A stretch of 64,000 nucleotides of DNA from Rhodoferax sp. GTDB taxonomy: Bacteria > Pseudomonadota > Gammaproteobacteria > Burkholderiales > Burkholderiaceae_C. The stretch is taken from NCBI RefSeq assembly GCF_030697375.1, contig NZ_JAUYQD010000033.1:1-64000 (forward strand). Direction: 5' to 3'. The position numbers and the translations under genes were made by a program. Shown piece after piece: positions 1 to 64,000 of this stretch; within the stretch, counting starts at the first letter, position 1; every line of letters begins with the position of its first letter. The notes under the pieces were generated by a model. The model saw only the letters and a program-made list of their open reading frames with translations. It had not been told where the DNA came from and did no database searches.

Positions 1-534
1 GCGCAGGAGTTGGAAGAAATTTCTCCGGGCCTGATTGAAGAGACGCCGGACTACGCAGAGGTAGAAGTCGAACCGGCACGTACCGAAACCCGTACCGTGC
101 AGCGCCAGAAAGTAGAGCAGCGTGAGTCTGTGCGCTACGAGACAACGCTGATAGACGGGCAATGGCGCAAGCTGCCAATCACCACGACGGTGGACCACCC
201 GCTGTTTGAAGACCACCCGCTGTTCGATGAGGAAGGTGCGGCGCTGATGGAAGTGGCCGAGCCTGAGCATGTGGAAGTGCTGGACGACAAAGGCAACGTA
301 ATCCAGCCGTTCAAGGCTGCTGTTTACCGCCAGGCGACCCACCGTGTGCCTGTCATGGAGGACGTGCAGGAAACCATAGAGGTGCCCGCAAAAGTCGAGC
401 GCCAGGCCACTGGCGAGGTCACAAAGTCGGTCAAGTATTCGGTGTTTGTGCCCATGCTCATCAAAGCCATGCAGGAGCAACAGGCGCAGTTCGACGCACT
501 GGTAAAGCGCATCACTTTACTGGAGGCCGCATGA
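1..534 (+). CDS. Phage tail fibre/tail spike C-terminal part (peptidase S74 chaperone-like), 5' end outside window
   Basis: The reading frame is open from base 1, so only the C-terminal 177 residues are present. The visible part opens with AQELEEISPGLIEE, which resembles the chaperone of endosialidase (peptidase S74) signature, usually of the form AQEVEEVLPELV. It ends in a helical stretch (VPMLIKAMQEQQAQFDALVKRI) typical of that domain's C-terminal coiled coil. In this family the domain helps the fibre trimerise and is often cleaved off. A TTG near base 10 could be read as a start, but the homology-like signature runs through it. The next ORF overlaps its stop (ATGA at 531). Confidence 0.7.
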   Translation, partial: AQELEEISPGLIEETPDYAEVEVEPARTETRTVQRQKVEQRESVRYETTLIDGQWRKLPITTTVDHPLFEDHPLFDEEGAALMEVAEPEHVEVLDDKGNVIQPFKAAVYRQATHRVPVMEDVQETIEVPAKVERQATGEVTKSVKYSVFVPMLIKAMQEQQAQFDALVKRITLLEAA

Positions 535-632
535 AGCGCTCAAAGCAGGAATTCCGGGAAGACGTGATTCTCGCCGTCATCATTTTCATTGTCTTATCAG
601 TTGGACTGGGAGCATACGCATGGCTTCACTGA
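531..632 (+). CDS. Small single-span membrane protein of the prophage (33 aa)
   Basis: This short ORF starts at an ATGA overlap with the tail-fibre stop and ends 13 bases inside the next gene, so it sits in a tight translationally coupled run. The peptide begins with charged MKRSKQEFREDV and continues as one hydrophobic helix (ILAVIIFIVLSVGLGAYAW). Small single-span proteins are common near phage lysis cassettes and can act as holin or antiholin partners. No function can be assigned from sequence alone. The close overlaps and the clean membrane segment argue that it is real. Confidence 0.5.
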   Translation: MKRSKQEFREDVILAVIIFIVLSVGLGAYAWLH

Positions 633-1078
633 CAAAAGTGCTCATGGCTCTGGCCGGGGCGTTGCAGGTCACGATTTACACCGACAAGCTGCCGCCCGCC
701 GCTGGCGGCGCAGCCAATGCGTTTGTGGTGCGCATTCGTCCAAAATACCGGGGCGACGCGGGCATCCATGCCCATGAGACGGTGCACGTATCTCAGTTTT
801 GGGGCGTGTCCGTACTGTCCTGCGTGGCTCTGTATGCAGTCTGCTACCTGGCGCACTGGTCGGCAGTCTATGTAGTCCTGGGTCTGGCTGTACACAGCCT
901 GCTTTATGCCGTGGTGCCTGCGTACAGGCTGCGGTCCGAGGTGCAGGCCTACGCCGAGCAGCTACGCCACTACCCCGACGACCGCACAGATCTGTTTGCG
1001 GAGTACATCGCGCAGGGCTACCGTCTGGACATCTCGCCAGCTCAAGCCGCAGCCATGCTTCGGCGGAGGGCGAGCTGA
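620..1078 (+). CDS. Prophage membrane protein with an HExxH zinc-protease-like motif (152 aa)
   Basis: The motif HAHETVHVSQFW (about residues 50-61) contains HETVH, the HExxH zinc-binding and catalytic signature of many metallopeptidases. It is followed by two hydrophobic stretches (about residues 61-82 and 83-100) that look like membrane helices. A further acidic region near residues 112-135 could give a third metal ligand. The start overlaps the preceding small ORF, and a rho-independent terminator follows at 1120-1145. It lies just before the lysis genes of the prophage. A lysis or capsid-processing role is possible but unproven. HExxH alone is weak evidence of catalysis. Confidence 0.55.
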   Translation: MASLTKVLMALAGALQVTIYTDKLPPAAGGAANAFVVRIRPKYRGDAGIHAHETVHVSQFWGVSVLSCVALYAVCYLAHWSAVYVVLGLAVHSLLYAVVPAYRLRSEVQAYAEQLRHYPDDRTDLFAEYIAQGYRLDISPAQAAAMLRRRAS

Positions 1079-1119
1079 TCGGAATCAGCCTGCTCACCAA
1101 GCCCCCATCACAACAAGCC

Positions 1120-1145
1120 AGCCGCCACAGAGCGGCTTTTTTTTA
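1120..1145 (+). terminator. Rho-independent terminator
   Basis: A 6-bp perfect stem AGCCGC/GCGGCT (1120-1125 and 1132-1137) with a CACAGA loop is followed by a run of T. It separates the tail-fibre group from the lysis cassette. The downstream ORF begins at 1172, after the T-run. Confidence 0.85.
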
Positions 1146-1171
1146 TGTCCATTCAAACCCCGAGGAATTGC

Positions 1172-1516
1172 ATGTCTGACCCATCAACCCCCAAGACCAA
1201 ACTGCCAGTGCCCTACGCAGGCCCCGAGCGCCGCGCGGAAATGCGAATCTGGCGTGAAAAAGTGGACCGCCGCCTTGACGACGGTTCCGCCACCATGCGC
1301 CACCTGCGTGCCGAACTGGAGGAAAACACCAAGGCAACAATACAGGTGCAGTCCGACACAAGTGAGCTGGTCAGCCTGCTGCAGAGCTTCAAAGGCGCAT
1401 TCAAGGTGTTTGACCTAGTGGGCCGGGCAGCCAAGCCGCTGAGCTACATCGCCATGGCCTGCAGCGCCCTGTGGGGGCTAATCGCCGTGGTGAAGGGCGG
1501 GGGGGCTCCCAAATGA
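1172..1516 (+). CDS. Putative phage holin-like protein (114 aa)
   Basis: The start chosen is ATG 1172 because a GAGGAA ribosome-binding site lies just upstream (about 1162); an in-frame ATG at 1145 overlaps the terminator T-run. Residues 10-75 are hydrophilic, rich in Arg and Glu, and probably helical (PERRAEMRIWREKVDRRL...). One hydrophobic segment, PLSYIAMACSALWGLIAVV, lies near the C-terminus and is followed by KGGGAPK. Its position directly before the lysozyme, with an ATGA stop-start overlap, suggests a holin or lysis accessory role. The family is not recognised with certainty. Confidence 0.55.
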   Translation: MSDPSTPKTKLPVPYAGPERRAEMRIWREKVDRRLDDGSATMRHLRAELEENTKATIQVQSDTSELVSLLQSFKGAFKVFDLVGRAAKPLSYIAMACSALWGLIAVVKGGGAPK

Positions 1517-1998
1517 GCGAAGCACTCAAACGCCGCGCCATCGCGGCCGCTCTGGCCACGGCCATCGCCATTCCCGCCGAAGGCCTGCGCAGAGTGGCCT
1601 ACTACGACCCGCCGGGCATCCTCACTGTCTGCCGTGGCCACACCGGCCCGGACGTGCAAAAGGGCAGGGTGTACAGCCTGGCCGAGTGCAATGCACTGCT
1701 GACCAAAGACATGGCCAAGGCTATCGACCAGGTGGACGCCTGCGCGCCTGGTCTGCCACCTCACGTGCTAGCGGCTTTTGGCGATGCCGTGTTTAACGCG
1801 GGCCCCACCATCGCGTGCAGCACCACAAAGAGCACGGCCGCGCGCCTGCTGCAGGCTGGTGACATCACCGGAGCATGCCACCAGTTGCCCCGCTGGGATA
1901 AGGCCCGTGTGCTGGGCGTGATGGTGCCCTTGCCGGGATTGACTACACGCCGTGCCGAGGAAAAGCACCTGTGCCTGACCGGAGAGCTACCAGCATGA
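1513..1998 (+). CDS. Phage lysozyme (GH24, T4-type endolysin), probably SAR-type
   Basis: This endolysin hydrolyses peptidoglycan at the end of the lytic cycle. The GH24 catalytic triad spacing is exact: E23, D32 and T38 (E-x8-D-x5-T, as E11/D20/T26 in T4 lysozyme) within the run from PAEGLRR to ILTVCRGHTG. Residues 9-22 are a weakly hydrophobic Ala-rich stretch (AIAAALATAIAIPA), typical of a signal-arrest-release anchor. That would send it through the Sec system and release it on membrane depolarisation. At 161 residues it has the normal family length. It overlaps the holin-like gene upstream and Rz downstream by ATGA. Confidence 0.9.
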   Translation: MSEALKRRAIAAALATAIAIPAEGLRRVAYYDPPGILTVCRGHTGPDVQKGRVYSLAECNALLTKDMAKAIDQVDACAPGLPPHVLAAFGDAVFNAGPTIACSTTKSTAARLLQAGDITGACHQLPRWDKARVLGVMVPLPGLTTRRAEEKHLCLTGELPA

Positions 1999-2519
1999 GC
2001 CCCTTCAAAATCGACTTCATCCTGGTGATCTCGCTGCTGGTGCTGCTCTTTTTGGGAGAGCAATACATCGAGGGGCGCGGCTACGACCGCGCCAAGGCCG
2101 AAGACCGGGCCTCAATCGAGAAGGTCAAGCGCGAGGCGGCCAACACGCTGGCCGGCGAGATCCAAAAAACCCGCAAGGCCGAGCAGGCCCTGCAAGCCAT
2201 CACCAACACCCAAGACTTGAAGGATGCAAACCATGCAAAAACTGTCGCAGATCTGTCTGATCGTCTTCGCCGCATCGCCGGCCCTGCTGGGCGGTTGCGC
2301 GACCCGCACGCCACTGGATGTGGGAGCGGTGGTAGTAGCACCCCGGGTGCAGATCCCGGCGCCCCCGGTGATCGTCCAGCAGACGGTGCCGAAGCCAGTG
2401 GGCTACTTTCAGCAGAGCTTTCTGGACTACTTCGGGGGCGACTCCGGGAAGCCGACGAAATCAACACCGCCTACATCAGCTGCCGTGCAGACGTCTACAC
2501 AGTAAGAGCGCAGAACTAA
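1995..2519 (+). CDS. Rz-like i-spanin (inner-membrane lysis protein)
   Basis: The start is ATG 1995, overlapping the lysozyme stop as ATGA. The protein (174 aa) has an N-terminal transmembrane helix (IDFILVISLLVLLFLGEQYI), then a long helical coiled-coil region rich in Lys, Glu and Ala (about residues 30-90). The Gly/Pro/Ala-rich stretch beyond about residue 100 coincides with the embedded Rz1 gene and is probably shaped by it. Rz proteins pair with the outer-membrane lipoprotein Rz1 to fuse the membranes in the last step of lysis in Gram-negative hosts. The nested second frame is strong supporting evidence. Confidence 0.88.
   Translation: MSPFKIDFILVISLLVLLFLGEQYIEGRGYDRAKAEDRASIEKVKREAANTLAGEIQKTRKAEQALQAITNTQDLKDANHAKTVADLSDRLRRIAGPAGRLRDPHATGCGSGGSSTPGADPGAPGDRPADGAEASGLLSAELSGLLRGRLREADEINTAYISCRADVYTVRAQN
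2224..2505 (+). CDS. Rz1-like o-spanin lipoprotein, nested inside Rz in the +1 frame
   Basis: This ORF lies entirely inside Rz in another frame, the classic Rz/Rz1 arrangement. It has a signal peptide (MQKLSQICLIVFAASPALL) followed by the lipobox LLGGC, then a proline-rich mature part (RVQIPAPPVIVQQTVPKPVG). All three are Rz1 hallmarks. Start codons at 2224 and 2233 are both possible; starting at 2233 gives the cleaner signal peptide. It is predicted to sit in the outer membrane and bind the Rz C-terminus across the periplasm. Confidence 0.85.
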   Translation: MQTMQKLSQICLIVFAASPALLGGCATRTPLDVGAVVVAPRVQIPAPPVIVQQTVPKPVGYFQQSFLDYFGGDSGKPTKSTPPTSAAVQTSTQ

Positions 2520-2526
2520 GTTTCCC

Positions 2527-2549
2527 GTCTTTACACCTGGTGTAAAGAC
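2527..2549. promoter_or_regulatory. 23-bp perfect palindrome, possible operator
   Basis: Arms GTCTTTACACC and GGTGTAAAGAC flank a single central T. No T-run follows and the loop is too short for an efficient terminator, so a dimeric repressor or activator site is more likely. It lies in the 147-bp gap between the lysis genes and the methylase gene. A second short palindrome, CCTCCCGGGAGG, lies at about 2634-2645, just before the methylase start. Confidence 0.45.
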
Positions 2550-2652
2550 AGAGCGACCGGCCAAGGTGCGTCAACACCCAAACCAGCCGCTAATCCACAG
2601 AACGCGCCTGTGAGCCAGCCAAGGCCCTGCCACCTCCCGGGAGGCGGGCCTA

Positions 2653-3471
2653 GTGTATCAACCCCCACTGGACCTACTCACAACCATGGCATCCCCCATC
2701 ATCCCCTGGCTCGGCGGCAAACGCCGTCTGGCCGACATCATCATCCCGCGCTTCCCACGGCACACCTGCTACGTCGAGGTATTTGCAGGCGGCGCGGCCC
2801 TCTACTTTTTACGGCAACCGGCTGAAGTCGAAGTCATCAACGACGTCAATGGCGACGTCGTCAACCTCTACCGCGTGGTGCAAAACCATTTGGAAGAGTT
2901 CGTACGCCAGTTCAAATGGGCGCTCAGCAGCCGCGAGATCTTCAAGTGGACCCAGATCACGCCCTCAGAGACTCTGACCGACATACAGCGGGCCGCCCGG
3001 TTCTATTACCTGCAGCACCAGGCCTTTGGCGGCCGTGTGCAGGGGCAAAGCTGGGGCACCGCCACCACCGCCCCGGCTGTGAACCTTTTGCGCATTGAGG
3101 AGTCACTGAGCATGGCCCACTTGCGCCTGGCCAGCGCCTACATCGAGCGCCTGGACTGGAAGGAGTGCATACGTCGGTACGACCGGCCGCACAGCTTCTT
3201 CTACATGGACCCGCCGTATTGGGAAACCGAAGGCTACGGCGTGCCGTTCCCCTGGGCCGAGTACGAAGCCATGGCCGAGATCATGCGCAAGATGAAAGGC
3301 AAGGCCATGCTGAGCATCAACGACCACCCGGACATTCGCCGCTGCTTTGCTGGTTTTCACACCGAGGAAGTACCGATCAAGTACACAGTGGGAGGCGGGC
3401 AGGGCGTGGATCGAATCGAGCTGATCATCAGCAGTTGGGATGTGGCCAGCCAGCCCGTTGGACTGTTTTGA
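2653..3471 (+). CDS. Phage DNA adenine methyltransferase (Dam-like, N6-adenine)
   Basis: Transfers methyl from S-adenosylmethionine to adenine N6 in DNA. The AdoMet-binding start PWLGGKRRLAD (about residues 18-28), the EVFAGGAALYF motif (about residues 42-52) and the catalytic DPPYWETEGYG motif (about residues 189-199) match the D12 class/Dam family. Length (272 aa) is normal. GTG 2653 has a GGGAGG site upstream, but an ATG at 2686 (MASPIIPWLGG) would match the usual family start more closely, so the true start is uncertain. In phages these enzymes protect against host restriction. No restriction partner is nearby. Confidence 0.88.
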   Translation: MYQPPLDLLTTMASPIIPWLGGKRRLADIIIPRFPRHTCYVEVFAGGAALYFLRQPAEVEVINDVNGDVVNLYRVVQNHLEEFVRQFKWALSSREIFKWTQITPSETLTDIQRAARFYYLQHQAFGGRVQGQSWGTATTAPAVNLLRIEESLSMAHLRLASAYIERLDWKECIRRYDRPHSFFYMDPPYWETEGYGVPFPWAEYEAMAEIMRKMKGKAMLSINDHPDIRRCFAGFHTEEVPIKYTVGGGQGVDRIELIISSWDVASQPVGLF

Positions 3472-3569
3472 TGTCAGACCACGGCGTGGGGACACTCGCG
3501 CCAGGCGTTGACTTCCGTGGCCACCAGAGCGGTACTGGTGGCACAACAAGCAATTTTCCCCGGCAAACC

Positions 3570-3767
3570 ATGAAAACACCTACTCCCGCCCAACGCGACT
3601 ACGCAGCCCGCCAAGTCCGCGCAAAAGCACTCTTGGCATCCATCGGCACGGCGCTGGAAGCACATGCAAAAAAGATCGCTGGCCAGCCCGAAAATTGGGC
3701 GTTTACCGGTGACTTGAGTGCTGTTGAGGATCGGCTGCAGGAGCTTTTGGAGTACTTTGGCAAATGA
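3570..3767 (+). CDS. Small hypothetical prophage protein (65 aa)
   Basis: The peptide MKTPTPAQRDYAARQVRAK... is helical and charged, with the likely core TPAQRDYAARQVRAKALLAS to LQELLEYFG. Translation could instead start at ATG 3471, which overlaps the methylase stop and adds 33 low-complexity residues. I prefer 3570 because the ordered region begins there. It overlaps the next small gene by ATGA. No family is recognised. The tight spacing suggests an accessory gene of the prophage. Confidence 0.5.
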   Translation: MKTPTPAQRDYAARQVRAKALLASIGTALEAHAKKIAGQPENWAFTGDLSAVEDRLQELLEYFGK

Positions 3768-3934
3768 CCACCGAAGCCAACATCCTGGAGCAAATCGCTC
3801 GAAAACACCTCGGCCTTGAAACGCTGGAGGAGCGCAAATCAGATCGACTGGATTTTCATGATTTGGCTGTTTGGTCCATTGAGGCTGCGTTGAAAGCGGC
3901 CTTTGAGGCTGGCCGGTCAGCGTCCGCAACTTGA
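3764..3934 (+). CDS. Small DUF6900-like protein (56 aa)
   Basis: This short ORF overlaps the preceding stop (ATGA at 3764). The peptide contains ILEQIARKHLGLETLEERKS and DFHDLAVWSIEAALKAAFEA, which I recognise as the pattern of DUF6900, a small family frequent on plasmids, integrative elements and phages. It is probably a single-domain helical protein. Its biochemical role is unknown. It is the last coding region of the prophage before the attachment site. The family name is from memory and was not checked. Confidence 0.6.
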   Translation: MTTEANILEQIARKHLGLETLEERKSDRLDFHDLAVWSIEAALKAAFEAGRSASAT

Positions 3935-4043
3935 TGTGTATCTATATAGTGTGTGTGCCGATCTATAGACATGCTCTCATAACGGGTCGGCTACAATCCG
4001 CCAGCACAGCATTGAGGTGCCTGTTTTGTAAAGAAAAAGCCTT

Positions 4044-4069
4044 GTAGATAGCTAAATCAATAGCAGCGC
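4044..4069. repeat. Comamonadaceae-type short intergenic repeat (degenerate copy)
   Basis: The segment GTAGATAGCTAAATCAATAG with its flanks resembles the reverse complement of the GCTATTnnnTTTAGTAGCTG repeat seen elsewhere in this window (14455, 56650, 63883). It lies in the 168-bp non-coding stretch between the last prophage ORF and the tRNA-Cys fragment, in which I see nothing else. Confidence 0.45.
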
Positions 4070-4102
4070 CATAAGCTGTTGATTTATATAAGTGTTTTCC
4101 CA

Positions 4103-4146
4103 TTGCAAATCCGGTTAGTCCGGTTCGACTCCGGACCGCGCCTCCA
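4103..4146 (+). other. 3' fragment of a tRNA-Cys gene (prophage attachment site)
   Basis: The 44 nt match the 3' part of tRNA-Cys(GCA): anticodon loop TTGCAAA, the 3' anticodon strand, a short variable region, the T-arm (CCGGTTCGACTCCGG) and the acceptor end CCGCGCC-T-CCA. The sequence before the anticodon loop does not form the D-arm or the 5' acceptor GGCGCGG, so this cannot be a working tRNA. Phages that integrate in tRNA genes leave such a displaced 3' end at one attachment site. The intact copy should lie at the other prophage end, outside the window. Confidence 0.8.
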
Positions 4147-4161
4147 GAAAATTCTGGTCTT

Positions 4162-4201
4162 AAATGCCTTGTTAACGACTGTTGACGAGGCATTTTTGTT
4201 T
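4162..4201 (+). terminator. Rho-independent terminator after the tRNA-Cys fragment
   Basis: An 8-bp stem AAATGCCT/AGGCATTT (4162-4169 and 4188-4195) is followed by TTGTTT. It probably was the terminator of the original tRNA-Cys gene. Confidence 0.65.
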
Positions 4202-4226
4202 AACACATGCTGTGCTCGCTCATAAT
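4199..4226 (+). promoter_or_regulatory. Possible sigma-70 promoter of tRNA-Leu
   Basis: A TTTAAC/TTAACA -35-like element at about 4199-4205 and a CATAAT -10 element at 4221-4226 precede the tRNA by 11 nt. The exact -35 register is uncertain (15-16 nt spacing). Confidence 0.45.
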
Positions 4227-4237
4227 AGCGGGACAGT

Positions 4238-4330
4238 GCCCGAGTGGTGAAATAGGTAGACACATCGGACTTAAAATCCGCCGCTTCGTGAATAACGGGC
4301 GTACCGGTTCGATTCCGGTCTCGGGCACCA
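4238..4330 (+). tRNA. tRNA-Leu (anticodon UAA)
   Basis: Acceptor strands GCCCGAG and CTCGGGC pair fully and are followed by A and an encoded CCA. The anticodon loop CTTAAAA gives UAA. A long variable arm, as expected for a class II leucine tRNA, lies between the anticodon stem and the T-arm (CCGGTTCGATTCCGG). Length with CCA is 93 nt. Confidence 0.95.
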
Positions 4331-4504
4331 ATTGATAGTTTCGGGCTTTGTCAGCGTCACTGATGCCTAAACTAATACAAAGGAGGTCACTTTGAAACAT
4401 GACGGTACTTTTGATGGTACTTTTCAAATTAACCTTGAGAACCCCAGTTTCTATGAGGCTGGTTGACTTCCAATTGGTCTTGCTCTCTCTCCTACACTTG
4501 TCCT

Positions 4505-5131
4505 ATGCCACGCTATAACGCCCCTTTTGAAATTCACGTTCACGGACAGATTCCACTGCGTAAGGACGTCAAGTTTGAACAGCTTCAGGACGCACTCAAA
4601 CCGATGTGGAAATACGCGGGTGCACGCTCATTGTCCGACGCATCCAGCAGTTCTTATGAAGACGAACCCGGCATCAAATTCGATGCCCATGAGCACTTGC
4701 TGCAAATGTGCTGGACGGTTGCTGGCGATGAGGATTTTCGGCAGACCTTGGACGAAGTTTGCATGAATCTGAATGAACTCGCGGACGCGGGGGCGGCCAT
4801 TGAAATCACGTTCTACGACGCTGACTTTGATGAAGAAGAGGGCGCCCCCGATGGTGAATCGCGGGATGATTTTATGATGTTGTTTGTGGGGCCTAACCCT
4901 GCAGCCATTATGCAGGTGCAGCGGGATTTGCTCGTTCAAGATGTTGTGAACATGATGGAGCGCCATTTTGATGGCGCGGAACTCGGTGGTGTGGTGGCAG
5001 AGATCGATAAGCTTTTTGCCAAGAGGTTTGATGCACTGGTCAGCTCATTGGAAATTGGCAAACCACCGCGTGGATCTGGTGGCCATGGGGGGGGGCACGG
5101 TGGCGGGAGAAAGCCCCGTCATTTGCATTAA
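4505..5131 (+). CDS. DUF6806-like conserved protein (208 aa)
   Basis: The protein starts MPRYNAPFEIHVHGQ and runs to an unusual Gly/His-rich tail (GSGGHGGGHGGGRKPRHLH). The middle is rich in Asp and Glu (about residues 105-130, DADFDEEEGAPDGESRDD). I recognise it as a conserved protein of Comamonadaceae, probably the DUF6806 family, of unknown function. The His/Gly tail could bind metal ions, but that is a guess. It follows tRNA-Leu with a 174-bp gap in which no other feature is clear. It stands alone on its strand, with the HD-GYP gene 117 bp downstream. Confidence 0.75.
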   Translation: MPRYNAPFEIHVHGQIPLRKDVKFEQLQDALKPMWKYAGARSLSDASSSSYEDEPGIKFDAHEHLLQMCWTVAGDEDFRQTLDEVCMNLNELADAGAAIEITFYDADFDEEEGAPDGESRDDFMMLFVGPNPAAIMQVQRDLLVQDVVNMMERHFDGAELGGVVAEIDKLFAKRFDALVSSLEIGKPPRGSGGHGGGHGGGRKPRHLH

Positions 5132-5247
5132 ATTTGCAATGCTTGGGTTGCTTTACGGGTCGAGTCGTAAACTAATGTGAGCCTAACTTCGCGGCAGGAA
5201 AGATTTGTTTTCTTGGTGCATGCAGAGCTTAGGCAAGCAAAATAAAT

Positions 5248-6486
5248 ATGCTCAAGAAAATCAACGTTGATCAGTTGACCGTTGGCATGCATCTCAAGGA
5301 GTTCTGCGGCTCCTGGATGGAGCATCCCTTCTGGCGTACAGGTTTTGTCATTGTTGACGCCAAAGATATCGACAGTATTCTCACCAGCAGTATCAAAGAG
5401 GTATGGATTGATTGCGGCAAAGGATTAGACATTGCGGAGGGGCAAACTGCGGTGTCGGCTGCAGAATCCGATGCGCAAGTGGACGCTGAGTTGCAGAAAA
5501 TTCAAGTTTCCGCCCGCGAAGTTGCGCCGGTGGCGGCTGCGGTCGAAATTGAGCGGGCCGCCAAAATTTGTTTCCAATCCAAGCAGGCCGTGATTTCCAT
5601 GTTTGAGGAAGCACGCATGGGCAAAGCGGTAGACACCGGTGGTGCCCAAAAGCTGGTGGAGGAGATTACCGATTCGGTTGCGCGTAATCCCGGTGCCCTT
5701 ATTAGTTTGGCCCGGCTTAAAACGGCCGATGACTACACCTACATGCATTCCGTGGCGGTGTGCGCCATGATGGTGGCATTGGCCAAACAACTGGGTTTGG
5801 GTGAGGAAGAAACGCGCTCGGCCGGGTTGGCTGGCTTGATGCACGATTTGGGCAAGGCCATGATGCCCATGGAAGTGCTGAACAAGCCGGGCAAACTCAC
5901 CGATGCAGAGTTTTCCATTATCAAGACACACCCGGTGGAGGGCCATCGCCTGTTGCTGACTGGTAGCCATGTGGACCCGATGGTGTTGGACGTGTGCCTG
6001 CACCACCACGAAAAAACCGATGGTTCTGGTTACCCCAAGGGATTGAAGGGGGATGAGATCAGCCTGTTCGCCAAAATGGGGGCGGTGTGTGATGTGTACG
6101 ATGCGATTACATCCAATCGCCCTTATAAGTTGGGCTGGGATCCTGCGGAGTCATTGCGCAGGATGGCGGAATGGGCCAATGGCCACTTTGATGGCCAAGT
6201 GTTTCAGGCCTTTGTTAAAAGCCTGGGCATTTACCCGGTGGGTTCTTTGGTTCGACTCAGTTCAGGCCGCCTGGGGGTGGTGATGGAGCAAACCGGGAAG
6301 TCCTTGACCATGCCCTTGGTCAAGGTGTTTTTTTCCACCAAATCCAATATGCGGATTGTTCCCATCATCATTGACCTGTCCCTGCCAGGAACCGTGGAAA
6401 AAATTGCGGGGAGGGAAGATCCGGCCAAATGGCGATTTCCAGACCTCAATGAGCTGTGGTCTGGTTTGAAAAAAGCCCCTTGGTAA
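5248..6486 (+). CDS. HD-GYP domain protein with DUF3391 (probable cyclic-di-GMP phosphodiesterase)
   Basis: The N-terminus (KINVDQLTVGMHLKEF...) matches DUF3391. A coiled linker follows, then an HD-GYP domain from about residue 140. Key motifs are LMHDLGKAMMP (the HD pair, near residue 200) and HHHEKTDGSGYPKGLKGDEI (the HHE and GYP elements). HD-GYP enzymes hydrolyse cyclic-di-GMP and so favour motility over biofilm. At 412 aa the length is normal for this architecture, and the metal ligands visible here are intact, so an active enzyme is likely. No receiver domain is present, so the input is unknown. Confidence 0.9.
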   Translation: MLKKINVDQLTVGMHLKEFCGSWMEHPFWRTGFVIVDAKDIDSILTSSIKEVWIDCGKGLDIAEGQTAVSAAESDAQVDAELQKIQVSAREVAPVAAAVEIERAAKICFQSKQAVISMFEEARMGKAVDTGGAQKLVEEITDSVARNPGALISLARLKTADDYTYMHSVAVCAMMVALAKQLGLGEEETRSAGLAGLMHDLGKAMMPMEVLNKPGKLTDAEFSIIKTHPVEGHRLLLTGSHVDPMVLDVCLHHHEKTDGSGYPKGLKGDEISLFAKMGAVCDVYDAITSNRPYKLGWDPAESLRRMAEWANGHFDGQVFQAFVKSLGIYPVGSLVRLSSGRLGVVMEQTGKSLTMPLVKVFFSTKSNMRIVPIIIDLSLPGTVEKIAGREDPAKWRFPDLNELWSGLKKAPW

Positions 6487-6530
6487 TGAAATAGGCTTGT
6501 AGCCCGCGCAGAATATGCGTAACCAGCTAT

Positions 6531-6564
6531 AAAAAAAGGAGCAACTGCAGTGGGCAGTTGCTCC
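6531..6564 (-). terminator. Rho-independent terminator of the acyl-CoA dehydrogenase operon
   Basis: An 11-bp perfect stem GGAGCAACTGC/GCAGTTGCTCC (6538-6548 and 6554-6564) is flanked by seven A on its left. On the minus strand this reads as hairpin plus T-run, directly after the stop at 6572. Confidence 0.85.
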
Positions 6565-6571
6565 CGCAGTA

Positions 6572-7846
6572 TTAGCAACCGCGCGTGATAGGTGCTTCTA
6601 CGGATTTGGGATTGACTGCGTATTTCCCCAATTCCATCTTGGCAATGGCATTGCGGTGTACTTCGTCCGGGCCGTCTGCAAAACGCAGCGTGCGAGCGTT
6701 CACATAGCTGTAGGCCAATGGGAAGTCATCGCACATGCCTGCGCCGCCATGCACTTGCATAGCCCAATCAATGACCTCACAGGCCATGCTGGGGGCCACC
6801 ACCTTGATCATGGCGATTTCGTTCTTGGCAAATTTGTTGCCACCCACGTCCATCATCCATGCGGCCTTGAGGGTTAAGAGGCGGGCCATGTCGATCTTGC
6901 AGCGGGCTTCGGCAATGCGTTCCTGGGTTACGGTTTGTGCCGCGAGAGGTTTGCCGAAGGCAACACGCGAGGATGCCCGTTTGCACATCAACTCCAGTGC
7001 GCGCTCGGCCAGGCCGATCAGGCGCATGCAATGGTGAATCCGTCCTGGGCCAAGGCGTCCTTGGGCGATTTCAAAGCCACGGCCTTCGCCCAGCAGGATG
7101 TTGTTGACCGGCACCCGCACGTTTTCAAACAGCACTTCCATGTGGCCGTGCGGTGCGTCGTCGTAGCCCATCACGTTCAGCGCGCGGACCACAGTGATGC
7201 CGGGTGTGTCGGCAGGCACGATGACCATGCTTTGCTGTGAATGGCGGGGCGCTTCCGGGTCGGTCTTACCCATGGTGATGTAGACGGCGCAGCGCGGGTC
7301 GCCGGCACCGGAGGTCCACCATTTGCGGCCATTGATCACATACTCGTCGCCATCGCGCTCGATACGGGTCTGGATATTGGTGGCGTCACTGGAGGCGACT
7401 TCGGGTTCGGTCATGGCGAAGGCCGAGCGGAACTTGCCTTCCAGCAGGGGTTTGAGCCAACGTGCCTTGTTTTCTTCGGATCCGTAGCGGGCAATGGTTT
7501 CCATATTGCCGGTGTCGGGCGCCGAGCAATTGAATACCTCACTGGACCACATGACCCGGCCCATGATCTCGGCCAGAGGGGCGTATTCCTGGTTGGTCAG
7601 GCCGGCGCCGTGGTAGCCCGAGGCTTCGGCACTGTCAACGGGCAGGAACAGATTCCACAGGCCGGCGGCCTGGGCCTTGGGCTTGAGGTTTTCAATGGTG
7701 TTCAGGGGGGTCCAGCGCTTGCCGGCGGCGGTGTTGGCTGCAATCTCTGCGTGGTAGGCGCCTTCCGCAGGGTAAATATGTTCGTCCATGAACTTCTGCA
7801 AGCGCGCTTGAAGCTCTATGGTTTTGGGTGAATAGTTAAAGTCCAT
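6572..7846 (-). CDS. Acyl-CoA dehydrogenase family protein (424 aa)
   Basis: An FAD flavoenzyme that oxidises acyl-CoA to enoyl-CoA. The start [16 protein letters not shown] at 7846 is chosen because the frame upstream of it overlaps the phosphotransferase gene and is not protein-like. Family signatures are [18 protein letters not shown] (about residues 140-157), [18 protein letters not shown], and near the C-terminus [19 protein letters not shown], close to the usual HGGxG pattern. The type resembles the long, human-ACAD10/11-like dehydrogenases. It is co-directional with an APH-like phosphotransferase 55 bp upstream. That pairing recalls ACAD10/11, where kinase and dehydrogenase domains act on 4-hydroxy acids. 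Confidence 0.9.
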
Positions 7847-7901
7847 GGGTTCTCCGTTGGGGTACAGCTGATAAATCGGTTGCAGTGGGGCGCAGTGCGG
7901 C

Positions 7902-8987
7902 TTAGGCCTTCTGGGCAAATTTCCACGCCATCTGGGCCAGAGGGCGGGCACCTGCCGCTGAGCTGACCGCCTGGGCGCTGGAGGCCGTGCCGGCTTCCAC
8001 GCGTTTGGCGATGCCTTGCAAAATGGCGGCGATGCGGAACATGTTGTAGGCCATGTAAAAGCTCCAGTCCGCCTTGAGCTGTTCCGGCTGGGCCAGCCCG
8101 GTGCGCTCGCAGTACAGGCGGATGTATTCGTCTTCCGCCGGAATGCCCAATTCGGCCAGATCCAGACCGTTGATGCCGCGAAAGGAGCCCGGTGGGATGT
8201 GCCAAGCCATGCAGTGGTAGCTGAAGTCTGCCAAAGGGTGGCCCAGCGTGGAGAGTTCCCAGTCCAGCACGGCAATGACCCTGGGCTCGGTGGCGTGAAA
8301 CATCAGGTTGTCCAAGCGGTAGTCCCCGTGCACGATGCTGACCATGCTGTCATCGCGGGCCATGGCCGGAATGTTCTTGGGCAACCACTCCATCAATTGG
8401 TCCATCTCGGGAATAGGGGTGGTCATGGAGGCTGCGTACTGCTTGGTCCAGCGGCCAATTTGGCGTTCAAAATAGTTGCCGGGTTTGCCGTAACTGGCCA
8501 GGCCCCGGTCTGCAAATTTGACCGTGTGCAGCGCGGCAATCACCCGGTTCATTTCCTTGTAAATGGCAGCGCGCTGGGCGCGGTCCATGCCGGGCAGCGA
8601 CTGGTCCCACAACACGCGGCCCTGCATGAACTCCATGACATAAAAGGCCCGGCCAATGATGGACTCGTCTTCGCACAGGCAATACATGCGCGGCACGGGA
8701 ACATCGGTGCCCTGCAGGCCTTGCATGACGGCAAACTCGCGTTCCACGGCATGCGCGGAAGGCAGCAGCTTGGCCACCGGGCCTGGCTTGGCCCGCATCA
8801 CGTAGCTCTTGCTGGGCGTATTGAGCTTGTAGGTGGGGTTGGACTGGCCGCCCTTGAACATTTCTACACCCAGGGGGCCGACAAAACCGTCCAGATTTTT
8901 CTCCAACCAGAGGGTCAGTGCGTCCAGGTCAAACGCGTGTTTATCCGATACGGATTGGGTGCCTACAAAATGGTCAAATTCGCTCAT
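7902..8987 (-). CDS. Phosphotransferase family protein (APH/choline-kinase fold)
   Basis: The kinase-like fold is clear: [12 protein letters not shown] nucleotide loop (about residues 44-55), YVMRAKPGP with the ATP-binding Lys, [12 protein letters not shown] catalytic loop (about residue 221) and [19 protein letters not shown] metal-binding Asp region. It belongs to the aminoglycoside phosphotransferase-like group found beside acyl-CoA dehydrogenases, where it is thought to phosphorylate 4-hydroxyacyl-CoA so that the dehydrogenase partner can remove phosphate. It is the upstream gene of a two-gene run with the dehydrogenase. Antibiotic resistance is not implied. The start at 8987 lies 44 bp from the regulator's stop. 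Confidence 0.88.
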
Positions 8988-9031
8988 GGAGTGTGCAGTG
9001 TTGGGTCGAGTGGGGTGGATGAATGGGTGAT

Positions 9032-9751
9032 TCAGTCGTCGGAATCAATGATGCGCATCAGGGCGGCGCGGTCGCGTATGACCAAACCACCCGGCTCGAT
9101 GCGAATTGCGTCCTCGCGCTCCATGGATTTGAGTTCCTGGTTCACCCGTTGGCGCGAAGCGCCCAGTAGTTGTGCCAGCTCTTCCTGGGCCAGATGCAGG
9201 CCAATGCGCACCTCGCTCCCGTCGCTCAAGGACGGAACGCCGTAGCTTCTGACCAAATGCAGCAACTGCTTGGCCAGGCGCGCACGCAGGGGCAGGGTGT
9301 TGAGGTCTTCCACCAAGCCGTACAGTTGCCGAATGCGGCGCGAATGCAGGCGCAGCAGCGCTTCGTACAGCTCCACGTGAAGGGCCAGAATTTTCTTGAA
9401 GTCCGCCTTGGCGACACACAAAACGGTGCTCTCGCCATGGGCGTAGGCATCGTGGGTGCGCCGGTCCCCGTCGAAGATAGACACGTCGCCAAACCAGATG
9501 CCCGGTTCCACATAGGTCAGCGTGATCTGCTTGCCGGAAATCGAGGTGGAGCTCACCCGCACCGCGCCTTTGGCGCAGGCAATCCATTCCTCGGGTGGTT
9601 CGCCGCGGGCTGCGATCAGGTCGCCGTCTTTGAAACGTTTGACGTAGGCACATCGGAGGATGTCGTGTTTGAGTGAAGGCGATAGCGATGAAAACCAGCG
9701 ACCGGAATTGATCGCTGCACGTTCATCAATGGTAAGAATAGGTTCGTCCAT
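9032..9751 (-). CDS. Crp/Fnr family transcriptional regulator (239 aa)
   Basis: An N-terminal cyclic-nucleotide-binding-like beta roll (GDLIAARGEPPEEWIACAKGAVRV, FGDVSIFDGDRRTHDAYAHGES) is followed by a long dimer helix and a C-terminal winged helix-turn-helix (LAQEELAQLLGASRQRVNQELKSME). The start at 9751 is preferred because AAAGGACAGG lies just upstream; a further start at 9802 is possible. It lacks the N-terminal four-cysteine cluster of oxygen-sensing FNR, so it probably senses another ligand. It lies upstream of and co-directional with the phosphotransferase/acyl-CoA dehydrogenase pair and may regulate it. Confidence 0.88.
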   Translation of the reverse strand: MDEPILTIDERAAINSGRWFSSLSPSLKHDILRCAYVKRFKDGDLIAARGEPPEEWIACAKGAVRVSSTSISGKQITLTYVEPGIWFGDVSIFDGDRRTHDAYAHGESTVLCVAKADFKKILALHVELYEALLRLHSRRIRQLYGLVEDLNTLPLRARLAKQLLHLVRSYGVPSLSDGSEVRIGLHLAQEELAQLLGASRQRVNQELKSMEREDAIRIEPGGLVIRDRAALMRIIDSDD

Positions 9752-9923
9752 AGCCTGTCCTTTGGGTGACTGTGAATGTCGGTTTTGACACTGCATTGTC
9801 ACCCCGGGGACCTCGGGCTGTGGAGAAGTTTGTCGCCTGCGTGTCTGTAACGCAGGGAGTTAGGCGTGGAGAGGAGGGCTGAGGGGCTTCGCCTGGGGCC
9901 CCATCAGCGCGACTGCGGACGGT

Positions 9924-11168
9924 TTAGTCCGGCAGCGCGATTTCGTCGTTCACGCTGAACTGGTAGTCCTTGAAGATGTGTTCTGCGCTGGGCTGCTGGT
10001 AGCTGCCGTCCGGCAACTTGCGCGTGGTGTCTTTGAGCTTGTAAGTGAGCTGGCCGCAGGTCCAGCAGTTGTAGTTGCGCATGTGGGTGCACAGGCAGGT
10101 TTTGTCCAATACCACAATGTTCTTGCCGTCCGGGTGCAGCGCCAGTTCGCGGTTGTAGGCGTCCAGATAGGCGCAGCCGCCGTTGCCGTCCAGCAGCCAG
10201 CCATAGGACTCGCAGTTGGGGCGGATGCCCGATCCAATGGCGGGGGTGTTTTTCAGCATGCGCATGGGGTAGCCGGTGGGAGATTGGGTGTTGACCACAA
10301 TGTCTTCTTCGCTGGCTTTGAAATACTCCTGCTTGACTTTGTCGGGCAAGCCGCATTCCTTGGCGACGGTAAAGCGTGTGGCCACCTGTACACCGCCGCA
10401 GCCCATTTCCAGGAAACGCACGGCATCGCTGCCGGTAAAGATGCCACCGGCGGCAATGACCGGAATGTCCAGGGATTCGGCTTTCAGATAGGCCAGCACC
10501 TCTTTGATGATGGTGGCCAGGTCGTACTCGGCCCAGTCCATGCCAAAGCCCAGGTGTCCGCCAGCCAGCGGGCCTTCAACGATCACATAGTCGGGCAGTC
10601 GGTTGAGTTTTGCGTTTTTGCGCAAGAACAATTGCAGTGCACGTACCGAAGATACGATGATGCCCAGCTGGGCTTCGCGAAAACGTGGGTTTTCGGCCAT
10701 CAGGCCAAAAGAGCCCAGGTGCAGCCCGGCCGACAGCGTGATGCCGTCGATGCCACCGTCCAGCGCCGCGTTCAGACGCGTTTGCAGCGTGTCGCGTGGG
10801 CTGTTCATGGTGAGCTTTTCCATGCAGTTCACAAAGATCAGCCCGTTGCCTGTTTTGGCGTCCATGGTGCCGCGGATGTGGCGGCGTTGGGCGTTGGCAA
10901 TGTCTTCCAGCTTGAACTTGATGGAGGACTTGTCGGCGTTGAGGATGTTGTGCTTAAATTCGCGCGTCTTGTCCTTGACGAAGGTGGTGTCAAAGCGGCG
11001 ATCCGACACGTCAGTGACCAGCGCGTCTGAGAGATGGCCAATGCCACCCAGGCGTGCCGCTTCAAGAGCCAGTTCGGCCGTGGAGATATCCACGCCCATG
11101 CCACCAATCATGATGGGAACGTACTCTTTGTTGCCCAGTTTCAGGCGGAAGTCATCAACACGTTTCAT
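9924..11168 (-). CDS. NAD(P)H-dependent flavin oxidoreductase / nitronate-monooxygenase-like protein with Cys cluster
   Basis: A TIM-barrel FMN protein of the 2-nitropropane dioxygenase (NPD) family. Signatures are VPIMIGGMGVDISTAELALE at the N-terminus, VEGPLAGGHLGFG (about residues 197-209) and IPVIAAGGIFTGSDAVRFLE, the phosphate-binding region. It has a C-terminal extension with four cysteines in a CxC-x7-CxxC pattern (C358, C360, C368, C371), which is not part of classical nitronate monooxygenases and could bind a metal. Length is 414 aa. It lies alone between two regulators, and its substrate is unknown. See the finding on the Cys cluster. Confidence 0.82.
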   Translation of the reverse strand: MKRVDDFRLKLGNKEYVPIMIGGMGVDISTAELALEAARLGGIGHLSDALVTDVSDRRFDTTFVKDKTREFKHNILNADKSSIKFKLEDIANAQRRHIRGTMDAKTGNGLIFVNCMEKLTMNSPRDTLQTRLNAALDGGIDGITLSAGLHLGSFGLMAENPRFREAQLGIIVSSVRALQLFLRKNAKLNRLPDYVIVEGPLAGGHLGFGMDWAEYDLATIIKEVLAYLKAESLDIPVIAAGGIFTGSDAVRFLEMGCGGVQVATRFTVAKECGLPDKVKQEYFKASEEDIVVNTQSPTGYPMRMLKNTPAIGSGIRPNCESYGWLLDGNGGCAYLDAYNRELALHPDGKNIVVLDKTCLCTHMRNYNCWTCGQLTYKLKDTTRKLPDGSYQQPSAEHIFKDYQFSVNDEIALPD

Positions 11169-11352
11169 TCATATCCTTTAGACCCACGACATCCTTAGGA
11201 ACGCTTCTTGGCCGACGGCGCAAGTAAGTCCACGGATTACAACAAAATCGCAAGTCACTTTTATTTAAATTAGGGAAAGCCCCCGATTTTTGCACACCTG
11301 CGTTGTGCTACTCCCAATTTCACTTCGCGCAGTTTGGTTGAAATGCGGACGT

Positions 11353-11880
11353 TCAGGCAGATATTGGCCTTGTACCGATGTCCCTGCGCCCAATATGGTC
11401 CAGCGGCAACTCGGTGCGGGACTTGATGCATTGCAGCACGATGTTGGAGCGAATACTGCTGACGCCCTGGATCCGGGTCAGGCGGCGCAGCACGGACTCC
11501 GATAAATCGTTCAAGTTGGCTGCGACGATTTGCAGGATGTAGTCGCACTCGCCGGTGACCGAATAACACTCCAGGACTTCGGAGAAAGCGGCAATTTCGC
11601 GCTCAAACGCCATGCCTTCATCTCCACTATGGCGCGTGAGCGTCACGTAGGTGACCGCGCGCACGCCCAGACCCACGAGTGCAGGGTCCAGCAGGGCCAC
11701 ATAACGGCGAATGATGCCGCTGCTTTGCAGGCGCTGGATGCGTCGGCTGACCTGCGAAGCCGAGAGGTGAATTTGCTCACCCAATTGCTGGTGGGTGGCC
11801 TGCGCATCCTTTTGCAATGCGGCCAAAAGGCTGATGTCAAAGCGATCAAGCAGCAAATCATCTTTTTTATTCGTATTCAT
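11353..11880 (-). CDS. Lrp/AsnC family transcriptional regulator
   Basis: The N-terminal winged helix-turn-helix (DRFDISLLAALQKDAQATHQ to LSASQVSRRIQRLQSSGIIRR) is followed by the RAM/AsnC ligand-binding domain (VTYVTLTRHSGDEGMAFERE to TGECDYILQIVAANLNDLSE). The length of 175 aa is close to normal. ATG 11880 is used; ATG 11895 is also possible, and neither has a good ribosome-binding site. It is divergently transcribed from hppD-phhB-phhA with 108 bp between the start codons. By analogy with Lrp-type regulators of aromatic amino acid breakdown, it probably controls that operon and itself. Confidence 0.9.
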   Translation of the reverse strand: MNTNKKDDLLLDRFDISLLAALQKDAQATHQQLGEQIHLSASQVSRRIQRLQSSGIIRRYVALLDPALVGLGVRAVTYVTLTRHSGDEGMAFEREIAAFSEVLECYSVTGECDYILQIVAANLNDLSESVLRRLTRIQGVSSIRSNIVLQCIKSRTELPLDHIGRRDIGTRPISA

Positions 11881-11942
11881 GCACAAATTATGCATACTTA
11901 TGCGACCGGTGTGCCCACAACGCACACACGGTGCGCGCAGTC

Positions 11943-11956
11943 TTGACCACAATCAA
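11943..11956. promoter_or_regulatory. FNR/ANR-type box upstream of hppD
   Basis: TTGAC-CACA-ATCAA matches the TTGAT-N4-ATCAA consensus of FNR-family regulators at 9 of 10 half-site positions. It lies 33-46 nt before the hppD start. Nearby, GTGTGC and GCACAC (about 11911-11929) form another inverted repeat that may be an Lrp site. Confidence 0.5.
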
Positions 11957-11988
11957 GTTTTTACAACGATGTGCACAGGAGCCATGCA

Positions 11989-13071
11989 ATGACCGATCTT
12001 TTCGACAATCCAATGGGGCTGATGGGGTTTGAGTTTGTGGAGTTCGCGTCTCCCACGCCGAACGTGCTGGAGCCCATTTTTGAACAAATGGGGTTTACCT
12101 TGGTGGCCCACCACCGCTCCAAGGATGTGGATCTGTACCGCCAGGGCGACATCAACTTCATCATCAACCGCGAGCCGCGCAGCGCGGCCGGGTACTTTGC
12201 GGCGGAGCACGGGCCATCGGCCTGCGGCATGGCGTTTCGGGTCAAAAGCTCACACCAAGCCTATGAACGTGCGCTGGAACTAGGCGCACAACCCATGGAC
12301 ATGCCCACCGGCCCGATGGAGTTGCGCCTGCCTGCCATCAAGGGCATTGGCGGCGCATCGCTGTACCTGATTGACCGCTTTGAAGACGGGCAGTCGATTT
12401 ACGACATCGACTTTGAATTCATCGCAGGGGTGGACCGCCACCCCAAGGGCCATGGGCTCAAAATCATCGACCACCTGACCCACAATGTCTACCGTGGGCG
12501 CATGGCGTATTGGGCCCAGTTTTACGAGCGAATCTTCAACTTCCGTGAAATTCGTTTTTTCGACATCAAGGGGGAGTACACCGGCCTCACATCCAAGGCC
12601 ATGACCGCTCCCGACGGAAAAATCCGCATCCCACTGAACGAAGAAGCGGCGGGCAGCGGAGGGCAGATCGAAGAGTTTTTGATGCAATTCAACGGCGAGG
12701 GCATACAGCACATCGCCTTGCTGTCCGACGACCTCATGGCCACGCTGGACAGCCTGAAACAAGCCGGCATTCCCTTGATGACCGCACCACCCGCCACCTA
12801 TTACGAAATGCTGAGTGAACGCCTGCCAGGCCATGGGGAAGATGCCCAGGCGTTGCAATCGCGTGGCATTTTGCTGGACGGCACCTCCGCCAACGGCGAG
12901 CGCCGCTTGCTGCTGCAAATTTTTTCGCAGACCTTGCTGGGCCCCGTATTTTTCGAATTCATCCAGCGCAAAGGCGATGACGGTTTTGGCGAGGGCAACT
13001 TTAAGGCCTTGTTCGAGTCCATGGAGCGCGACCAACTGCGCCGGGGCGTCATTCAGGGCGATAAGGTCTGA
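11989..13071 (+). CDS. hppD: 4-hydroxyphenylpyruvate dioxygenase
   Basis: Converts 4-hydroxyphenylpyruvate and O2 to homogentisate and CO2 in tyrosine breakdown. It has two VOC half-domains. The Fe(II) ligands are expected in [25 protein letters not shown] and [19 protein letters not shown] (the C-terminal Glu region), and all three motifs are present. The start at 11989 is supported by AGGAG at 11977-11981; an in-frame GTG at 11971 is less likely. Length of 360 aa is typical for bacterial HPPD. It leads the operon hppD-phhB-phhA and is divergent from an Lrp-type regulator. Confidence 0.95.
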
Positions 13072-13073
13072 CC

Positions 13074-13388
13074 ATGCAAAAACTCGATTCCACGCAAGTG
13101 GCAGAGATGCTGCCCACGCTGCCCGGGTGGGGTCATGACGCACAGCGCGGCGCCATCAGCCGCACCTATGTGTTCGCCGACTTCATACAGGCGTTTGCTT
13201 TCATGACCCAGATTGCGATAGCGGCTGAAAAGCACAACCACCATCCCGAATGGTCCAATGTGTACAAGCGCGTCACCATCACCTGGACCACCCACGATGT
13301 CAACGGCCTGAGCCGCAACGATGTCACCATGGCCCGGCTGTGCGACCAGGCGAGCGCTGGCTACCTGCCGGTTTCTTCATCCGATTGA
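13074..13388 (+). CDS. phhB: Pterin-4a-carbinolamine dehydratase
   Basis: Regenerates the pterin cofactor used by phenylalanine hydroxylase by dehydrating 4a-hydroxytetrahydropterin. The family motif EKHNHHPEWSNVYKRV is complete, and the 104-aa length is normal. It begins 2 bp after the hppD stop and is followed 13 bp later by phhA, so all three genes are almost certainly one transcript. Placing dehydratase and hydroxylase together is common in proteobacteria that degrade phenylalanine. Confidence 0.93.
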   Translation: MQKLDSTQVAEMLPTLPGWGHDAQRGAISRTYVFADFIQAFAFMTQIAIAAEKHNHHPEWSNVYKRVTITWTTHDVNGLSRNDVTMARLCDQASAGYLPVSSSD

Positions 13389-13401
13389 AAGCAGGCACGC
13401 C

Positions 13402-14292
13402 ATGGACCCCCTCGCTGAAAAAATCAAACACGGCCTGGCCGCTGGCCCCGCCGCCGCACCCCAGCGCCCCGACTGGACCGTGGACCAGGGCTGGAGCGAC
13501 TACACCCCCGCACAGCACGCGGTCTGGAAAACCCTGTTCGAACGCCAGACCAAGCTGTTGCCAGGCTTGGCCTGCGACGCCTTTGTGCAAGGCATGCAGA
13601 ACCTGCCCATCACCGCCGAGCGCATCCCCAATTTTGAGGAACTGTCGGAGACCCTCCACCGGGCCACCGGCTGGCAGGTGGTGGCGGTGCCCGGGCTGGT
13701 GCCCGACGACGTGTTCTTTGAGCACCTGGCCAACAGGCGGTTTCCTTCGGGCAACTTCATCCGTGGCGCCCACGAGCTGGACTACCTGGAAGAACCCGAT
13801 GTGTTCCACGACGTGTTCGGCCATGTGCCCATGCTGATGCACCCGGTGATGGCCGACTTCATCCAGGCCTATGGCCAGGGTGGTTTGCGCGCCCAGCGCC
13901 TGGGCAAACTCACCGAGCTGGCGCGGGTGTACTGGTACACGGTGGAGTTCGGGCTGGTAAAACAGCCGGACGGCTTGCGTATTTACGGCGCGGGGATTGC
14001 TTCCTCGTTTTCGGAGAGCACGTTTGCGGTGCAAAGCGATTCGCCCAACCGCATTGGCTTTGACCTGGAGCGGGTCATGCGCACCCATTACCGCATCGAC
14101 GACTTCCAGGAGGTGTACTTCGTGCTGGACGACTTGCAAGACCTGCTGGCCCTGGCCAACACCGAGTTCGCACCCTATTACGAACGTCTGGCGCATGGCC
14201 CCAACTACCAGCCGGGGGACGTATTGCCTGCGGACACGGTGCTGCACCGTGGCACCGGAACCTACCACCGGGGCCGCCCGCGCAAGGGCTGA
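13402..14292 (+). CDS. phhA: Phenylalanine 4-monooxygenase
   Basis: Hydroxylates phenylalanine to tyrosine using tetrahydropterin and a non-haem Fe(II). The iron-binding HDxxxH is clear in DVFHDVFGHVPMLMH (about residues 134-148), and the third ligand is expected in YWYTVEFGLVKQ. The protein of 296 aa is the short bacterial form without an ACT regulatory domain. The start MDPLAEKIKHGLA at 13402 has only a weak ribosome-binding site (AGCAGG). It ends the hppD-phhB-phhA operon, which together converts phenylalanine or tyrosine to homogentisate. Homogentisate dioxygenase is not in the window. Confidence 0.95.
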   Translation: MDPLAEKIKHGLAAGPAAAPQRPDWTVDQGWSDYTPAQHAVWKTLFERQTKLLPGLACDAFVQGMQNLPITAERIPNFEELSETLHRATGWQVVAVPGLVPDDVFFEHLANRRFPSGNFIRGAHELDYLEEPDVFHDVFGHVPMLMHPVMADFIQAYGQGGLRAQRLGKLTELARVYWYTVEFGLVKQPDGLRIYGAGIASSFSESTFAVQSDSPNRIGFDLERVMRTHYRIDDFQEVYFVLDDLQDLLALANTEFAPYYERLAHGPNYQPGDVLPADTVLHRGTGTYHRGRPRKG

Positions 14293-14334
14293 CACCGGTC
14301 TCTGGTATCGGGGTAGCCCATGCACAATAGCTGC

Positions 14335-14448
14335 ATGACTGCCCCTACCCCCACCTTCCCACGCCCCAACTTGCGGGCTATCGCCGACTTCGAGGCTGAA
14401 CTGCTGGCCGCCCTGACGCAGGCGTCGCGTTCTGCGTTACTGGGGTGA
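14335..14448 (+). CDS. Possible small ORF or gene remnant (37 aa)
   Basis: ATG 14335 opens a 37-residue frame (MTAPTPTFPRPNLRAIADFE...) that stops immediately before a Comamonadaceae-type repeat. It may be the 5' remnant of a gene broken near the repeat, or a chance ORF. There is no convincing ribosome-binding site and no family match. Low confidence. Confidence 0.2.
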   Translation: MTAPTPTFPRPNLRAIADFEAELLAALTQASRSALLG

Positions 14449-14454
14449 AAATAC

Positions 14455-14488
14455 TTTTGCTATTAAAAATATAGCTGCTTGCGCAGTG
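14455..14488. repeat. Short dispersed repeat (GCTATT...ATAGCTGCTTGCGCA type)
   Basis: The segment from TTTTGCTATTAAAAATATAG to CTGCTTGCGCAGTG is a strong copy of the dispersed repeat also seen at 40209, in part at 46851, and in reverse complement at 56650 and 63883. It has GCTAT/ATAGC inverted ends. It fills most of the gap before the esterase gene. Confidence 0.65.
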
Positions 14489-14535
14489 TGTATGCGGGTT
14501 TTAGGTTGATTTCGCTAAAAAATTTGGAGGTTTAC

Positions 14536-15552
14536 ATGCGTTTTGTGCTTGCTGTGCGTGTGGTGACGGGTTGCCTATTGGCTGCCTTGGCAGGCCAGGG
14601 ACTGGCCCAGGAAGAATCCCCAACCACTCGGCTCCAGAGCTTGCGCGACAAGATCGCCCAGCGTGTGCAAGCGCGAGCACAGGGGCGCACCGCCCCTGGC
14701 TTGGCCATCAGCGGGCCGGGTGACTATTCTTTGTCGGTGGACCATGGCGGGCGCCAACGCCTGTACCGCGTGCATGTTCCTTCCAGCTACGCGGCCCGTC
14801 AACCCATGGCCTTGGTGCTGTCCTTGCACGGGGGTGGCGGGCATATGGACTACCAGGCCAATGACGCCTACTACGGGCAGATTTCCAAGTCCGAGCAGGC
14901 GGGCTTTATTGCCGTGTTTCCCAACGGCCACAGCCGACTTCCCGGCGGCAAGCTGGCCACCTGGAATGCGGGCAACTGCTGCGGCAGTGCACGCGACGAC
15001 GGCGTGGACGACGTGGGTTTTATCCGCGCCCTGCTGGAGCGCTTGCACACCCAGCTCAATATCGACCGCAAGCGCGTTTTTGCCAACGGCATGTCCAACG
15101 GCGGCATGATGGCCTACCGTCTGGCTTGCGAGGCCCCGGACCTGTTCATGGCCATTGCATCGGTGGCGGGCACCGACAACACCAGCGCGTGCACACCCTC
15201 CCGACCTATTTCGGTGTTGCACATCCATGCCCGCGACGATGACATGGTGTTGTTCAACGGCGGCGCCGGGCGCGGGCGCGCTGCGGTGACCGACTTTGTA
15301 TCGGTGCCCGCGACTGTTTCCAAATGGGTGGGCTTGAATGGCTGCCACGCCACGCCCAAGCGGGTGTTGGAGGCCAGCGGTGCCACCTGCGACCTGTACG
15401 CCCCTTGCCGGGGTGGGGTGGAGGTCCAGCTGTGTGTGACCGACACCGGCGGCCACTCTTGGCCGGGTGGCTCCAAAGTGCGCGGCGGCGCGCCCGGATC
15501 AACGGCCCTTTCAGCAACCGATGTGATTGCTGAGTTTTACGCCAACCATTAG
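14536..15552 (+). CDS. Secreted esterase of the PHB depolymerase/CE1 (LpqC) family
   Basis: An alpha/beta hydrolase with a signal peptide (MRFVLAVRVVTGCLLAALAG, cleavage probably after QGLAQ). The nucleophile elbow is GMSNGGMMAY. Other landmarks are VLSLHGGGGHMDYQ (oxyanion region), AGNCCGSARDDGVDDVGF, and GGHSWPGG carrying the likely catalytic His. Such enzymes cleave short-chain polyhydroxybutyrate oligomers or feruloyl esters outside the cytoplasm. The start at 14536 is chosen because TTGGAGG lies upstream and the signal peptide begins there. Length 338 aa. It is monocistronic. The true substrate cannot be decided from sequence. Confidence 0.85.
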   Translation: MRFVLAVRVVTGCLLAALAGQGLAQEESPTTRLQSLRDKIAQRVQARAQGRTAPGLAISGPGDYSLSVDHGGRQRLYRVHVPSSYAARQPMALVLSLHGGGGHMDYQANDAYYGQISKSEQAGFIAVFPNGHSRLPGGKLATWNAGNCCGSARDDGVDDVGFIRALLERLHTQLNIDRKRVFANGMSNGGMMAYRLACEAPDLFMAIASVAGTDNTSACTPSRPISVLHIHARDDDMVLFNGGAGRGRAAVTDFVSVPATVSKWVGLNGCHATPKRVLEASGATCDLYAPCRGGVEVQLCVTDTGGHSWPGGSKVRGGAPGSTALSATDVIAEFYANH

Positions 15553-15603
15553 TCGCTTGGGTGGGCCACGCCAGTTGTCAAAAAACTGGTTTGTCAAAAG
15601 TGC

Positions 15604-15617
15604 TTGACCCGAATCAA
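15604..15617. promoter_or_regulatory. FNR/ANR-type box upstream of the haem chemoreceptor
   Basis: TTGAC-CCGA-ATCAA is a near-perfect FNR-type palindrome 69 nt before the start codon at 15686. The position suits activation at low oxygen. A similar box lies before hppD (11943-11956). Confidence 0.55.
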
Positions 15618-15685
15618 GCACGCGAACATACTGATTTTCTGGCATTGTCCTGTTGGCAATGCGGCGCCAACGGAAGGAGAAATCC

Positions 15686-17377
15686 ATGTACTTTTTTTCA
15701 CGACTGACCCTGGCGCAACGCCTGGTTGCTGCAGCGCTGGCTGTGGGGGGTGTTTTGGCTGTGACGCTTCTGGTGTACCTGGCCCAGGCCCGGGCCAGCG
15801 CCGTCGAAGCCAGTGGTTTGGCGGCAGGGCGTGCGGTTTCCAGCCAGATCGTCACCTTGCGCACCTTCTACACCAAGGAAATTGCGTCGCGCGCCAAGAA
15901 GGCCGGCATGCAGCTGGGCCATGATTTTTTTGAAAAAGACAACATGCTGCCGCTGCCAGCCACCCTGGTGAAGACCTTGGGCGAAAGTATTGCCAAGCAG
16001 TACCCCGGTTCCCAACTGCGCCTGATGTCGGCCCACCCCTTCCCCAACCGCACGGCTGCCGAAAGCAAGCTTGACGCCTTTCAGACGCGGGCGTTGGCCG
16101 CGCTGGAAAAGGACCCCAAGACCCCTGTGCACAGCATGGAAACCATCGATGGGCGCCCGTCGATTCGCTACGCCGTGGCCGACATCATGGCCGAGGGCTG
16201 TGTCGCCTGCCACAACAGCAACCCGCAGTCGCCCAAACGGGACTGGAAGGTGGGGGATGTGCGTGGTTTGGTGGAGGTGGTCGTTCCGCTCACCGAAGTG
16301 GACCAGGTTATTGCCAAAAGCTCCATGGTGACCCTGGGCTTGACCCTGGGCGGGCTGGGTGTGATGGCTTGGCTGGTGTTGCTGCTGGTGCACCACATGG
16401 TGGCACGCCCCATGCGTGAGCTGAGTGTGGGCGTCAGCACACTGGCCAGCGGCGACCTGACCCAGCCCTTGGCCAGTCAGCGCGACGATGAGGTGGGCAA
16501 GCTGATGAACGCGCTGGATGGGATGCGCACGCGGTTTTTGCAAACGTTGGGAGCGGTGCGCAGTTCGGTGGCGTCCATCAATATCGGCAGTTCGGAAATT
16601 GCGGCTGGCAACCAGGACCTGAGTGAACGCACCGAGCAGACCGCCAGTTCGCTGGAAAAAACGGCATCGTCGATGGCGGCGCTGGGCGCCACCGTGCAGC
16701 AAAACGCCGAGAGCGCTGGCCAGGTCAACCAGTTGGCGCGGGAGGCCTCGACCCTGGCCATCAAAGGCGGCGAGGTGGTCGCGCAGGTGGTGCAAACCAT
16801 GAAGGGCATCAACGACAGCTCGCGCAAGATTTCCGACATCATTCAGGTGATTGACGGCATCGCTTTTCAAACCAATATTTTGGCCTTGAACGCCGCCGTG
16901 GAAGCGGCCCGCGCCGGTGAGCAGGGCCGGGGCTTTGCGGTGGTGGCGACCGAGGTGCGCAGTTTGGCGGGCCGCTCGGCCGATGCCGCCAAGGAAATCA
17001 AGAGCCTGATCAACGCCAGCGTCGAGCGTGTCGAGCAAGGCACCTCCCAGGTCGATCAGGCCGGTGCCACCATGACCGAGGTGGTCAGCGCCATCCAGAA
17101 GGTCACCCAAACCATGGGTGAAATCAGCGCGGCCAGCCATGCGCAGGCCACGGGGGTTGCGCAGGTCGGCCAGTCGGTGGCGCAGATGGACCAGGCGACA
17201 CAACAAAACGCCGCCCTGGTGGAGGAGATGGCCGCAGCCGCCAGCGGCTTGCGGGCCCAGGCGCAGGATCTGGTGCAAGTGGTGGCGATGTTCAAACTGG
17301 GAGACGCAGCACCGTCCGCTGCCGGCACGGGTGTCGCACACACCCGCCAGCCGCCAAAGCGCTTGACGGCGGGTTAA
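15686..17377 (+). CDS. Methyl-accepting chemotaxis protein with a CxxCH haem-binding (Tll0287/DUF3365-like) sensor
   Basis: The chemoreceptor has an N-terminal membrane helix (about residues 10-30), a periplasmic sensor of about 180 residues, a second helix (about residues 212-235), a HAMP domain and a long signalling domain with the conserved hairpin [20 protein letters not shown]. The sensor has CVACH (C172, C175, H176), the covalent haem c motif, within a region typical of Tll0287-like domains. The receptor probably senses redox state, oxygen or NO. The start at 15686 follows GGAG. The C-terminus lacks an obvious CheR-binding pentapeptide. An FNR-type box precedes it and a bidirectional terminator follows. 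Confidence 0.92.
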
Positions 17378-17381
17378 GGGC

Positions 17382-17415
17382 AAAAAAAAAAGGCCGGTAA
17401 AACCGGCCTTTTTTA
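17382..17415. terminator. Bidirectional rho-independent terminator
   Basis: The stem AAGGCCGGT/ACCGGCCTT (about 17390-17410) has a run of A before it and T after it. It therefore ends both the chemoreceptor gene (plus strand) and dppA (minus strand). Confidence 0.9.
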
Positions 17416-17432
17416 TACACAGCGAATCGCTG

Positions 17433-19061
17433 TTATTTGATGTCCACGCCACGGAAGGTGTGGCGGGCAAACGGGCTCAGCTTGAAGTCGATGACTTCTT
17501 TGCGCACCGGGGCCAACTGCACCGCGTGGGCGATGGTGAACCAGGGGGCTTGCTCCTTGAAGATCACCTGGGCTTTTTCGTACAGCTTGGTGCGCTCAGC
17601 GGGGTTGGACACGACCTTGGCTTTTTGCACCAGATCTTCAAAGGGCTGGTGGCAGAACTTGGCCACGTTGGAGCCATTTTGCTTGGCCGAGCTGCAGCCC
17701 AGCAAGGTGTTCAGGAAGTTGTCTGGATCTCCGTTGTCACCAGTCCAGCCCAACATGCCCATCTGGTGTTCACCAGACTGCATGCGCTTGCGGTACTCAC
17801 CCCACTCAAAGCTCTTGATTTCGGCCTTGACGCCCACTTTGGCCAGGTCGGCTTGCATCAGCTCGGCGATGCGCTTGGCATTGGGGTTGTAGGGGCGCTG
17901 CACGGGCATGGCCCACAGGTCGGTGGCGAAGCCGTTGGGGTAGCCAGCGGCCGCCAGCAATTTCTTGGCTTCCGTGGGGTTGAAGGCATCGTCCTTGATG
18001 GCCTTGTTGTAAGACCATTGGCCGGGTGGAATGGGGTTGGTGGCAGGGATGCCGGTGCTCAGGTACACCGCGGACACAATCGCCTTCTTGTCGATGGCCA
18101 TGTTGATGGCCTTGCGCACACGCACGTCGTCAAAGGGCTTTTTCGTGGTGTTGTAGGCCAGGTAGCCCACGTTCAGTCCGGGTTGCTCCATCATGGTGAC
18201 GTTGGTGTCCTTGCGCATGGCGTCCAGGTCCGCTGGGTTGGGGTAAGGCATGACATGGCACTCACCCTTTTGCAGCTTGGCCCAGCGCACCGAGGCATCG
18301 GGCGTGATGGCGAAAATCAGGTCGTCAATTTTGGCTTTGCCGGCATAGTGTTGGGCGAAGGCCTTGAAGCGGACGATGGCGTCCTTCTGGTATTGCACCA
18401 GTTGGAAGGGGCCGGTGCCCAAGGGGTCCTGGTCGATTTTTTCAGGCGTGCCGGCTTTCAGCATGGCAATGGCGTATTCCTTGGACTGAATACCAGCCCA
18501 CTGCATCGCCATGTTGGCCAGGAAGGGGGCCTCTGGTTTGTTCAGTGTGAACTTGACGGTGTACTCGTCCACCTTGTCTACCGACTTGAGCAAGGCGGGC
18601 ATGCCCATGTCGCCAAAGTAGGCGTGGTTGGGGCTGGTGACCTTGAAGTAGGGGTCGTTCTCTTTCCACTGGCGTTCAATGGTGAACAGGATGTCGTCCG
18701 CATTGAAATCACGCGAAGGTTTGAAGTTCTTGTTGGATTGCCACTTCACACCCTTGCGCAGCTTGAAGGTGTACTCCAAGCCGTCTTTGGAGACGGTCCA
18801 GCTTTCTGCCAGACCGGGGACAACTTTGGTGCCACCGCGCTCGAAGTCCACGATGTTGTCGTAGATCTGTTCGGTCACGTCAAACGAGGTTCCGGTGGTG
18901 TTGACGCCGGGATAAAAATTCTCTGGGCTGCCTTCGGAGCAGTACACCAGGGTTTTTGCGGCAGCGGGTGCCATGGCCAAAATGGCAGGCAGCGCCAAGG
19001 CACACAGCAAGGCAGTCTTGCTGGGGCGCATACGGGCCGCGCCTGAGGTCGAACGGGTCAT
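17433..19061 (-). CDS. dppA: Dipeptide ABC transporter substrate-binding protein
   Basis: A periplasmic SBP family 5 protein. The signal peptide (MRPSKTALLCALALPAILA... to APAAAKTLVYCSEG) is followed by family motifs: PENFYPGVNTTGTSFDVTEQ, VVPGLAESWTVSKDGLEYTF, RKGVKWQSNKNFKPSRDFNADD, and LGWTGDNGDPDNFL near the C-terminus. MTRSTSG at 19061 follows a good AGGAG site. Length 542 aa is normal. It is the last gene of the dppBCDFA run but is separated from dppF by 117 bp holding a hairpin, so it may also have its own control. It delivers peptides, possibly haem or aminolevulinate, to DppBC. Confidence 0.93.
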   Translation of the reverse strand: MTRSTSGAARMRPSKTALLCALALPAILAMAPAAAKTLVYCSEGSPENFYPGVNTTGTSFDVTEQIYDNIVDFERGGTKVVPGLAESWTVSKDGLEYTFKLRKGVKWQSNKNFKPSRDFNADDILFTIERQWKENDPYFKVTSPNHAYFGDMGMPALLKSVDKVDEYTVKFTLNKPEAPFLANMAMQWAGIQSKEYAIAMLKAGTPEKIDQDPLGTGPFQLVQYQKDAIVRFKAFAQHYAGKAKIDDLIFAITPDASVRWAKLQKGECHVMPYPNPADLDAMRKDTNVTMMEQPGLNVGYLAYNTTKKPFDDVRVRKAINMAIDKKAIVSAVYLSTGIPATNPIPPGQWSYNKAIKDDAFNPTEAKKLLAAAGYPNGFATDLWAMPVQRPYNPNAKRIAELMQADLAKVGVKAEIKSFEWGEYRKRMQSGEHQMGMLGWTGDNGDPDNFLNTLLGCSSAKQNGSNVAKFCHQPFEDLVQKAKVVSNPAERTKLYEKAQVIFKEQAPWFTIAHAVQLAPVRKEVIDFKLSPFARHTFRGVDIK

Positions 19062-19075
19062 GAATGAACTCCTGA

Positions 19076-19098
19076 AAAATGGGCTGATGTACAGCCCC
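19076..19098 (-). terminator. Intercistronic hairpin with short T-run before dppA
   Basis: Stem GGGCTG/CAGCCC (19081-19086 and 19092-19097) with a 5-nt loop. On the minus strand it is followed by ATTTTTC and then the dppA ribosome-binding site. It could be a weak attenuator or an mRNA-stabilising or processing site. Confidence 0.45.
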
Positions 19099-19178
19099 AA
19101 TAGGTTTGGACTCGGCAACATGCCGGGCCACTGAATCCCCATATTACGGGATTAAACAGATTGTGCGTACTGGGGTTG

Positions 19179-20195
19179 TTACTGGTTTGCCAGGTTTTTT
19201 GCTTCGAAGCAAGCAACCTGGCGCCCCAGCAGTTCTTGCAGCACCGGGCGCTCCTTGTGGCAGCGTTCCGTGGCATGCGGACAGCGCGTAGAAAACACAC
19301 AACCTTTGGGCGGATTCAGGGGGGACGGCAGCTCGCCTTTGAGCACCGTGCGCTGCTGTGCCGGGCCACTGCCGGCCAAGCCCGGCGTGGACGCCAGCAG
19401 GGCTTGTGTGTAGGGGTGCAAAGGCTGCTTGAAGAGGGTGTTTTTTTCGCCCTGTTCGACAGTGTGGCCCAGGTACATGACCAGCACGTCGTGCGCAATA
19501 TGGCGCACCACCCCCAGGTCATGTGAGATGAACAGGTAGGCCAGGCCCAAATCGCGCTGAAGGTCCGACAGCAGGTTCAGCACCTGCGCCTGGATGGAGA
19601 CGTCCAACGCTGACACGGGCTCGTCGGCGACCACCAAAGAGGGGCTGAGCATCAGTGCCCGTGCGATGGCAATACGCTGGCGCTGGCCCCCTGAAAACAT
19701 GTGGGGGTAGCGGTCGTAGTGCTCCGGGCGCAAGCCCACCAGGGCCAGCATGGCGCGTGCTTTTTTGGCACGCTCTTCGGCGTTGAGCTGGGTGTTGATT
19801 TCCAGCGGGGCTTCCAAAATCTGGCCAATGCGTTTGCGCGGATTGAGCGAGCCGTAGGGGTTCTGGAACACCAGTTGTACCTTTTGGCGCAGGGCGTGTT
19901 TCGCTTCTGCCGAGGCGCTGACCACGTCCACGCCTGCGATGCTGAGAACGCCGCCGGTAGGCGCTTCGATCAGTGACACCATGCGTGCCAGCGTGGACTT
20001 GCCACAGCCGGATTCACCAACGATGGCCAACGTTTTACCCGCCTGGACCGTGAAGGACACGCCGCCCACCGCTTGCAGCAAATCGGGTTTGCGCAGCAGT
20101 CCCTTGCTGATGGGGTAGACGCGGTGCAACTGCTCTGCGGTCACGACCGTGGCCCCGGTCGTGGTTGATGCCGTGATGTGGGGGGTGGGATTCAT
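19179..20195 (-). CDS. dppF: Dipeptide ABC transporter ATP-binding protein
   Basis: An ABC ATPase of the oligopeptide/dipeptide type: Walker [14 protein letters not shown]-loop [14 protein letters not shown], signature [15 protein letters not shown], Walker [14 protein letters not shown] and H-loop FISHD. The C-terminal oligopeptide extension ([20 protein letters not shown]) has the cysteine pattern that binds an iron-sulfur cluster in some DppF/OppF proteins. ATG 20195 is preferred and overlaps the stop of dppD by 4 nt. Length 338 aa. It forms a heterodimer with DppD to power import. Confidence 0.93.
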
Positions 20196-21190
20196 GCGGA
20201 CATCTCCTGCGCTGTCGCGGCGCGCGCGGCGTCGCCAATGGGGTAGTGGCAACGCACGGCGCCGTCTTTCCAGGCGCGCAAGGGGGGGCGGGTGAGGCAC
20301 AGTCCGTCGTTGGCATAACTGCAACGCGGTGCAAACAGACAGCCCTTGGGGCGGTCAAACAGGCCCGGCACCATGCCGGGGATGGTGGAGAGCCGGTCCA
20401 AGCCATTGCTGCGCTCGGGCATGGCGGCCATCAAGGCTTCGGTATAGGGGTGCTGGGGGGCGTTGAACAGCGCGTTGGCGCTGCGTTGCTCCATCACCTG
20501 GCCGGCGTACATCACCGCGACCTTTTGGGCCATTTCATTGACCACGCCCATGTTGTGGGTGATCAGCACCAGGGCCATGCCGCGGTCTTTTTGCAGGCTG
20601 CGCAACAGGTCCAGAATTTGGGCCTGGATGGTCACGTCCAGCGCCGTGGTGGGTTCGTCCGCAATCAGCAGTTTGGGGTTGCAGGCAATCGCAATGGCGA
20701 TCATCACCCGCTGGCTCATGCCGCCCGACAACTGGTGGGGGTAGACGCCCAGACGGCTCTCCGGTGCCGGAATGCCCACTTGCTCCAGCAGTTCAATGGA
20801 GCGCTTGCGGGCCGCGGCCTTGTCCATCCCCATGTGCAATTTGAGCGTCTCGGCCAACTGGAAACCCACGGTAAAGCAGGGGTTCAGGCTGGTGGTGGGG
20901 TCCTGGAAAATCATCGACAAGTCTTTGCCGGTCAGGCGGCGGCGCTCTTTGTCGGAGAGTTTCAACAGGTCGTGGCCGTCAAAGCGCAGGGTGTCGGCGC
21001 GCACCCGCCCGGGGTAGGCCACCAGGCCCATCAGGGCCATCATGGTGACGCTTTTGCCCGAGCCCGATTCGCCCACGATGCCCAGAACCTCGCCTTTTTC
21101 CAGCGTGAGGCTGACGCCGTCCACGGCGTGCATCACGCCGTTGTGCGATGGAAATTCCACCGACAGATTTTCAATTTCAAGCAGTGCCAT
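20192..21190 (-). CDS. dppD: Dipeptide ABC transporter ATP-binding protein
   Basis: The second ABC ATPase of the system: Walker [14 protein letters not shown]-loop [13 protein letters not shown], signature [14 protein letters not shown], Walker [14 protein letters not shown] and H-loop LITHN. A C-terminal [20 protein letters not shown] segment matches the cysteine-containing tail of the family. The start [14 protein letters not shown] at 21190 lies 28 bp after dppC. Length 332 aa. Cotranscription with dppC and dppF is implied by the short spacing and the overlap. Confidence 0.93.
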
Positions 21191-21218
21191 GGTGTTGTGC
21201 TCTGTGCTGCAGTGGGGG

Positions 21219-22121
21219 TTAACGCTTGAGCTTGGGGTCCAGCGCATCGCGCAGACCATCGCCCAGCAGGTTGAATGCCAAGACGGTGACCAGGATCGCC
21301 AGACCCGGGAAAGTCACCACCCACCAGGCGCGCAACACAAATTCACGCGCATCGGCCAGCATGGTGCCCCATTCGGGCGAGGGGGGTTGCGCACCCAGGC
21401 CCAAAAAGCCCAGGGCGGCGGCATCCAGAATGGCGGTGGAAATGCCCAGCGAGGCCTGCACGATCAAAGGCGCCGTGCAGTTGGGCAGCACCTCGCTGAA
21501 CATCAGCCGCCAGTGGCCGGCGCCGCCCATGCGCGCCGCCGTGACGTAATCGCGCGAGGTTTCCGAGATGACCGCGGCGCGGGTGATGCGCACATAGTGC
21601 GGCAGCACGACGATGGACACCGCCAGCATGGCATTCATCATTCCTGGCCCCAAAATGGCCACGATCACAATCGCCAGCAGCAGGCTGGGCAGGGTCAGGA
21701 TGATGTCCATGATGCGCATGATGGCGATCTCGAACACGCCGCGAAAATACCCCGCCAGCAGACCCAGCACGGTGCCAACGATGACGGAGACGGTGACCAC
21801 CGCAATGCCGATCAACAGGGACAACCGGGCGCCGTGGATCAGGCGCGACAAGATGTCGCGTCCAATCGCGTCGGTGCCCAGCAAGTGCGCTGCGGAGCCA
21901 CCGGTTTGCCAGGCAGGGGGGACCAAAAACACGCTGGCGTCCGTCAGGTCCGGGGCATAGGGTGCGATGAGGGGGGCGAATGCCGCCAACAACAGCACCG
22001 TCGCCACGATGAGCAATCCGGCCACAGCGCCTTTGTTGGCACTGAAGTAACGCCAGAAATCGCGCAGGGGGTGGACCGGCGCCGCCAGTGCCACGGTGTT
22101 CAGGGTGGTTGAAGTCGTCAT
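21219..22121 (-). CDS. dppC: Dipeptide ABC transporter permease
   Basis: An inner-membrane permease of 300 aa with about six membrane helices. The N-terminus ([20 protein letters not shown]) is typical of OppC/DppC. The EAA loop region ([20 protein letters not shown]) contacts the ATPases. It overlaps the upstream permease gene by ATGA. It pairs with DppB to form the channel. Confidence 0.93.
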
Positions 22122-23128
22122 TTTTGGTGCCTGATGCGTGGGTTGATGATTCCGTAAGCCAGATCGACGAGCAAATTCACGCCCATCACCACCGCCCCCA
22201 GCAACAGCATGCCGCCCTGCAACACCGGGTAGTCCCTCCGGCTGATGGCTTCAATCAGCCATTTGCCCACACCGGGCCAGGAAAAAATGGTCTCGGTCAG
22301 GATGGCGCCCGTGAACAGCACCCCCACCTGCAAGCCGATCACGGTGATGACCGGAATGAGTGCATTGCGCAGGGCGTGGACCGTGACCACCCGCATATTG
22401 GACAGGCCTTTGGCACGCGCGGTGCGGATGTAGTCTTCGCCCAAAACCTCCAACATGGCCGAACGCGTCATGCGCGCAATCACCGCCAGCGGGTTGGTGC
22501 CCAGAACAATCGTGGGCAGTATCAAGTGTGATGCCGCCGAGAGAAAGGCCCCTTTCTCGTCGGACAGCAAGGTGTCTATCAGCAGGAAGCCGGTGGTGGG
22601 CTCAATGAAATACTGCACCGCAATACGGCCCGACACCGGCGTCAGATCCAGTTGCACCGAAAACAGCAAGATGAGCAGCAAGCCCCACCAGAAGATGGGC
22701 ATGGAGTAGCCGGTGAGTGATACCCCCATGACCCCGTGGTCCAGGATGGAATTGCGTTTGACCGCCGCCAGTATCCCCGCCGGAATGCCCAAGAGCAGCG
22801 CAAACAAAATGGCGCACAGCGCCAGCTCGATGGTGGCGGGGAACAGCGCGGCAAATTCATCCAGCACCGCCGTCTGGGTGATCACGGATTTGCCCAGATC
22901 ACCCTGCAGCACCTTGCCGATGTAGATGCCGTATTGCACCATCACCGGCTTGTCCAGCCCATATTCTTTGAGCAGTACAGCGTGGCGGGTGGCATCGATG
23001 CCACGTTCGCCAGCCAAGGTTTCGATGGGGTCGCCAGGCACCATGCGAATGAGAAAAAACGCCAACAGCGTCATTCCGAAAAAGGTCGGAATGATCAAGC
23101 TCAGGCGCGTGAAGACAAAGCGCAGCAT
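22118..23128 (-). CDS. dppB: Dipeptide ABC transporter permease
   Basis: The first gene of the dppBCDFA operon. The N-terminus MLRFVFTRLSLIIPTFFGMT is typical of DppB. The family motif PGDPIETLAGERG follows near residue 32, and the EAA loop is present (EDYIRTARAKGLSNMRVVTV). About six membrane helices, 336 aa. The 5' region carries a TGTCTAGACA palindrome at 23196-23205, a possible operator. The upstream neighbour, the SWIB protein gene, ends in its own terminator, so this operon has its own promoter. Confidence 0.93.
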   Translation of the reverse strand: MLRFVFTRLSLIIPTFFGMTLLAFFLIRMVPGDPIETLAGERGIDATRHAVLLKEYGLDKPVMVQYGIYIGKVLQGDLGKSVITQTAVLDEFAALFPATIELALCAILFALLLGIPAGILAAVKRNSILDHGVMGVSLTGYSMPIFWWGLLLILLFSVQLDLTPVSGRIAVQYFIEPTTGFLLIDTLLSDEKGAFLSAASHLILPTIVLGTNPLAVIARMTRSAMLEVLGEDYIRTARAKGLSNMRVVTVHALRNALIPVITVIGLQVGVLFTGAILTETIFSWPGVGKWLIEAISRRDYPVLQGGMLLLGAVVMGVNLLVDLAYGIINPRIRHQK

Positions 23129-23195
23129 GGGTTGGGAGCAGGTTAGGTTGTAAGGAATGCACCCGTAAGGTGCGCCAAGGTCGCGATTCTAATGT

Positions 23196-23205
23196 TGTCT
23201 AGACA
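23196..23205. promoter_or_regulatory. TGTCTAGACA palindrome, candidate operator of the dpp operon
   Basis: This 10-bp perfect palindrome lies 68 nt upstream of the dppB start in a short AT-richer promoter-like segment. Palindromes of this type are bound by GntR/HutC-like regulators. No regulator gene is adjacent. Confidence 0.35.
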
Positions 23206-23232
23206 TGTAAATACAACTTGGCAAAAATTTGA

Positions 23233-23260
23233 CAAAAAAAAGGGCCGGTTAAACCGGCCC
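23233..23260 (-). terminator. Rho-independent terminator of the SWIB/histone-like gene
   Basis: Stem GGGCCGGTT/AACCGGCCC (about 23242-23260) is preceded by eight A on the left. On the minus strand it reads as hairpin plus T-run after the stop at 23283. Confidence 0.85.
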
Positions 23261-23282
23261 TAGACGTCAAAGCAAGAGGTGC

Positions 23283-23744
23283 TTATTTGAGGTGCTTGCC
23301 GATCAGGCCAGCCATTTCAAACATGGACACTTGCACCTTGCCGAAGATTTCCTTCAGCTTGGCATCGGCATTGATCATGCGTTTGTTCACTGCGTCTTGC
23401 AGCTTGTTTTTCTTGATGTAAGCCCACAGCTTGCTCACCACTTCGGTGCGGGGCAGGGGGGTTGCGCCGACCACGGCAGCCAGTGCGGCGCTGGGGGTCA
23501 GGGCCTTCATGAAGGCGGCGTTGACGGTGCGCTTTTTAGCGGGAGCAGCGGCCTTCTTGGCGGGAGCGGCTTTTTTAGCGGGGGCAGCCTTCTTGGCGGG
23601 GGCAGCGGCTTTCGCAGGGGCTGCTTTTTTAGCGGGAGCAGCCGCTTTTACAGCGACTTTTTTTGCAGGCGCTGCTGCTTTCGCGGGGGCCGCTTTCTTT
23701 GCGGGAGCAGCTTTTTTAGCTGGAGCTTTTTTCGCAGTTGCCAT
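23283..23744 (-). CDS. Histone H1-like Ala/Lys/Pro repeat protein fused to a SWIB domain
   Basis: Residues 1-70 are made of KKAAPAKKA-type repeats (Ala, Lys, Pro only), like the tails of histone H1 and bacterial AlgP/BpH1 proteins, and should bind DNA non-specifically. Residues 72-153 form a SWIB/MDM2-like domain (NAAFMKALTPSAALAAVVGA to LPRTEVVSKLWAYIKKNKLQ, ending AGLIGKHLK). MATAKKAPAKK at 23744 is the start, with AAGGAC upstream. The gene is monocistronic with its own terminator. Similar short SWIB proteins occur in Burkholderiales and chlamydiae. It is likely nucleoid-associated, and the repeat number may vary between strains. Confidence 0.85.
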   Translation of the reverse strand: MATAKKAPAKKAAPAKKAAPAKAAAPAKKVAVKAAAPAKKAAPAKAAAPAKKAAPAKKAAPAKKAAAPAKKRTVNAAFMKALTPSAALAAVVGATPLPRTEVVSKLWAYIKKNKLQDAVNKRMINADAKLKEIFGKVQVSMFEMAGLIGKHLK

Positions 23745-23920
23745 GATTGATTGTCCTTCTAGAAGTTGATTAATCACCAGTGAAAAAGCGCTTCTTCACG
23801 GGTAACCCGGATGCTACTGGTAAAAAAGCACGTTTCCAAGCGGGAAACTACTTTTTCACAGGGGAATGTTGTTTTTTTCATTGGAGAATAGAAGCCCAAA
23901 TTGAACAGGAGCCCAACGCT

Positions 23921-24442
23921 ATGCCAGACAACTTTGCCACCTGTGACCTTTGTGATGGTCACAAGAATGATTCCACCGGTGATTTTCGGGTGCTTCCGCC
24001 GGTGTTTCGGGACTACGGGCAGGTCCGCAAATTCGCGGGACCGGTGGTGACCGTCAAGTGTTTCGAAGACAACACCCTGGTCAAGGCGGCGGTGGATTCC
24101 GTGGGTTTTGTGGAGACGCCCCAGGGGCGTGTGGGCCAGGTGTTGGTGGTGGACGGCGGCGGCTCGCTGCGCCGGGCGCTGCTGGGCGGCAACCTGGGCG
24201 CGGCGGCGGCCCGCAACGGCTGGGCGGGCGTGGTGATTGACGGCTGTGTGCGGGACACCGCCGAGTTGGCCGGCCACGCCGTGGGCATCCGTGCCTTGGC
24301 CGCCATGCCGCTGCCCACTGAAAAACGCAACGAGGGCCAGGCCCAGGTGGCGGTGCAGCTGCAGGGCGTTTGGGTGCGCCCTGGCGACTGGCTGTATGCC
24401 GACGAGGACGGCATCGTGGTGGCCTCTAAGCCACTGGTGTAA
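23921..24442 (+). CDS. RraA-like protein (RNase E activity regulator / HMG aldolase family)
   Basis: Length 173 aa. The signature GGNLGAAAARNGWAGVVIDGCVRD (about residues 85-109) contains the conserved Arg and Asp residues of the RraA/HMG-CHA aldolase family. LVVDGGGSLRRALLGGN precedes it. In E. coli RraA inhibits RNase E. Many relatives are class II aldolases acting on 4-hydroxy-4-methyl-2-oxoglutarate or oxaloacetate. The start MPDNFATCDLCD at 23921 follows AGGAG. It is divergent from the SWIB gene and overlaps the end of the EamA transporter gene by 17 nt on the opposite strand. I cannot choose between the two activities. Confidence 0.85.
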   Translation: MPDNFATCDLCDGHKNDSTGDFRVLPPVFRDYGQVRKFAGPVVTVKCFEDNTLVKAAVDSVGFVETPQGRVGQVLVVDGGGSLRRALLGGNLGAAAARNGWAGVVIDGCVRDTAELAGHAVGIRALAAMPLPTEKRNEGQAQVAVQLQGVWVRPGDWLYADEDGIVVASKPLV

Positions 24443-25346
24443 ACATTCGGCGGGTCGGCAAGGTGGCCAGCACCACGCCCAGCAGCGCGATGGAGAAGGC
24501 CAGCAACTGCACCCCACCCAATGGTTCATGCAGTATGAACACCCCCACCAAAGCGGCAGAGATGGGCAGCATGACGGTGAACACGCCCGCACGCGCGGCG
24601 GGCACCGTTTTCAGGCCCGTCATCCACAGCCACACGGTCCACACACTGGCGGCCAGCGCGTAAAACACCAGCAGTACCCAAGAGGGCGCGCCCACCGACG
24701 CAAAGTCGAAATGCCAGGCGGCGTAGAGGCCCAGCGGTGTCATCAGCAGGAACCCCCAGAGGTTGATCAAGGCGGTGATGCGTTTGGGGGACAGGGCGCC
24801 GGTCAACTTTTTCCCAATGACGGCATAAGCGGCTTCGCACACCACGGCGCAAAAGACCAGCAGGTTGCCCCACAGCGCTTGCTTATGTGCCAAATCGGCC
24901 TCTGGCCCTTGTATTACTTGCGCAGACAGCTCACTTTTTGATAGCGCCAACAGGCCGATGCCCAGTGCACTGCAGGCTACCGCAGACCACACCCGCAGCC
25001 CAATGCGTTCCTTGAGAAAGGCCCAGCTCATCAATGCCACGACGGCCGGGATCGCCGCCATGATGACCCCGGCCGACACGGCACTGGTCATGCTCACGCC
25101 GAACAGCATGCAAATGGAAAACAAAAAATTGCCCAAAAACGACTCCAAAAACAGCAGGCGGCGCGTCGCCGGCGCCATCGGCGCTTCGTGCGGCGGGCGT
25201 TTCAGCCAGTGCGCCATGGCAAGGCCTCCAATGCCGAAGCGCAACCAGGCCAGCAGAAACACCGGGAGTGCCACCACCAGCGGCTTGGAGAGTGCGACAT
25301 AGCTGCCCACCAGCGCCATGCTCATCGCCAGAAAAAAGTAGGCCAT
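24426..25346 (-). CDS. EamA/DMT family transporter
   Basis: A ten-helix drug/metabolite transporter with two EamA repeats. Representative segments are MAYFFLAMSMALVGSYVALS, FLLAWLRFGIGGLAMAHWLK, and near the C-terminus AALVGVFILHEPLGGVQLLA. Family members export amino acids or other small metabolites. The substrate cannot be predicted. Starts at 25346 or at 25388 (14 residues longer) are both possible, and neither has a clear ribosome-binding site. It ends convergently with rraA, overlapping by 17 nt, and its 5' end faces the polyamine locus. Confidence 0.85.
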   Translation of the reverse strand: MAYFFLAMSMALVGSYVALSKPLVVALPVFLLAWLRFGIGGLAMAHWLKRPPHEAPMAPATRRLLFLESFLGNFLFSICMLFGVSMTSAVSAGVIMAAIPAVVALMSWAFLKERIGLRVWSAVACSALGIGLLALSKSELSAQVIQGPEADLAHKQALWGNLLVFCAVVCEAAYAVIGKKLTGALSPKRITALINLWGFLLMTPLGLYAAWHFDFASVGAPSWVLLVFYALAASVWTVWLWMTGLKTVPAARAGVFTVMLPISAALVGVFILHEPLGGVQLLAFSIALLGVVLATLPTRRMFTPVA

Positions 25347-25529
25347 CGGGCGGCTAGGAGCGGGGTGGGACGGTGACAGTGGAGACATGGAACGCGCTGC
25401 AGCGGAAGTGGGGGACCCGGCAAGCCTACCGTATTGCAGGCAGTGGTTTGACGCCTCCGTGGCAAATTGGCACCTCCCAGGGGGGCGGGTTTGCGCTACC
25501 TTTGGCGCTCCGATTCAAAAAGGCCCTTT

Positions 25530-26450
25530 ATGAGCATTGGACAATTTGCCTACGCCAACAACAGCAACCGATTTTTGGCCGCCCCCGCCTTGCAAGACCA
25601 CGCGTTTGCGGTGGCGGGCGTGCCCTTTGATGGCGCGGTGACCAACCGCCCGGGCGCACGTTTTGGGCCCCAGGAAATCCGCCGCGCCTCGCTCATGCTG
25701 TGTGATGGCTTGCACCCGGTGTTCCATGTGACGCCCTTGGGCGTGTTGGGCGATGCCCAAGATATGCGTTTGCCCAATGCCTCACCCCTGGCGGAAGTCC
25801 GCGCCGAGATTGAGCGGCAGGCCTTTGCGCTGATGGCCGCCCACCATTGCGTGTTCATCGGCGGGGACCATTCCGTCACTTTGCCGCTGTTGCGGGCCGC
25901 GAAGGCAAAGCACGGGGAGTTGGCCCTGGTCCATTTTGATGCCCATTGCGACACCTGGGAAGACCATTTTGGCGAGCCTTCCGGCCATGGCACCTGGACC
26001 TATGAGGCGATCCAGGAGGGGCTGGTGAGTGCACCGCACACGGTGCAAATTGGCCTGCGCTCCAGCGGTGCGCGTGCCGCCCGCGAATACGTGAAAGACC
26101 AGGGTGGACTGATTTACACCGCCCGTGAACTGCGGGGCAAGGACGGCAGTGGCCTGTATTCGCTGATCGAAGACATCAAGGCGCGCATCGGTACACGGCC
26201 CTGCTACCTGACCCTGGACATCGATTGCCTGGACCCGGCCTTTGCCCCCGGCACCGGAACGCCCGAGCCGGGTGGCATGAGCAGCTCCCAGGTGTTGACC
26301 TTCCTCGAAGAGTTGGCGCCTTTGCATTGGATTGGCATGGACTGTGTGGAGGTGGCACCCGCCTACGACCATGCCGAACTCACCAGCACCGCTGCGGCCA
26401 CCTTCATCTGGACCTACCTGTGCGCCCAGGTGGCCAAACTTGCCCGTTGA
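25530..26450 (+). CDS. speB: Agmatinase / guanidino-compound ureohydrolase
   Basis: A manganese ureohydrolase that releases urea from agmatine to give putrescine (guanidinobutyrate is an alternative substrate). All metal-binding motifs are present: GGDHS (H114), HFDAHCD (D137, H139, D141) and DIDCLDPAFAPGTGTPEPGG (about residues 220-240). Cys replaces the usual Thr in DAHTD, a tolerated change. Length 306 aa. The start MSIGQFAYANNS at 25530 has AAAGG upstream. It lies 21 bp before a PuuB-like oxidase, consistent with feeding putrescine into that pathway. Confidence 0.9.
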   Translation: MSIGQFAYANNSNRFLAAPALQDHAFAVAGVPFDGAVTNRPGARFGPQEIRRASLMLCDGLHPVFHVTPLGVLGDAQDMRLPNASPLAEVRAEIERQAFALMAAHHCVFIGGDHSVTLPLLRAAKAKHGELALVHFDAHCDTWEDHFGEPSGHGTWTYEAIQEGLVSAPHTVQIGLRSSGARAAREYVKDQGGLIYTARELRGKDGSGLYSLIEDIKARIGTRPCYLTLDIDCLDPAFAPGTGTPEPGGMSSSQVLTFLEELAPLHWIGMDCVEVAPAYDHAELTSTAAATFIWTYLCAQVAKLAR

Positions 26451-26471
26451 ACCCTTCCCAAAGACCGCGCC

Positions 26472-27773
26472 ATGTTGCTTGACTCCGATACCCAGCTGAA
26501 CCAGAAAAGTTACTACGAAGCCAGTGTGCAGCGGGACCCCGTCGCGCCGCCCCTGCAAGGCGCATTGAATGCGGATGTGGTGGTGGTGGGGGCCGGGTTT
26601 GCGGGGCTGTCCACGGCCATTGAACTGGCGCAGCGCGGCTACAAGGTGGTGGTGCTGGAGGCGGACCGCGTGTGCAGTGGGGCGTCGGGGCGCAACGGGG
26701 GGCAGGCCATTGTGGGTTATGCCTGTGGCCAGGAGCCCTTTGAGCAACAGTTGGGCAAGGCGCAAGCCCGATTGGCCTGGGAGATGTCCCTGGAGGCCAT
26801 TGACCTGATCGACGAGCGGATTGCCCAGTTCCAGATCGACTGTGATCGGGTCAACGGTTACCTGTATGTGGCGGATTCCCCGCGCAAGGCCCGTGCCCTG
26901 GAGGCCGAGATGCTGGCGCTGCAACAGAACCATGGCCTGGCGGTGGACTTCAAGACCGGCACAGCGGCGCAGCACTACATTGAAAGCCCCCTGTATTGCG
27001 CAGCGGCCTATGAGAAAAAGTCGGGCCATCTGCACCCCTTGAAGTACGGGCTCGGCTTGGCCCGGGCCGCCCGCGCACTGGGTGTGCAGATATTTGAAAC
27101 CTCCGCGGTGGTTGATCTGCGCCGGGGGAGCCGCTTGACCGCCGTGACGGCCAAGGGCGCTGTCACGGCCCAGTTTGGGGTGCTGGCTGGCAACTGCACA
27201 CTGGGCGAATACGGTCCCAAGGTGGCGCCTGAAATTGGGCCGCGTGTCATGCCGGTGGGCACCTACATCATTGGCACGGGCGCGTTGACACCAGAGCTGT
27301 GCAGGAGCCTGATTCCGAGCAACGCAGCGGTGTGTGACAACAATTTCATCCTGGACTATTTCCGTTTCAGCGCCGACCACCGCATGCTGTTTGGGGGGCG
27401 TGTGAGTTATTCCGCCCGCACACCCGCAGACCTGCAAGCCACCATGGCCCAGCGCATGGGCGATGTGTTTCCGGCGCTGCGGGAGGTGCCGGTGGAGTTT
27501 GTGTGGGGCGGCTTTGTGGACATCAGCATGAACCGTGCGCCCGACTTTGGCCGCCTGGGAGACAACTTGTACTACCTGCAGGGTTTCAGCGGCCATGGCG
27601 TGGCGCTCACCGGGCTGGCGGGGCGGGTGGTGGCGCAGGCCGTCGCAGGCCAGGCCGAGCGCTTTGATGTGTTTGCCCAACTGCAGCACCGCAAGTTCCC
27701 GGGCGGGGCGCTGCTGCGCACGCCCAGCCTGGTGCTGGGAATGCTGTACCACCGCTTGCGGGACGCGTTTTAA
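26472..27773 (+). CDS. puuB: Gamma-glutamylputrescine oxidase-like FAD oxidoreductase
   Basis: A DadA/GlyOx-type flavoprotein. The dinucleotide-binding motif VVVVGAGFAGLSTAIELAQR (about residues 34-53) and SGASGRNGGQAIVGYACGQE are typical of PuuB. The C-terminus contains VWGGFVDISMNRAPDFGRLG and LQGFSGHGVALTGLAGR, which close the FAD site. It oxidises gamma-glutamylputrescine to the aldehyde, NH3 and H2O2. Length 433 aa. It follows the agmatinase gene by 21 bp and converges with the MocR regulator with a 4-nt overlap. Related substrates cannot be excluded. Confidence 0.9.
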   Translation: MLLDSDTQLNQKSYYEASVQRDPVAPPLQGALNADVVVVGAGFAGLSTAIELAQRGYKVVVLEADRVCSGASGRNGGQAIVGYACGQEPFEQQLGKAQARLAWEMSLEAIDLIDERIAQFQIDCDRVNGYLYVADSPRKARALEAEMLALQQNHGLAVDFKTGTAAQHYIESPLYCAAAYEKKSGHLHPLKYGLGLARAARALGVQIFETSAVVDLRRGSRLTAVTAKGAVTAQFGVLAGNCTLGEYGPKVAPEIGPRVMPVGTYIIGTGALTPELCRSLIPSNAAVCDNNFILDYFRFSADHRMLFGGRVSYSARTPADLQATMAQRMGDVFPALREVPVEFVWGGFVDISMNRAPDFGRLGDNLYYLQGFSGHGVALTGLAGRVVAQAVAGQAERFDVFAQLQHRKFPGGALLRTPSLVLGMLYHRLRDAF

Positions 27774-29254
27774 ACGCCGGTGGGCGGCGCGAGGCGTTGG
27801 ATCTCCGCCATCAGGGTTTGGGCCAGCACCGGCCCCCAGCGTTCGATTTCCGCCAGCGGTGCGTAGCCGTAGCCAATAACCAGGCCCTTGGCATCCTTGC
27901 GCTCCAGGCAATAGGCCGACAGTGCCCGCACCGTGAGCCCCTGGTCGGCCAGGCGTTGGGCCAGGGCCTTGTCATCCAGGGCATTCGGCAAGCGCACACA
28001 CAGGTGCAGGCCCTGCTCGGCCCCCGTGATCTGGGCCTGCTCTCCCAGGCAGGGTTGCAGCGCCTGCAGCAGGCACTGGCGGCGCTGGGCATAACTTTGG
28101 CGCGCCCGGCGCAGGGCACTGGCAAAGTGGCCCAGCTCGATGAACTCCGCCAGCGCCGCCTGCAAGGGCATCTGGCCTGGGCGGTTCAGGTCATAGTGGG
28201 CCTGTTTGAAGGCCGACACCAAGCGCTTGGGCACCACCAGGTAGCCCAGTTTCAGGCCGGGATAGAGCACCTTGGAAAACGACCCCAGGTACAGCACCCG
28301 CTGGTCTTTGTCCAGCCCAGCCAGCGAGGACAGGGGTGGTCCGCTGAAGCGAAATTCGCTGTCGTAGTCGTCTTCCAGAACCCAGGCATTGTGGGTTCTG
28401 GCAAGGGTCAAAATTTGCTGTCGGCGCGCCAGCGACATCACGGAACCCGTGGGATATTGGTGTGACGGGGTGGTGTAAATCAGGCGCGGCGGGTGTTTTT
28501 CATCGGCGGCGCTGGGGGCGATGCCTTGCTGGTCCACCCGCACCGGATGGGCATACAGCCCGGTGGCCATAAAAGCCTTGACCGCCCCCCAGTAGGCGGG
28601 GTCTTCCAGCCACACCGTGTCGCCATGGTCGGCCAGCAATTGGGCGCACAACTCCAGCGACTGCTGGGTGCCGCTGGTGATGATGACCTGGTCGGCATCC
28701 AGTGGCACGCTGCGAAACACACGCAGGTAATCCGCCACCGCGCGGCGCAGCGGCGCGTGGCCGCCGGAGTCGCTGTAGTCCAGCATCTCCGGGTAGGTCA
28801 TGCGCCAGTGTTTGTTCTGCAGGCGTTGCCACAGCGCCACCGGAAATGCGCTGAAGTCGGCGATGCCGGGTGTGAAGGGTTGTATTTCCAGTTGGGTGGC
28901 GCAAAACGTGGAGGACAGGGCGGTGCCGCGTTTGGACAAATCGGCGACATGGGAGGGCGCATGGGGTGCACGCATGCGGGCCGCCTTGGGCAGGTTGTCG
29001 TTGACATAGGTGCCACTGCCCACCCGGCTGACCAGGTAACCCTCCACACCCAATTGGCTCAGTGCAGCCACCACGGTATTGCGCGAAAGATTCAAATCCG
29101 TCGTCAACTCCCGGCTGGAAGGGAGCCGGTCGCCCGCTGTCAATTTGCCATCGAGCATGGCCCGGCGCAAGGCCTCGTAGAGCTGGCGATGCAGGGGCAT
29201 GTTGTCCTGTTGGCTCAGGCGCGCCATCTCGGTTAACAAGAGTTCTGACAGCAT
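27770..29254 (-). CDS. MocR/PdxR-type GntR regulator with aminotransferase domain
   Basis: A winged helix-turn-helix (HRQLYEALRRAMLDGKLTAG to LPSSRELTTDLNLSRNTVVA) is fused to a fold-type I aminotransferase-like domain with the PLP lysine in LGSFSKVLYPGLKLGYLVVP. Starts at 29254 (MLSELLLTEM) or 29284 are possible. In this family PLP and an amine ligand modulate DNA binding. It sits inside the polyamine locus, divergent from puuD-puuA and convergent with puuB, so it probably regulates putrescine or GABA use. The PuuR repressor of enteric bacteria is absent here. Confidence 0.9.
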   Translation of the reverse strand: MLSELLLTEMARLSQQDNMPLHRQLYEALRRAMLDGKLTAGDRLPSSRELTTDLNLSRNTVVAALSQLGVEGYLVSRVGSGTYVNDNLPKAARMRAPHAPSHVADLSKRGTALSSTFCATQLEIQPFTPGIADFSAFPVALWQRLQNKHWRMTYPEMLDYSDSGGHAPLRRAVADYLRVFRSVPLDADQVIITSGTQQSLELCAQLLADHGDTVWLEDPAYWGAVKAFMATGLYAHPVRVDQQGIAPSAADEKHPPRLIYTTPSHQYPTGSVMSLARRQQILTLARTHNAWVLEDDYDSEFRFSGPPLSSLAGLDKDQRVLYLGSFSKVLYPGLKLGYLVVPKRLVSAFKQAHYDLNRPGQMPLQAALAEFIELGHFASALRRARQSYAQRRQCLLQALQPCLGEQAQITGAEQGLHLCVRLPNALDDKALAQRLADQGLTVRALSAYCLERKDAKGLVIGYGYAPLAEIERWGPVLAQTLMAEIQRLAPPTGV

Positions 29255-29394
29255 GAATTTGTTTTTCCGGGTTCTGAAGTTCATTCAAAATTGAAAGCCG
29301 TACCGCTGTAAAGTGGCACCTTGACGTTGCCGCAACTGGCCCCCACAGCAAACCAATTCTGCCTGACAATCATGCAAAGAATACGGAGACAACG

Positions 29395-30177
29395 ATGAAA
29401 AAGCCGCCATGTTTGGTGTGGCTGCCTGTGGACCATCGCAACTTGGGCGAGGGTGATCAGGCGATGCCTTTTTTGATCCTGGGCGATAAATATGCGCGTG
29501 CCGTCAAGGCCCATGCGGGCGCTGAACCTGTCATGTTTCCCTTGGCCCAGGCCGACCAGGTTGAAGACCTGTTGGCGATGGTGGACGGCGTCATGTTGAC
29601 CGGCTCACCCTCCAATATTCACCCCTCCCATTTTGGCGAGTCAGTTACCGACACCGCCTTGCCACTGGATGCCCACCGGGATGCACTCACACTGGCCTTG
29701 GTCAGGGCTTGTGTGGCCGCATCGGTGCCCTTGTTGGGGGTGTGCCGTGGCTTTCAGGAAATCAATGTCGCTTTGGGCGGCTCCCTGGTGCAGCAGGTCC
29801 ATGATGTGCCTGGAATGATGGACCACCGTGAGCCAAGAAACCAACCCTCCGTAGAACAATATGCCGCGCGGCACGAAGTGCATTTGGTGCCGGACTCCGC
29901 GCTGGCGCAGTGGGCGGGGGCTGGTACGGCCCAGGTGAACTCTCTGCATGGCCAAGGGGTAGGGCGCCTGGCACCAGGGTTGCGTGCCTTGGCCCATGCC
30001 CCGGACGGCTTGGTGGAGGCCTTTGAGGTGCAGGGCGCAACAAGCTTTGCCTACGCGGTGCAATGGCACCCGGAGTGGCGCACGGTAGAGAATCCCTTTC
30101 ATACGGCCTTGTTCAAGGCCTTTGGCGAGGCCTGCCGTGCAAGGCAGGCTGCCCGGATTTCGTCAGTCAATGTGTAA
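29395..30177 (+). CDS. puuD: Gamma-glutamyl-GABA hydrolase (peptidase C26)
   Basis: Releases GABA and glutamate from gamma-glutamyl-GABA. It is a class I glutamine-amidotransferase fold with the nucleophile in LLGVCRGFQEINVALGG (C117) and the His/Glu pair in QWHPEW (near residue 223). VMLTGSPSNIHP matches the substrate loop of PuuD relatives. Length 260 aa. The start at 29395 follows CGGAGAC. It is divergent from the MocR regulator, with the control region in the 140-bp gap, and is followed 31 bp later by puuA. Confidence 0.92.
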   Translation: MKKPPCLVWLPVDHRNLGEGDQAMPFLILGDKYARAVKAHAGAEPVMFPLAQADQVEDLLAMVDGVMLTGSPSNIHPSHFGESVTDTALPLDAHRDALTLALVRACVAASVPLLGVCRGFQEINVALGGSLVQQVHDVPGMMDHREPRNQPSVEQYAARHEVHLVPDSALAQWAGAGTAQVNSLHGQGVGRLAPGLRALAHAPDGLVEAFEVQGATSFAYAVQWHPEWRTVENPFHTALFKAFGEACRARQAARISSVNV

Positions 30178-30208
30178 AAGTGCTGCACGACGCAGCGAGG
30201 AGCTTGGT

Positions 30209-31576
30209 ATGAGTGAATCAAAAACAATGACCTTCAACGATTTGGAGCAATGGTTGAATGAACGGCGGGTGACCGAGGTGGAGTGCCTGGTTCCCGACTT
30301 GACCGGTGTGGCCCGCGGGAAAATCTTGCCCCGCGCGAAGTTCACCGAAGACCGCGGCATGCGCCTGCCCCAGGCCATTGTGGCCATGGGGGTGACCGGT
30401 GAGGTGCCCGAGTCCGGCCCCTACTACGACGTGATTGACCCGACCGACAAGGACATGCAACTGCGGCCGGACCCGTCCTCGGTGCGCATCGTGCCCTGGG
30501 CCACCGATCCAACCGCCCAAGTGGTGCACGACTGTTTTGACCACGATGGCAAGCTGGTTCCTTTTGCGCCACGCAGCGTGTTGCGCAAAGTGTGCGAGCT
30601 GTTTGCGGCGGAGGGCTTGCAGCCTATCGTGGCGCCGGAGTTGGAGTTTTACCTGACGGCGCGCAATACCGATCCCGATATTCCGCTCAAGGCGCCGATT
30701 GGCCGCAGTGGCCGGGCCGAGACCTCGCGCCAGGCGTACAGCATTGATGCGGTGAACGAGTTTGACCCCTTGTTCGAAGAAATTTACGACTATGCGGACA
30801 AGATGGAACTCAACGTGGACACCCTGATTCACGAAGTGGGGGCCGGGCAAATGGAAATCAACTTTTTCCATAACCAGCCCCTGGGGCTGGCCGATGAGGT
30901 GTTCTTCTTCAAACGCACGGTGCGCGAGGCGGCCTTGCGCCACGACATGTACGCCACTTTCATGGCCAAGCCCATTGCGGGTGAGCCCGGCAGTGCCATG
31001 CATGTGCACCAGAGCATTTTGGATGTGGCGACCGGGAAAAACATTTTCAGCAATGAAGATGGATCGCCGTCCCAGGCTTTCATGCACTATATCGGGGGCC
31101 TGCAACGCTACATTCCGGCCGCCATGGTGCTGGTGGCGCCCTATGTGAACAGTTATCGCCGTCTCTCACGCAATATGGCCGCGCCCATCAACATTGAATG
31201 GGGCTACGACAACCGTACCTGCGGAATCCGCTCGCCGATTTCTTCGCCCGCCGCACGCCGGGTGGAGAACCGGGTGATTGGCGCGGATGCCAACCCGTAC
31301 ATTGCCATGGCCATGACCTTGGCCTGCGGTTACCTGGGGCTGAAGAACAAGATCAAACCCAAGCCAGAGATGCGGGGGGATGCCTACTTATCACCCTACG
31401 CTTTGCCACGGAGTTTGGGGGAGTCACTGGACTGGCTGTCGCGTGAGTCCGACCTGCATGAAGTCCTGGGCAAAGAATTCATCACCGTCTACTCCGAGAT
31501 CAAGGAACTCGAATTTGACGAGTTCATGAAGGTCATTTCTCCCTGGGAGCGTGAGCATCTCTTGCTCCACGTGTAA
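30209..31576 (+). CDS. puuA: Gamma-glutamylputrescine synthetase (glutamine-synthetase family)
   Basis: Ligates glutamate to putrescine with ATP. It has the glutamine-synthetase fold: N-terminal beta-grasp with PDLTGVARGKILPR, the catalytic APELEFYL segment (about residues 143-150), VGAGQMEINFFHNQPL, and AMHVHQSILD for ATP binding. The NRTCGIRSP region matches PuuA relatives. ATG 30209 follows AGGAG. Length 455 aa. It is in the order puuD-puuA-spuC-potF, all co-directional. A second related ligase lies at 40271, so the two may differ in amine preference. Confidence 0.92.
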   Translation: MSESKTMTFNDLEQWLNERRVTEVECLVPDLTGVARGKILPRAKFTEDRGMRLPQAIVAMGVTGEVPESGPYYDVIDPTDKDMQLRPDPSSVRIVPWATDPTAQVVHDCFDHDGKLVPFAPRSVLRKVCELFAAEGLQPIVAPELEFYLTARNTDPDIPLKAPIGRSGRAETSRQAYSIDAVNEFDPLFEEIYDYADKMELNVDTLIHEVGAGQMEINFFHNQPLGLADEVFFFKRTVREAALRHDMYATFMAKPIAGEPGSAMHVHQSILDVATGKNIFSNEDGSPSQAFMHYIGGLQRYIPAAMVLVAPYVNSYRRLSRNMAAPINIEWGYDNRTCGIRSPISSPAARRVENRVIGADANPYIAMAMTLACGYLGLKNKIKPKPEMRGDAYLSPYALPRSLGESLDWLSRESDLHEVLGKEFITVYSEIKELEFDEFMKVISPWEREHLLLHV

Positions 31577-31609
31577 GCCCCGTCTACCGCCCCTCACCGG
31601 AAACATCGT

Positions 31610-33007
31610 ATGAACACCGTTGTCGATACCAAGCTGATTCAATCCATGGACAGCGCCCACTTTTTGCACCCCTTTACCGACTTCAAGGACCTCAATGCGC
31701 GGGGTGCCCGGGTGATGACCCGGGCTGAGGATATTTATGTGTGGGATTCCGAGGGCCAACGCGTGCTCGACGCCATGAGCGGCTTGTGGTGCGTCAATGT
31801 GGGGTATGGCCGCAAAGAGTTGGCCGACGCCGCCCACCAGCAAATGATGACGCTGCCCTACTACAACAGCTTCTTCCAGACCACCAATGTGCCCGCGGCC
31901 CAACTGGCGGCCAAGCTGGCATCGCTAGCGCCCACGGTGGGGGATCGCAGCTTTGACCATGTGTTCTATTCCTCCAGTGGGAGTGAGAGCAATGACTCCA
32001 ACGTGCGCATGGTGCGCCGCTACTGGGATCTGCTGGGCCAACCCCAGCGCAAGGTCATCATCAGCCGCCTGAATGCCTACCACGGCAGCACCATGGCTGG
32101 AGCCTCCCTGGGCGGCATGGGTGGCATGCATGCCCAAGGCGATTTGCCGATCCCCAACATCACGCACATTGACCAGCCCTATTATTTTGAGAATGCCCTG
32201 CCCGGCGAAAGTGCTGCGGATTTTGGGGTGCGCGCGGCAGGCTGGCTGGAAGCCAAAATTCTGGAATTGGGCGCCGACAAGGTGGCGGCTTTTATTGCCG
32301 AGCCCTTGCAGGGTGCCGGTGGTGTGATCATTCCACCGGATACCTATTGGCCCGAAATCCAGCGCATCGTGGACAAATACGGCATTCTGTTGATCAGCGA
32401 TGAGGTGATCTGTGCATTCGGACGCCTGGGGCACTGGTTTGCCTACGAAAAGTTTGGCTACAAGCCCGACTTGGTGACCTTTGCCAAGGCCGTGACCAGC
32501 GGCTACATCCCCTTGGGGGGGGTGATGGTGGGCAACCGGGTTGCCAAGGTGCTCATCGAGCAGGGTGGTGAGTTCAACCACGGCTATACCTACAGCGGCC
32601 ACCCCGTGGCCTGTGCGGTGGCGCTGGCCAATATTGCCATCATGGAACGTGAGCAGTTGCCGCAGCGGGTGCGGGAGGACATCGGGCCTTACCTGGCCCA
32701 AAAATTTGCGGAGATCCAGGCCCATCCCTTGGTGGGGGTGGCTGAAACCTGTGGATTTGTGGCGGGCATGGTGTTGGTCAAAAACAAACACACCCTTGAG
32801 CGTTTCAGCGCAGAGCAAGGCATTGGCATGGTGTGCCGTGGGCACTGCTTCAGCAACGGTTTGATCATGCGTGCGGTGGGCGACCGCATGATCATTGCGC
32901 CACCGCTGACCATGACCCATGGCCAGATCGATGAGATGACAGGCTTGATTTTGAAATGCCTGGATTTGACCTATGTGGATGCCCAAAAGAAAGGGTGGTT
33001 GGCATAG
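31610..33007 (+). CDS. spuC: Putrescine/polyamine:pyruvate aminotransferase-like (class III PLP enzyme)
   Basis: A class III aminotransferase of 465 aa. The N-terminal ALDAMSGLWCVNVGYGRKEL (approximate) and the PLP-binding lysine in LVTFAKAVTSGYIPLGG (K293) are typical of omega-amino acid:pyruvate aminotransferases and of SpuC. The motif ISDEVICAFGRLG carries the conserved Asp. It probably moves the amino group of putrescine or a relative to pyruvate. It offers a second route beside the gamma-glutamyl pathway and sits between puuA and the polyamine transporter. The exact amine donor cannot be told from sequence. Confidence 0.85.
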   Translation: MNTVVDTKLIQSMDSAHFLHPFTDFKDLNARGARVMTRAEDIYVWDSEGQRVLDAMSGLWCVNVGYGRKELADAAHQQMMTLPYYNSFFQTTNVPAAQLAAKLASLAPTVGDRSFDHVFYSSSGSESNDSNVRMVRRYWDLLGQPQRKVIISRLNAYHGSTMAGASLGGMGGMHAQGDLPIPNITHIDQPYYFENALPGESAADFGVRAAGWLEAKILELGADKVAAFIAEPLQGAGGVIIPPDTYWPEIQRIVDKYGILLISDEVICAFGRLGHWFAYEKFGYKPDLVTFAKAVTSGYIPLGGVMVGNRVAKVLIEQGGEFNHGYTYSGHPVACAVALANIAIMEREQLPQRVREDIGPYLAQKFAEIQAHPLVGVAETCGFVAGMVLVKNKHTLERFSAEQGIGMVCRGHCFSNGLIMRAVGDRMIIAPPLTMTHGQIDEMTGLILKCLDLTYVDAQKKGWLA

Positions 33008-33067
33008 GGATTGCTTTTGTTGCTAACGGGCTTGGTCGATCTTTTTTAAAAACATCAGGAGAACAAA

Positions 33068-34201
33068 TTGGTCAAATCATTGAATATCCGTGGGATGGGC
33101 AAGTTGCTCAAGGGCGCGGTTGCCGTCGGCTTGGCGGTGTGTGTGGCCACCAGCGCCACCGCCCAGGAAGAAAAAGTCCTCAACATCTACAACTGGTCGG
33201 ACTACATTGCAGACGACACGATCCGGAATTTTGAAAAAGAGACAGGCATCAAGGTCCGCTACGACACCTACGACAACAATGAAATTGTTCACGCCAAGCT
33301 GGTGGCGGGCAAGACCGGGTATGACATCGTGGTTCCCACGTCCACGTTTGCCCGTTTGCAGATGGACGGTGGTTTGCTGCGCAAGCTGGACAAGTCCCAA
33401 TTGCCCAATCTGACCCACCTGGACCCGGATGTGCAGGCCCAAATTGCCACCATCGACCCAGGTCACCAGTTCCTGGTGAACTGGCTGTGGGGTTTCACCA
33501 CCATTGGTGTCAATACCGCCAAGGTCAAGGCGGCCCTGGGTGCCGAGCCGATGCCGGCCAATGTCTGGGAGCTGCTTTTCAATCCGCAATATGTGCGCAA
33601 GCTCAAGGGCTGCGGTGTGTCGGTTCTGGACAGCGGCACCGAAGTGCTGCCTGCCGCACTGCACTACCTGGGCAAAGACCCTTACAGCAGCAACGCAGCC
33701 GATTACCGGGAGGCGGGGGCGCTGTTGAAGTCGGTGCGCCCTTACATCACCTTGTTCAGTGCGTCCGGCTACATCAACGACCTGGCCGGCGGCTCGATTT
33801 GTCTGGCATTGGGCTGGAGCGGCGACATCAATATCGCGCGCAGACGCGCCATGGATACCAAGACGGGCCAGGACATCGTGGCTTTTGTTCCCAAGAGTGG
33901 CGGCTTGCTCTTCTTTGACATGATGGCCATCCCGGCCGATGCGCCCCATCCCAAAAATGCCCATGCTTTTATCAACTACATCATGCGCCCGGAGGTGCAC
34001 GCCTCTTTGACCAACAAGGTGAACTACGCCAACCCCAACAAGGAATCGCGCAGGTTCATCCGTCCCGAGGTGTCCAATAATCCGTCGGTATTCCCGAGCA
34101 GTGCGGAGATGGCTACCATGGTGGCCCCCAAAGCCTTGACCAATGAGGTACGCCGTCTGGTGACGCGCACCTACACGGGTTTCAAGACCGGGCTGAAATA
34201 A
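33068..34201 (+). CDS. potF: Putrescine/polyamine ABC transporter substrate-binding protein
   Basis: A periplasmic binding protein (SBP family 1, PotD/PotF/SpuD type). The signal peptide (KLLKGAVAVGLAVCVATSAT) ends near AQEEK. The mature start LNIYNWSDYIADDTIRNFEK is the family hallmark, with acidic polyamine-contact residues expected in ALGWSGDINIA. The start codon is TTG 33068, supported by AGGAGA 5 nt upstream; ATG 33095 is a less likely alternative. Length 377 aa. It is the first gene of the transporter potF-potG-potH-potI. Putrescine or spermidine binding cannot be separated here. Confidence 0.92.
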   Translation: MVKSLNIRGMGKLLKGAVAVGLAVCVATSATAQEEKVLNIYNWSDYIADDTIRNFEKETGIKVRYDTYDNNEIVHAKLVAGKTGYDIVVPTSTFARLQMDGGLLRKLDKSQLPNLTHLDPDVQAQIATIDPGHQFLVNWLWGFTTIGVNTAKVKAALGAEPMPANVWELLFNPQYVRKLKGCGVSVLDSGTEVLPAALHYLGKDPYSSNAADYREAGALLKSVRPYITLFSASGYINDLAGGSICLALGWSGDINIARRRAMDTKTGQDIVAFVPKSGGLLFFDMMAIPADAPHPKNAHAFINYIMRPEVHASLTNKVNYANPNKESRRFIRPEVSNNPSVFPSSAEMATMVAPKALTNEVRRLVTRTYTGFKTGLK

Positions 34202-34236
34202 CCCAGGTTCTCCTCGTTTCTCAAAAGGACATATCG

Positions 34237-35391
34237 GTGGCAACTCACTCCCATGTACCGCCGCAGGCAGGCACTGCCAATGGCGCCCCCTTTCTGCAAA
34301 TCAAACGTGTCGTCAAGAAATTTGACGACGTTTTTGCCGTGGATGAAGTCACGCTGGACATCCAGCAAGGTGAGATCTTTGCGCTCTTGGGCTCCTCCGG
34401 CTGCGGCAAGTCCACCTTGCTGCGCATGCTGGCCGGGTTTGAGACACCCACTTCCGGGCAAATATTGCTGGCGGGGCAGGACATCGTGACGCTGGCCCCC
34501 TATGAGCGTCCCATCAACATGATGTTCCAAAGCTATGCCTTGTTCCCGCACCTGACCGTGTGGGACAACATTGCCTTTGGTTTGCGCCGCGATGGCCTGC
34601 CCAAGCAGGAGATTGAGGCGCGCGTGGCGCAAATGCTGGACCTGGTCCAGCTCAAGGCCTATGCCAAGCGCAAGCCCCACCAGTTGTCGGGCGGGCAGCA
34701 ACAGCGGGTGGCTCTGGCGCGCAGCCTGGCCAAGCGACCCAAGTTGCTCTTGCTGGACGAGCCGCTGGGGGCCTTGGACGCCAAGCTGCGGGAGCGCACC
34801 CAACTGGAGCTGGTGGGCATCATTGAGCAGGTGGGGGTCACCTGTGTCATGGTGACACACGACCAGGAGGAGGCCATGACCATGGCTACTCGCATTGGGG
34901 TGATGAGTGAAGGCAAAATTCTTCAGATCGGCCGCCCCGATGAAATCTATGAAACACCCAACTGCCGGTTTGTGGCCGACTTCATCGGCAGCGTCAATCT
35001 GTTCAAAGGCAACGTGGAGGTGGACGAACCCGACCATGTGGTGATTGCCTCGTCAGAGTGCAAACACTACATCAACCATGGCATCACCGGCACGGCCGGC
35101 ATGGCGGTACATGTGGCGGTGCGGCCCGAGAAAATGTCCATCCGACAGACGCCGCCGCTGGAGGACGAGCGTGAATCTCTGGCCGAGGTGGGCTTCAACA
35201 TGGCGCAGGGGGTGATTCAGGATCTGGCCTACCTGGGCAGTTTGACTACCTACCACGTCCAGCTTGACAACGGCACCATGGTCAAAGTCACCCACACCAA
35301 CGCTGCGCGGCATGCAGCCATCCGACTGACCTGGGGCGACCGGGTGTACGTCTGGTGGTGCGGTGGTGATGTTGTGGTTTTGACCCGTTAA
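34237..35391 (+). CDS. potG: Polyamine ABC transporter ATP-binding protein
   Basis: An ABC ATPase of the PotA/PotG type with a C-terminal TOBE domain. Walker A is [15 protein letters not shown]-loop MMFQSYALFPH, signature LSGGQQQRVALARSL, Walker B KLLLLDEPLGALD and the H-loop MVTHDQEEAMTMA. The TOBE segment (VAVRPEKMSIRQ) is in the last 120 residues. The start codon is GTG 34237 with AAGGAC upstream. Length 384 aa. It lies 35 bp after potF. Confidence 0.93.
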   Translation: MATHSHVPPQAGTANGAPFLQIKRVVKKFDDVFAVDEVTLDIQQGEIFALLGSSGCGKSTLLRMLAGFETPTSGQILLAGQDIVTLAPYERPINMMFQSYALFPHLTVWDNIAFGLRRDGLPKQEIEARVAQMLDLVQLKAYAKRKPHQLSGGQQQRVALARSLAKRPKLLLLDEPLGALDAKLRERTQLELVGIIEQVGVTCVMVTHDQEEAMTMATRIGVMSEGKILQIGRPDEIYETPNCRFVADFIGSVNLFKGNVEVDEPDHVVIASSECKHYINHGITGTAGMAVHVAVRPEKMSIRQTPPLEDERESLAEVGFNMAQGVIQDLAYLGSLTTYHVQLDNGTMVKVTHTNAARHAAIRLTWGDRVYVWWCGGDVVVLTR

Positions 35392-35398
35392 GGCAGCC

Positions 35399-36325
35399 AT
35401 GGCTTTCACTTCGCTCAAGGGCTTGTCCCTCTACGACAAGGTGACCGGATCATGGGGGCGCTGCGCCGTGATTGGTGTTCCCATGGTTTTTCTGCTGGCG
35501 GTGTTTTTGCTGCCCTTCATGGTGGTTTTCAAAATCAGCGTTTCCGAGATGGAAACGGTGACTTTTTCCGAGGTGCTGACCTGGGCCGAGGGGGTCATCC
35601 TGCTCAAAGTCAATCTGGGCAATTACATCAGCCTGACGCAGGATTCGCTTTACCTCCAGACCTACCTGAGCTCTCTGGAGTTTGCGGCCATCACGACGGC
35701 GATTTGCCTTTTGATTGCCTACCCGTTCGCCTATTTCATGGCACGCAGTCCGGCAGACAAGCGGCCTGCCTTATTGATGCTGGTGATGCTGCCGTTCTGG
35801 ACCTCGTTTTTGCTGCGTGTTTACGCCTGGAAAATGCTGCTGGCCGACAGCGGGGTGTTCAACAACATGGCCATGGCCCTGGGCTTGATTTCTGAGCCCA
35901 TCAAGATGATGAACACCCCGTTTTCATTGGTCCTGGGCATGGTCTACACCTATGTTCCCTTCATGATTCTGCCGCTGTATGCCAATCTGGTGAAGATGGA
36001 TTTGCGGCTGCTGGAAGCCGCGCTGGATCTGGGGGCCACCCCGTGGCAGGCGTTTTGGCGCATCACGGTGCCTTTGTCCAAAAACGGAATCATTGCGGGT
36101 TCCATGCTGGTGTTCATCCCTTGTGTGGGCGAGTTTGTGATTCCCGAGCTGCTCGGTGGCCCGCAGACGCTCATGATTGGCCGTGTGCTGTGGGATGAGT
36201 TTTTCAGCAACAACGATTGGCCCATGGCGGCCACCGTGGCGGTGGTGATGGTCTTGCTCATCATCGTGCCACTGGCCTTGTTTAACAAACACCAGGCAGA
36301 AACTGCGGGAGGAGGGCGAGCATGA
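35399..36325 (+). CDS. potH: Polyamine ABC transporter permease
   Basis: A PotB/PotH-type permease of 308 aa with six or so membrane helices, beginning with a cytoplasmic N-terminus (MAFTSLKGLSLYDKVTGSWG) and a first helix AVIGVPMVFLLAVFLLPFMV. The EAA loop is LLEAALDLGATPWQAFWRIT. It begins 7 bp after potG and overlaps potI by ATGA. It forms the membrane channel with PotI. Confidence 0.93.
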   Translation: MAFTSLKGLSLYDKVTGSWGRCAVIGVPMVFLLAVFLLPFMVVFKISVSEMETVTFSEVLTWAEGVILLKVNLGNYISLTQDSLYLQTYLSSLEFAAITTAICLLIAYPFAYFMARSPADKRPALLMLVMLPFWTSFLLRVYAWKMLLADSGVFNNMAMALGLISEPIKMMNTPFSLVLGMVYTYVPFMILPLYANLVKMDLRLLEAALDLGATPWQAFWRITVPLSKNGIIAGSMLVFIPCVGEFVIPELLGGPQTLMIGRVLWDEFFSNNDWPMAATVAVVMVLLIIVPLALFNKHQAETAGGGRA

Positions 36326-37161
36326 AATTCAATCTGGGCCGTATGACATCCAGGTTCTGGATGGGTGCCGTGTTCCTGTTCCTGTACCTGCCCATCCTGA
36401 CCCTGGTGGTGCTGAGTTTCAACGCCAGCCCCATGGTGACGAGTTGGGGGGGCTGGTCCTTGCGCTGGTATGAAGCGCTGGCTGCGGATACGGAAATTTT
36501 GAGCGGCTTTTTCCTGTCGCTTCAAATTGCCTTCCTGACGGCGTGTTCCTCGGTGGTGCTGGGCTTGCTGGCTGCCCTGTCGCTGCACCGCTTCAAGCGC
36601 TTTCCCGGTCGCACTTTGTTCACCGGAATGGTGAATTCACCCTTGGTGATGCCGGAGGTGATCATCGGCTTGTCCTTGCTGTTGATGCTGGTGTCGGTGC
36701 AGCGCATGTTTGGCTTTCCCGAGCGTGGCCTGGCCACCATTTGGCTGGGCCACACCCTGTTGGGCATGGCCTATGCCACCGTGGTGGTGCAGTCGCGCCT
36801 GCAGGAAATGAGCCCCCAACTGGAAGAGGCTGCGCAGGATTTGGGTTGCCGCCCCCTGCAGGTGTTCTTTCTGGTGACCTTGCCGCTCATCTCCCAGGCG
36901 ATTGGGTCCGCGTGGCTGCTGACCTTTACCCTGTCGCTGGACGATGTGGTGCTGTCCGCATTTTTGTCGGGCCCGGGCTCCACCACCATGCCCATTGTCA
37001 TCTTCAGCCGGGCGCGCCTGGGTTTGAGCCCCAGTGTGAATACGGTGGCCACCTTGACGGTGGTGGTGGTCAGCATCGGTGTGCTGGCGGCCAGTGTCCT
37101 CATCGCCCGCGCCGAGCGCAGGCGCGCACAGGAGATGGCGGCGGCCTACCGCGCGGTTTGA
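36322..37161 (+). CDS. potI: Polyamine ABC transporter permease
   Basis: A PotC/PotI-type permease of 279 aa. The first helix is FWMGAVFLFLYLPILTLVVL, and LEEAAQDLGCRPLQVFFLVT forms the EAA loop. TFTLSLDDVVLSAFLSGPGS is a PotC/PotI signature. It closes the four-gene transporter run, and a GC-rich hairpin follows at 37187. Confidence 0.93.
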   Translation: MKFNLGRMTSRFWMGAVFLFLYLPILTLVVLSFNASPMVTSWGGWSLRWYEALAADTEILSGFFLSLQIAFLTACSSVVLGLLAALSLHRFKRFPGRTLFTGMVNSPLVMPEVIIGLSLLLMLVSVQRMFGFPERGLATIWLGHTLLGMAYATVVVQSRLQEMSPQLEEAAQDLGCRPLQVFFLVTLPLISQAIGSAWLLTFTLSLDDVVLSAFLSGPGSTTMPIVIFSRARLGLSPSVNTVATLTVVVVSIGVLAASVLIARAERRRAQEMAAAYRAV

Positions 37162-37186
37162 AGGTCTGCCGCGTTGTGTTGCGTAG

Positions 37187-37224
37187 AAACGGGGTCGGCA
37201 GAAATGCCGCCCCGTTTGTCATTT
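37187..37224 (+). terminator. Probable terminator after potI
   Basis: A long stem, AAACGGGG-T-CGGCA against TGCCG-CCCCGTTT, closes on a GAAA tetraloop (37187-37217). The following T content is moderate (TTTGTCATTT), so termination may be partial. Confidence 0.6.
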
Positions 37225-37307
37225 GAGGGGTCCGGTAGATCCAATTGGGTGCACATGGGTGGGTCCACTTGGATATTCGGCATGCTTTAGAGAAGGAGAA
37301 ATAACGT

Positions 37308-38795
37308 ATGAAACCAGTAAGCTATCCCAGCCTTGCGTCGTTCGACGGACGGGCCTTGATCAACGGCCAACGTGTGGCCGCCCAAGACGGCCAAGTGTTC
37401 GACTGCATTTCACCCGTGGATGGCCGCGTCCTGACGCAGGTGGCCCGTTGTGGCGAAGCGGATGTCAATGCCGCCGTGGCCGCGGCGCGTGCGGCGTTTG
37501 AAGACCGCCGCTGGAGCGGCATGCCCCCGGCGCAGCGCAAACGCACCATGATCCGGTTTGCCGATTTGCTGCTGGAGCATGCGGACGAGCTGGCACTGAC
37601 GGAAACCCTGGACATGGGCAAACCGGTGAAGTACGCCCGCGCCGTGGACGTCCACAGCGCCGCCAACTGCATTCGCTGGTACGGCGAAGCGGTGGACAAG
37701 GTGTACGACGAAATCGCCCCCACCCCCAGCACCGCCTTGGCGCTGATCACCCGTGAACCCGTGGGGGTGGTGGGGGTGATCGTGCCCTGGAACTACCCCA
37801 TGATCATGGCTGCGTGGAAGATTGCGCCGGCTTTGGCGTCTGGCAATTCGGTGGTCCTCAAGCCCAGCGAAAAATCTCCGCTGACCGCCTTGCGCATGGC
37901 CGATCTTGCGCTGGAGGCGGGTGTTCCCGAGGGCGTGTTCAACGTGGTCACGGGCATGGGGCCTGAGGCGGGGTCGCCCCTGGCCCTGCACATGGATGTG
38001 GACTGCATTGCCTTTACCGGCTCCACCCGCGTGGGCAAACAAATCCATGTGATGGCCGGACAGAGCAATTTGAAGCGGGCCTGGACCGAACTCGGCGGCA
38101 AGTCGCCCAACATCGTGTTTGCCGATTGCCCGAACCTGGACCGGGCCGTGGAAGCGGCGGTGGGCAGCATCTTCTTCAACCAGGGGGAGAGCTGTAATGC
38201 GCCCTCGCGCCTGTATGTGGAGGCCACCATCAAAGACCGCTTCCTGGAAAAGGCCCTGGCCCTGGTGCCCGCCTATGCCCCGGCCAATCCGCTGCTCCCC
38301 GACACGGTGATGGGCGCCCTGGTCGACCAGATCCAGATGGCTTCGGTGCTGCGCTACATCGATATTGGCAAGGCCGAGGGTGCCAAAGTTATTGCCGGTG
38401 GTGAGCAAGCCTTGCGTGAGACCGGGGGCTGTTATGTGCAGCCCACCATTTTTGACGGCGTGACCGGTGGCATGACCATTGCGCGCGAGGAAATCTTTGG
38501 CCCGGTGCTGTCGGTGCTGACCTTCACCGATGCCGCCGATGCGGTGCGCCAGGCCAATGCCAGCGTGTACGGCTTGCAGGCGGGGGTCTGGACCAGCGAC
38601 CTGAACAAGGCGCACGGCGTGGCCCGCGCCCTGCGGGCCGGAACGGTGCATGTCAACCAGTACGACGAGGACGACATCACCGTGCCCTTTGGCGGCTTCA
38701 AGCAAAGCGGCGTGGGGCGTGACAAGTCTCTGCACGCCTTTGACAAGTACACCGAAACCAAGACCACCTGGATTCGCATCGATTCGCCGGTGTGA
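37308..38795 (+). CDS. puuC: Gamma-glutamyl-gamma-aminobutyraldehyde dehydrogenase
   Basis: An NAD(P)-dependent aldehyde dehydrogenase of 495 aa. The Rossmann motif PWNYPMIMAAWKIAPALASG, the ELGGKSPNIV catalytic-Glu motif and the nucleophile C296 in FFNQGESCNAPSRL are all intact. The C-terminal PFGGFKQSGVGRDKSLHAFD matches PuuC/AldA-type enzymes. It oxidises gamma-glutamyl-gamma-aminobutyraldehyde to gamma-glutamyl-GABA, the substrate of PuuD. A strong GGAG site precedes the ATG. It is followed by gabT 55 bp later. Confidence 0.88.
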   Translation: MKPVSYPSLASFDGRALINGQRVAAQDGQVFDCISPVDGRVLTQVARCGEADVNAAVAAARAAFEDRRWSGMPPAQRKRTMIRFADLLLEHADELALTETLDMGKPVKYARAVDVHSAANCIRWYGEAVDKVYDEIAPTPSTALALITREPVGVVGVIVPWNYPMIMAAWKIAPALASGNSVVLKPSEKSPLTALRMADLALEAGVPEGVFNVVTGMGPEAGSPLALHMDVDCIAFTGSTRVGKQIHVMAGQSNLKRAWTELGGKSPNIVFADCPNLDRAVEAAVGSIFFNQGESCNAPSRLYVEATIKDRFLEKALALVPAYAPANPLLPDTVMGALVDQIQMASVLRYIDIGKAEGAKVIAGGEQALRETGGCYVQPTIFDGVTGGMTIAREEIFGPVLSVLTFTDAADAVRQANASVYGLQAGVWTSDLNKAHGVARALRAGTVHVNQYDEDDITVPFGGFKQSGVGRDKSLHAFDKYTETKTTWIRIDSPV

Positions 38796-38850
38796 TGGCG
38801 CCCGGCTGCATGGACTTGAATCCCCATCCATCGTTTTTAGGAATGAATCA

Positions 38851-40155
38851 ATGAACGCACTATTGAAACCTGCAGCGCAGGCCACTGGCACGGTGCCCGG
38901 CACCAATGCCGAATGGCACGCTCGCCGCCTGGCGGCGACCCCACGCGGCGTGGCCGTCCTGGGCGATTTTTTTATCGACCACGCCAAAAATGCAGAATTT
39001 TGGGACATCGAAGGCCGCCGCTTCATTGACTTTGCCGGTGGCATCGCGGTGCTTAATACCGGCCATGTGCACCCCAAGGTACAAGCCGCGATCGCTGCGC
39101 AGTTGCAGCGCTTCACCCACAGTTGTTACCAGGTGGTGCCCTACGCCGAGTACGTGTCTTTGGCCGAACGCATCAATGCCATTGCACCGATAGCCGGTGC
39201 CAAAAAGACGGCGTTTTTTTCGACCGGCGCCGAAGCGGTGGAAAACGCCATCAAAATTGCGCGCTCCCACACCCAGCGCGGTGGCGTCATCGCATTTGGC
39301 GGCGGTTTCCATGGCCGCAGCCTGTTCGCCGTGGCGCTCACCGGCAAGGTGCAGCCCTACAAGGCCGGGTTCGGACCGTTTCCACCGGAGATTTACCACG
39401 CACCTTTCCCCAGTGATGCGGCCAGCACCGAAGCCATGAAAGCCGCTGTGGAGCAACTCTTCAAGTGCGACATCGAACCCAGTCGCGTGGCCGCCTTCAT
39501 TTTCGAGCCGGTGCAAGGGGAGGGCGGATTCAACGCCATCCACGCCGAAGCCGTCCAGTGGCTGCGGGCGCTGTGTGACCAACACGGCATTCTCTTGATT
39601 GCCGATGAGGTGCAGACGGGCTTTGCCCGCACCGGCCAGATGTTCGCCATGGAGCACTACGGTGTGTCCCCCGACCTCATGACCCTGGCCAAAAGCATGG
39701 CCGGAGGCACCACCCTGTCCGCCGTGGTGGGGCGTGCGGAGGTGATGGATGCGCCCAACCCAGGTGGATTGGGCGGCACCTACGCCGGCAACCCCTTGGC
39801 GGTGGCTGCGGCCCACGCGGTGCTGGACGTGATGGCGGAAGAAAATCTGTGTGAACGCGCCCGCGTGCTGGGGGAGCGCCTCCAGGTGCGCTTGCGGCAG
39901 GCCAAGGCCAACAACCCGCGCATGGGAGAGATTCGGGCACTGGGCGCCATGGTGGCCTGCGATTTCATCCACCCCGCCACGGGTGCACCGGATGCCGACC
40001 TCACCAAGCAGGTGCAGCAGGCCGCGCTCCAAAAAGGGCTGCTCTTGCTCACCTGCGGTGTCCACGGCAACGTGGTCCGCTTCTTGTTCCCGCTGACCAT
40101 TGAAGACGCCGTGTTCGAAGAGGCCATGGCCATTTTGGACACGGTACTGGCCTGA
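38851..40155 (+). CDS. gabT: 4-aminobutyrate aminotransferase
   Basis: A class III PLP aminotransferase of 434 aa that converts GABA and 2-oxoglutarate to succinate semialdehyde and glutamate. Signatures are IDFAGGIAVLNTGHVHPKV, FFSTGAEAVENAIKIARS (PLP phosphate site), LIADEVQTGFARTG, and the PLP lysine K281 in MTLAKSMAGGTTLSAVVGR. The start MNALLKPAAQA at 38851 has TTAGGAA upstream. It completes the route to succinate semialdehyde, but gabD is not in the window. Confidence 0.92.
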   Translation: MNALLKPAAQATGTVPGTNAEWHARRLAATPRGVAVLGDFFIDHAKNAEFWDIEGRRFIDFAGGIAVLNTGHVHPKVQAAIAAQLQRFTHSCYQVVPYAEYVSLAERINAIAPIAGAKKTAFFSTGAEAVENAIKIARSHTQRGGVIAFGGGFHGRSLFAVALTGKVQPYKAGFGPFPPEIYHAPFPSDAASTEAMKAAVEQLFKCDIEPSRVAAFIFEPVQGEGGFNAIHAEAVQWLRALCDQHGILLIADEVQTGFARTGQMFAMEHYGVSPDLMTLAKSMAGGTTLSAVVGRAEVMDAPNPGGLGGTYAGNPLAVAAAHAVLDVMAEENLCERARVLGERLQVRLRQAKANNPRMGEIRALGAMVACDFIHPATGAPDADLTKQVQQAALQKGLLLLTCGVHGNVVRFLFPLTIEDAVFEEAMAILDTVLA

Positions 40156-40208
40156 TCTTGCCCCTTTGCGGCACACCGGGGGTGTCGCCGCAGCCCGGTT
40201 TGTTTGGA

Positions 40209-40245
40209 TTTTGCTCCTATTTTGATAGCTGCTTGCGCAGTACCC
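40209..40245. repeat. Short dispersed repeat (GATAGCTGCTTGCGCAG type)
   Basis: TTTTGCTCCTATTTTGATAG followed by CTGCTTGCGCAGTACCC is a copy of the repeat at 14455. It occupies the middle of the 115-bp gap between gabT and the next ligase gene. An imperfect hairpin (GCGGCACACC / GGTGTCGCCGC, 40168-40191) precedes it and may end gabT transcription. Confidence 0.65.
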
Positions 40246-40270
40246 ATATGCCGAAAGGCCTGTTTTTTGT

Positions 40271-41602
40271 ATGAAAACCATCCAAGAGCGCATGGCTGCG
40301 CTGCAGTCCCAAGGTATTCACTCCATCCTGGCGCAGTTTTCCGACATCCATGGGGTGGCCAAAGGCAAGCTGGTGCCCGTGGCGCTTTTGCAGGAGTGGG
40401 TGGAGCAGGGTGCGGGTTTTGCCGGACCCAGCATCTGGGGCACGGGCTTGCCCCGCTACGGCGCGCGCAGTGAGTATTACGGCCGGGTGCTGCCCGAGTC
40501 TTTACACCCCTTGCCCTTTATGCCCGGTGTGGCGCACGCCGTGTGTGAGGGTTATGCCGGTGGAGAACCCTTGGAAACCTGCTCTCGCCAGGTGCTCAAG
40601 CGCCAGGTGCGCCGCCTGGAGGAGCGCGGCTGGACCCTGTGGGTGGGCATCGAGCCCGAATTCTTCCTTCTGAACCAGGACGCGCAAGGGCAGTGGGCTG
40701 TGGCAGACGGGCAGGACCAGTTGGGCAAACCCTCGTACGACCTCAAAGCCCTCCATCGCAATGCAGGTTTCCTGGAGAACATGCGCAGCGCGCTGCTTGC
40801 CTTGGGCTTTGATCTTCAGCAGATCGACCATGAAGATGCCTGCGGCCAGTACGAGATTAACTACCGCTTTGACGACGCACTGGCGGCGGCAGACCGCTAC
40901 ATGCTCTTCAAAATGACCGCGCATGCCATTGCCCAGAAACACGGAATGACCTTTAGCTGCATGCCCAAACCTTTGGCGCATGCGCCGGGCAGTGGCTTGC
41001 ACTTCCACCTGAGCATCACAGATGCGCAAGGACACGCCATTTTTTCGGACACCAGCGGATTGCTGGGCTTGAGCGCGCAGGGCCACCATTTTGTGGCGGG
41101 GCTGCTGCACCATGCCGACGCCCTCAGCGCGCTGTGCGCCCCCACGGTGAACAGCTACAAACGGCTGGCCTCCAGCAGCAGCGCATCGGGCACCACCTGG
41201 TCGCCCGTGTGGAAAAGTTATGGCGACAACAACCGCACTTGCGTGGTGCGCACGGTGGCGGGCCGCATTGAATGGCGCTTGCCCGACCCCTCTTGCAACG
41301 TCTATGCGGCCATCGCCGCCACCCTGGCCGCCGGTTTGAATGGAATGGACCTGGCCCTGGAGGCACCGCCCCCGTGTGGCGAAGATCTGTACGAACGCCA
41401 GTCCCGTGGTGGCGCCATGCCGCCGCGTCTGCCCCGCAATCTGGACGAGGCGGTGGCGGGACTGGAGCAAGACCGTGTTTTGGTGGCAGCCCTGGGGGAC
41501 GCGTTTTGCCACGAATTCGTCAAGCTCAAGCGCGCCGAATGGGACGAATACAGCCAGCAGATCAGTGCCTGGGAGCTTGGGCGCTATGCTGATGCTTTTT
41601 AA
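40271..41602 (+). CDS. Glutamine-synthetase-family ligase (GlnT/type III-like, possible gamma-glutamyl-amine ligase)
   Basis: A second glutamine-synthetase fold protein in the locus (443 aa). It keeps the N-terminal FSDIHGVAKGKLVPV, the catalytic WVGIEPEFFLLN, the metal site HEDACGQYEINYRF, the HFHLS nucleotide motif and NRTCVVRTVAGRIEWRLPDP. The family includes glutamate-methylamine ligase and gamma-glutamylamide synthetases. Its place downstream of gabT suggests use of another amine or of ammonia. It is clearly different from PuuA at 30209. Substrate unknown. An AT-rich regulatory region follows at 41603-41884. Confidence 0.8.
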   Translation: MKTIQERMAALQSQGIHSILAQFSDIHGVAKGKLVPVALLQEWVEQGAGFAGPSIWGTGLPRYGARSEYYGRVLPESLHPLPFMPGVAHAVCEGYAGGEPLETCSRQVLKRQVRRLEERGWTLWVGIEPEFFLLNQDAQGQWAVADGQDQLGKPSYDLKALHRNAGFLENMRSALLALGFDLQQIDHEDACGQYEINYRFDDALAAADRYMLFKMTAHAIAQKHGMTFSCMPKPLAHAPGSGLHFHLSITDAQGHAIFSDTSGLLGLSAQGHHFVAGLLHHADALSALCAPTVNSYKRLASSSSASGTTWSPVWKSYGDNNRTCVVRTVAGRIEWRLPDPSCNVYAAIAATLAAGLNGMDLALEAPPPCGEDLYERQSRGGAMPPRLPRNLDEAVAGLEQDRVLVAALGDAFCHEFVKLKRAEWDEYSQQISAWELGRYADAF

Positions 41603-41764
41603 ACGCAATGCTGGGCGTGTGGAGATGATTTTGAGATGCGTATTGTGATTTTGTAATGTGAAATTGCGTGTGTTGTTTGCCTTGGGTTAATTTTCTTAAT
41701 GCAAATTTTCTTTTCGCAAAGTGAATTTGTGTTTGTAAGTTGTTGATTTGTATGGAAAAAATTT

Positions 41765-41811
41765 ATGTCTTATATAAGACATAAGATAGATTTCATGTCT
41801 TATATAAGACT
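41765..41811. promoter_or_regulatory. Tandem palindromic operators upstream of aceA
   Basis: GTCTTATATAAGAC occurs twice, at 41767-41780 and 41797-41810, exactly 30 bp apart. The first is extended to the 18-bp palindrome ATGTCTTATATAAGACAT. The spacing of about three helical turns places both sites on one DNA face. The surrounding 41603-41884 is very AT-rich for this genome and also has TGCAAA/CGCAAA motifs near 41701-41720. It is probably the binding site of a carbon-control regulator and overlaps the promoter. Confidence 0.7.
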
Positions 41812-41884
41812 AGAATAAGGTCACAGCCTGCGATATTGAAAACATGTCCAGGGATCGTTTTTCTTCAACCTTCGGAGTGAATCC

Positions 41885-43189
41885 ATGACGACACCAACCC
41901 GTGAACAACAAATCGCCGCTCTTGAAAAAGACTGGGCTACCAATCCCCGCTGGAAGGGTATCAAGCGCGGTTACTCCGCTGCTGATGTGGTCCGCCTGCG
42001 CGGTTCCTTCCCCATCGAGCACACCTTGGCCCGCCGTGGTGCTGAAAAACTCTGGAATTTGGTGAACACAGAGCCTTACGTCAATTGCCTGGGCGCATTG
42101 ACGGGCGGCCAAGCCATGCAACAGGTCAAGGCTGGCGTCAAGGCCATCTACCTGTCCGGCTGGCAAGTCGCTGCGGACAACAACTCCTACGCCTCCATGT
42201 ACCCGGACCAGTCCCTGTACCCCGTGGACTCGGTGCCAACCGTGGTGGAACGCATCAATAACACCTTCCGCCGTGCCGACGAAATCCAGCACTCCAAAGG
42301 CATTGACGCTGGCGACAAGGGTTACATCGACAACTTCGCGCCTATCGTGGCCGACGCAGAAGCCGGTTTCGGTGGCGTGTTGAACGCGTTTGAATTGATG
42401 AAGGCCATGATCAAGGCCGGTGCGGCTGGCGTGCACTGGGAAGACCAATTGGCGTCGGTCAAGAAATGCGGCCACATGGGCGGCAAAGTGTTGGTGCCTA
42501 CCGCCGAAGCCTGCCAAAAACTGATCGCAGCCCGTATGGCGGCCGACGTTTGCGGCGTGCCTACCCTGGTGATCGCCCGCACCGATGCCGAAGCTGCCGA
42601 CCTGTTGACCAGCGACTACGACGAAAACGACAAGCCCTTCCTGACCGGTGAGCGCACCGCCGAAGGTTTCTACAAGACCAATAAGGGCATGGACCAAGCC
42701 ATCTCCCGCGCCATTGCTTACGCTGAGTACGCTGACTTGGTGTGGTGCGAAACCGGTACGCCTGACCTGGAATTTGCCAAGAAGTTTGCCGATGCTGTGC
42801 ACGCCAAACACCCCGGCAAGATGTTGGCTTACAACTGCTCGCCTTCCTTCAACTGGAAGAAGAACCTGGACGACGCGACCATCGCCAAGTTCCAGCGCGA
42901 ACTCGGCGCCATGGGTTACAAGTACCAGTTCATCACCTTGGCGGGTATCCACTCCATGTGGTACAACATGTTCGACTTGGCACAAGACTACGTCGCTCGC
43001 GGCATGTCGGCTTACGTTGAGAAGGTGCAAGAGCCTGAATTCGCAGCCCGTGACCGTGGCTACACTTTCGTGTCGCACCAGCAAGAAGTCGGCACCGGCT
43101 ACTTCGACGAAGTGACCACCGTGATCCAAGGCGGCAAGTCCAGCGTAACCGCGCTGACCGGCTCCACCGAAGAAGAGCAGTTCCACTGA
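41885..43189 (+). CDS. aceA: Isocitrate lyase
   Basis: Splits isocitrate into glyoxylate and succinate, the first step of the glyoxylate shunt. The catalytic motif KKCGHMGGK (C195) is intact, and [16 protein letters not shown] lies in the expected place. Other hallmarks are [20 protein letters not shown] and YNCSPSFNW. Length 434 aa, normal for the bacterial enzyme. Start ATG 41885 with GGAGTG upstream. It is monocistronic: a terminator follows at 43210 and two tandem operators precede it, so acetate or fatty-acid control is likely. Malate synthase is not in the window. Confidence 0.96.
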
Positions 43190-43209
43190 TCTGACCCATC
43201 GGGTCTAGA

Positions 43210-43250
43210 GGGCTGGGTCTTCCGAAAGGGTGACCCAGCCCTTTTTGTTT
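43210..43250 (+). terminator. Rho-independent terminator of aceA
   Basis: A 10-bp perfect stem GGGCTGGGTC/GACCCAGCCC (43210-43219 and 43232-43241) is followed by TTTTTGTTT. Confidence 0.92.
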
Positions 43251-43321
43251 GGGGTCGCGTCGGACTGAGGTTAAAATTAGGCATCTTCCTGCATCACAAG
43301 AGCGAGAAAGGCACTTTGGTT

Positions 43322-43363
43322 ATGACACCGCGAACTACACCGGCAAAAGTTTTAAGCAAATAA
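43322..43363 (+). CDS. Thr-containing leader peptide of thrS (13 aa, MTPRTTPAKVLSK)
   Basis: A short frame starts at ATG 43322 with AAAGG about 10 nt upstream and stops at TAA 43361. Three of its 13 codons are threonine (ACA, ACT, ACA at positions 2, 5 and 6), far above chance, and two are adjacent. It lies directly before an antiterminator/terminator pair (43371-43440) and 105 nt before thrS. This fits a ribosome-mediated attenuator in which low charged tRNA-Thr stalls the ribosome and lets the RNA antiterminate. The function is inferred from sequence layout only. Confidence 0.7.
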   Translation: MTPRTTPAKVLSK

Positions 43364-43370
43364 GGCCGTA

Positions 43371-43440
43371 GTCCGCGTGCCTTGTGCGCAGACAGCTCCT
43401 GAATTCATAGCAAAGCGCGGACCATTCCGCGCTTTTTCGT
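43371..43440 (+). terminator. Attenuator of thrS: antiterminator and competing terminator
   Basis: The terminator stem AAAGCGCGG/CCGCGCTTT (43412-43420 and 43427-43435) ends in a T-run. The segment GTCCGCG (43371-43377) can pair instead with CGCGGAC (43416-43422), which uses the left arm and loop of the terminator, so the two structures exclude each other. GTCCGCG starts 8 nt after the leader stop codon, so a ribosome finishing the leader would mask it and favour termination. Confidence 0.7.
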
Positions 43441-43467
43441 TTCTCCTCATCTATTACTCACATCACC

Positions 43468-45381
43468 ATGGTTCAAATTACGCTCCCAGACGGTTCTCAA
43501 CGCGACTATCCCGGTCCTGTGACGGTGGCTGAAGTGGCGGCCTCCATTGGTGCGGGTCTGGCCAAGGCCGCGTTGGCGGGAAAGGTTGACGGCAAGGTCG
43601 TTGATACCAGCTACCAGATCGAGTCCAACAGCGCTTTGTCCATCATCACTGCCAAAGATGCCGATGGCCTGGAGGTGATTCGCCATTCCACGGCCCACTT
43701 GCTGGCCTATGCGGTGAAAGAGTTGTTTCCAGACGCGCAAGTCACCATTGGTCCGGTCATTGAGCATGGCTTCTTTTACGACTTCTCGTACAAGCGTCCC
43801 TTCACCCCAGAAGATCTGGTGGTGATCGAGAAGAAGATGGCGGAGTTGGCGGCCAAGGATGAGCCCATTGCCCGCCGCGTCTTGCCGCGCGATGAAGCCA
43901 TAGCCTATTTCAAGAGCCTGGGTGAGCATTACAAGGCTGAAATCATCGAGAGCATTCCGGCCGATCAGGATGTGTCTCTCTACCGCGAAGGTAAGTTTGA
44001 AGATTTGTGCCGCGGCCCGCATGTGCCCAGCACCGGCAAGCTTAAACACTTCAAACTCATGAAGCTGGCCGGAGCCTACTGGCGCGGTGACCACAAGAAC
44101 GAAATGCTGCAACGTATCTATGGCACCGCGTGGGCCACCAAAGACGAATTGCAACAGCATCTGACCATGCTGGAAGAGGCTGAAAAACGCGACCACCGCA
44201 AGCTGGGCCGCGAATTGGACCTTTTTCACATTGATGACCACGCGCCCGGCTTGGTGTTCTGGCACCCCAAGGGCTGGACCTTGTGGCAGGGCGTGGAGCA
44301 GTACATGCGCCAGGTCTACCGTGACAACGGATACCAAGAGGTCAAAGGCCCTCAAATCATTGACAAAGGACTGTGGGAGAAGACCGGGCACTGGGACAAG
44401 TACCGCGAAAACATGTTTGTCACAGAGTCGGAGAAACGTGAGTACGCCTTGAAGCCGATGAACTGCCCCGGCCACATCCTGATCTTCAAGCAAGGCATCA
44501 AGAGCTACCGTGATTTGCCTTTGCGCTACGGCGAGTTTGGCAACTGCCACCGCAACGAGCCTTCGGGTGGTTTGCACGGCATCATGCGGGTGCGTGGTTT
44601 TACACAGGATGACGGGCACATTTTTTGTACCGAAGATCAAATCCTGCAGGAGTGCGCGGATTTCACCGCATTGCTGCAAAAGGTCTATAAAGATTTTGGA
44701 TTCACCAAAATCATCTACAAAGTTGCCACACGGCCCGCCCAGCGCATCGGAAGCGACGAGTACTGGGACAAGACCGAGCACGCACTGATGGAAAGCTTGC
44801 GTCTCTCGGGTTGCGAGTTCGAAATTGCGGCGGGTGAAGGTGCTTTTTACGCCCCTAAAATTGAGTACTCACTCAAAGATGCGCTCGGTCGCCACTGGCA
44901 GTGTGGAACCATTCAGATCGATCACAACATGCCCGAGCGTTTGGACTCCGAGTATGTGGGTGAAGACGGCGCCCGCCATCGCCCCGTGATGCTACACCGC
45001 GCCATTGTGGGCAGTTTGGAGCGTTTCATCGGGATTTTGATTGAAGAAAGTGCGGGCGCGCTGCCGGCGTGGCTTGCGCCAGTGCAGGTTGCAGTGCTCA
45101 ATATCACGGATGCGCAGGCCGAATATGCCCGTTCCGTGGCTAAAACGCTGCAGAATCAAGGGCTTAGGGTGGATTTAGACCTGCGCAACGAAAAAATAAC
45201 GTATAAAATACGGGAGCATTCAATGCAGAAGCTGCCCTATTTGCTTGTCGTTGGCGATAAGGAGATGGCAGCCGGTGCCGTTGCGGTGCGCGCCCGGGGT
45301 GGAAAAGACCTCGGAGCAATGTCTCTTGATGCATTCGTGCAGCAAATCACAAGTGATATTGCCCACAAGTCGGTAATCTAA
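43468..45381 (+). CDS. thrS: Threonine-tRNA ligase
   Basis: A class II synthetase of 637 aa with the full bacterial architecture: N-terminal TGS domain ([20 protein letters not shown]), editing domain with [15 protein letters not shown], catalytic core with [29 protein letters not shown] (motif 2) and a C-terminal anticodon-binding domain. Zinc ligands are expected at the Cys of MNCPGH and later His residues. No clear ribosome-binding site precedes ATG 43468. It heads thrS-infC-rpmI-rplT, the standard order, and is preceded by the attenuator described above. Confidence 0.96.
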
Positions 45382-45467
45382 GGTTTTCACTGAAGATGGT
45401 GGTTTGTTTGCGTGTGCTGCGTGGCTTTAGCTGTTTATTTGCAGCAAACATTGTGAAGGATTGAGCC

Positions 45468-46055
45468 ATCGCTACTGAAATTCGTGACCGCCGTCAGCGT
45501 GAAGAACGTAAACACCGCCTGAATAGAGAAATCATGGCCCCTGAGGTTCGCCTCTCGGGACCAGAAAACGAACCTCTCGGTGTCGTCAGCCTGTCGGAAG
45601 CCCTGCGCATGGCAGGGGAGTTGGATGTTGACTTGGTTGAGATTGCAGCCACTGCCAATCCACCTGTCTGCCGGTTGATGGACTACGGCAAGTTCAAATA
45701 CCAAGAGCAAAAGAAGGCGGCGGAAGCGAAGTCCAAGCAAAAGGTCATCGAGGTCAAGGAAATCAAGTTCCGGCCCGGTACCGATGATGGTGACTACAAC
45801 ATCAAGGTTCGCAATATCAAGCGGTTCTTGGAAGATGGCGACAAGTGCAAGATCACTTTGCGCTTCCGGGGGCGCGAGATTACGCACCAAGAAATCGGAT
45901 TGGCGTTGCTGCAGCGCATGCGTGAAGAGTTGGCTGATTTGATCGTTGTTGAGCAGTTTCCTAAGCTGGAAGGCCGCCAGATGATCATGATGATTGCGCC
46001 GGGTAAGAAAAAAACCGGTGGCGCTGCCAAGCCTACTGCTGAAGCTGCTACCTAG
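45468..46055 (+). CDS. infC: Translation initiation factor IF-3 with apparent AUC start codon
   Basis: IF-3 binds the 30S subunit and checks the start codon. The N-domain ([20 protein letters not shown] to [20 protein letters not shown]) and C-domain ([20 protein letters not shown]) are complete. Homologues begin around (M)ATEFRDRR, which maps to ATC 45468 (ATC GCT ACT GAA ATT CGT). GAAGGA lies 7 nt upstream, and an in-frame TGA at 45462-45464 rules out an earlier start. The first ATG (45534) would remove 22 conserved residues. A near-cognate start lets IF-3 limit its own synthesis, as with AUU in E. coli. 195 aa. Confidence 0.9.
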
Positions 46056-46094
46056 ATTTTGAATACTTCACCGGTTTGGTCGCTGGTGAAATAC

Positions 46095-46145
46095 GCGGAA
46101 GAGGATCACTCCTCTCCCGCAAAAATATGGAGAGTGAAAACTCTC
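46095..46145 (+). promoter_or_regulatory. Structured leader of rpmI-rplT, possible L20 autoregulatory site
   Basis: Two strong hairpins lie in the 197-nt gap between infC and rpmI: GCGG-A-AGAGGA/TCCTCT-C-CCGC (46095-46120) with a TCAC loop, and GAGAG/CTCTC (46130-46134 and 46141-46145). In E. coli and Bacillus, L20 represses rpmI-rplT by binding a structured leader here. Neither hairpin is followed by a T-run. Functional assignment is an inference. Confidence 0.4.
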
Positions 46146-46252
46146 TGTACAAGTGGAGTGCCGCAAGGCGCCGCTTAAAAGTGGCTCGGGGCCAACAAGG
46201 CTGCAAATTGTTTGCAGACGCCTCACGAGCACAAGTAAGAAGGAGCATTAAT

Positions 46253-46456
46253 ATGCCCAAAATGAAGACCAAGAGCGCGGCGAAGAAACGCTTCCGCGTC
46301 CGTCCAGGTGGTACCGTTAAACGCGGCCAAGCCTTCAAACGTCACATTCTGACCAAGAAGACCACTAAAAATAAACGCCATTTGCGCGGTTCAACAGCTG
46401 TTCATGAGACCAATATGGGTCACATGGCGCAGATGCTGCCCGGTCGTGGTATTTAA
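46253..46456 (+). CDS. rpmI: 50S ribosomal protein L35 (bL35)
   Basis: 67 aa, very basic, with the family sequence [20 protein letters not shown] and ending [14 protein letters not shown] 46253 is preceded by AGAAGGAG. It is part of the 50S subunit and is followed 25 bp later by rplT. The pair is normally autoregulated by L20. Confidence 0.97.
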
Positions 46457-46481
46457 TTAACGACGAACAAGGAGTAATCAC

Positions 46482-46841
46482 ATGCCTCGCGTCAAACGTG
46501 GTGTAACGGCTCGCGCCCGCCATAAAAAAGTTCTGGCCCTTGCAAAAGGTTTTCGCGGTCGCCGCGGTAATGTCTTCCGTATCGCTAAAGAAGCGGTAAT
46601 GAAGGCTGGGCAATATGCCTACCGTGACCGTCGTACCAAGAAACGTGTCTTCCGTCAGTTGTGGATTGCCCGTATCAATGCCGCTGCACGTCAGTGCGGT
46701 ATGACATACAGCCAGTTCGCCAACGGTCTGAAGAAAGCGAATATCGAGATTGACCGCAAGGTTTTGAGCGATATCGCCATTCACGACATGGCGGCTTTTG
46801 CTGGCATCGTGGAACAAGTCAAGGCCAAGTTGGCAGCTTGA
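46482..46841 (+). CDS. rplT: 50S ribosomal protein L20 (bL20)
   Basis: 119 aa; [20 protein letters not shown] and the C-terminal [18 protein letters not shown] are diagnostic. L20 binds 23S rRNA early in 50S assembly and in several bacteria represses its own operon. The start at 46482 follows an AAGGAG site. A terminator at 46893 lies after a repeat-like stretch. Confidence 0.97.
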
Positions 46842-46850
46842 GTTCACGGC

Positions 46851-46882
46851 GGTTTGCTATTATTTAAATAGCACTCTGCGCA
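46851..46882. repeat. Short dispersed repeat (degenerate copy)
   Basis: GGTTTGCTATTATTTAAATA followed by GCACTCTGCGCA resembles the GCTATTnnnnATAGC...TGCGCA repeat (14455, 40209). It sits between rplT and its terminator. Confidence 0.45.
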
Positions 46883-46892
46883 CCAGAAACAA

Positions 46893-46926
46893 GGGCTAGA
46901 GCTTGAAAAGGCGCTAGCCCTTTTTC
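46893..46926 (+). terminator. Rho-independent terminator between rplT and pheS
   Basis: Stem GGGCTAG/CTAGCCC (46893-46899 and 46914-46920) with extra pairing inside, followed by TTTTTC. It probably ends the thrS-infC-rpmI-rplT transcript. pheS must then depend on readthrough or on a promoter after it. Confidence 0.75.
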
Positions 46927-46992
46927 AATGAAAACACAGTTTCAAAGAAGACTGGTCTGTACTCAAGTTATGTCGGAACTACAAGAGAATTT

Positions 46993-48063
46993 ATGAACGA
47001 GTTGAATGCCCTAGTCGACACCGCAAAAGGAGCTTTTGCCCAGGCGGTCACACCTGCTGATCTGGAAAATGCGAAAGCCTTGTTTTTGGGCAAGTCAGGC
47101 CGCATTACCGAGTTGATGAAGGGCATGGCGGCGCTCAGCGTGGATGAGAAGAAATCCCGCGGCGCTGCGATCAATCTGGCCAAACAGGCCATCGAATCTG
47201 CCCTGACTGACCGGCGCCAAGCGTTGGCAGACGCTGAGTTGCAACTGCAACTGCAAGCAGAAGCGCTGGACGTTACCCTGCCAGGCCGTCAGCGTGGGCA
47301 AGGTGGTTTACATCCCGTCTCTATCACCTTGGAGCGAATTGAGGCCATTTTCGGCTCCATGGGGTTTGAAGTCGCACAAGGCCCGGAAATTGAGTCCGAT
47401 TGGTTCAATTTCACCGCGTTGAACACGCCCGAGGACCATCCTGCGCGGTCCATGCACGATACCTTCTATGTTGAAGGCGGATCGGAATCGGCCCCCAACT
47501 TGCTGCGCACCCATACCAGCCCCATGCAAATTCGCCATGCGGTGCAGCATGTCAAAAAATACCGGGCATCTGCTCAGGCCGACGGTGCTGCATTGTTCTC
47601 CGGCGATATGCCAGAAATTCGCGTGATCGCGCCGGGGCGTACCTACCGTGTGGACAGCGATGCCACACACTCGCCCATGTTTCACCAGTGCGAAGGTTTG
47701 TGGGTTGGCGAGAACGTGAGCTTCAAGGATTTGAAGTTCGTATTCACGGATTTTTGCCGCACATTTTTTGAAAGCGATGATTTGGTCCTGCGCTTTCGCC
47801 CCAGTTTTTTTCCGTTCACAGAGCCCAGCGCGGAAGTCGATATTCAGTTCCAAAGCGGTCCTTTGGCAGGGCGTTGGCTGGAAGTGGCCGGGTCCGGCCA
47901 AGTGCATCCCAACGTGATTCGGAACATGGGTCTGGACCCCGAAAAATACATTGGATTCGCCTTCGGCATGGGACCGGACCGCCTGACCATGCTGCGTTAC
48001 GGCGTCAATGATTTGCGCCTGTTTTTTGACGGCGACATTCGCTTTCTTTCGCAATTCCAATGA
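46993..48063 (+). CDS. pheS: Phenylalanine-tRNA ligase alpha subunit
   Basis: 356 aa with the N-terminal coiled-coil ([20 protein letters not shown]) and the class II core: [39 protein letters not shown] (motif 2 region) and the C-terminal [20 protein letters not shown] (motif 3). It forms an alpha2-beta2 enzyme with PheT. The ATG 46993 overlaps the stop of a 22-codon frame (46928-46996) by ATGA. It is followed 61 bp later by pheT. Confidence 0.97.
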
Positions 48064-48124
48064 CCTATTGCCGGTCAGACCTTTTGGCTTAGACGCAAGC
48101 TGTGCCCTCAACTGATTAAAGACA

Positions 48125-50560
48125 ATGCAATTTCCTGAATCCTGGCTGCGTGCTTTTTGCAATCCATCGCTTTCTACCCAACAACTGGCCGACACCCTCA
48201 CCATGGCGGGCTTGGAGGTGGAAGAACTGAAACCCATGGCCCCTGCGTTCACCCATATCGTGGTTGGTGAAATCAAGGAAGCCGAGCAGCACCCCAACGC
48301 CGACCGTCTTCGCGTGTGCAAGGTGGACGTCGGGCAGGCTGAGTTGTTGAATATCGTGTGTGGCGCGCCCAATGCCCGTGTAGGTATTCGTATCCCCTGC
48401 GCCTTGGTGGGCGCCGAGTTGCCTCCAGGTGAAGATGGCAAGCCCTTCCTCATCAAGGTTGGCAAATTGCGTGGTATCGAAAGCCAAGGCATGTTGTGCT
48501 CCGCGCGCGAGTTGCAACTGGCCGACGACCATGGTGGTTTGCTGGAGTTGGCAGCGGATGCGCCTGTGGGCCAAGATATCCGCACGCACCTGAATCTGGA
48601 CGACACCCTGTTCACTTTGAAGCTCACACCGAATCTGGCGCATTGCCTCAGTGTGTACGGTGTCGCCCGTGAAGTGTCGGCCCTGACCGGTGCACCTTTA
48701 ATCGCCCCCACTTTTGCTGAAGTGCCGGTGACTAACGGCGACAAGTTGGCAGTCAAGGTCAGCGCACCGGACTTATGCGGACGTTTCTCTGGTCGAGTGG
48801 TGCGCAATGTGAACCCCAAGGCAGTGACGCCGCAGTGGATGGTGGACCGCTTGGCGCGTTGTGGCCAGCGCAGCGTGACTCCCTTGGTTGATATCTCGAA
48901 CTATGTGATGTTTGAGCTAGGCCGCCCATCGCATATTTTTGATCTGGACAAAATCAAAGGTGGCTTGGACGTACGCTGGGGCAGGGCGGGTGAGCAGATC
49001 AAGCTGCTCAACGGCACCACTGTCACTGTCGACGAAAAAGTGGGTGTGATTGCCGATGATGAACAGGTGGAGTCCCTGGCGGGCATCATGGGGGGGGATG
49101 CCACGGCGGTGTCAGACGACACCCAGCATGTCTATGTGGAAGCGGCTTTTTGGTGGCCCAAATCCATTGCCGGGCGTTCACGCCGATTCAATTTTTCAAC
49201 CGACGCTGGACACCGCTTTGAGCGGGGCGTAGACCCCAGCCTGACGGTGGAGCATATCGAGCGCATTACGCAGCTCATCGTCGATATTTGCGGCACTGAG
49301 GCGACCAGTTGTGGTCCGGTGGACGACCACCAAGCCAATATGCCCACCGCCACGCCTGTTCGTTTGCGTATTGCGCGCGCGGCTAAGGTCATTGGCATGC
49401 CGGTGACGCAAGTCCAGTGTGTCAATGCCTTGGAGCGCTTGGGCTTGCCGGTGTCGCAGGCCGACGGTGTGGTGACGGTGCTGCCACCGTCTTACCGCTT
49501 CGATTTGCAGATTGAAGAAGACCTGATCGAGGAAGTGGCCCGCATGGTGGGTTACGACAACCTGCCACACACACCGCCGCTGGCGCCTATCACCGCCAAG
49601 ATTCGGCCTGAGGCACAGCGCAGCCCATTTGCGGTGCGCAGGATGCTGGCGGGACTGGGCTACCAGGAAACCATCAACTTCAGCTTTGTGGAAGAGCGCT
49701 GGGAGCACGAGTTGGCGGGCAACCCCAACCCCATCAAACTGCTGAATCCGATCGCCAGCCAGATGAGCGTGATGCGCTCGTCGCTGCTGGGCTCCTTGCT
49801 GCAGGTCTTGAAATTCAACCAGGCGCGCAAAGCCCCGCGTGTCCGCATCTTTGAATTGGGCCGTGTGTTCCTGCGCGATGCGACGGTCCAAAGCACGGAC
49901 TCCACCGTAGAGGGATTCCACCAACCCATGCGTGTGGCTGGCTTGGCAAGTGGTGCCACGGACGTCATGCAGTGGGGCCGTAAAGAGCAAGGCGCTGATT
50001 TTTTTGACGTCAAAGGGGATGTTGAGGCCTTGTTGGCACCCCTGCAGGCCGAGTTTGTGCCAGCCAGTCATCCCGCCATGCACCCTGGGCGTTGTGCGCA
50101 GGCCATGGTCGGTGGGCAGTCCATTGGTTTTGTCGGCGAGTTGCATCCGAAATGGCGCCAAAGTTACGAACTGGCCCAAGCCCCCATTTTGTTTGAATTG
50201 GAACTTGATGCCGTCATGCGACGTGCAGTACCGGTGTTTAAGCCAGTCGCCAAGTTCCAGCCGGTGCAGCGCGACATTGCCGTGGTGGTGGGTGACCAGG
50301 TGAGCCATGCGGCCCTCATGGCCGCCATCTGGGCTGCGCCGACGGGAGGCTTTTTGCGAGATGCGGGTTTGTTTGACATCTACCGTCCCAAGCACGGTAG
50401 CGACTCCGCCGCTGCAGAAGGCGCCCACGATCGCAGTCTGGCAGTGCGCCTCACGCTCAACAACGACGATGCCACTTTGACCGAAGAGCAAATTGAATCC
50501 GTGGTCAAAGCGGTGGTCAGCCAACTCATATCCGATTTGGGAGCACGCCAACGTGTCTGA
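48125..50560 (+). CDS. pheT: Phenylalanine-tRNA ligase beta subunit
   Basis: 811 aa, the standard length. It has the N-terminal EMAP/tRNA-binding domain ([20 protein letters not shown]), the B3/B4 editing region, B5 domain, and a C-terminal ferredoxin-fold anticodon domain ([20 protein letters not shown]). It forms the structural half of the PheRS tetramer. The ribosome-binding site is weak. Its stop overlaps possible starts of ihfA, indicating translational coupling. Confidence 0.96.
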
Positions 50561-50561
50561 C

Positions 50562-50912
50562 ATGGGCGACAAGTCAACAACGAATCGAGCGATCATGGAT
50601 TTTTCTGTCGAAAGTCTTGAGACTCCCGCATTGACCAAAGCGCAGTTGGCGGATCTTCTTTTTGATCAAATTGGGCTCAACAAACGCGAGTCCAAAGACA
50701 TGATCGATGCCTTCTTTGATCTGGTTGCTGCCAGTTTGGTGGATGGCACGGATGTGAAAATTTCTGGTTTCGGTAATTTTCAAATTCGCACCAAAGCGCC
50801 ACGGCCCGGACGCAACCCGCGCACGGGGGAAGCCATTCCTATCCAGGCACGCCGGGTGGTCACATTCCACGCCAGCCACAAGCTGAAAGAGCAAATTCAG
50901 GACGAAACCTAA
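50562..50912 (+). CDS. ihfA: Integration host factor alpha subunit
   Basis: A HU/IHF fold DNA-bending protein. The core [20 protein letters not shown] to [20 protein letters not shown], the arm [12 protein letters not shown] and [14 protein letters not shown] are diagnostic of IHF-alpha. Candidate starts are ATG 50562, GTG 50553 (GGGAG upstream, overlapping pheT) and ATG 50595, which would give the usual length of about 105 aa. The pheT-ihfA order is conserved in proteobacteria. IHF acts in nucleoid organisation, recombination and promoter activation. Confidence 0.93.
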
Positions 50913-51032
50913 GTTGCAGCCGCCGTTAAAGCAACACCATTTGATATTTTTAAAGGGTGTGACAATCAGCCTTTGCACTGCGACAAAACTTAGAGTAACC
51001 TCTACGCTTTGCCTCGTACAGCATTGATTTAC

Positions 51033-51479
51033 ATGGAGAATACTCTCCCCCCCATTCCCGCAAAACGCTACTTCACCATCGGTGAGGTCGGCGATCTGTG
51101 TGGTGTCAAACCCCATGTGCTACGTTATTGGGAGCAGGAGTTCACCCAACTGCGCCCTATGAAACGCCGTGGCAACCGCCGCTATTACCAGCACCATGAA
51201 GTGTTGATGATCCGTCGTATTCGTGATTTGCTTTACGACCAGGGTTTCACGATCAGCGGCGCCCGCAACAAGATGCAGGAGTTGCTCCAGGGTGAGCGCG
51301 ACAAGAAGCGCAATGGCGAGACCATGCTTGAAGGTTTGGACGTCCTCGAAGTGGACGATGCCGATATGGATGAGTTTGAAGACAGCGTTCCTATCGATGT
51401 CTCCGACACAGTTTCGACCCAACTTATGCAGCTAAGGCGTGAATTATGTGAAATTAGGGAGTTACTCACCACGGCTTGA
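51033..51479 (+). CDS. MerR family transcriptional regulator
   Basis: 148 aa. The N-terminal winged helix-turn-helix is typical (KRYFTIGEVGDLCGVKPHVL to RYWEQEFTQLRPMKRRGNRR), followed by a helical dimerisation region and an acidic C-terminus (DVLEVDDADMDEFEDSVPID). The family just after ihfA is common in proteobacteria and lacks cysteine metal sites, so its signal is unknown. ATG 51033 is taken; TTG 51009 is a longer option. It runs up to the tRNA-Pro promoter. Confidence 0.88.
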   Translation: MENTLPPIPAKRYFTIGEVGDLCGVKPHVLRYWEQEFTQLRPMKRRGNRRYYQHHEVLMIRRIRDLLYDQGFTISGARNKMQELLQGERDKKRNGETMLEGLDVLEVDDADMDEFEDSVPIDVSDTVSTQLMQLRRELCEIRELLTTA

Positions 51480-51502
51480 TGCAAAAAGCCTTCAGCTCAG
51501 GT

Positions 51503-51508
51503 TATAAT
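51503..51508 (+). promoter_or_regulatory. -10 element of tRNA-Pro
   Basis: A perfect TATAAT lies 12 nt before the tRNA. A TGCAAA at about 51480-51485, 17 nt upstream, may be the -35 element. It overlaps the 3' end of the MerR gene. Confidence 0.6.
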
Positions 51509-51520
51509 TTGAGGCTAGAT

Positions 51521-51597
51521 CGGTGTGTGGCGCAGCCTGGTAGCGCACTTGCATGGGGTGCAAGGGGTCGAAGGTTCGAATCCTTTCACACCGACCA
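51521..51597 (+). tRNA. tRNA-Pro (anticodon GGG)
   Basis: 77 nt with CCA encoded. The acceptor CGGTGTG pairs with CACACCG, the discriminator is A, and the anticodon loop TGGGGTG gives GGG. The T-arm AAGGTTCGAATCCTT is normal. A terminator follows at 51606. Confidence 0.95.
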
Positions 51598-51605
51598 TAT
51601 GAATC

Positions 51606-51644
51606 AAGGACTTAGAGTAGAAATGCTCTAAGTCCTTTCTTCTT
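51606..51644 (+). terminator. Rho-independent terminator of tRNA-Pro
   Basis: A 12-bp stem AAGGACTTAGAG/CTCTAAGTCCTT (51606-51617 and 51626-51637) is followed by a T-rich run (TTCTTCTTTC). Confidence 0.85.
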
Positions 51645-51803
51645 TCTGGGTCCAAATTGCAAATTTAGCCACAGCGCTGTAATTGTCGGTAATCAATGGA
51701 TTGTCATCAGCGTGAGCCGGTCGAGGTGCCGGTGGTCAAATGCTCCATTGCCCGACAACACCCCCACGCCATACCGATCTCGTTTAATTTACCGAAAGAC
51801 AAA

Positions 51804-52046
51804 ATGTTTGATAAAAGCGGCCAATGGATTCATCTTGAAACGTTTGATGATTTTGACAATGGCCTGTCAGAACTGATTGATCTCTGGTCAAGTACAGCAA
51901 CCCAAAACGTCAAAGAATCAGCACTCGCGCACTTCAAAGAAGACTTGGATGCTGCCGTGCTCACCTGGATTGATAACAGAGCAAAGTCCAAAAAATACGC
52001 TGCCATTGGTAAAGAGTTGGCTGAGTTCGAAGAAGCATTGCGGTAA
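51804..52046 (+). CDS. Small hypothetical protein (80 aa)
   Basis: MFDKSGQWIHLETFDDFDNG is a plausible start; an in-frame start at 51696 is possible, but the residues before 51804 look random. The protein is acidic and mostly helical (GLSELIDLWSSTATQNVKES, ending KELAEFEEALR). No family is recognised. It sits alone after tRNA-Pro, in a 570-bp stretch otherwise without features. Confidence 0.45.
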   Translation: MFDKSGQWIHLETFDDFDNGLSELIDLWSSTATQNVKESALAHFKEDLDAAVLTWIDNRAKSKKYAAIGKELAEFEEALR

Positions 52047-52163
52047 GGCTCAGGTATTGTCCCTGGGTAGGGGAGCGTGATCTGTGGCCCAATGAACAAG
52101 CTGCCATGGTCTGAAGCCGATTCCAGCGTACATCACGCCAGACCAGGCGCCCACCTCAAAATC

Positions 52164-52472
52164 CTAAGCCTTTTTTCTTTTGCGGGGGTGCCGCGCAAAT
52201 TTGGGCGACGCACTGGTTTTACTGGCAAGCTGCAACGGGATATCGGTGTGCCTGCGTCCGAGGTTGCCGTCATTCAGAGTATTGATTACACCGAACTCGG
52301 AGCAGGCTTGTTTCAGCATGGACATGGCCCTTGCCGCCTTGGCCGTGGCATCGCGAATGGCGTCGTTGGTGTCGCCATTGCGGACGTGGTACAGCGCCAT
52401 GGACAAAGCGTTTTCAATGGCTTGTTGCTGTGCAATGGGGCTCGGGCTGCCCCCGGTGGACTGGATGGTCAT
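52164..52472 (-). CDS. Small hypothetical protein with basic C-terminal tail (102 aa)
   Basis: The frame starts at 52472 with AGGAG 7-8 nt upstream. The N-terminus MTIQSTGGSPSPIAQQQAIE is followed by helices rich in Ala (NALSMALYHVRNGDTNDAIR), which resemble a helical-hairpin protein. It ends in a basic tail (KFARHPRKRKKA). No function is assigned. The clear ribosome-binding site supports it being real. Confidence 0.5.
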   Translation of the reverse strand: MTIQSTGGSPSPIAQQQAIENALSMALYHVRNGDTNDAIRDATAKAARAMSMLKQACSEFGVINTLNDGNLGRRHTDIPLQLASKTSASPKFARHPRKRKKA

Positions 52473-52589
52473 GGTGTCAGGCTCCTATCGAACTGCGAAA
52501 ATTACCTTTTGCATTCTTGAGAATCGGCACGGCCTGCAGCAAGGCAGGCAACTTGTGTGTCACTGTGCCGGGAGCTATGCGGTCACGGC

Positions 52590-52603
52590 TTGAGAATTCT
52601 CAA
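52590..52603. promoter_or_regulatory. TTGAGAATTCTCAA palindrome in the 52473-52668 gap
   Basis: A perfect 14-bp palindrome. A related ATTCTTGAGAAT occurs at about 52512-52523, so two similar sites flank the middle of this gap. The gap holds no gene I can support. They may be operators for the hypothetical gene at 52164-52472. Confidence 0.3.
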
Positions 52604-52668
52604 ATGGCCGACGCATTTGTTTTGCGTTTTCTCGCTTTTTGGGGCGTTTTAAAGGTATTTGGCAGCGC

Positions 52669-53340
52669 TCAAGCGGCAGCTTCCAGCCCTCGGCTGAAAT
52701 GTTCCCGCATGCGTTGGGTGCTCGCAATGGGGTCACGGGCATTCAAGGCTTCAATGATGGCGCGGTGTTCTTGCACGGATTCGGCAATGCGCCCGTCCTT
52801 GAGCAGGGAGTTGTGGCGGTTGAGTTTCATGACCTTGCGCAGGTCGGCCACCATCTGGTCGCGCCAGCGGTTGTTGGCAATCTCCAGCAGCCGCATGTGA
52901 AAACGCTCGTTGATGGCAAAGAACTGGTCGGTATTTTCCTTGCCGGGCAGTGCCGCTGCTTCCAACTCGCGGTGCAACAGTTCCAATTCGTGTAACTCGG
53001 CATTGCTGGCCTTGACGGCCACCACACCCGCGGCATCGCTTTCCAGCAGGCTAAGCAGGTGGTACACGTCGGCCAGATCCGTGGCCGACATTTCAGTCAC
53101 ATAAGCGCCGCGGCGCACTTTCATGGTCACCAGGCCTTCTGCGGCCAATACCTTGAGCGCTTCGCGCAGGGGGGTGCGGCTGATGCCATAGTCCTGGGCG
53201 ATTTTCAGCTCGTCGATCCAGGTACCGGGTTCCAGCTCGCGTTTGAAGATGCGCTGGCGCAACAACTCGGCCACCTCTTCATAAAGCGGACGGGGCGACA
53301 GCGATTTGCTGACGCGGGGTGGAGAAGAATTTGCGTTCAT
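52669..53340 (-). CDS. GntR family regulator (FadR/FCD subfamily)
   Basis: 223 aa. The winged helix-turn-helix (PLYEEVAELLRQRIFKRELE, then DYGISRTPLREALKVLAAEG) is followed by an FCD ligand-binding domain (LADVYHLLSLLESDAAGVVA to FHMRLLEIANNRWRDQMVAD) with the usual His residues for a metal. MNANSSPPRVSK at 53340 is the start. It is divergent from the methylmalonyl-CoA mutase gene with 123 bp between, so it probably controls the propionyl-CoA cluster. Confidence 0.88.
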   Translation of the reverse strand: MNANSSPPRVSKSLSPRPLYEEVAELLRQRIFKRELEPGTWIDELKIAQDYGISRTPLREALKVLAAEGLVTMKVRRGAYVTEMSATDLADVYHLLSLLESDAAGVVAVKASNAELHELELLHRELEAAALPGKENTDQFFAINERFHMRLLEIANNRWRDQMVADLRKVMKLNRHNSLLKDGRIAESVQEHRAIIEALNARDPIASTQRMREHFSRGLEAAA

Positions 53341-53463
53341 TCCCTGAATTGTAAGCTGCAGTGAATATTTTGAATCAATAATTATAAATAATGTAAACTC
53401 ACCGCAGATGCAGCGCACCATTCAAGGCGTGACTGTGACTTACAAGGCCTACCGGACATCGCC

Positions 53464-55641
<2,178 letters not shown>

Positions 55642-55649
55642 GGGATTCT

Positions 55650-56651
55650 GTGAATTCCCTTGCCGCGATCACCCAAGGCACCGGTTCGCCACAGCGCCGC
55701 GCCATCGCCAAAGCCATCACACTGCTGGAGTCCACCCGCGCCGACCACCGCGCGCAGGCCGACGAGTTGCTCACCGCTTTGCTGCCGCACACCGGCCAGT
55801 CGTTTCGGCTGGGCATCAGCGGGGTGCCGGGGGTGGGAAAAAGCACTTTTATCGAGGCGCTGGGCCTGTACCTGATTGCGCAAGGCCACCGCGTGGCGGT
55901 GTTGACCATCGACCCGTCCAGCACGGTGTCGGGTGGCTCCATCCTGGGAGACAAGACCCGCATGGAAAAGCTCTCGGTGCGGGAGGAAGCCTACATCCGC
56001 CCCAGCCCGAGCAGTGGCACCTTGGGCGGCGTGGCCGAAAAAACCCGAGAGGCCATGCTGGTCTGCGAGGCGGCGGGCTACGACATCGTGATTGTGGAAA
56101 CCGTGGGCGTGGGTCAATCCGAGACCGCCGTGGCCAATATGACCGACATGTTTGTGCTGCTGCAGTTGCCCAACGCGGGCGACGACCTGCAGGCGATCAA
56201 AAAGGGCGTGATGGAGTTGGCCGATCTGGTGGTCATCAACAAGGCCGATATTGACGCCGACGCCGCCTTGCGGGCCCAGGCGCAAATCACCTCCAGCCTG
56301 CGGCTTTTGGGGCTGAACGGCAATCCGCACGATCCGCACAGCCAGGCGTATTGGCACCCGCAGGTGATTCGCCTCAGCGCCCTGCAAGCCCAAGGGGTGG
56401 ACACCTTCTGGGACGCGGTCACCCAATTCAAAACCTTGCAGACCGCCAACGGCCAATGGGCCAGTCGCCGCCAAGGCCAGGCACTGACCTGGATGTGGGA
56501 GCGTATTGACGCGGGACTCAAGCAGGCCTTCAAGCGCAACCCCCAGGTGCGTGAGCGTCTCCCCGTATTGACAGCCGCGGTGCAGTCGGGTCAGATGGCG
56601 GCCTCCACTGCAGCACGAAATCTGCTCGCAGCCCTTGACGGGTATGCGTAG
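55650..56651 (+). CDS. meaB: Methylmalonyl-CoA mutase-associated GTPase MeaB
   Basis: A G3E-family P-loop GTPase that loads and protects the cobalamin cofactor of the mutase. Walker A is GISGVPGVGKSTFIEALG, followed by IDPSSTVSGGSILGDKTRME, IVETVGVGQSE and NKAD. Length 333 aa is normal. The start is GTG 55650, 8 bp after the mutase stop. Coupling of mutase and chaperone is standard. Confidence 0.95.
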   Translation: MNSLAAITQGTGSPQRRAIAKAITLLESTRADHRAQADELLTALLPHTGQSFRLGISGVPGVGKSTFIEALGLYLIAQGHRVAVLTIDPSSTVSGGSILGDKTRMEKLSVREEAYIRPSPSSGTLGGVAEKTREAMLVCEAAGYDIVIVETVGVGQSETAVANMTDMFVLLQLPNAGDDLQAIKKGVMELADLVVINKADIDADAALRAQAQITSSLRLLGLNGNPHDPHSQAYWHPQVIRLSALQAQGVDTFWDAVTQFKTLQTANGQWASRRQGQALTWMWERIDAGLKQAFKRNPQVRERLPVLTAAVQSGQMAASTAARNLLAALDGYA

Positions 56652-56676
56652 ACAGCTACTAAATTAATAGCAAAAG
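56650..56676. repeat. Short dispersed repeat (reverse-complement copy)
   Basis: AGACAGCTACTAAATTAATA followed by GCAAAAG is the complement of TTTTGCTATTAATTTAGTAG plus CTG. It fills most of the gap between meaB and pccB. Confidence 0.65.
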
Positions 56677-56712
56677 TACAACCATCTCTTTAGTGACCGA
56701 AAGAAGGCAACC

Positions 56713-58245
<1,533 letters not shown>

Positions 58246-58312
58246 GGGCTCGATGTTTATGGCGCACTTCTGTGCTGGCTTGGTTCGTGCGCGATTGTGT
58301 TTGGTTCGCGCG

Positions 58313-58551
58313 GGATCGGGCTGTCCGGGTGCTCTGCTTCGTGTCCCCCGGCCTTCGGCCTCCTCCTTTACCTACGCAGAACACCCGGACAGCCCGATCC
58401 AGGCCACCTGGTATTCCAGCGCCAAAGCCAGAGTCCGCACTTCGCAGCAGCGGGCTTGGGGTGTCTGCCGCAGCGAAGTAAAGGAGGAGGTCCAGGGCTT
58501 CAGCCCTGGGCCGGGGGACATGAGCGGAGGCAGATACCCCAAGCCCGCTGC
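58313..58551. repeat. Nested inverted-repeat island between pccB and pccA
   Basis: Two hairpin elements lie side by side. Element 1 has 25-nt arms (58313-58337 and 58376-58400, one mismatch). Element 2 has 23-nt arms (58447-58469 and 58529-58551, one mismatch) and an inner CCAGGGC/GCCCTGG hairpin. Their loops share the sequence TGTCCCCCGGCC and CCTCCTCCTTTAC in opposite orientation, so the elements are inverted copies of one unit. No transposase is present. The rest of the 58246-58644 gap shows nothing else. Confidence 0.8.
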
Positions 58552-58644
58552 GGGCGCAGAAAAAACGCTGCCCTTGTCATACGGGCGAAAACTTAGTTCT
58601 GTACTGAAATCCAATCGTGCCGACTTCATCAAGTTAGGAAACTT

Positions 58645-60693
58645 ATGTTTACAAAAATACTAATTGCCAACCGCGGTGAGATTGCCTGCCGTGTCATCAC
58701 CACCGCCAAAAAAATGGGCATCAAAACCGTGGCGGTGTACTCGGACGCCGACAAAGATGCCCGTTTTGTGCTGCTGGCCGACGAGGCTGTCAACATTGGC
58801 GCGCCCCCCAGCCGAGAGAGTTACCTGGTGGGTGAAAAAATCATCGCTGCCTGCAAACAAACCGGCGCGCAAGCCTTGCACCCCGGTTACGGCTTCCTGA
58901 GCGAAAACGCTGAATTTGCCAAACGGGTGGAAGAAGAAGGCATCGTCTTCATCGGCCCCAAGCACTACTCCATGGCGGCCATGGGCGACAAGATCGAGTC
59001 TAAAAAACTGGCGGGCAGCGCCGGTGTCAATTGCATCCCCGGTGTCAACAGCGCCATCGAATCCGCCGAGAAAGCCGTGGAGATCGCCAAGGGCATCGGT
59101 TACCCCGTCATGATCAAGGCCAGCGCCGGTGGTGGTGGCAAAGGCCTGCGCGTGGCCTACAACGACAAGGAAGCCTTCGAAGGTTTCACCAGCTGTACCA
59201 ACGAAGCCCGCAACAGCTTTGGCGACGACCGCGTGTTTGTGGAAAAGTTTGTCGAAGAACCCCGCCACATCGAAATCCAGCTGATTGGCGACAGCTTCGG
59301 CAATGTGGTGTACCTGAACGAGCGCGAATGTTCGATCCAGCGCCGCCACCAAAAGGTCATTGAAGAGGCGCCCAGCCCCTTCATCACCGACGCGACCCGC
59401 AAAGCCATGGGTGAGCAGGCGGTGCAGCTGGCCAAGGCCGTGAAGTACCAGAGCGCAGGTACCGTGGAGTTTGTGGTCGGCAAGGACCAGAGCTTTTACT
59501 TCCTGGAAATGAACACCCGTTTGCAGGTGGAGCATCCGGTGACCGAATGTATTACCGGACTCGATCTGGTGGAGCTGATGATCCGTGTCGCCGCCGGAGA
59601 AGCGCTGCCGCTCACGCAAGCCGATGTCAAACGCAATGGCTGGGCGATGGAGTGCCGCATCAACGCCGAAGACCCGTTCCGCAACTTCCTGCCCTCCACC
59701 GGCCGTTTGGTGCGTTTTGCGCCACCCGAGCAGACCATGTTCCAGGCCAATACCGAGGACTGGTTCGGCGTGCGGGTGGACACCGGTGTGCAAGACGGCG
59801 GCGAAATCCCGATGTACTACGACTCGATGATCGCCAAGCTCATCGTGCACGGGACCGACCGTCTGGATGCCATCGCCAAGATGCGCGAAGCCCTGAACGG
59901 CTTTGTGATCCGTGGCATCAGCAGCAATATTCCGTTCCAGGCAGCTCTGCTGGCGCACCCCAAGTTTGTTTCGGGGGACTTCAACACCGGTTTTATTGCC
60001 GAGAACTACGCCAAGGGCTTCTCTGCCGAAGATGTACCGCACGAAGACCCCTCCTTCCTGCTGGCACTGGCCGCGTTTGTGCGGCGCAAGTCGCGCGAAC
60101 GTGCTGCCGGTATCAGTGGCCAGCTGCCCGGGTACTCGGTGAACGCGGGCAAGGACTACGTGGTGGTGTCGTTGGGTGCTGATGGCAACAACAGCTACAC
60201 CCCGGTGCATGTGGATGAGTTTGTAGGCGAAACGGGCTCTGCGCGTGTCAGGATGGGCGCAGCCAGCTATGAAATTCGTAGCAACTCGCGTTTGAACGAC
60301 ATCTGCATTCGCGGTACCGTCAACGGCCAGCCCTTCACCGCCCAGGTGGAGCGCGGCACGCCCAAGAACCCATTGGCCATGCGTTTGCAGCACAACGGCA
60401 CCCGTATCGACGCACTGGTGGTATCGCCCCGCATGGCCGAGTTACATGCGCTGATGCCGTTCAAAGCGGCGCCCGATATGAGTCGTTATGTACTGTCGCC
60501 CATGCCCGGCTTGCTGGTGGATGTGGCGGTGGTGGTGGGCCAGAAGGTGCAGGCGGGTGAACGGGTGGCTGTGATCGAAGCCATGAAGATGGAAAACGTG
60601 CTGTTTGCGGCGGCCGACGGCGTGGTGGGCAAGGTGCTGGCGGCCAAGGGCGAGAGCCTGACGGTGGACCAGCCGATTGTGGAATTTGTATAA
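58645..60693 (+). CDS. pccA: Propionyl-CoA carboxylase alpha subunit (biotin carboxylase and biotin carrier)
   Basis: 682 aa. The biotin carboxylase part has [20 protein letters not shown], the ATP-grasp [14 protein letters not shown] and [21 protein letters not shown] linker/BT domain follows, then the biotinyl domain with AMKMEN at K648. It carboxylates its own biotin with bicarbonate and ATP. Start at 58645 with TTAGGAA upstream. It is followed 11 bp later by the VOC gene. Confidence 0.95.
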
Positions 60694-60704
60694 GGACGAT
60701 GGTC

Positions 60705-61184
60705 ATGGTACAACGCCCCTTCAAAGTGCTGGGCATCCAGCAAATCGCCATCGGTGGCACCGACAAGACCAAGCTGCAAACGCTGTGGGTGGACATGCTG
60801 GGGCTGGAGGTGACCGGCACCTTCAGGAGCGAGCGTGAAAATGTGGACGAAGACATTTGCGCCCTGGGGCGGGGCCCATTCAAGGTCGAGGTGGACCTGA
60901 TGCAGCCGCTGGACCCCGACAAAAAGCCCGCCGTGCACACCACGCCTTTGAACCACGTTGGTCTGTGGATTGACGATCTGCCCACGGCGGTGCAGTGGCT
61001 CACCGCACAGGGCGTGCGGTTCGCGCCCGGTGGTATCCGCAAGGGGGCGGCCGGTTTTGACATCTGTTTTTTGCATCCTAAATCCAACGAGGAATTTCCC
61101 ATTGCGGGTGAGGGGGTGCTGATTGAATTGGTACAAGCCCCATCGGAGGTGGTGGCTGCATTTGCACAATTTGCAACGCAGTAA
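60705..61184 (+). CDS. VOC family protein, probable methylmalonyl-CoA epimerase
   Basis: 159 aa of the vicinal-oxygen-chelate fold. [20 protein letters not shown] and [20 protein letters not shown] hold likely metal ligands, and [20 protein letters not shown] resembles FLHPK of epimerases. ATG 60705 has better spacing to AAGGA than ATG 60699. Its place after pccA supports conversion between (S)- and (R)-methylmalonyl-CoA. General VOC function is certain; the epimerase call is from context plus the motif. Confidence 0.85.
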
Positions 61185-61392
61185 TACACAAGACGCTCCC
61201 TGCGCAGGCCCCGAGAAAATGGCCATTCAAAGCCTGCGTCCCGCAGTATTGTGAGTACGGTCAAGTTGGTGTAAGTTCGGGTTGTACTATGTCGCTAACG
61301 TGACAACTTGTCCGGTGTATGGAGCGTGAGCCCCAGTGTCAGGAGAGACGATTATTAGCTCCCTAAAATTCTTTTATGTGGGCATGTGGGTT

Positions 61393-63678
61393 ATGCGCAA
61401 GATGCGCTTTGCGACCAAGCTTGCCTTGATGGCGGTCGTGGTGCTGGTGCCCATGTTGGTGGTGTTGACGCAGCTCCTGTCCCGGCAGAACCAGGAGTTG
61501 CTCATTACCCGTTCCGAGATCGCTGGCATTCGTTTGGTGAGTGATGCGGGTGAATTGATTCGTCAACTTCAAAGCCACCGGGGGCAAACCAATATGGTGC
61601 TCTCAGGCAATACCGCAGCACAGGCCGCTCGCGACAAGACCCGTGAGGCTGTCCGCCAGAGCCGCGACGCATTGGATGGCAATTTGCAGTCTGCCAAAGC
61701 CGAAGTGAACTCCGTTGAATGGGGCCCGCTGCGGGCACGGATCGATGGTCTGGTGCCTGCCTTGGAGGGAAAAGATGCAGCCACCAGCTTTGCGCTGCAT
61801 ACCGAACTGATCGAAGACCTCAACCGCTATGTGTACGGACTTGGGAAAGAGTCCGGCCTGCTGTTTGACCCCGATCCTGCCACGTACCTGTTAATGGACA
61901 TGGTGGTGTCGCGCACCATTCCTTGGACCGAACAATTGGGCAAATTGCGGGGCCAAGGTGCGGGTTTGCTGAGCAAGCCAGAGTTGGACGAAGGCGGTGC
62001 CGTGCGTGTTCGGACCCAACTGGATGCCTTGGATGCCTTGGGCCGGGACCTCCAATACGCGGTCAAGCAAATGACAGATTTTGGTGTCTCTGATCCCTTG
62101 GCGGACAAAGCCATACAGGCCAGCGCGGCCTTCTCGCGTATGGCACGTGAACGATTTGCCGCAGGTGTAGCCACGGGTGATCCGCAGGCTTATTTTGCGC
62201 TGGGAAGCGAAACCATTGAGGCGGTGACTGTGTACCAGCGTTCAGCGGTGGATGGGGTGGTTCATCTCCTGCAAGGCCGTTTGGAAGGCGCCCGGCGCAT
62301 GTTCTGGCTGACTGCGGTTGGCAGTGCCGCCGGTGTTCTGGTCATGCTCTACCTTATGTTGTCATTTGAGATCAGTTTTTTGTCGGACTTGCGCCAGGTG
62401 CTGCAGTTCATGGAGCAAACCGCCAGCGGTAACCTGCTGCACAAGGTACGGGTGCAGGGGCGTGATGAACTCGCCGATATGTCCACCGCGATGTCCTCCA
62501 TGGTGCACAATTTTTCTTCCATGGTGGCCAGTGTGCGCAGCAATGCTGCCCTGGTGTCGCACGCGGGGAGCAGTTTGGTCGAGGGAAACAGGTCTTTGTC
62601 GGATCGCACGGAGCAGCAAGCCGCCAATTTGGAGCAAACCTCCGCCAGCGTCCAGGAACTGTCATCCATGGTGCAGGAGAATGCCCAAGCGGCGCAGGCC
62701 TCCGATGCCACTGCGCGGCAGGTGCGCGACGTGGCCGAGAAGGGTGCCCAGAGTATGGCCCAGGCGATTGAATCGGTAGAAGCGATACAAAGCAGCACCC
62801 GGCGCATGGATGAAATTGTGGGGGTGATTGACGGCTTGGCGTTTCAAACCAACATCCTGGCACTCAACGCAGCGGTGGAAGCGGCGCGCGCGGGGGAGTC
62901 GGGCCGGGGCTTTGCGGTGGTGGCCAGCGAAGTTAGGTCTTTGGCCCAGCGCTCGGCGGGCTCGGCCAAAGAAATTCGCCAACTCATCAGCACTTCATCG
63001 GCCCAGGTGGCGGTAGGGGTGACCCAAATTCGCACAGCGGGCGCCAACCTCACGGAAATCGTGGATGGCATTCGTGAGGTGGCGGCCAAGATGTCGCAAA
63101 TATCGGCGTTCAGTGGCGAGCAAAGTGCCAGCCTGACCGAGATTACGGCGGCGGTGCGCCAGCTCGACACCATTACCCAACAAAACGCGGCCATGGTGGA
63201 AACTGCGGTGGAGCAAGCCACAGACCTGGGGACCCGGGCATCCACATTGGCCGAGTCGGTGGCGGTGTTCCAACTCCAGCAAGGCACGGCGGATGAGGCA
63301 AGGGCCCTGGTGGACCGGGCTGCGGCCTATCGCCACAAATGTGCGTCGCGGGAGACCTATATACGGGAGCTGACGGCGGCCGCCAATCACTTCTTCGACC
63401 GTGATATGTATGTGTTCCTGCTGGACGACAGGGGGACCTATTTGGCGTTTGGGGGCAATCCGGCGAAAGTGGGTACCCTGGTGCAGGACATTGCCGGCAT
63501 AGACGGCCAGGGTTTGGTGGATGCCATCATCAGCAAGGCCAGGGCGGGTTCAGGGTGGGTGGAATACGACATCAACAATCCCCTAACCGGCAAGGTGCAG
63601 ACCAAAATGTCTTTTGTGCAGATGCAAGAAGATATGTACCTGGGCTGCGGAGTCTACAAACACCTGGTGCTGTCCTGA
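61393..63678 (+). CDS. Methyl-accepting chemotaxis protein with C-terminal cytoplasmic cache-like domain
   Basis: Two membrane helices (near residues 9-30 and about 300-325) bracket a mostly helical sensor that opens with [22 protein letters not shown]-like. HAMP and the signalling domain follow ([20 protein letters not shown]). Unusually, after the signalling domain a domain of about 125 residues follows ([20 protein letters not shown] to [18 protein letters not shown]), which looks like a single cache domain. The start is uncertain: ATG 61393, ATG 61384, or GTG 61336, which has no better site. It converges with the RnfB gene. Confidence 0.88.
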
Positions 63679-63709
63679 ACTCTCTTGGGATGGGGCTATT
63701 TCCCGGACT

Positions 63710-64000
63710 TTAGCCGGGCTCACGTTTGGCCCGTGCCCGCGCCAGGGCCGCTTCGATGACGGCCCTCTTTTTGTCCAGAATGGCCGGGTCGGTGTGCTGG
63801 GAGTGTGCGGGCAGGTCTGCGAGCTTGCTTAACGCCTTTTCTTCAAGCCTTTTAGCGTTCTCGCCCTTATCCCTATTGCGCTGGTAGCTACTAAATTCAT
63901 AGCGATTTCGGGCTTGGTCGGCCAGGGTGGGTGACCAGGCTTTCCACCCCGTCGCTGCACCGCTGACGTTTTCCAGCAAGATGCAGTCCACCGGGCACAC
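63710..64000 (-). CDS. rsxB: RnfB/RsxB-like electron transport protein, C-terminal part (start outside window)
   Basis: Only the last 96 residues lie in the window, beginning within CPVDCILLENVSGAATGWKA, the second 4Fe-4S ferredoxin motif of RnfB/RsxB. The C-terminal tail (DQARNRYEFSSYQRNRDKGE...) is the typical charged helical extension. RnfB is the peripheral iron-sulfur subunit of the ion-pumping Rnf complex or of SoxR-reducing Rsx. A copy of the dispersed repeat (63883-63904) lies inside its reading frame without breaking it. The symbol is tentative. Confidence 0.8.
   Translation of the reverse strand: MCPVDCILLENVSGAATGWKAWSPTLADQARNRYEFSSYQRNRDKGENAKRLEEKALSKLADLPAHSQHTDPAILDKKRAVIEAALARARAKREPG
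63883..63904. repeat. Short dispersed repeat inside the RnfB-like gene
   Basis: GGTAGCTACTAAATTCATAG plus CG is the complement of the GCTATTnnnTTTAGTAGCT repeat. It keeps the RnfB-like frame open and encodes part of YEFSSY. Confidence 0.55.

Follow-up and report, generated by a model that had tools for sequence, protein, structure and literature searches.

A threonine-codon leader upstream of thrS in Rhodoferax sp. as a probable transcription attenuator with relatives across Burkholderiales

Leader-peptide attenuators are known from a number of amino-acid operons, among them trp, his, and thrL-thrABC of Escherichia coli. The leader upstream of thrS in Rhodoferax sp. resembles them in having a short ORF with control codons, an intrinsic terminator, the three pairings usually numbered 1:2, 2:3, and 3:4, and a stop codon near segment 2. 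It differs from them in that the gene it would control encodes a tRNA synthetase, in the small number of Thr codons, in the presence of an 18-nt, near-invariant block at the start codon, and in having no Rfam match at gathering score. Two other kinds of control are known for synthetase genes. In E. coli, thrS has a translational operator at which ThrRS binds next to the thrS ribosome-binding site (RBS); the same gene is under control in both cases, but here a leader ORF and an intrinsic terminator precede it. The T-box of Firmicutes controls synthetase genes by antitermination in response to uncharged tRNA, a likeness to the logic proposed below, although the T-box binds the tRNA directly. The T-box model had no match in our Rfam search of the leader stretch, and no other family reached its gathering score, with weak matches only in a permissive search; a T-box or other Rfam element was therefore rejected as an account of the leader.

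A leader nearer to this one in its gene has been proposed in Streptomyces lividans, in which a thrL peptide with two Thr residues (MKRVRPFLETTPGFVPAR) and a leaderless start lies before thrS, and for which the accessible text of the paper states that there is no clear U-rich terminator (PMC8079986). The shared feature is the Thr leader in front of thrS; the organism belongs to another phylum, and the comparison is with the published description. The word thrS is absent from the main text of an attenuator survey, as far as its accessible part extends (PMC2965389). For Cupriavidus metallidurans, the accessible part of one study assigns to thrS a mapped start that bears the locus tag Rmet_R0015 (PMC9045368). 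No description of a thrS leader in the order Burkholderiales was found in the literature searched, most subscription papers and all supplements being outside its reach. The kind of device is thus already known, and two features of this example are unusual: the near-invariant start-codon block and a repeat copy that holds the switching segment.

The locus lies in a 64,000-nt stretch of a Rhodoferax sp. contig (NZ_JAUYQD010000033.1, positions 1 to 64,000), called the window here, for which an original prediction had proposed a Thr-codon leader peptide with an antiterminator/terminator switch before thrS. The features are collected in Table 1. The predicted ORF is present, with 13 codons from the ATG at 43322 to the TAA at 43361-43363 and three of them for Thr, and so is a plausible RBS, though at 10 nt it is rather distant from the ATG. 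The distance from the stop codon to GTCCGCG (43371-43377), given before as 8 nt, is 7 nt by our count. GTCCGCG is the exact complement of CGCGGAC (43416-43422), as claimed, and the latter is held in the 5' arm of an intrinsic terminator, AAAGCGCGGA-CCAT-TCCGCGCTTT, which is followed by a short U-tract and ends 32 nt before the thrS ATG. The naming of the downstream gene also stands: we take the 637-aa ORF to be thrS by recognition of its ThrRS sequence, and the best matches of its N-terminal part in named genomes are records of Rhodoferax and other Comamonadaceae. The gene upstream of the leader, ORF 41885-43189, is presumably isocitrate lyase. Between it and the putative thrS promoter, a second hairpin with a U-tract was seen by eye at 43210-43246, unreported by the terminator scan; it seems to mark where transcription of the upstream gene ends.

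Table 1. Features of the thrS leader locus in the window
Feature	Position	Strand	Basis
-10-like TAAAAT, putative thrS promoter 5' of the leader	43272..43277	+	sequence; TAAAAT recurrence among leaders
RBS of leader ORF, GAGAAAGG	43304..43311	+	sequence; 10 nt before ATG
AAGGCAC, able to pair with GTGCCTT (43377-43383)	43308..43314	+	inverted-repeat search
Near-invariant block GGTTATGACACCGCGAAC, leader start codon inside	43318..43335	+	18-mer genome search
Leader peptide ORF MTPRTTPAKVLSK, Thr codons 2, 5, 6	43322..43363	+	sequence; codon statistics, 92 leaders
Segment 1, CGCGAACUAC, within Thr codons	43329..43338	+	pairs with 43368-43377, 9/10 positions
Dispersed genomic repeat copy holding leader stop codon and segment 2	43358..43411	+	repeat search/alignment
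Segment 2, GUAGUCCGCG, partner of segment 1 or (last 7 nt) segment 3	43368..43377	+	pairing analysis
Terminator hairpin (segments 3:4), U-tract to 43437	43412..43435	+	terminator scan, inverted repeats
thrS, threonyl-tRNA synthetase, 637 aa	43468..45381	+	ORF; sole full-length match in own genome

Taken by itself, the window makes a modest impression. Its fold is unremarkable (z = -1.62), the one terminator-like site in the stretch scanned is within the range of shuffled sequences (mean 0.6, sd 0.9), and a sigma-70 scan of that stretch detected no promoter. Since such single-window statistics are weak, it is the strong conservation that carries the case. We collected 139 thrS upstream regions, of which 125 were distinct, 95 with a leader and 30 without. 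Ninety-two of the 95 leaders were retained, all distinct and the window's included; those left out were one locus in which the scan saw no terminator and two with a short upstream sequence or an identical leader. The leaders come from the best-matching thrS loci (30 + 30 + 80) and are not a random draw, and the shuffles and Fisher tests reported here ignore shared ancestry.

The most easily recognized part of the leader is its 18-nt block. With up to one mismatch allowed, 46 of the 399 genomes searched within the order contain it, each of them once, compared to a single genome for a reversed control pattern. In all 40 of the loci fetched from these 46 matches, which represent 8 families, the block sits 113-280 nt before thrS, and a hairpin with a U-tract (which the scan requires) lies 3' of it. 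A class-wide sample of 369 genomes yielded a 17-mer version in 6, namely, three genomes of the window's family and three from beyond the order that match with one mismatch; these last three, from the 365 genomes of the sample that lie outside the order, are fewer than the nine matches of the reversed control pattern. The block was thereby ruled out as a general motif of the class and looks like a mark of this order.

Within the leader ORF, Thr triplets are concentrated in the reading frame. At positions 2-13 of the 92 leaders, frame 0 has 357 of 1,104 (a count that takes in triplets past an early stop), frame 1 has 6 of 1,104, and frame 2 has 129 of 1,104. Codon 6 specifies Thr in 73 of 91 leaders, as ACA (34), ACG (17), ACC (16), or ACT (6); its third base thus varies across all four Thr codons, and it is the amino acid that is kept, with synonymous choice free. 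The conservation of Thr codons in relatives that the original prediction had asked about is therefore present, although some leaders have Thr at codons 2 and 5 only. Codon 2 is ACA in 91 of the 92 leaders and codon 4 is CGA in every one, a near fixation to the letter that suggests constraint at the RNA level as well. From the frame-specific enrichment and the recurrence of differing Thr-rich peptides, we infer that the leader ORF is translated and selected for Thr. A transcription start downstream of 43363 had been named as evidence that would speak against the scheme, and the putative promoters point the other way: TAAAAT lies 30-90 nt 5' of the leader ATG in 56 of the 92 leaders and between the leader and thrS in one.

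Besides the GTCCGCG/CGCGGAC pairing (2:3), the leader can form a pairing that was absent from the earlier account, in which segment 1 and segment 2 match with one A-C mismatch. Segment 2 can thus pair either back with the Thr codons or forward with the 5' arm of the terminator, so that there are three competing pairings, 1:2, 2:3, and 3:4. In the window, the duplex energies are -12.8 kcal/mol for 1:2, with none of 200 shuffles as good, and -15.5 kcal/mol for 2:3. Among all 92 leaders, the 1:2 duplex beats its shuffles at p≤0.05 in 57 and is no better in 35, and the 2:3 duplex fails to beat its shuffles at the same level in 57. Pairing of the 2:3 type was found in relatives. Segment 2 could be anchored through its 1:2 pairing in 83 of the 92 leaders and not in the other 9, and 80 of the 83 have five or more contiguous 2:3 pairs; this way of anchoring makes the high share of 1:2 pairs in the 83 partly circular. 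In 42 of the 83, an A-C mismatch occupies position 11. The alignment of relatives proposed as a check bears out the conserved Thr codons and does not demonstrate covariation: no compensatory change was found in 1:2 or 2:3 among Comamonadaceae, with permutation tests flat save a weak excess at position 15 (50 of 2,000 permutations), because there is next to no variation in the cores, above all in the seven core bases of segment 1.

The placement of the stop codon is specific to the leader frame. In frame 0, 78 of 92 leaders have their stop between -15 and +8 nt relative to segment 2, compared to 13 of 60 and 22 of 64 for the other two frames, counted among leaders having a stop in that frame. 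Two properties that define an attenuator are accordingly seen in the sequence arrangement, a stop placed so that a terminating ribosome would mask segment 2 and a predicted antiterminator and terminator that would be mutually exclusive.

RNA ending with segment 3 was folded while a ribosome footprint of assumed size was masked at three places. For the window, pairing of segment 3 with upstream RNA has a probability of 0.59 in the ribosome-free state, 0.95 when a ribosome is stalled at codon 5, and 0.49 when it has reached the stop codon. The mean gain on stalling over the 92 leaders is +0.165 relative to no ribosome and +0.154 relative to the stop state, and 12 control sets in which the stop-to-terminator region was shuffled gave about 0 (sd 0.016 and 0.019). 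Counting differences greater than 0.1, 39 of the 92 leaders rise and 9 fall relative to no ribosome, and 41 rise and 12 fall relative to the stop state. Several 18-mer loci outside Comamonadaceae had no stall effect in these foldings. On average, then, masked folding gives the on/off logic predicted for attenuation, and the mechanism proposed at the outset is supported.

We conclude that thrS is very probably controlled by a ribosome-mediated transcription attenuator that responds to charged tRNA-Thr. The parts, their conservation, the selection for Thr, and the masked-folding preference come from sequence and comparison, and from them we infer translation, stalling, termination, and the response to threonine. 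The RNA, starting 5' of 43304, would carry the 13-codon Thr leader ORF. With ample threonine, the ribosome would reach the stop codon at 43361 and cover the start of segment 2 (43371-43377), and after its release segment 2 would refold onto segment 1; in either state, segment 3 would be free for segment 4, and transcription would end near 43437. If threonine were short, the ribosome would stall at Thr codon 2, 5, or 6 and cover segment 1. Segment 2 would then pair with segment 3 before segment 4 was made, the terminator would fail, and thrS would be transcribed.

Other families of the order have leaders whose segment 2 and 3 sequences differ from those of Comamonadaceae. The search for a partner of segment 3 in these families started 6 nt before the stop codon, so that positions were partly set by design, and 3 of 35 leaders in which the scan saw no terminator were dropped. 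A partner was found at p≤0.05 in 8 of the remaining 32 (median p, 0.11; combined Fisher, 1.5e-9, with kinship ignored), and none of the four loci labelled f35 was among them. In 18 of 20 other-family 18-mer loci, the best segment 3 pairing begins between -6 and +8 nt relative to the stop codon, where shuffles expect 11.9, a control that covers 20 of the 32 leaders. Nine of 12 other-family loci have a tRNA-Val (GAC) gene in front of thrS. We take the tag Rmet_R0015 of C. metallidurans to denote an RNA gene 5' of thrS, a reading that would be in keeping with a tRNA-Val gene at this place.

The range of the leader extends beyond genomes with an 18-mer match. Sixty thrS upstream regions from 49 families were hand-picked among genomes without such a match, one to three per family, from 128 genomes with thrS. 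In 13 of the 60, an ORF starting with ATG has three or more Thr within six codons; by the same count Arg, the next most frequent amino acid, reaches 5, and the antisense strand gave 1. With 200 shuffles of the same regions, the mean was 0.5 and the maximum 3. Examples of these peptides are MQRTSTKTITYLG, MIMQLNRTTTTS, MFKRTTTTRISR, and MAVRTTTTHP, and three further regions of the 60 have an Arg-Thr core. An Arg-Thr core of the form CGA-AC(T/G) was noted in seven loci as common to the leaders of different families, with the rest of the peptide differing. Relatives across the order Burkholderiales thus bear the same or a similar predicted device. In 44 of the 60 order-wide regions no leader was found under the two criteria applied, so the device is not universal.

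Within Comamonadaceae, the leader is absent from 30 of the 125 distinct upstream regions, and the hairpin is kept in 26 of the 30. A -10-like site lies 4-37 nt before the hairpin in 22 of these 26, compared to 125-194 nt in leader-bearing regions (56 measured). The attenuator model does not account for this retention, which would be odd if the hairpin were the output of the switch only; a further function of the hairpin, or tolerance of weak constant termination, may explain it. In at least seven leaderless regions, a GC-rich hairpin and U-tract were noted soon after a -10-like site, and one leaderless region (L030) still has a remnant of the RBS block.

The hairpins without leaders have a bearing on two alternatives. 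One is that the conserved RNA is an operator bound by ThrRS, with autoregulation by mimicry in the style of E. coli thrS, and that the ORF is incidental. Such an operator would account for the 26 hairpins kept without a leader and for a block that is fixed at wobble positions and 5' of the ATG, beyond what the peptide needs. However, Thr at codons 6, 7, 9, and 11 with varied third bases, together with a frame-specific stop position, indicates translation, other families share Thr-rich peptides and not the RNA block, and the hairpin loops vary among relatives; we therefore consider an operator very unlikely. The other is that the leader exerts translational or decay control, by sequestration of an RBS or through mRNA stability, with the GC-rich hairpin acting as a processing or stabilizing stem-loop rather than as a terminator. 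The closeness of the hairpin to the presumed 5' end in leaderless regions is in keeping with this, as is the lack of an obvious Shine-Dalgarno sequence of thrS's own in the window. The U-tract after the hairpin in 40 of 40 loci (one being asked for by the scan) argues against it, as does the fact that segment 2 targets the 5' arm, which fits antitermination, and control of this kind appears to us highly improbable. Finally, the idea that a short ORF happens by chance to lie between a promoter and a constitutive terminator, which the weak single-window statistics might encourage, is almost certainly wrong given the order-wide recurrence and codon statistics, and chance or artifact was ruled out by the 18-mer counts, the adjacency to thrS, the Thr codon statistics, and the other Thr-rich leaders.

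To return to the attenuator, the segment on which its switching would turn lies in a dispersed repeat. The 63-nt stretch from leader to terminator, used as a query, matches at least 39 other places in its own genome at E≤10, with the best 40 of 63 candidates scored; among the scored matches, at least 19 have E≤0.001, nine span nearly the whole query, and many cover the 3' half only. The repeat has a consensus of about AAATAGGCCTCTAGCCC..GTGGAATATGCGCAAGCAGCTCCTGAATTCATAGCAAAAG, and in an alignment of 20 copies, the leader stop codon and segment 2 fall inside the aligned stretch. At 43368, 43372, 43375, 43380, 43381, and 43382, the thrS copy differs from the majority, and each of these six differences adds a pair with segment 1 or the RBS. 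In the 20-copy alignment, departures fall at 6 of 16 paired positions and 2 of 28 others (Fisher p = 0.019, or 0.049 when 10 upstream repeat positions are added), a contrast that is inflated because about half of the copies were found via matches to the rest alone. With the 9 copies that span segment 2, the counts are 6 of 16 and 4 of 28 (p = 0.13), and other copies of the repeat depart as much in the paired stretch. By a simple match score, the 3' part of the repeat is present in 29 of the 92 leaders. Judged from the alignment, the repeat copy in the leader of the window's clade is real; the departures are at most suggestive of a copy reshaped for the switch.

Further pairings can be drawn at the leader start. 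The helix between AAGGCAC and GTGCCTT could close the leader RBS with its second arm, a pairing that reaches p≤0.05 on its own in no more than 14 of the 92 leaders. Position -5 is a pyrimidine in 76 of the 92, as for a candidate GGU/ACC hairpin at the start codon, and other families are able to form a shifted GCG/CGC stem there. A more elaborate reading, which we regard as speculative and on balance unlikely, is that the 18-nt block is a start-codon sensor, with the RBS in a helix, the AUG in the loop of the GGU/ACC or GCG/CGC hairpin, and the Thr codons in 1:2; the decision would be made at the first codons (Thr 2 and 5), and the switching segment of the Rhodoferax clade would derive from an inserted, reshaped repeat.

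Relative to the original prediction, the analysis adds the 1:2 pairing with the Thr codons, the order-wide range, and the repeat copy in the leader, and possibly also a leader RBS that can be closed by a helix. With the attenuator, Burkholderiales would control an essential translation gene by a logic unlike that of the E. coli textbook case. Its leader core is easily searched, making the element annotatable in many genomes. Should the origin of the switching segment in a dispersed repeat be confirmed, the recruitment of a repeat to an RNA switch would be traceable here.
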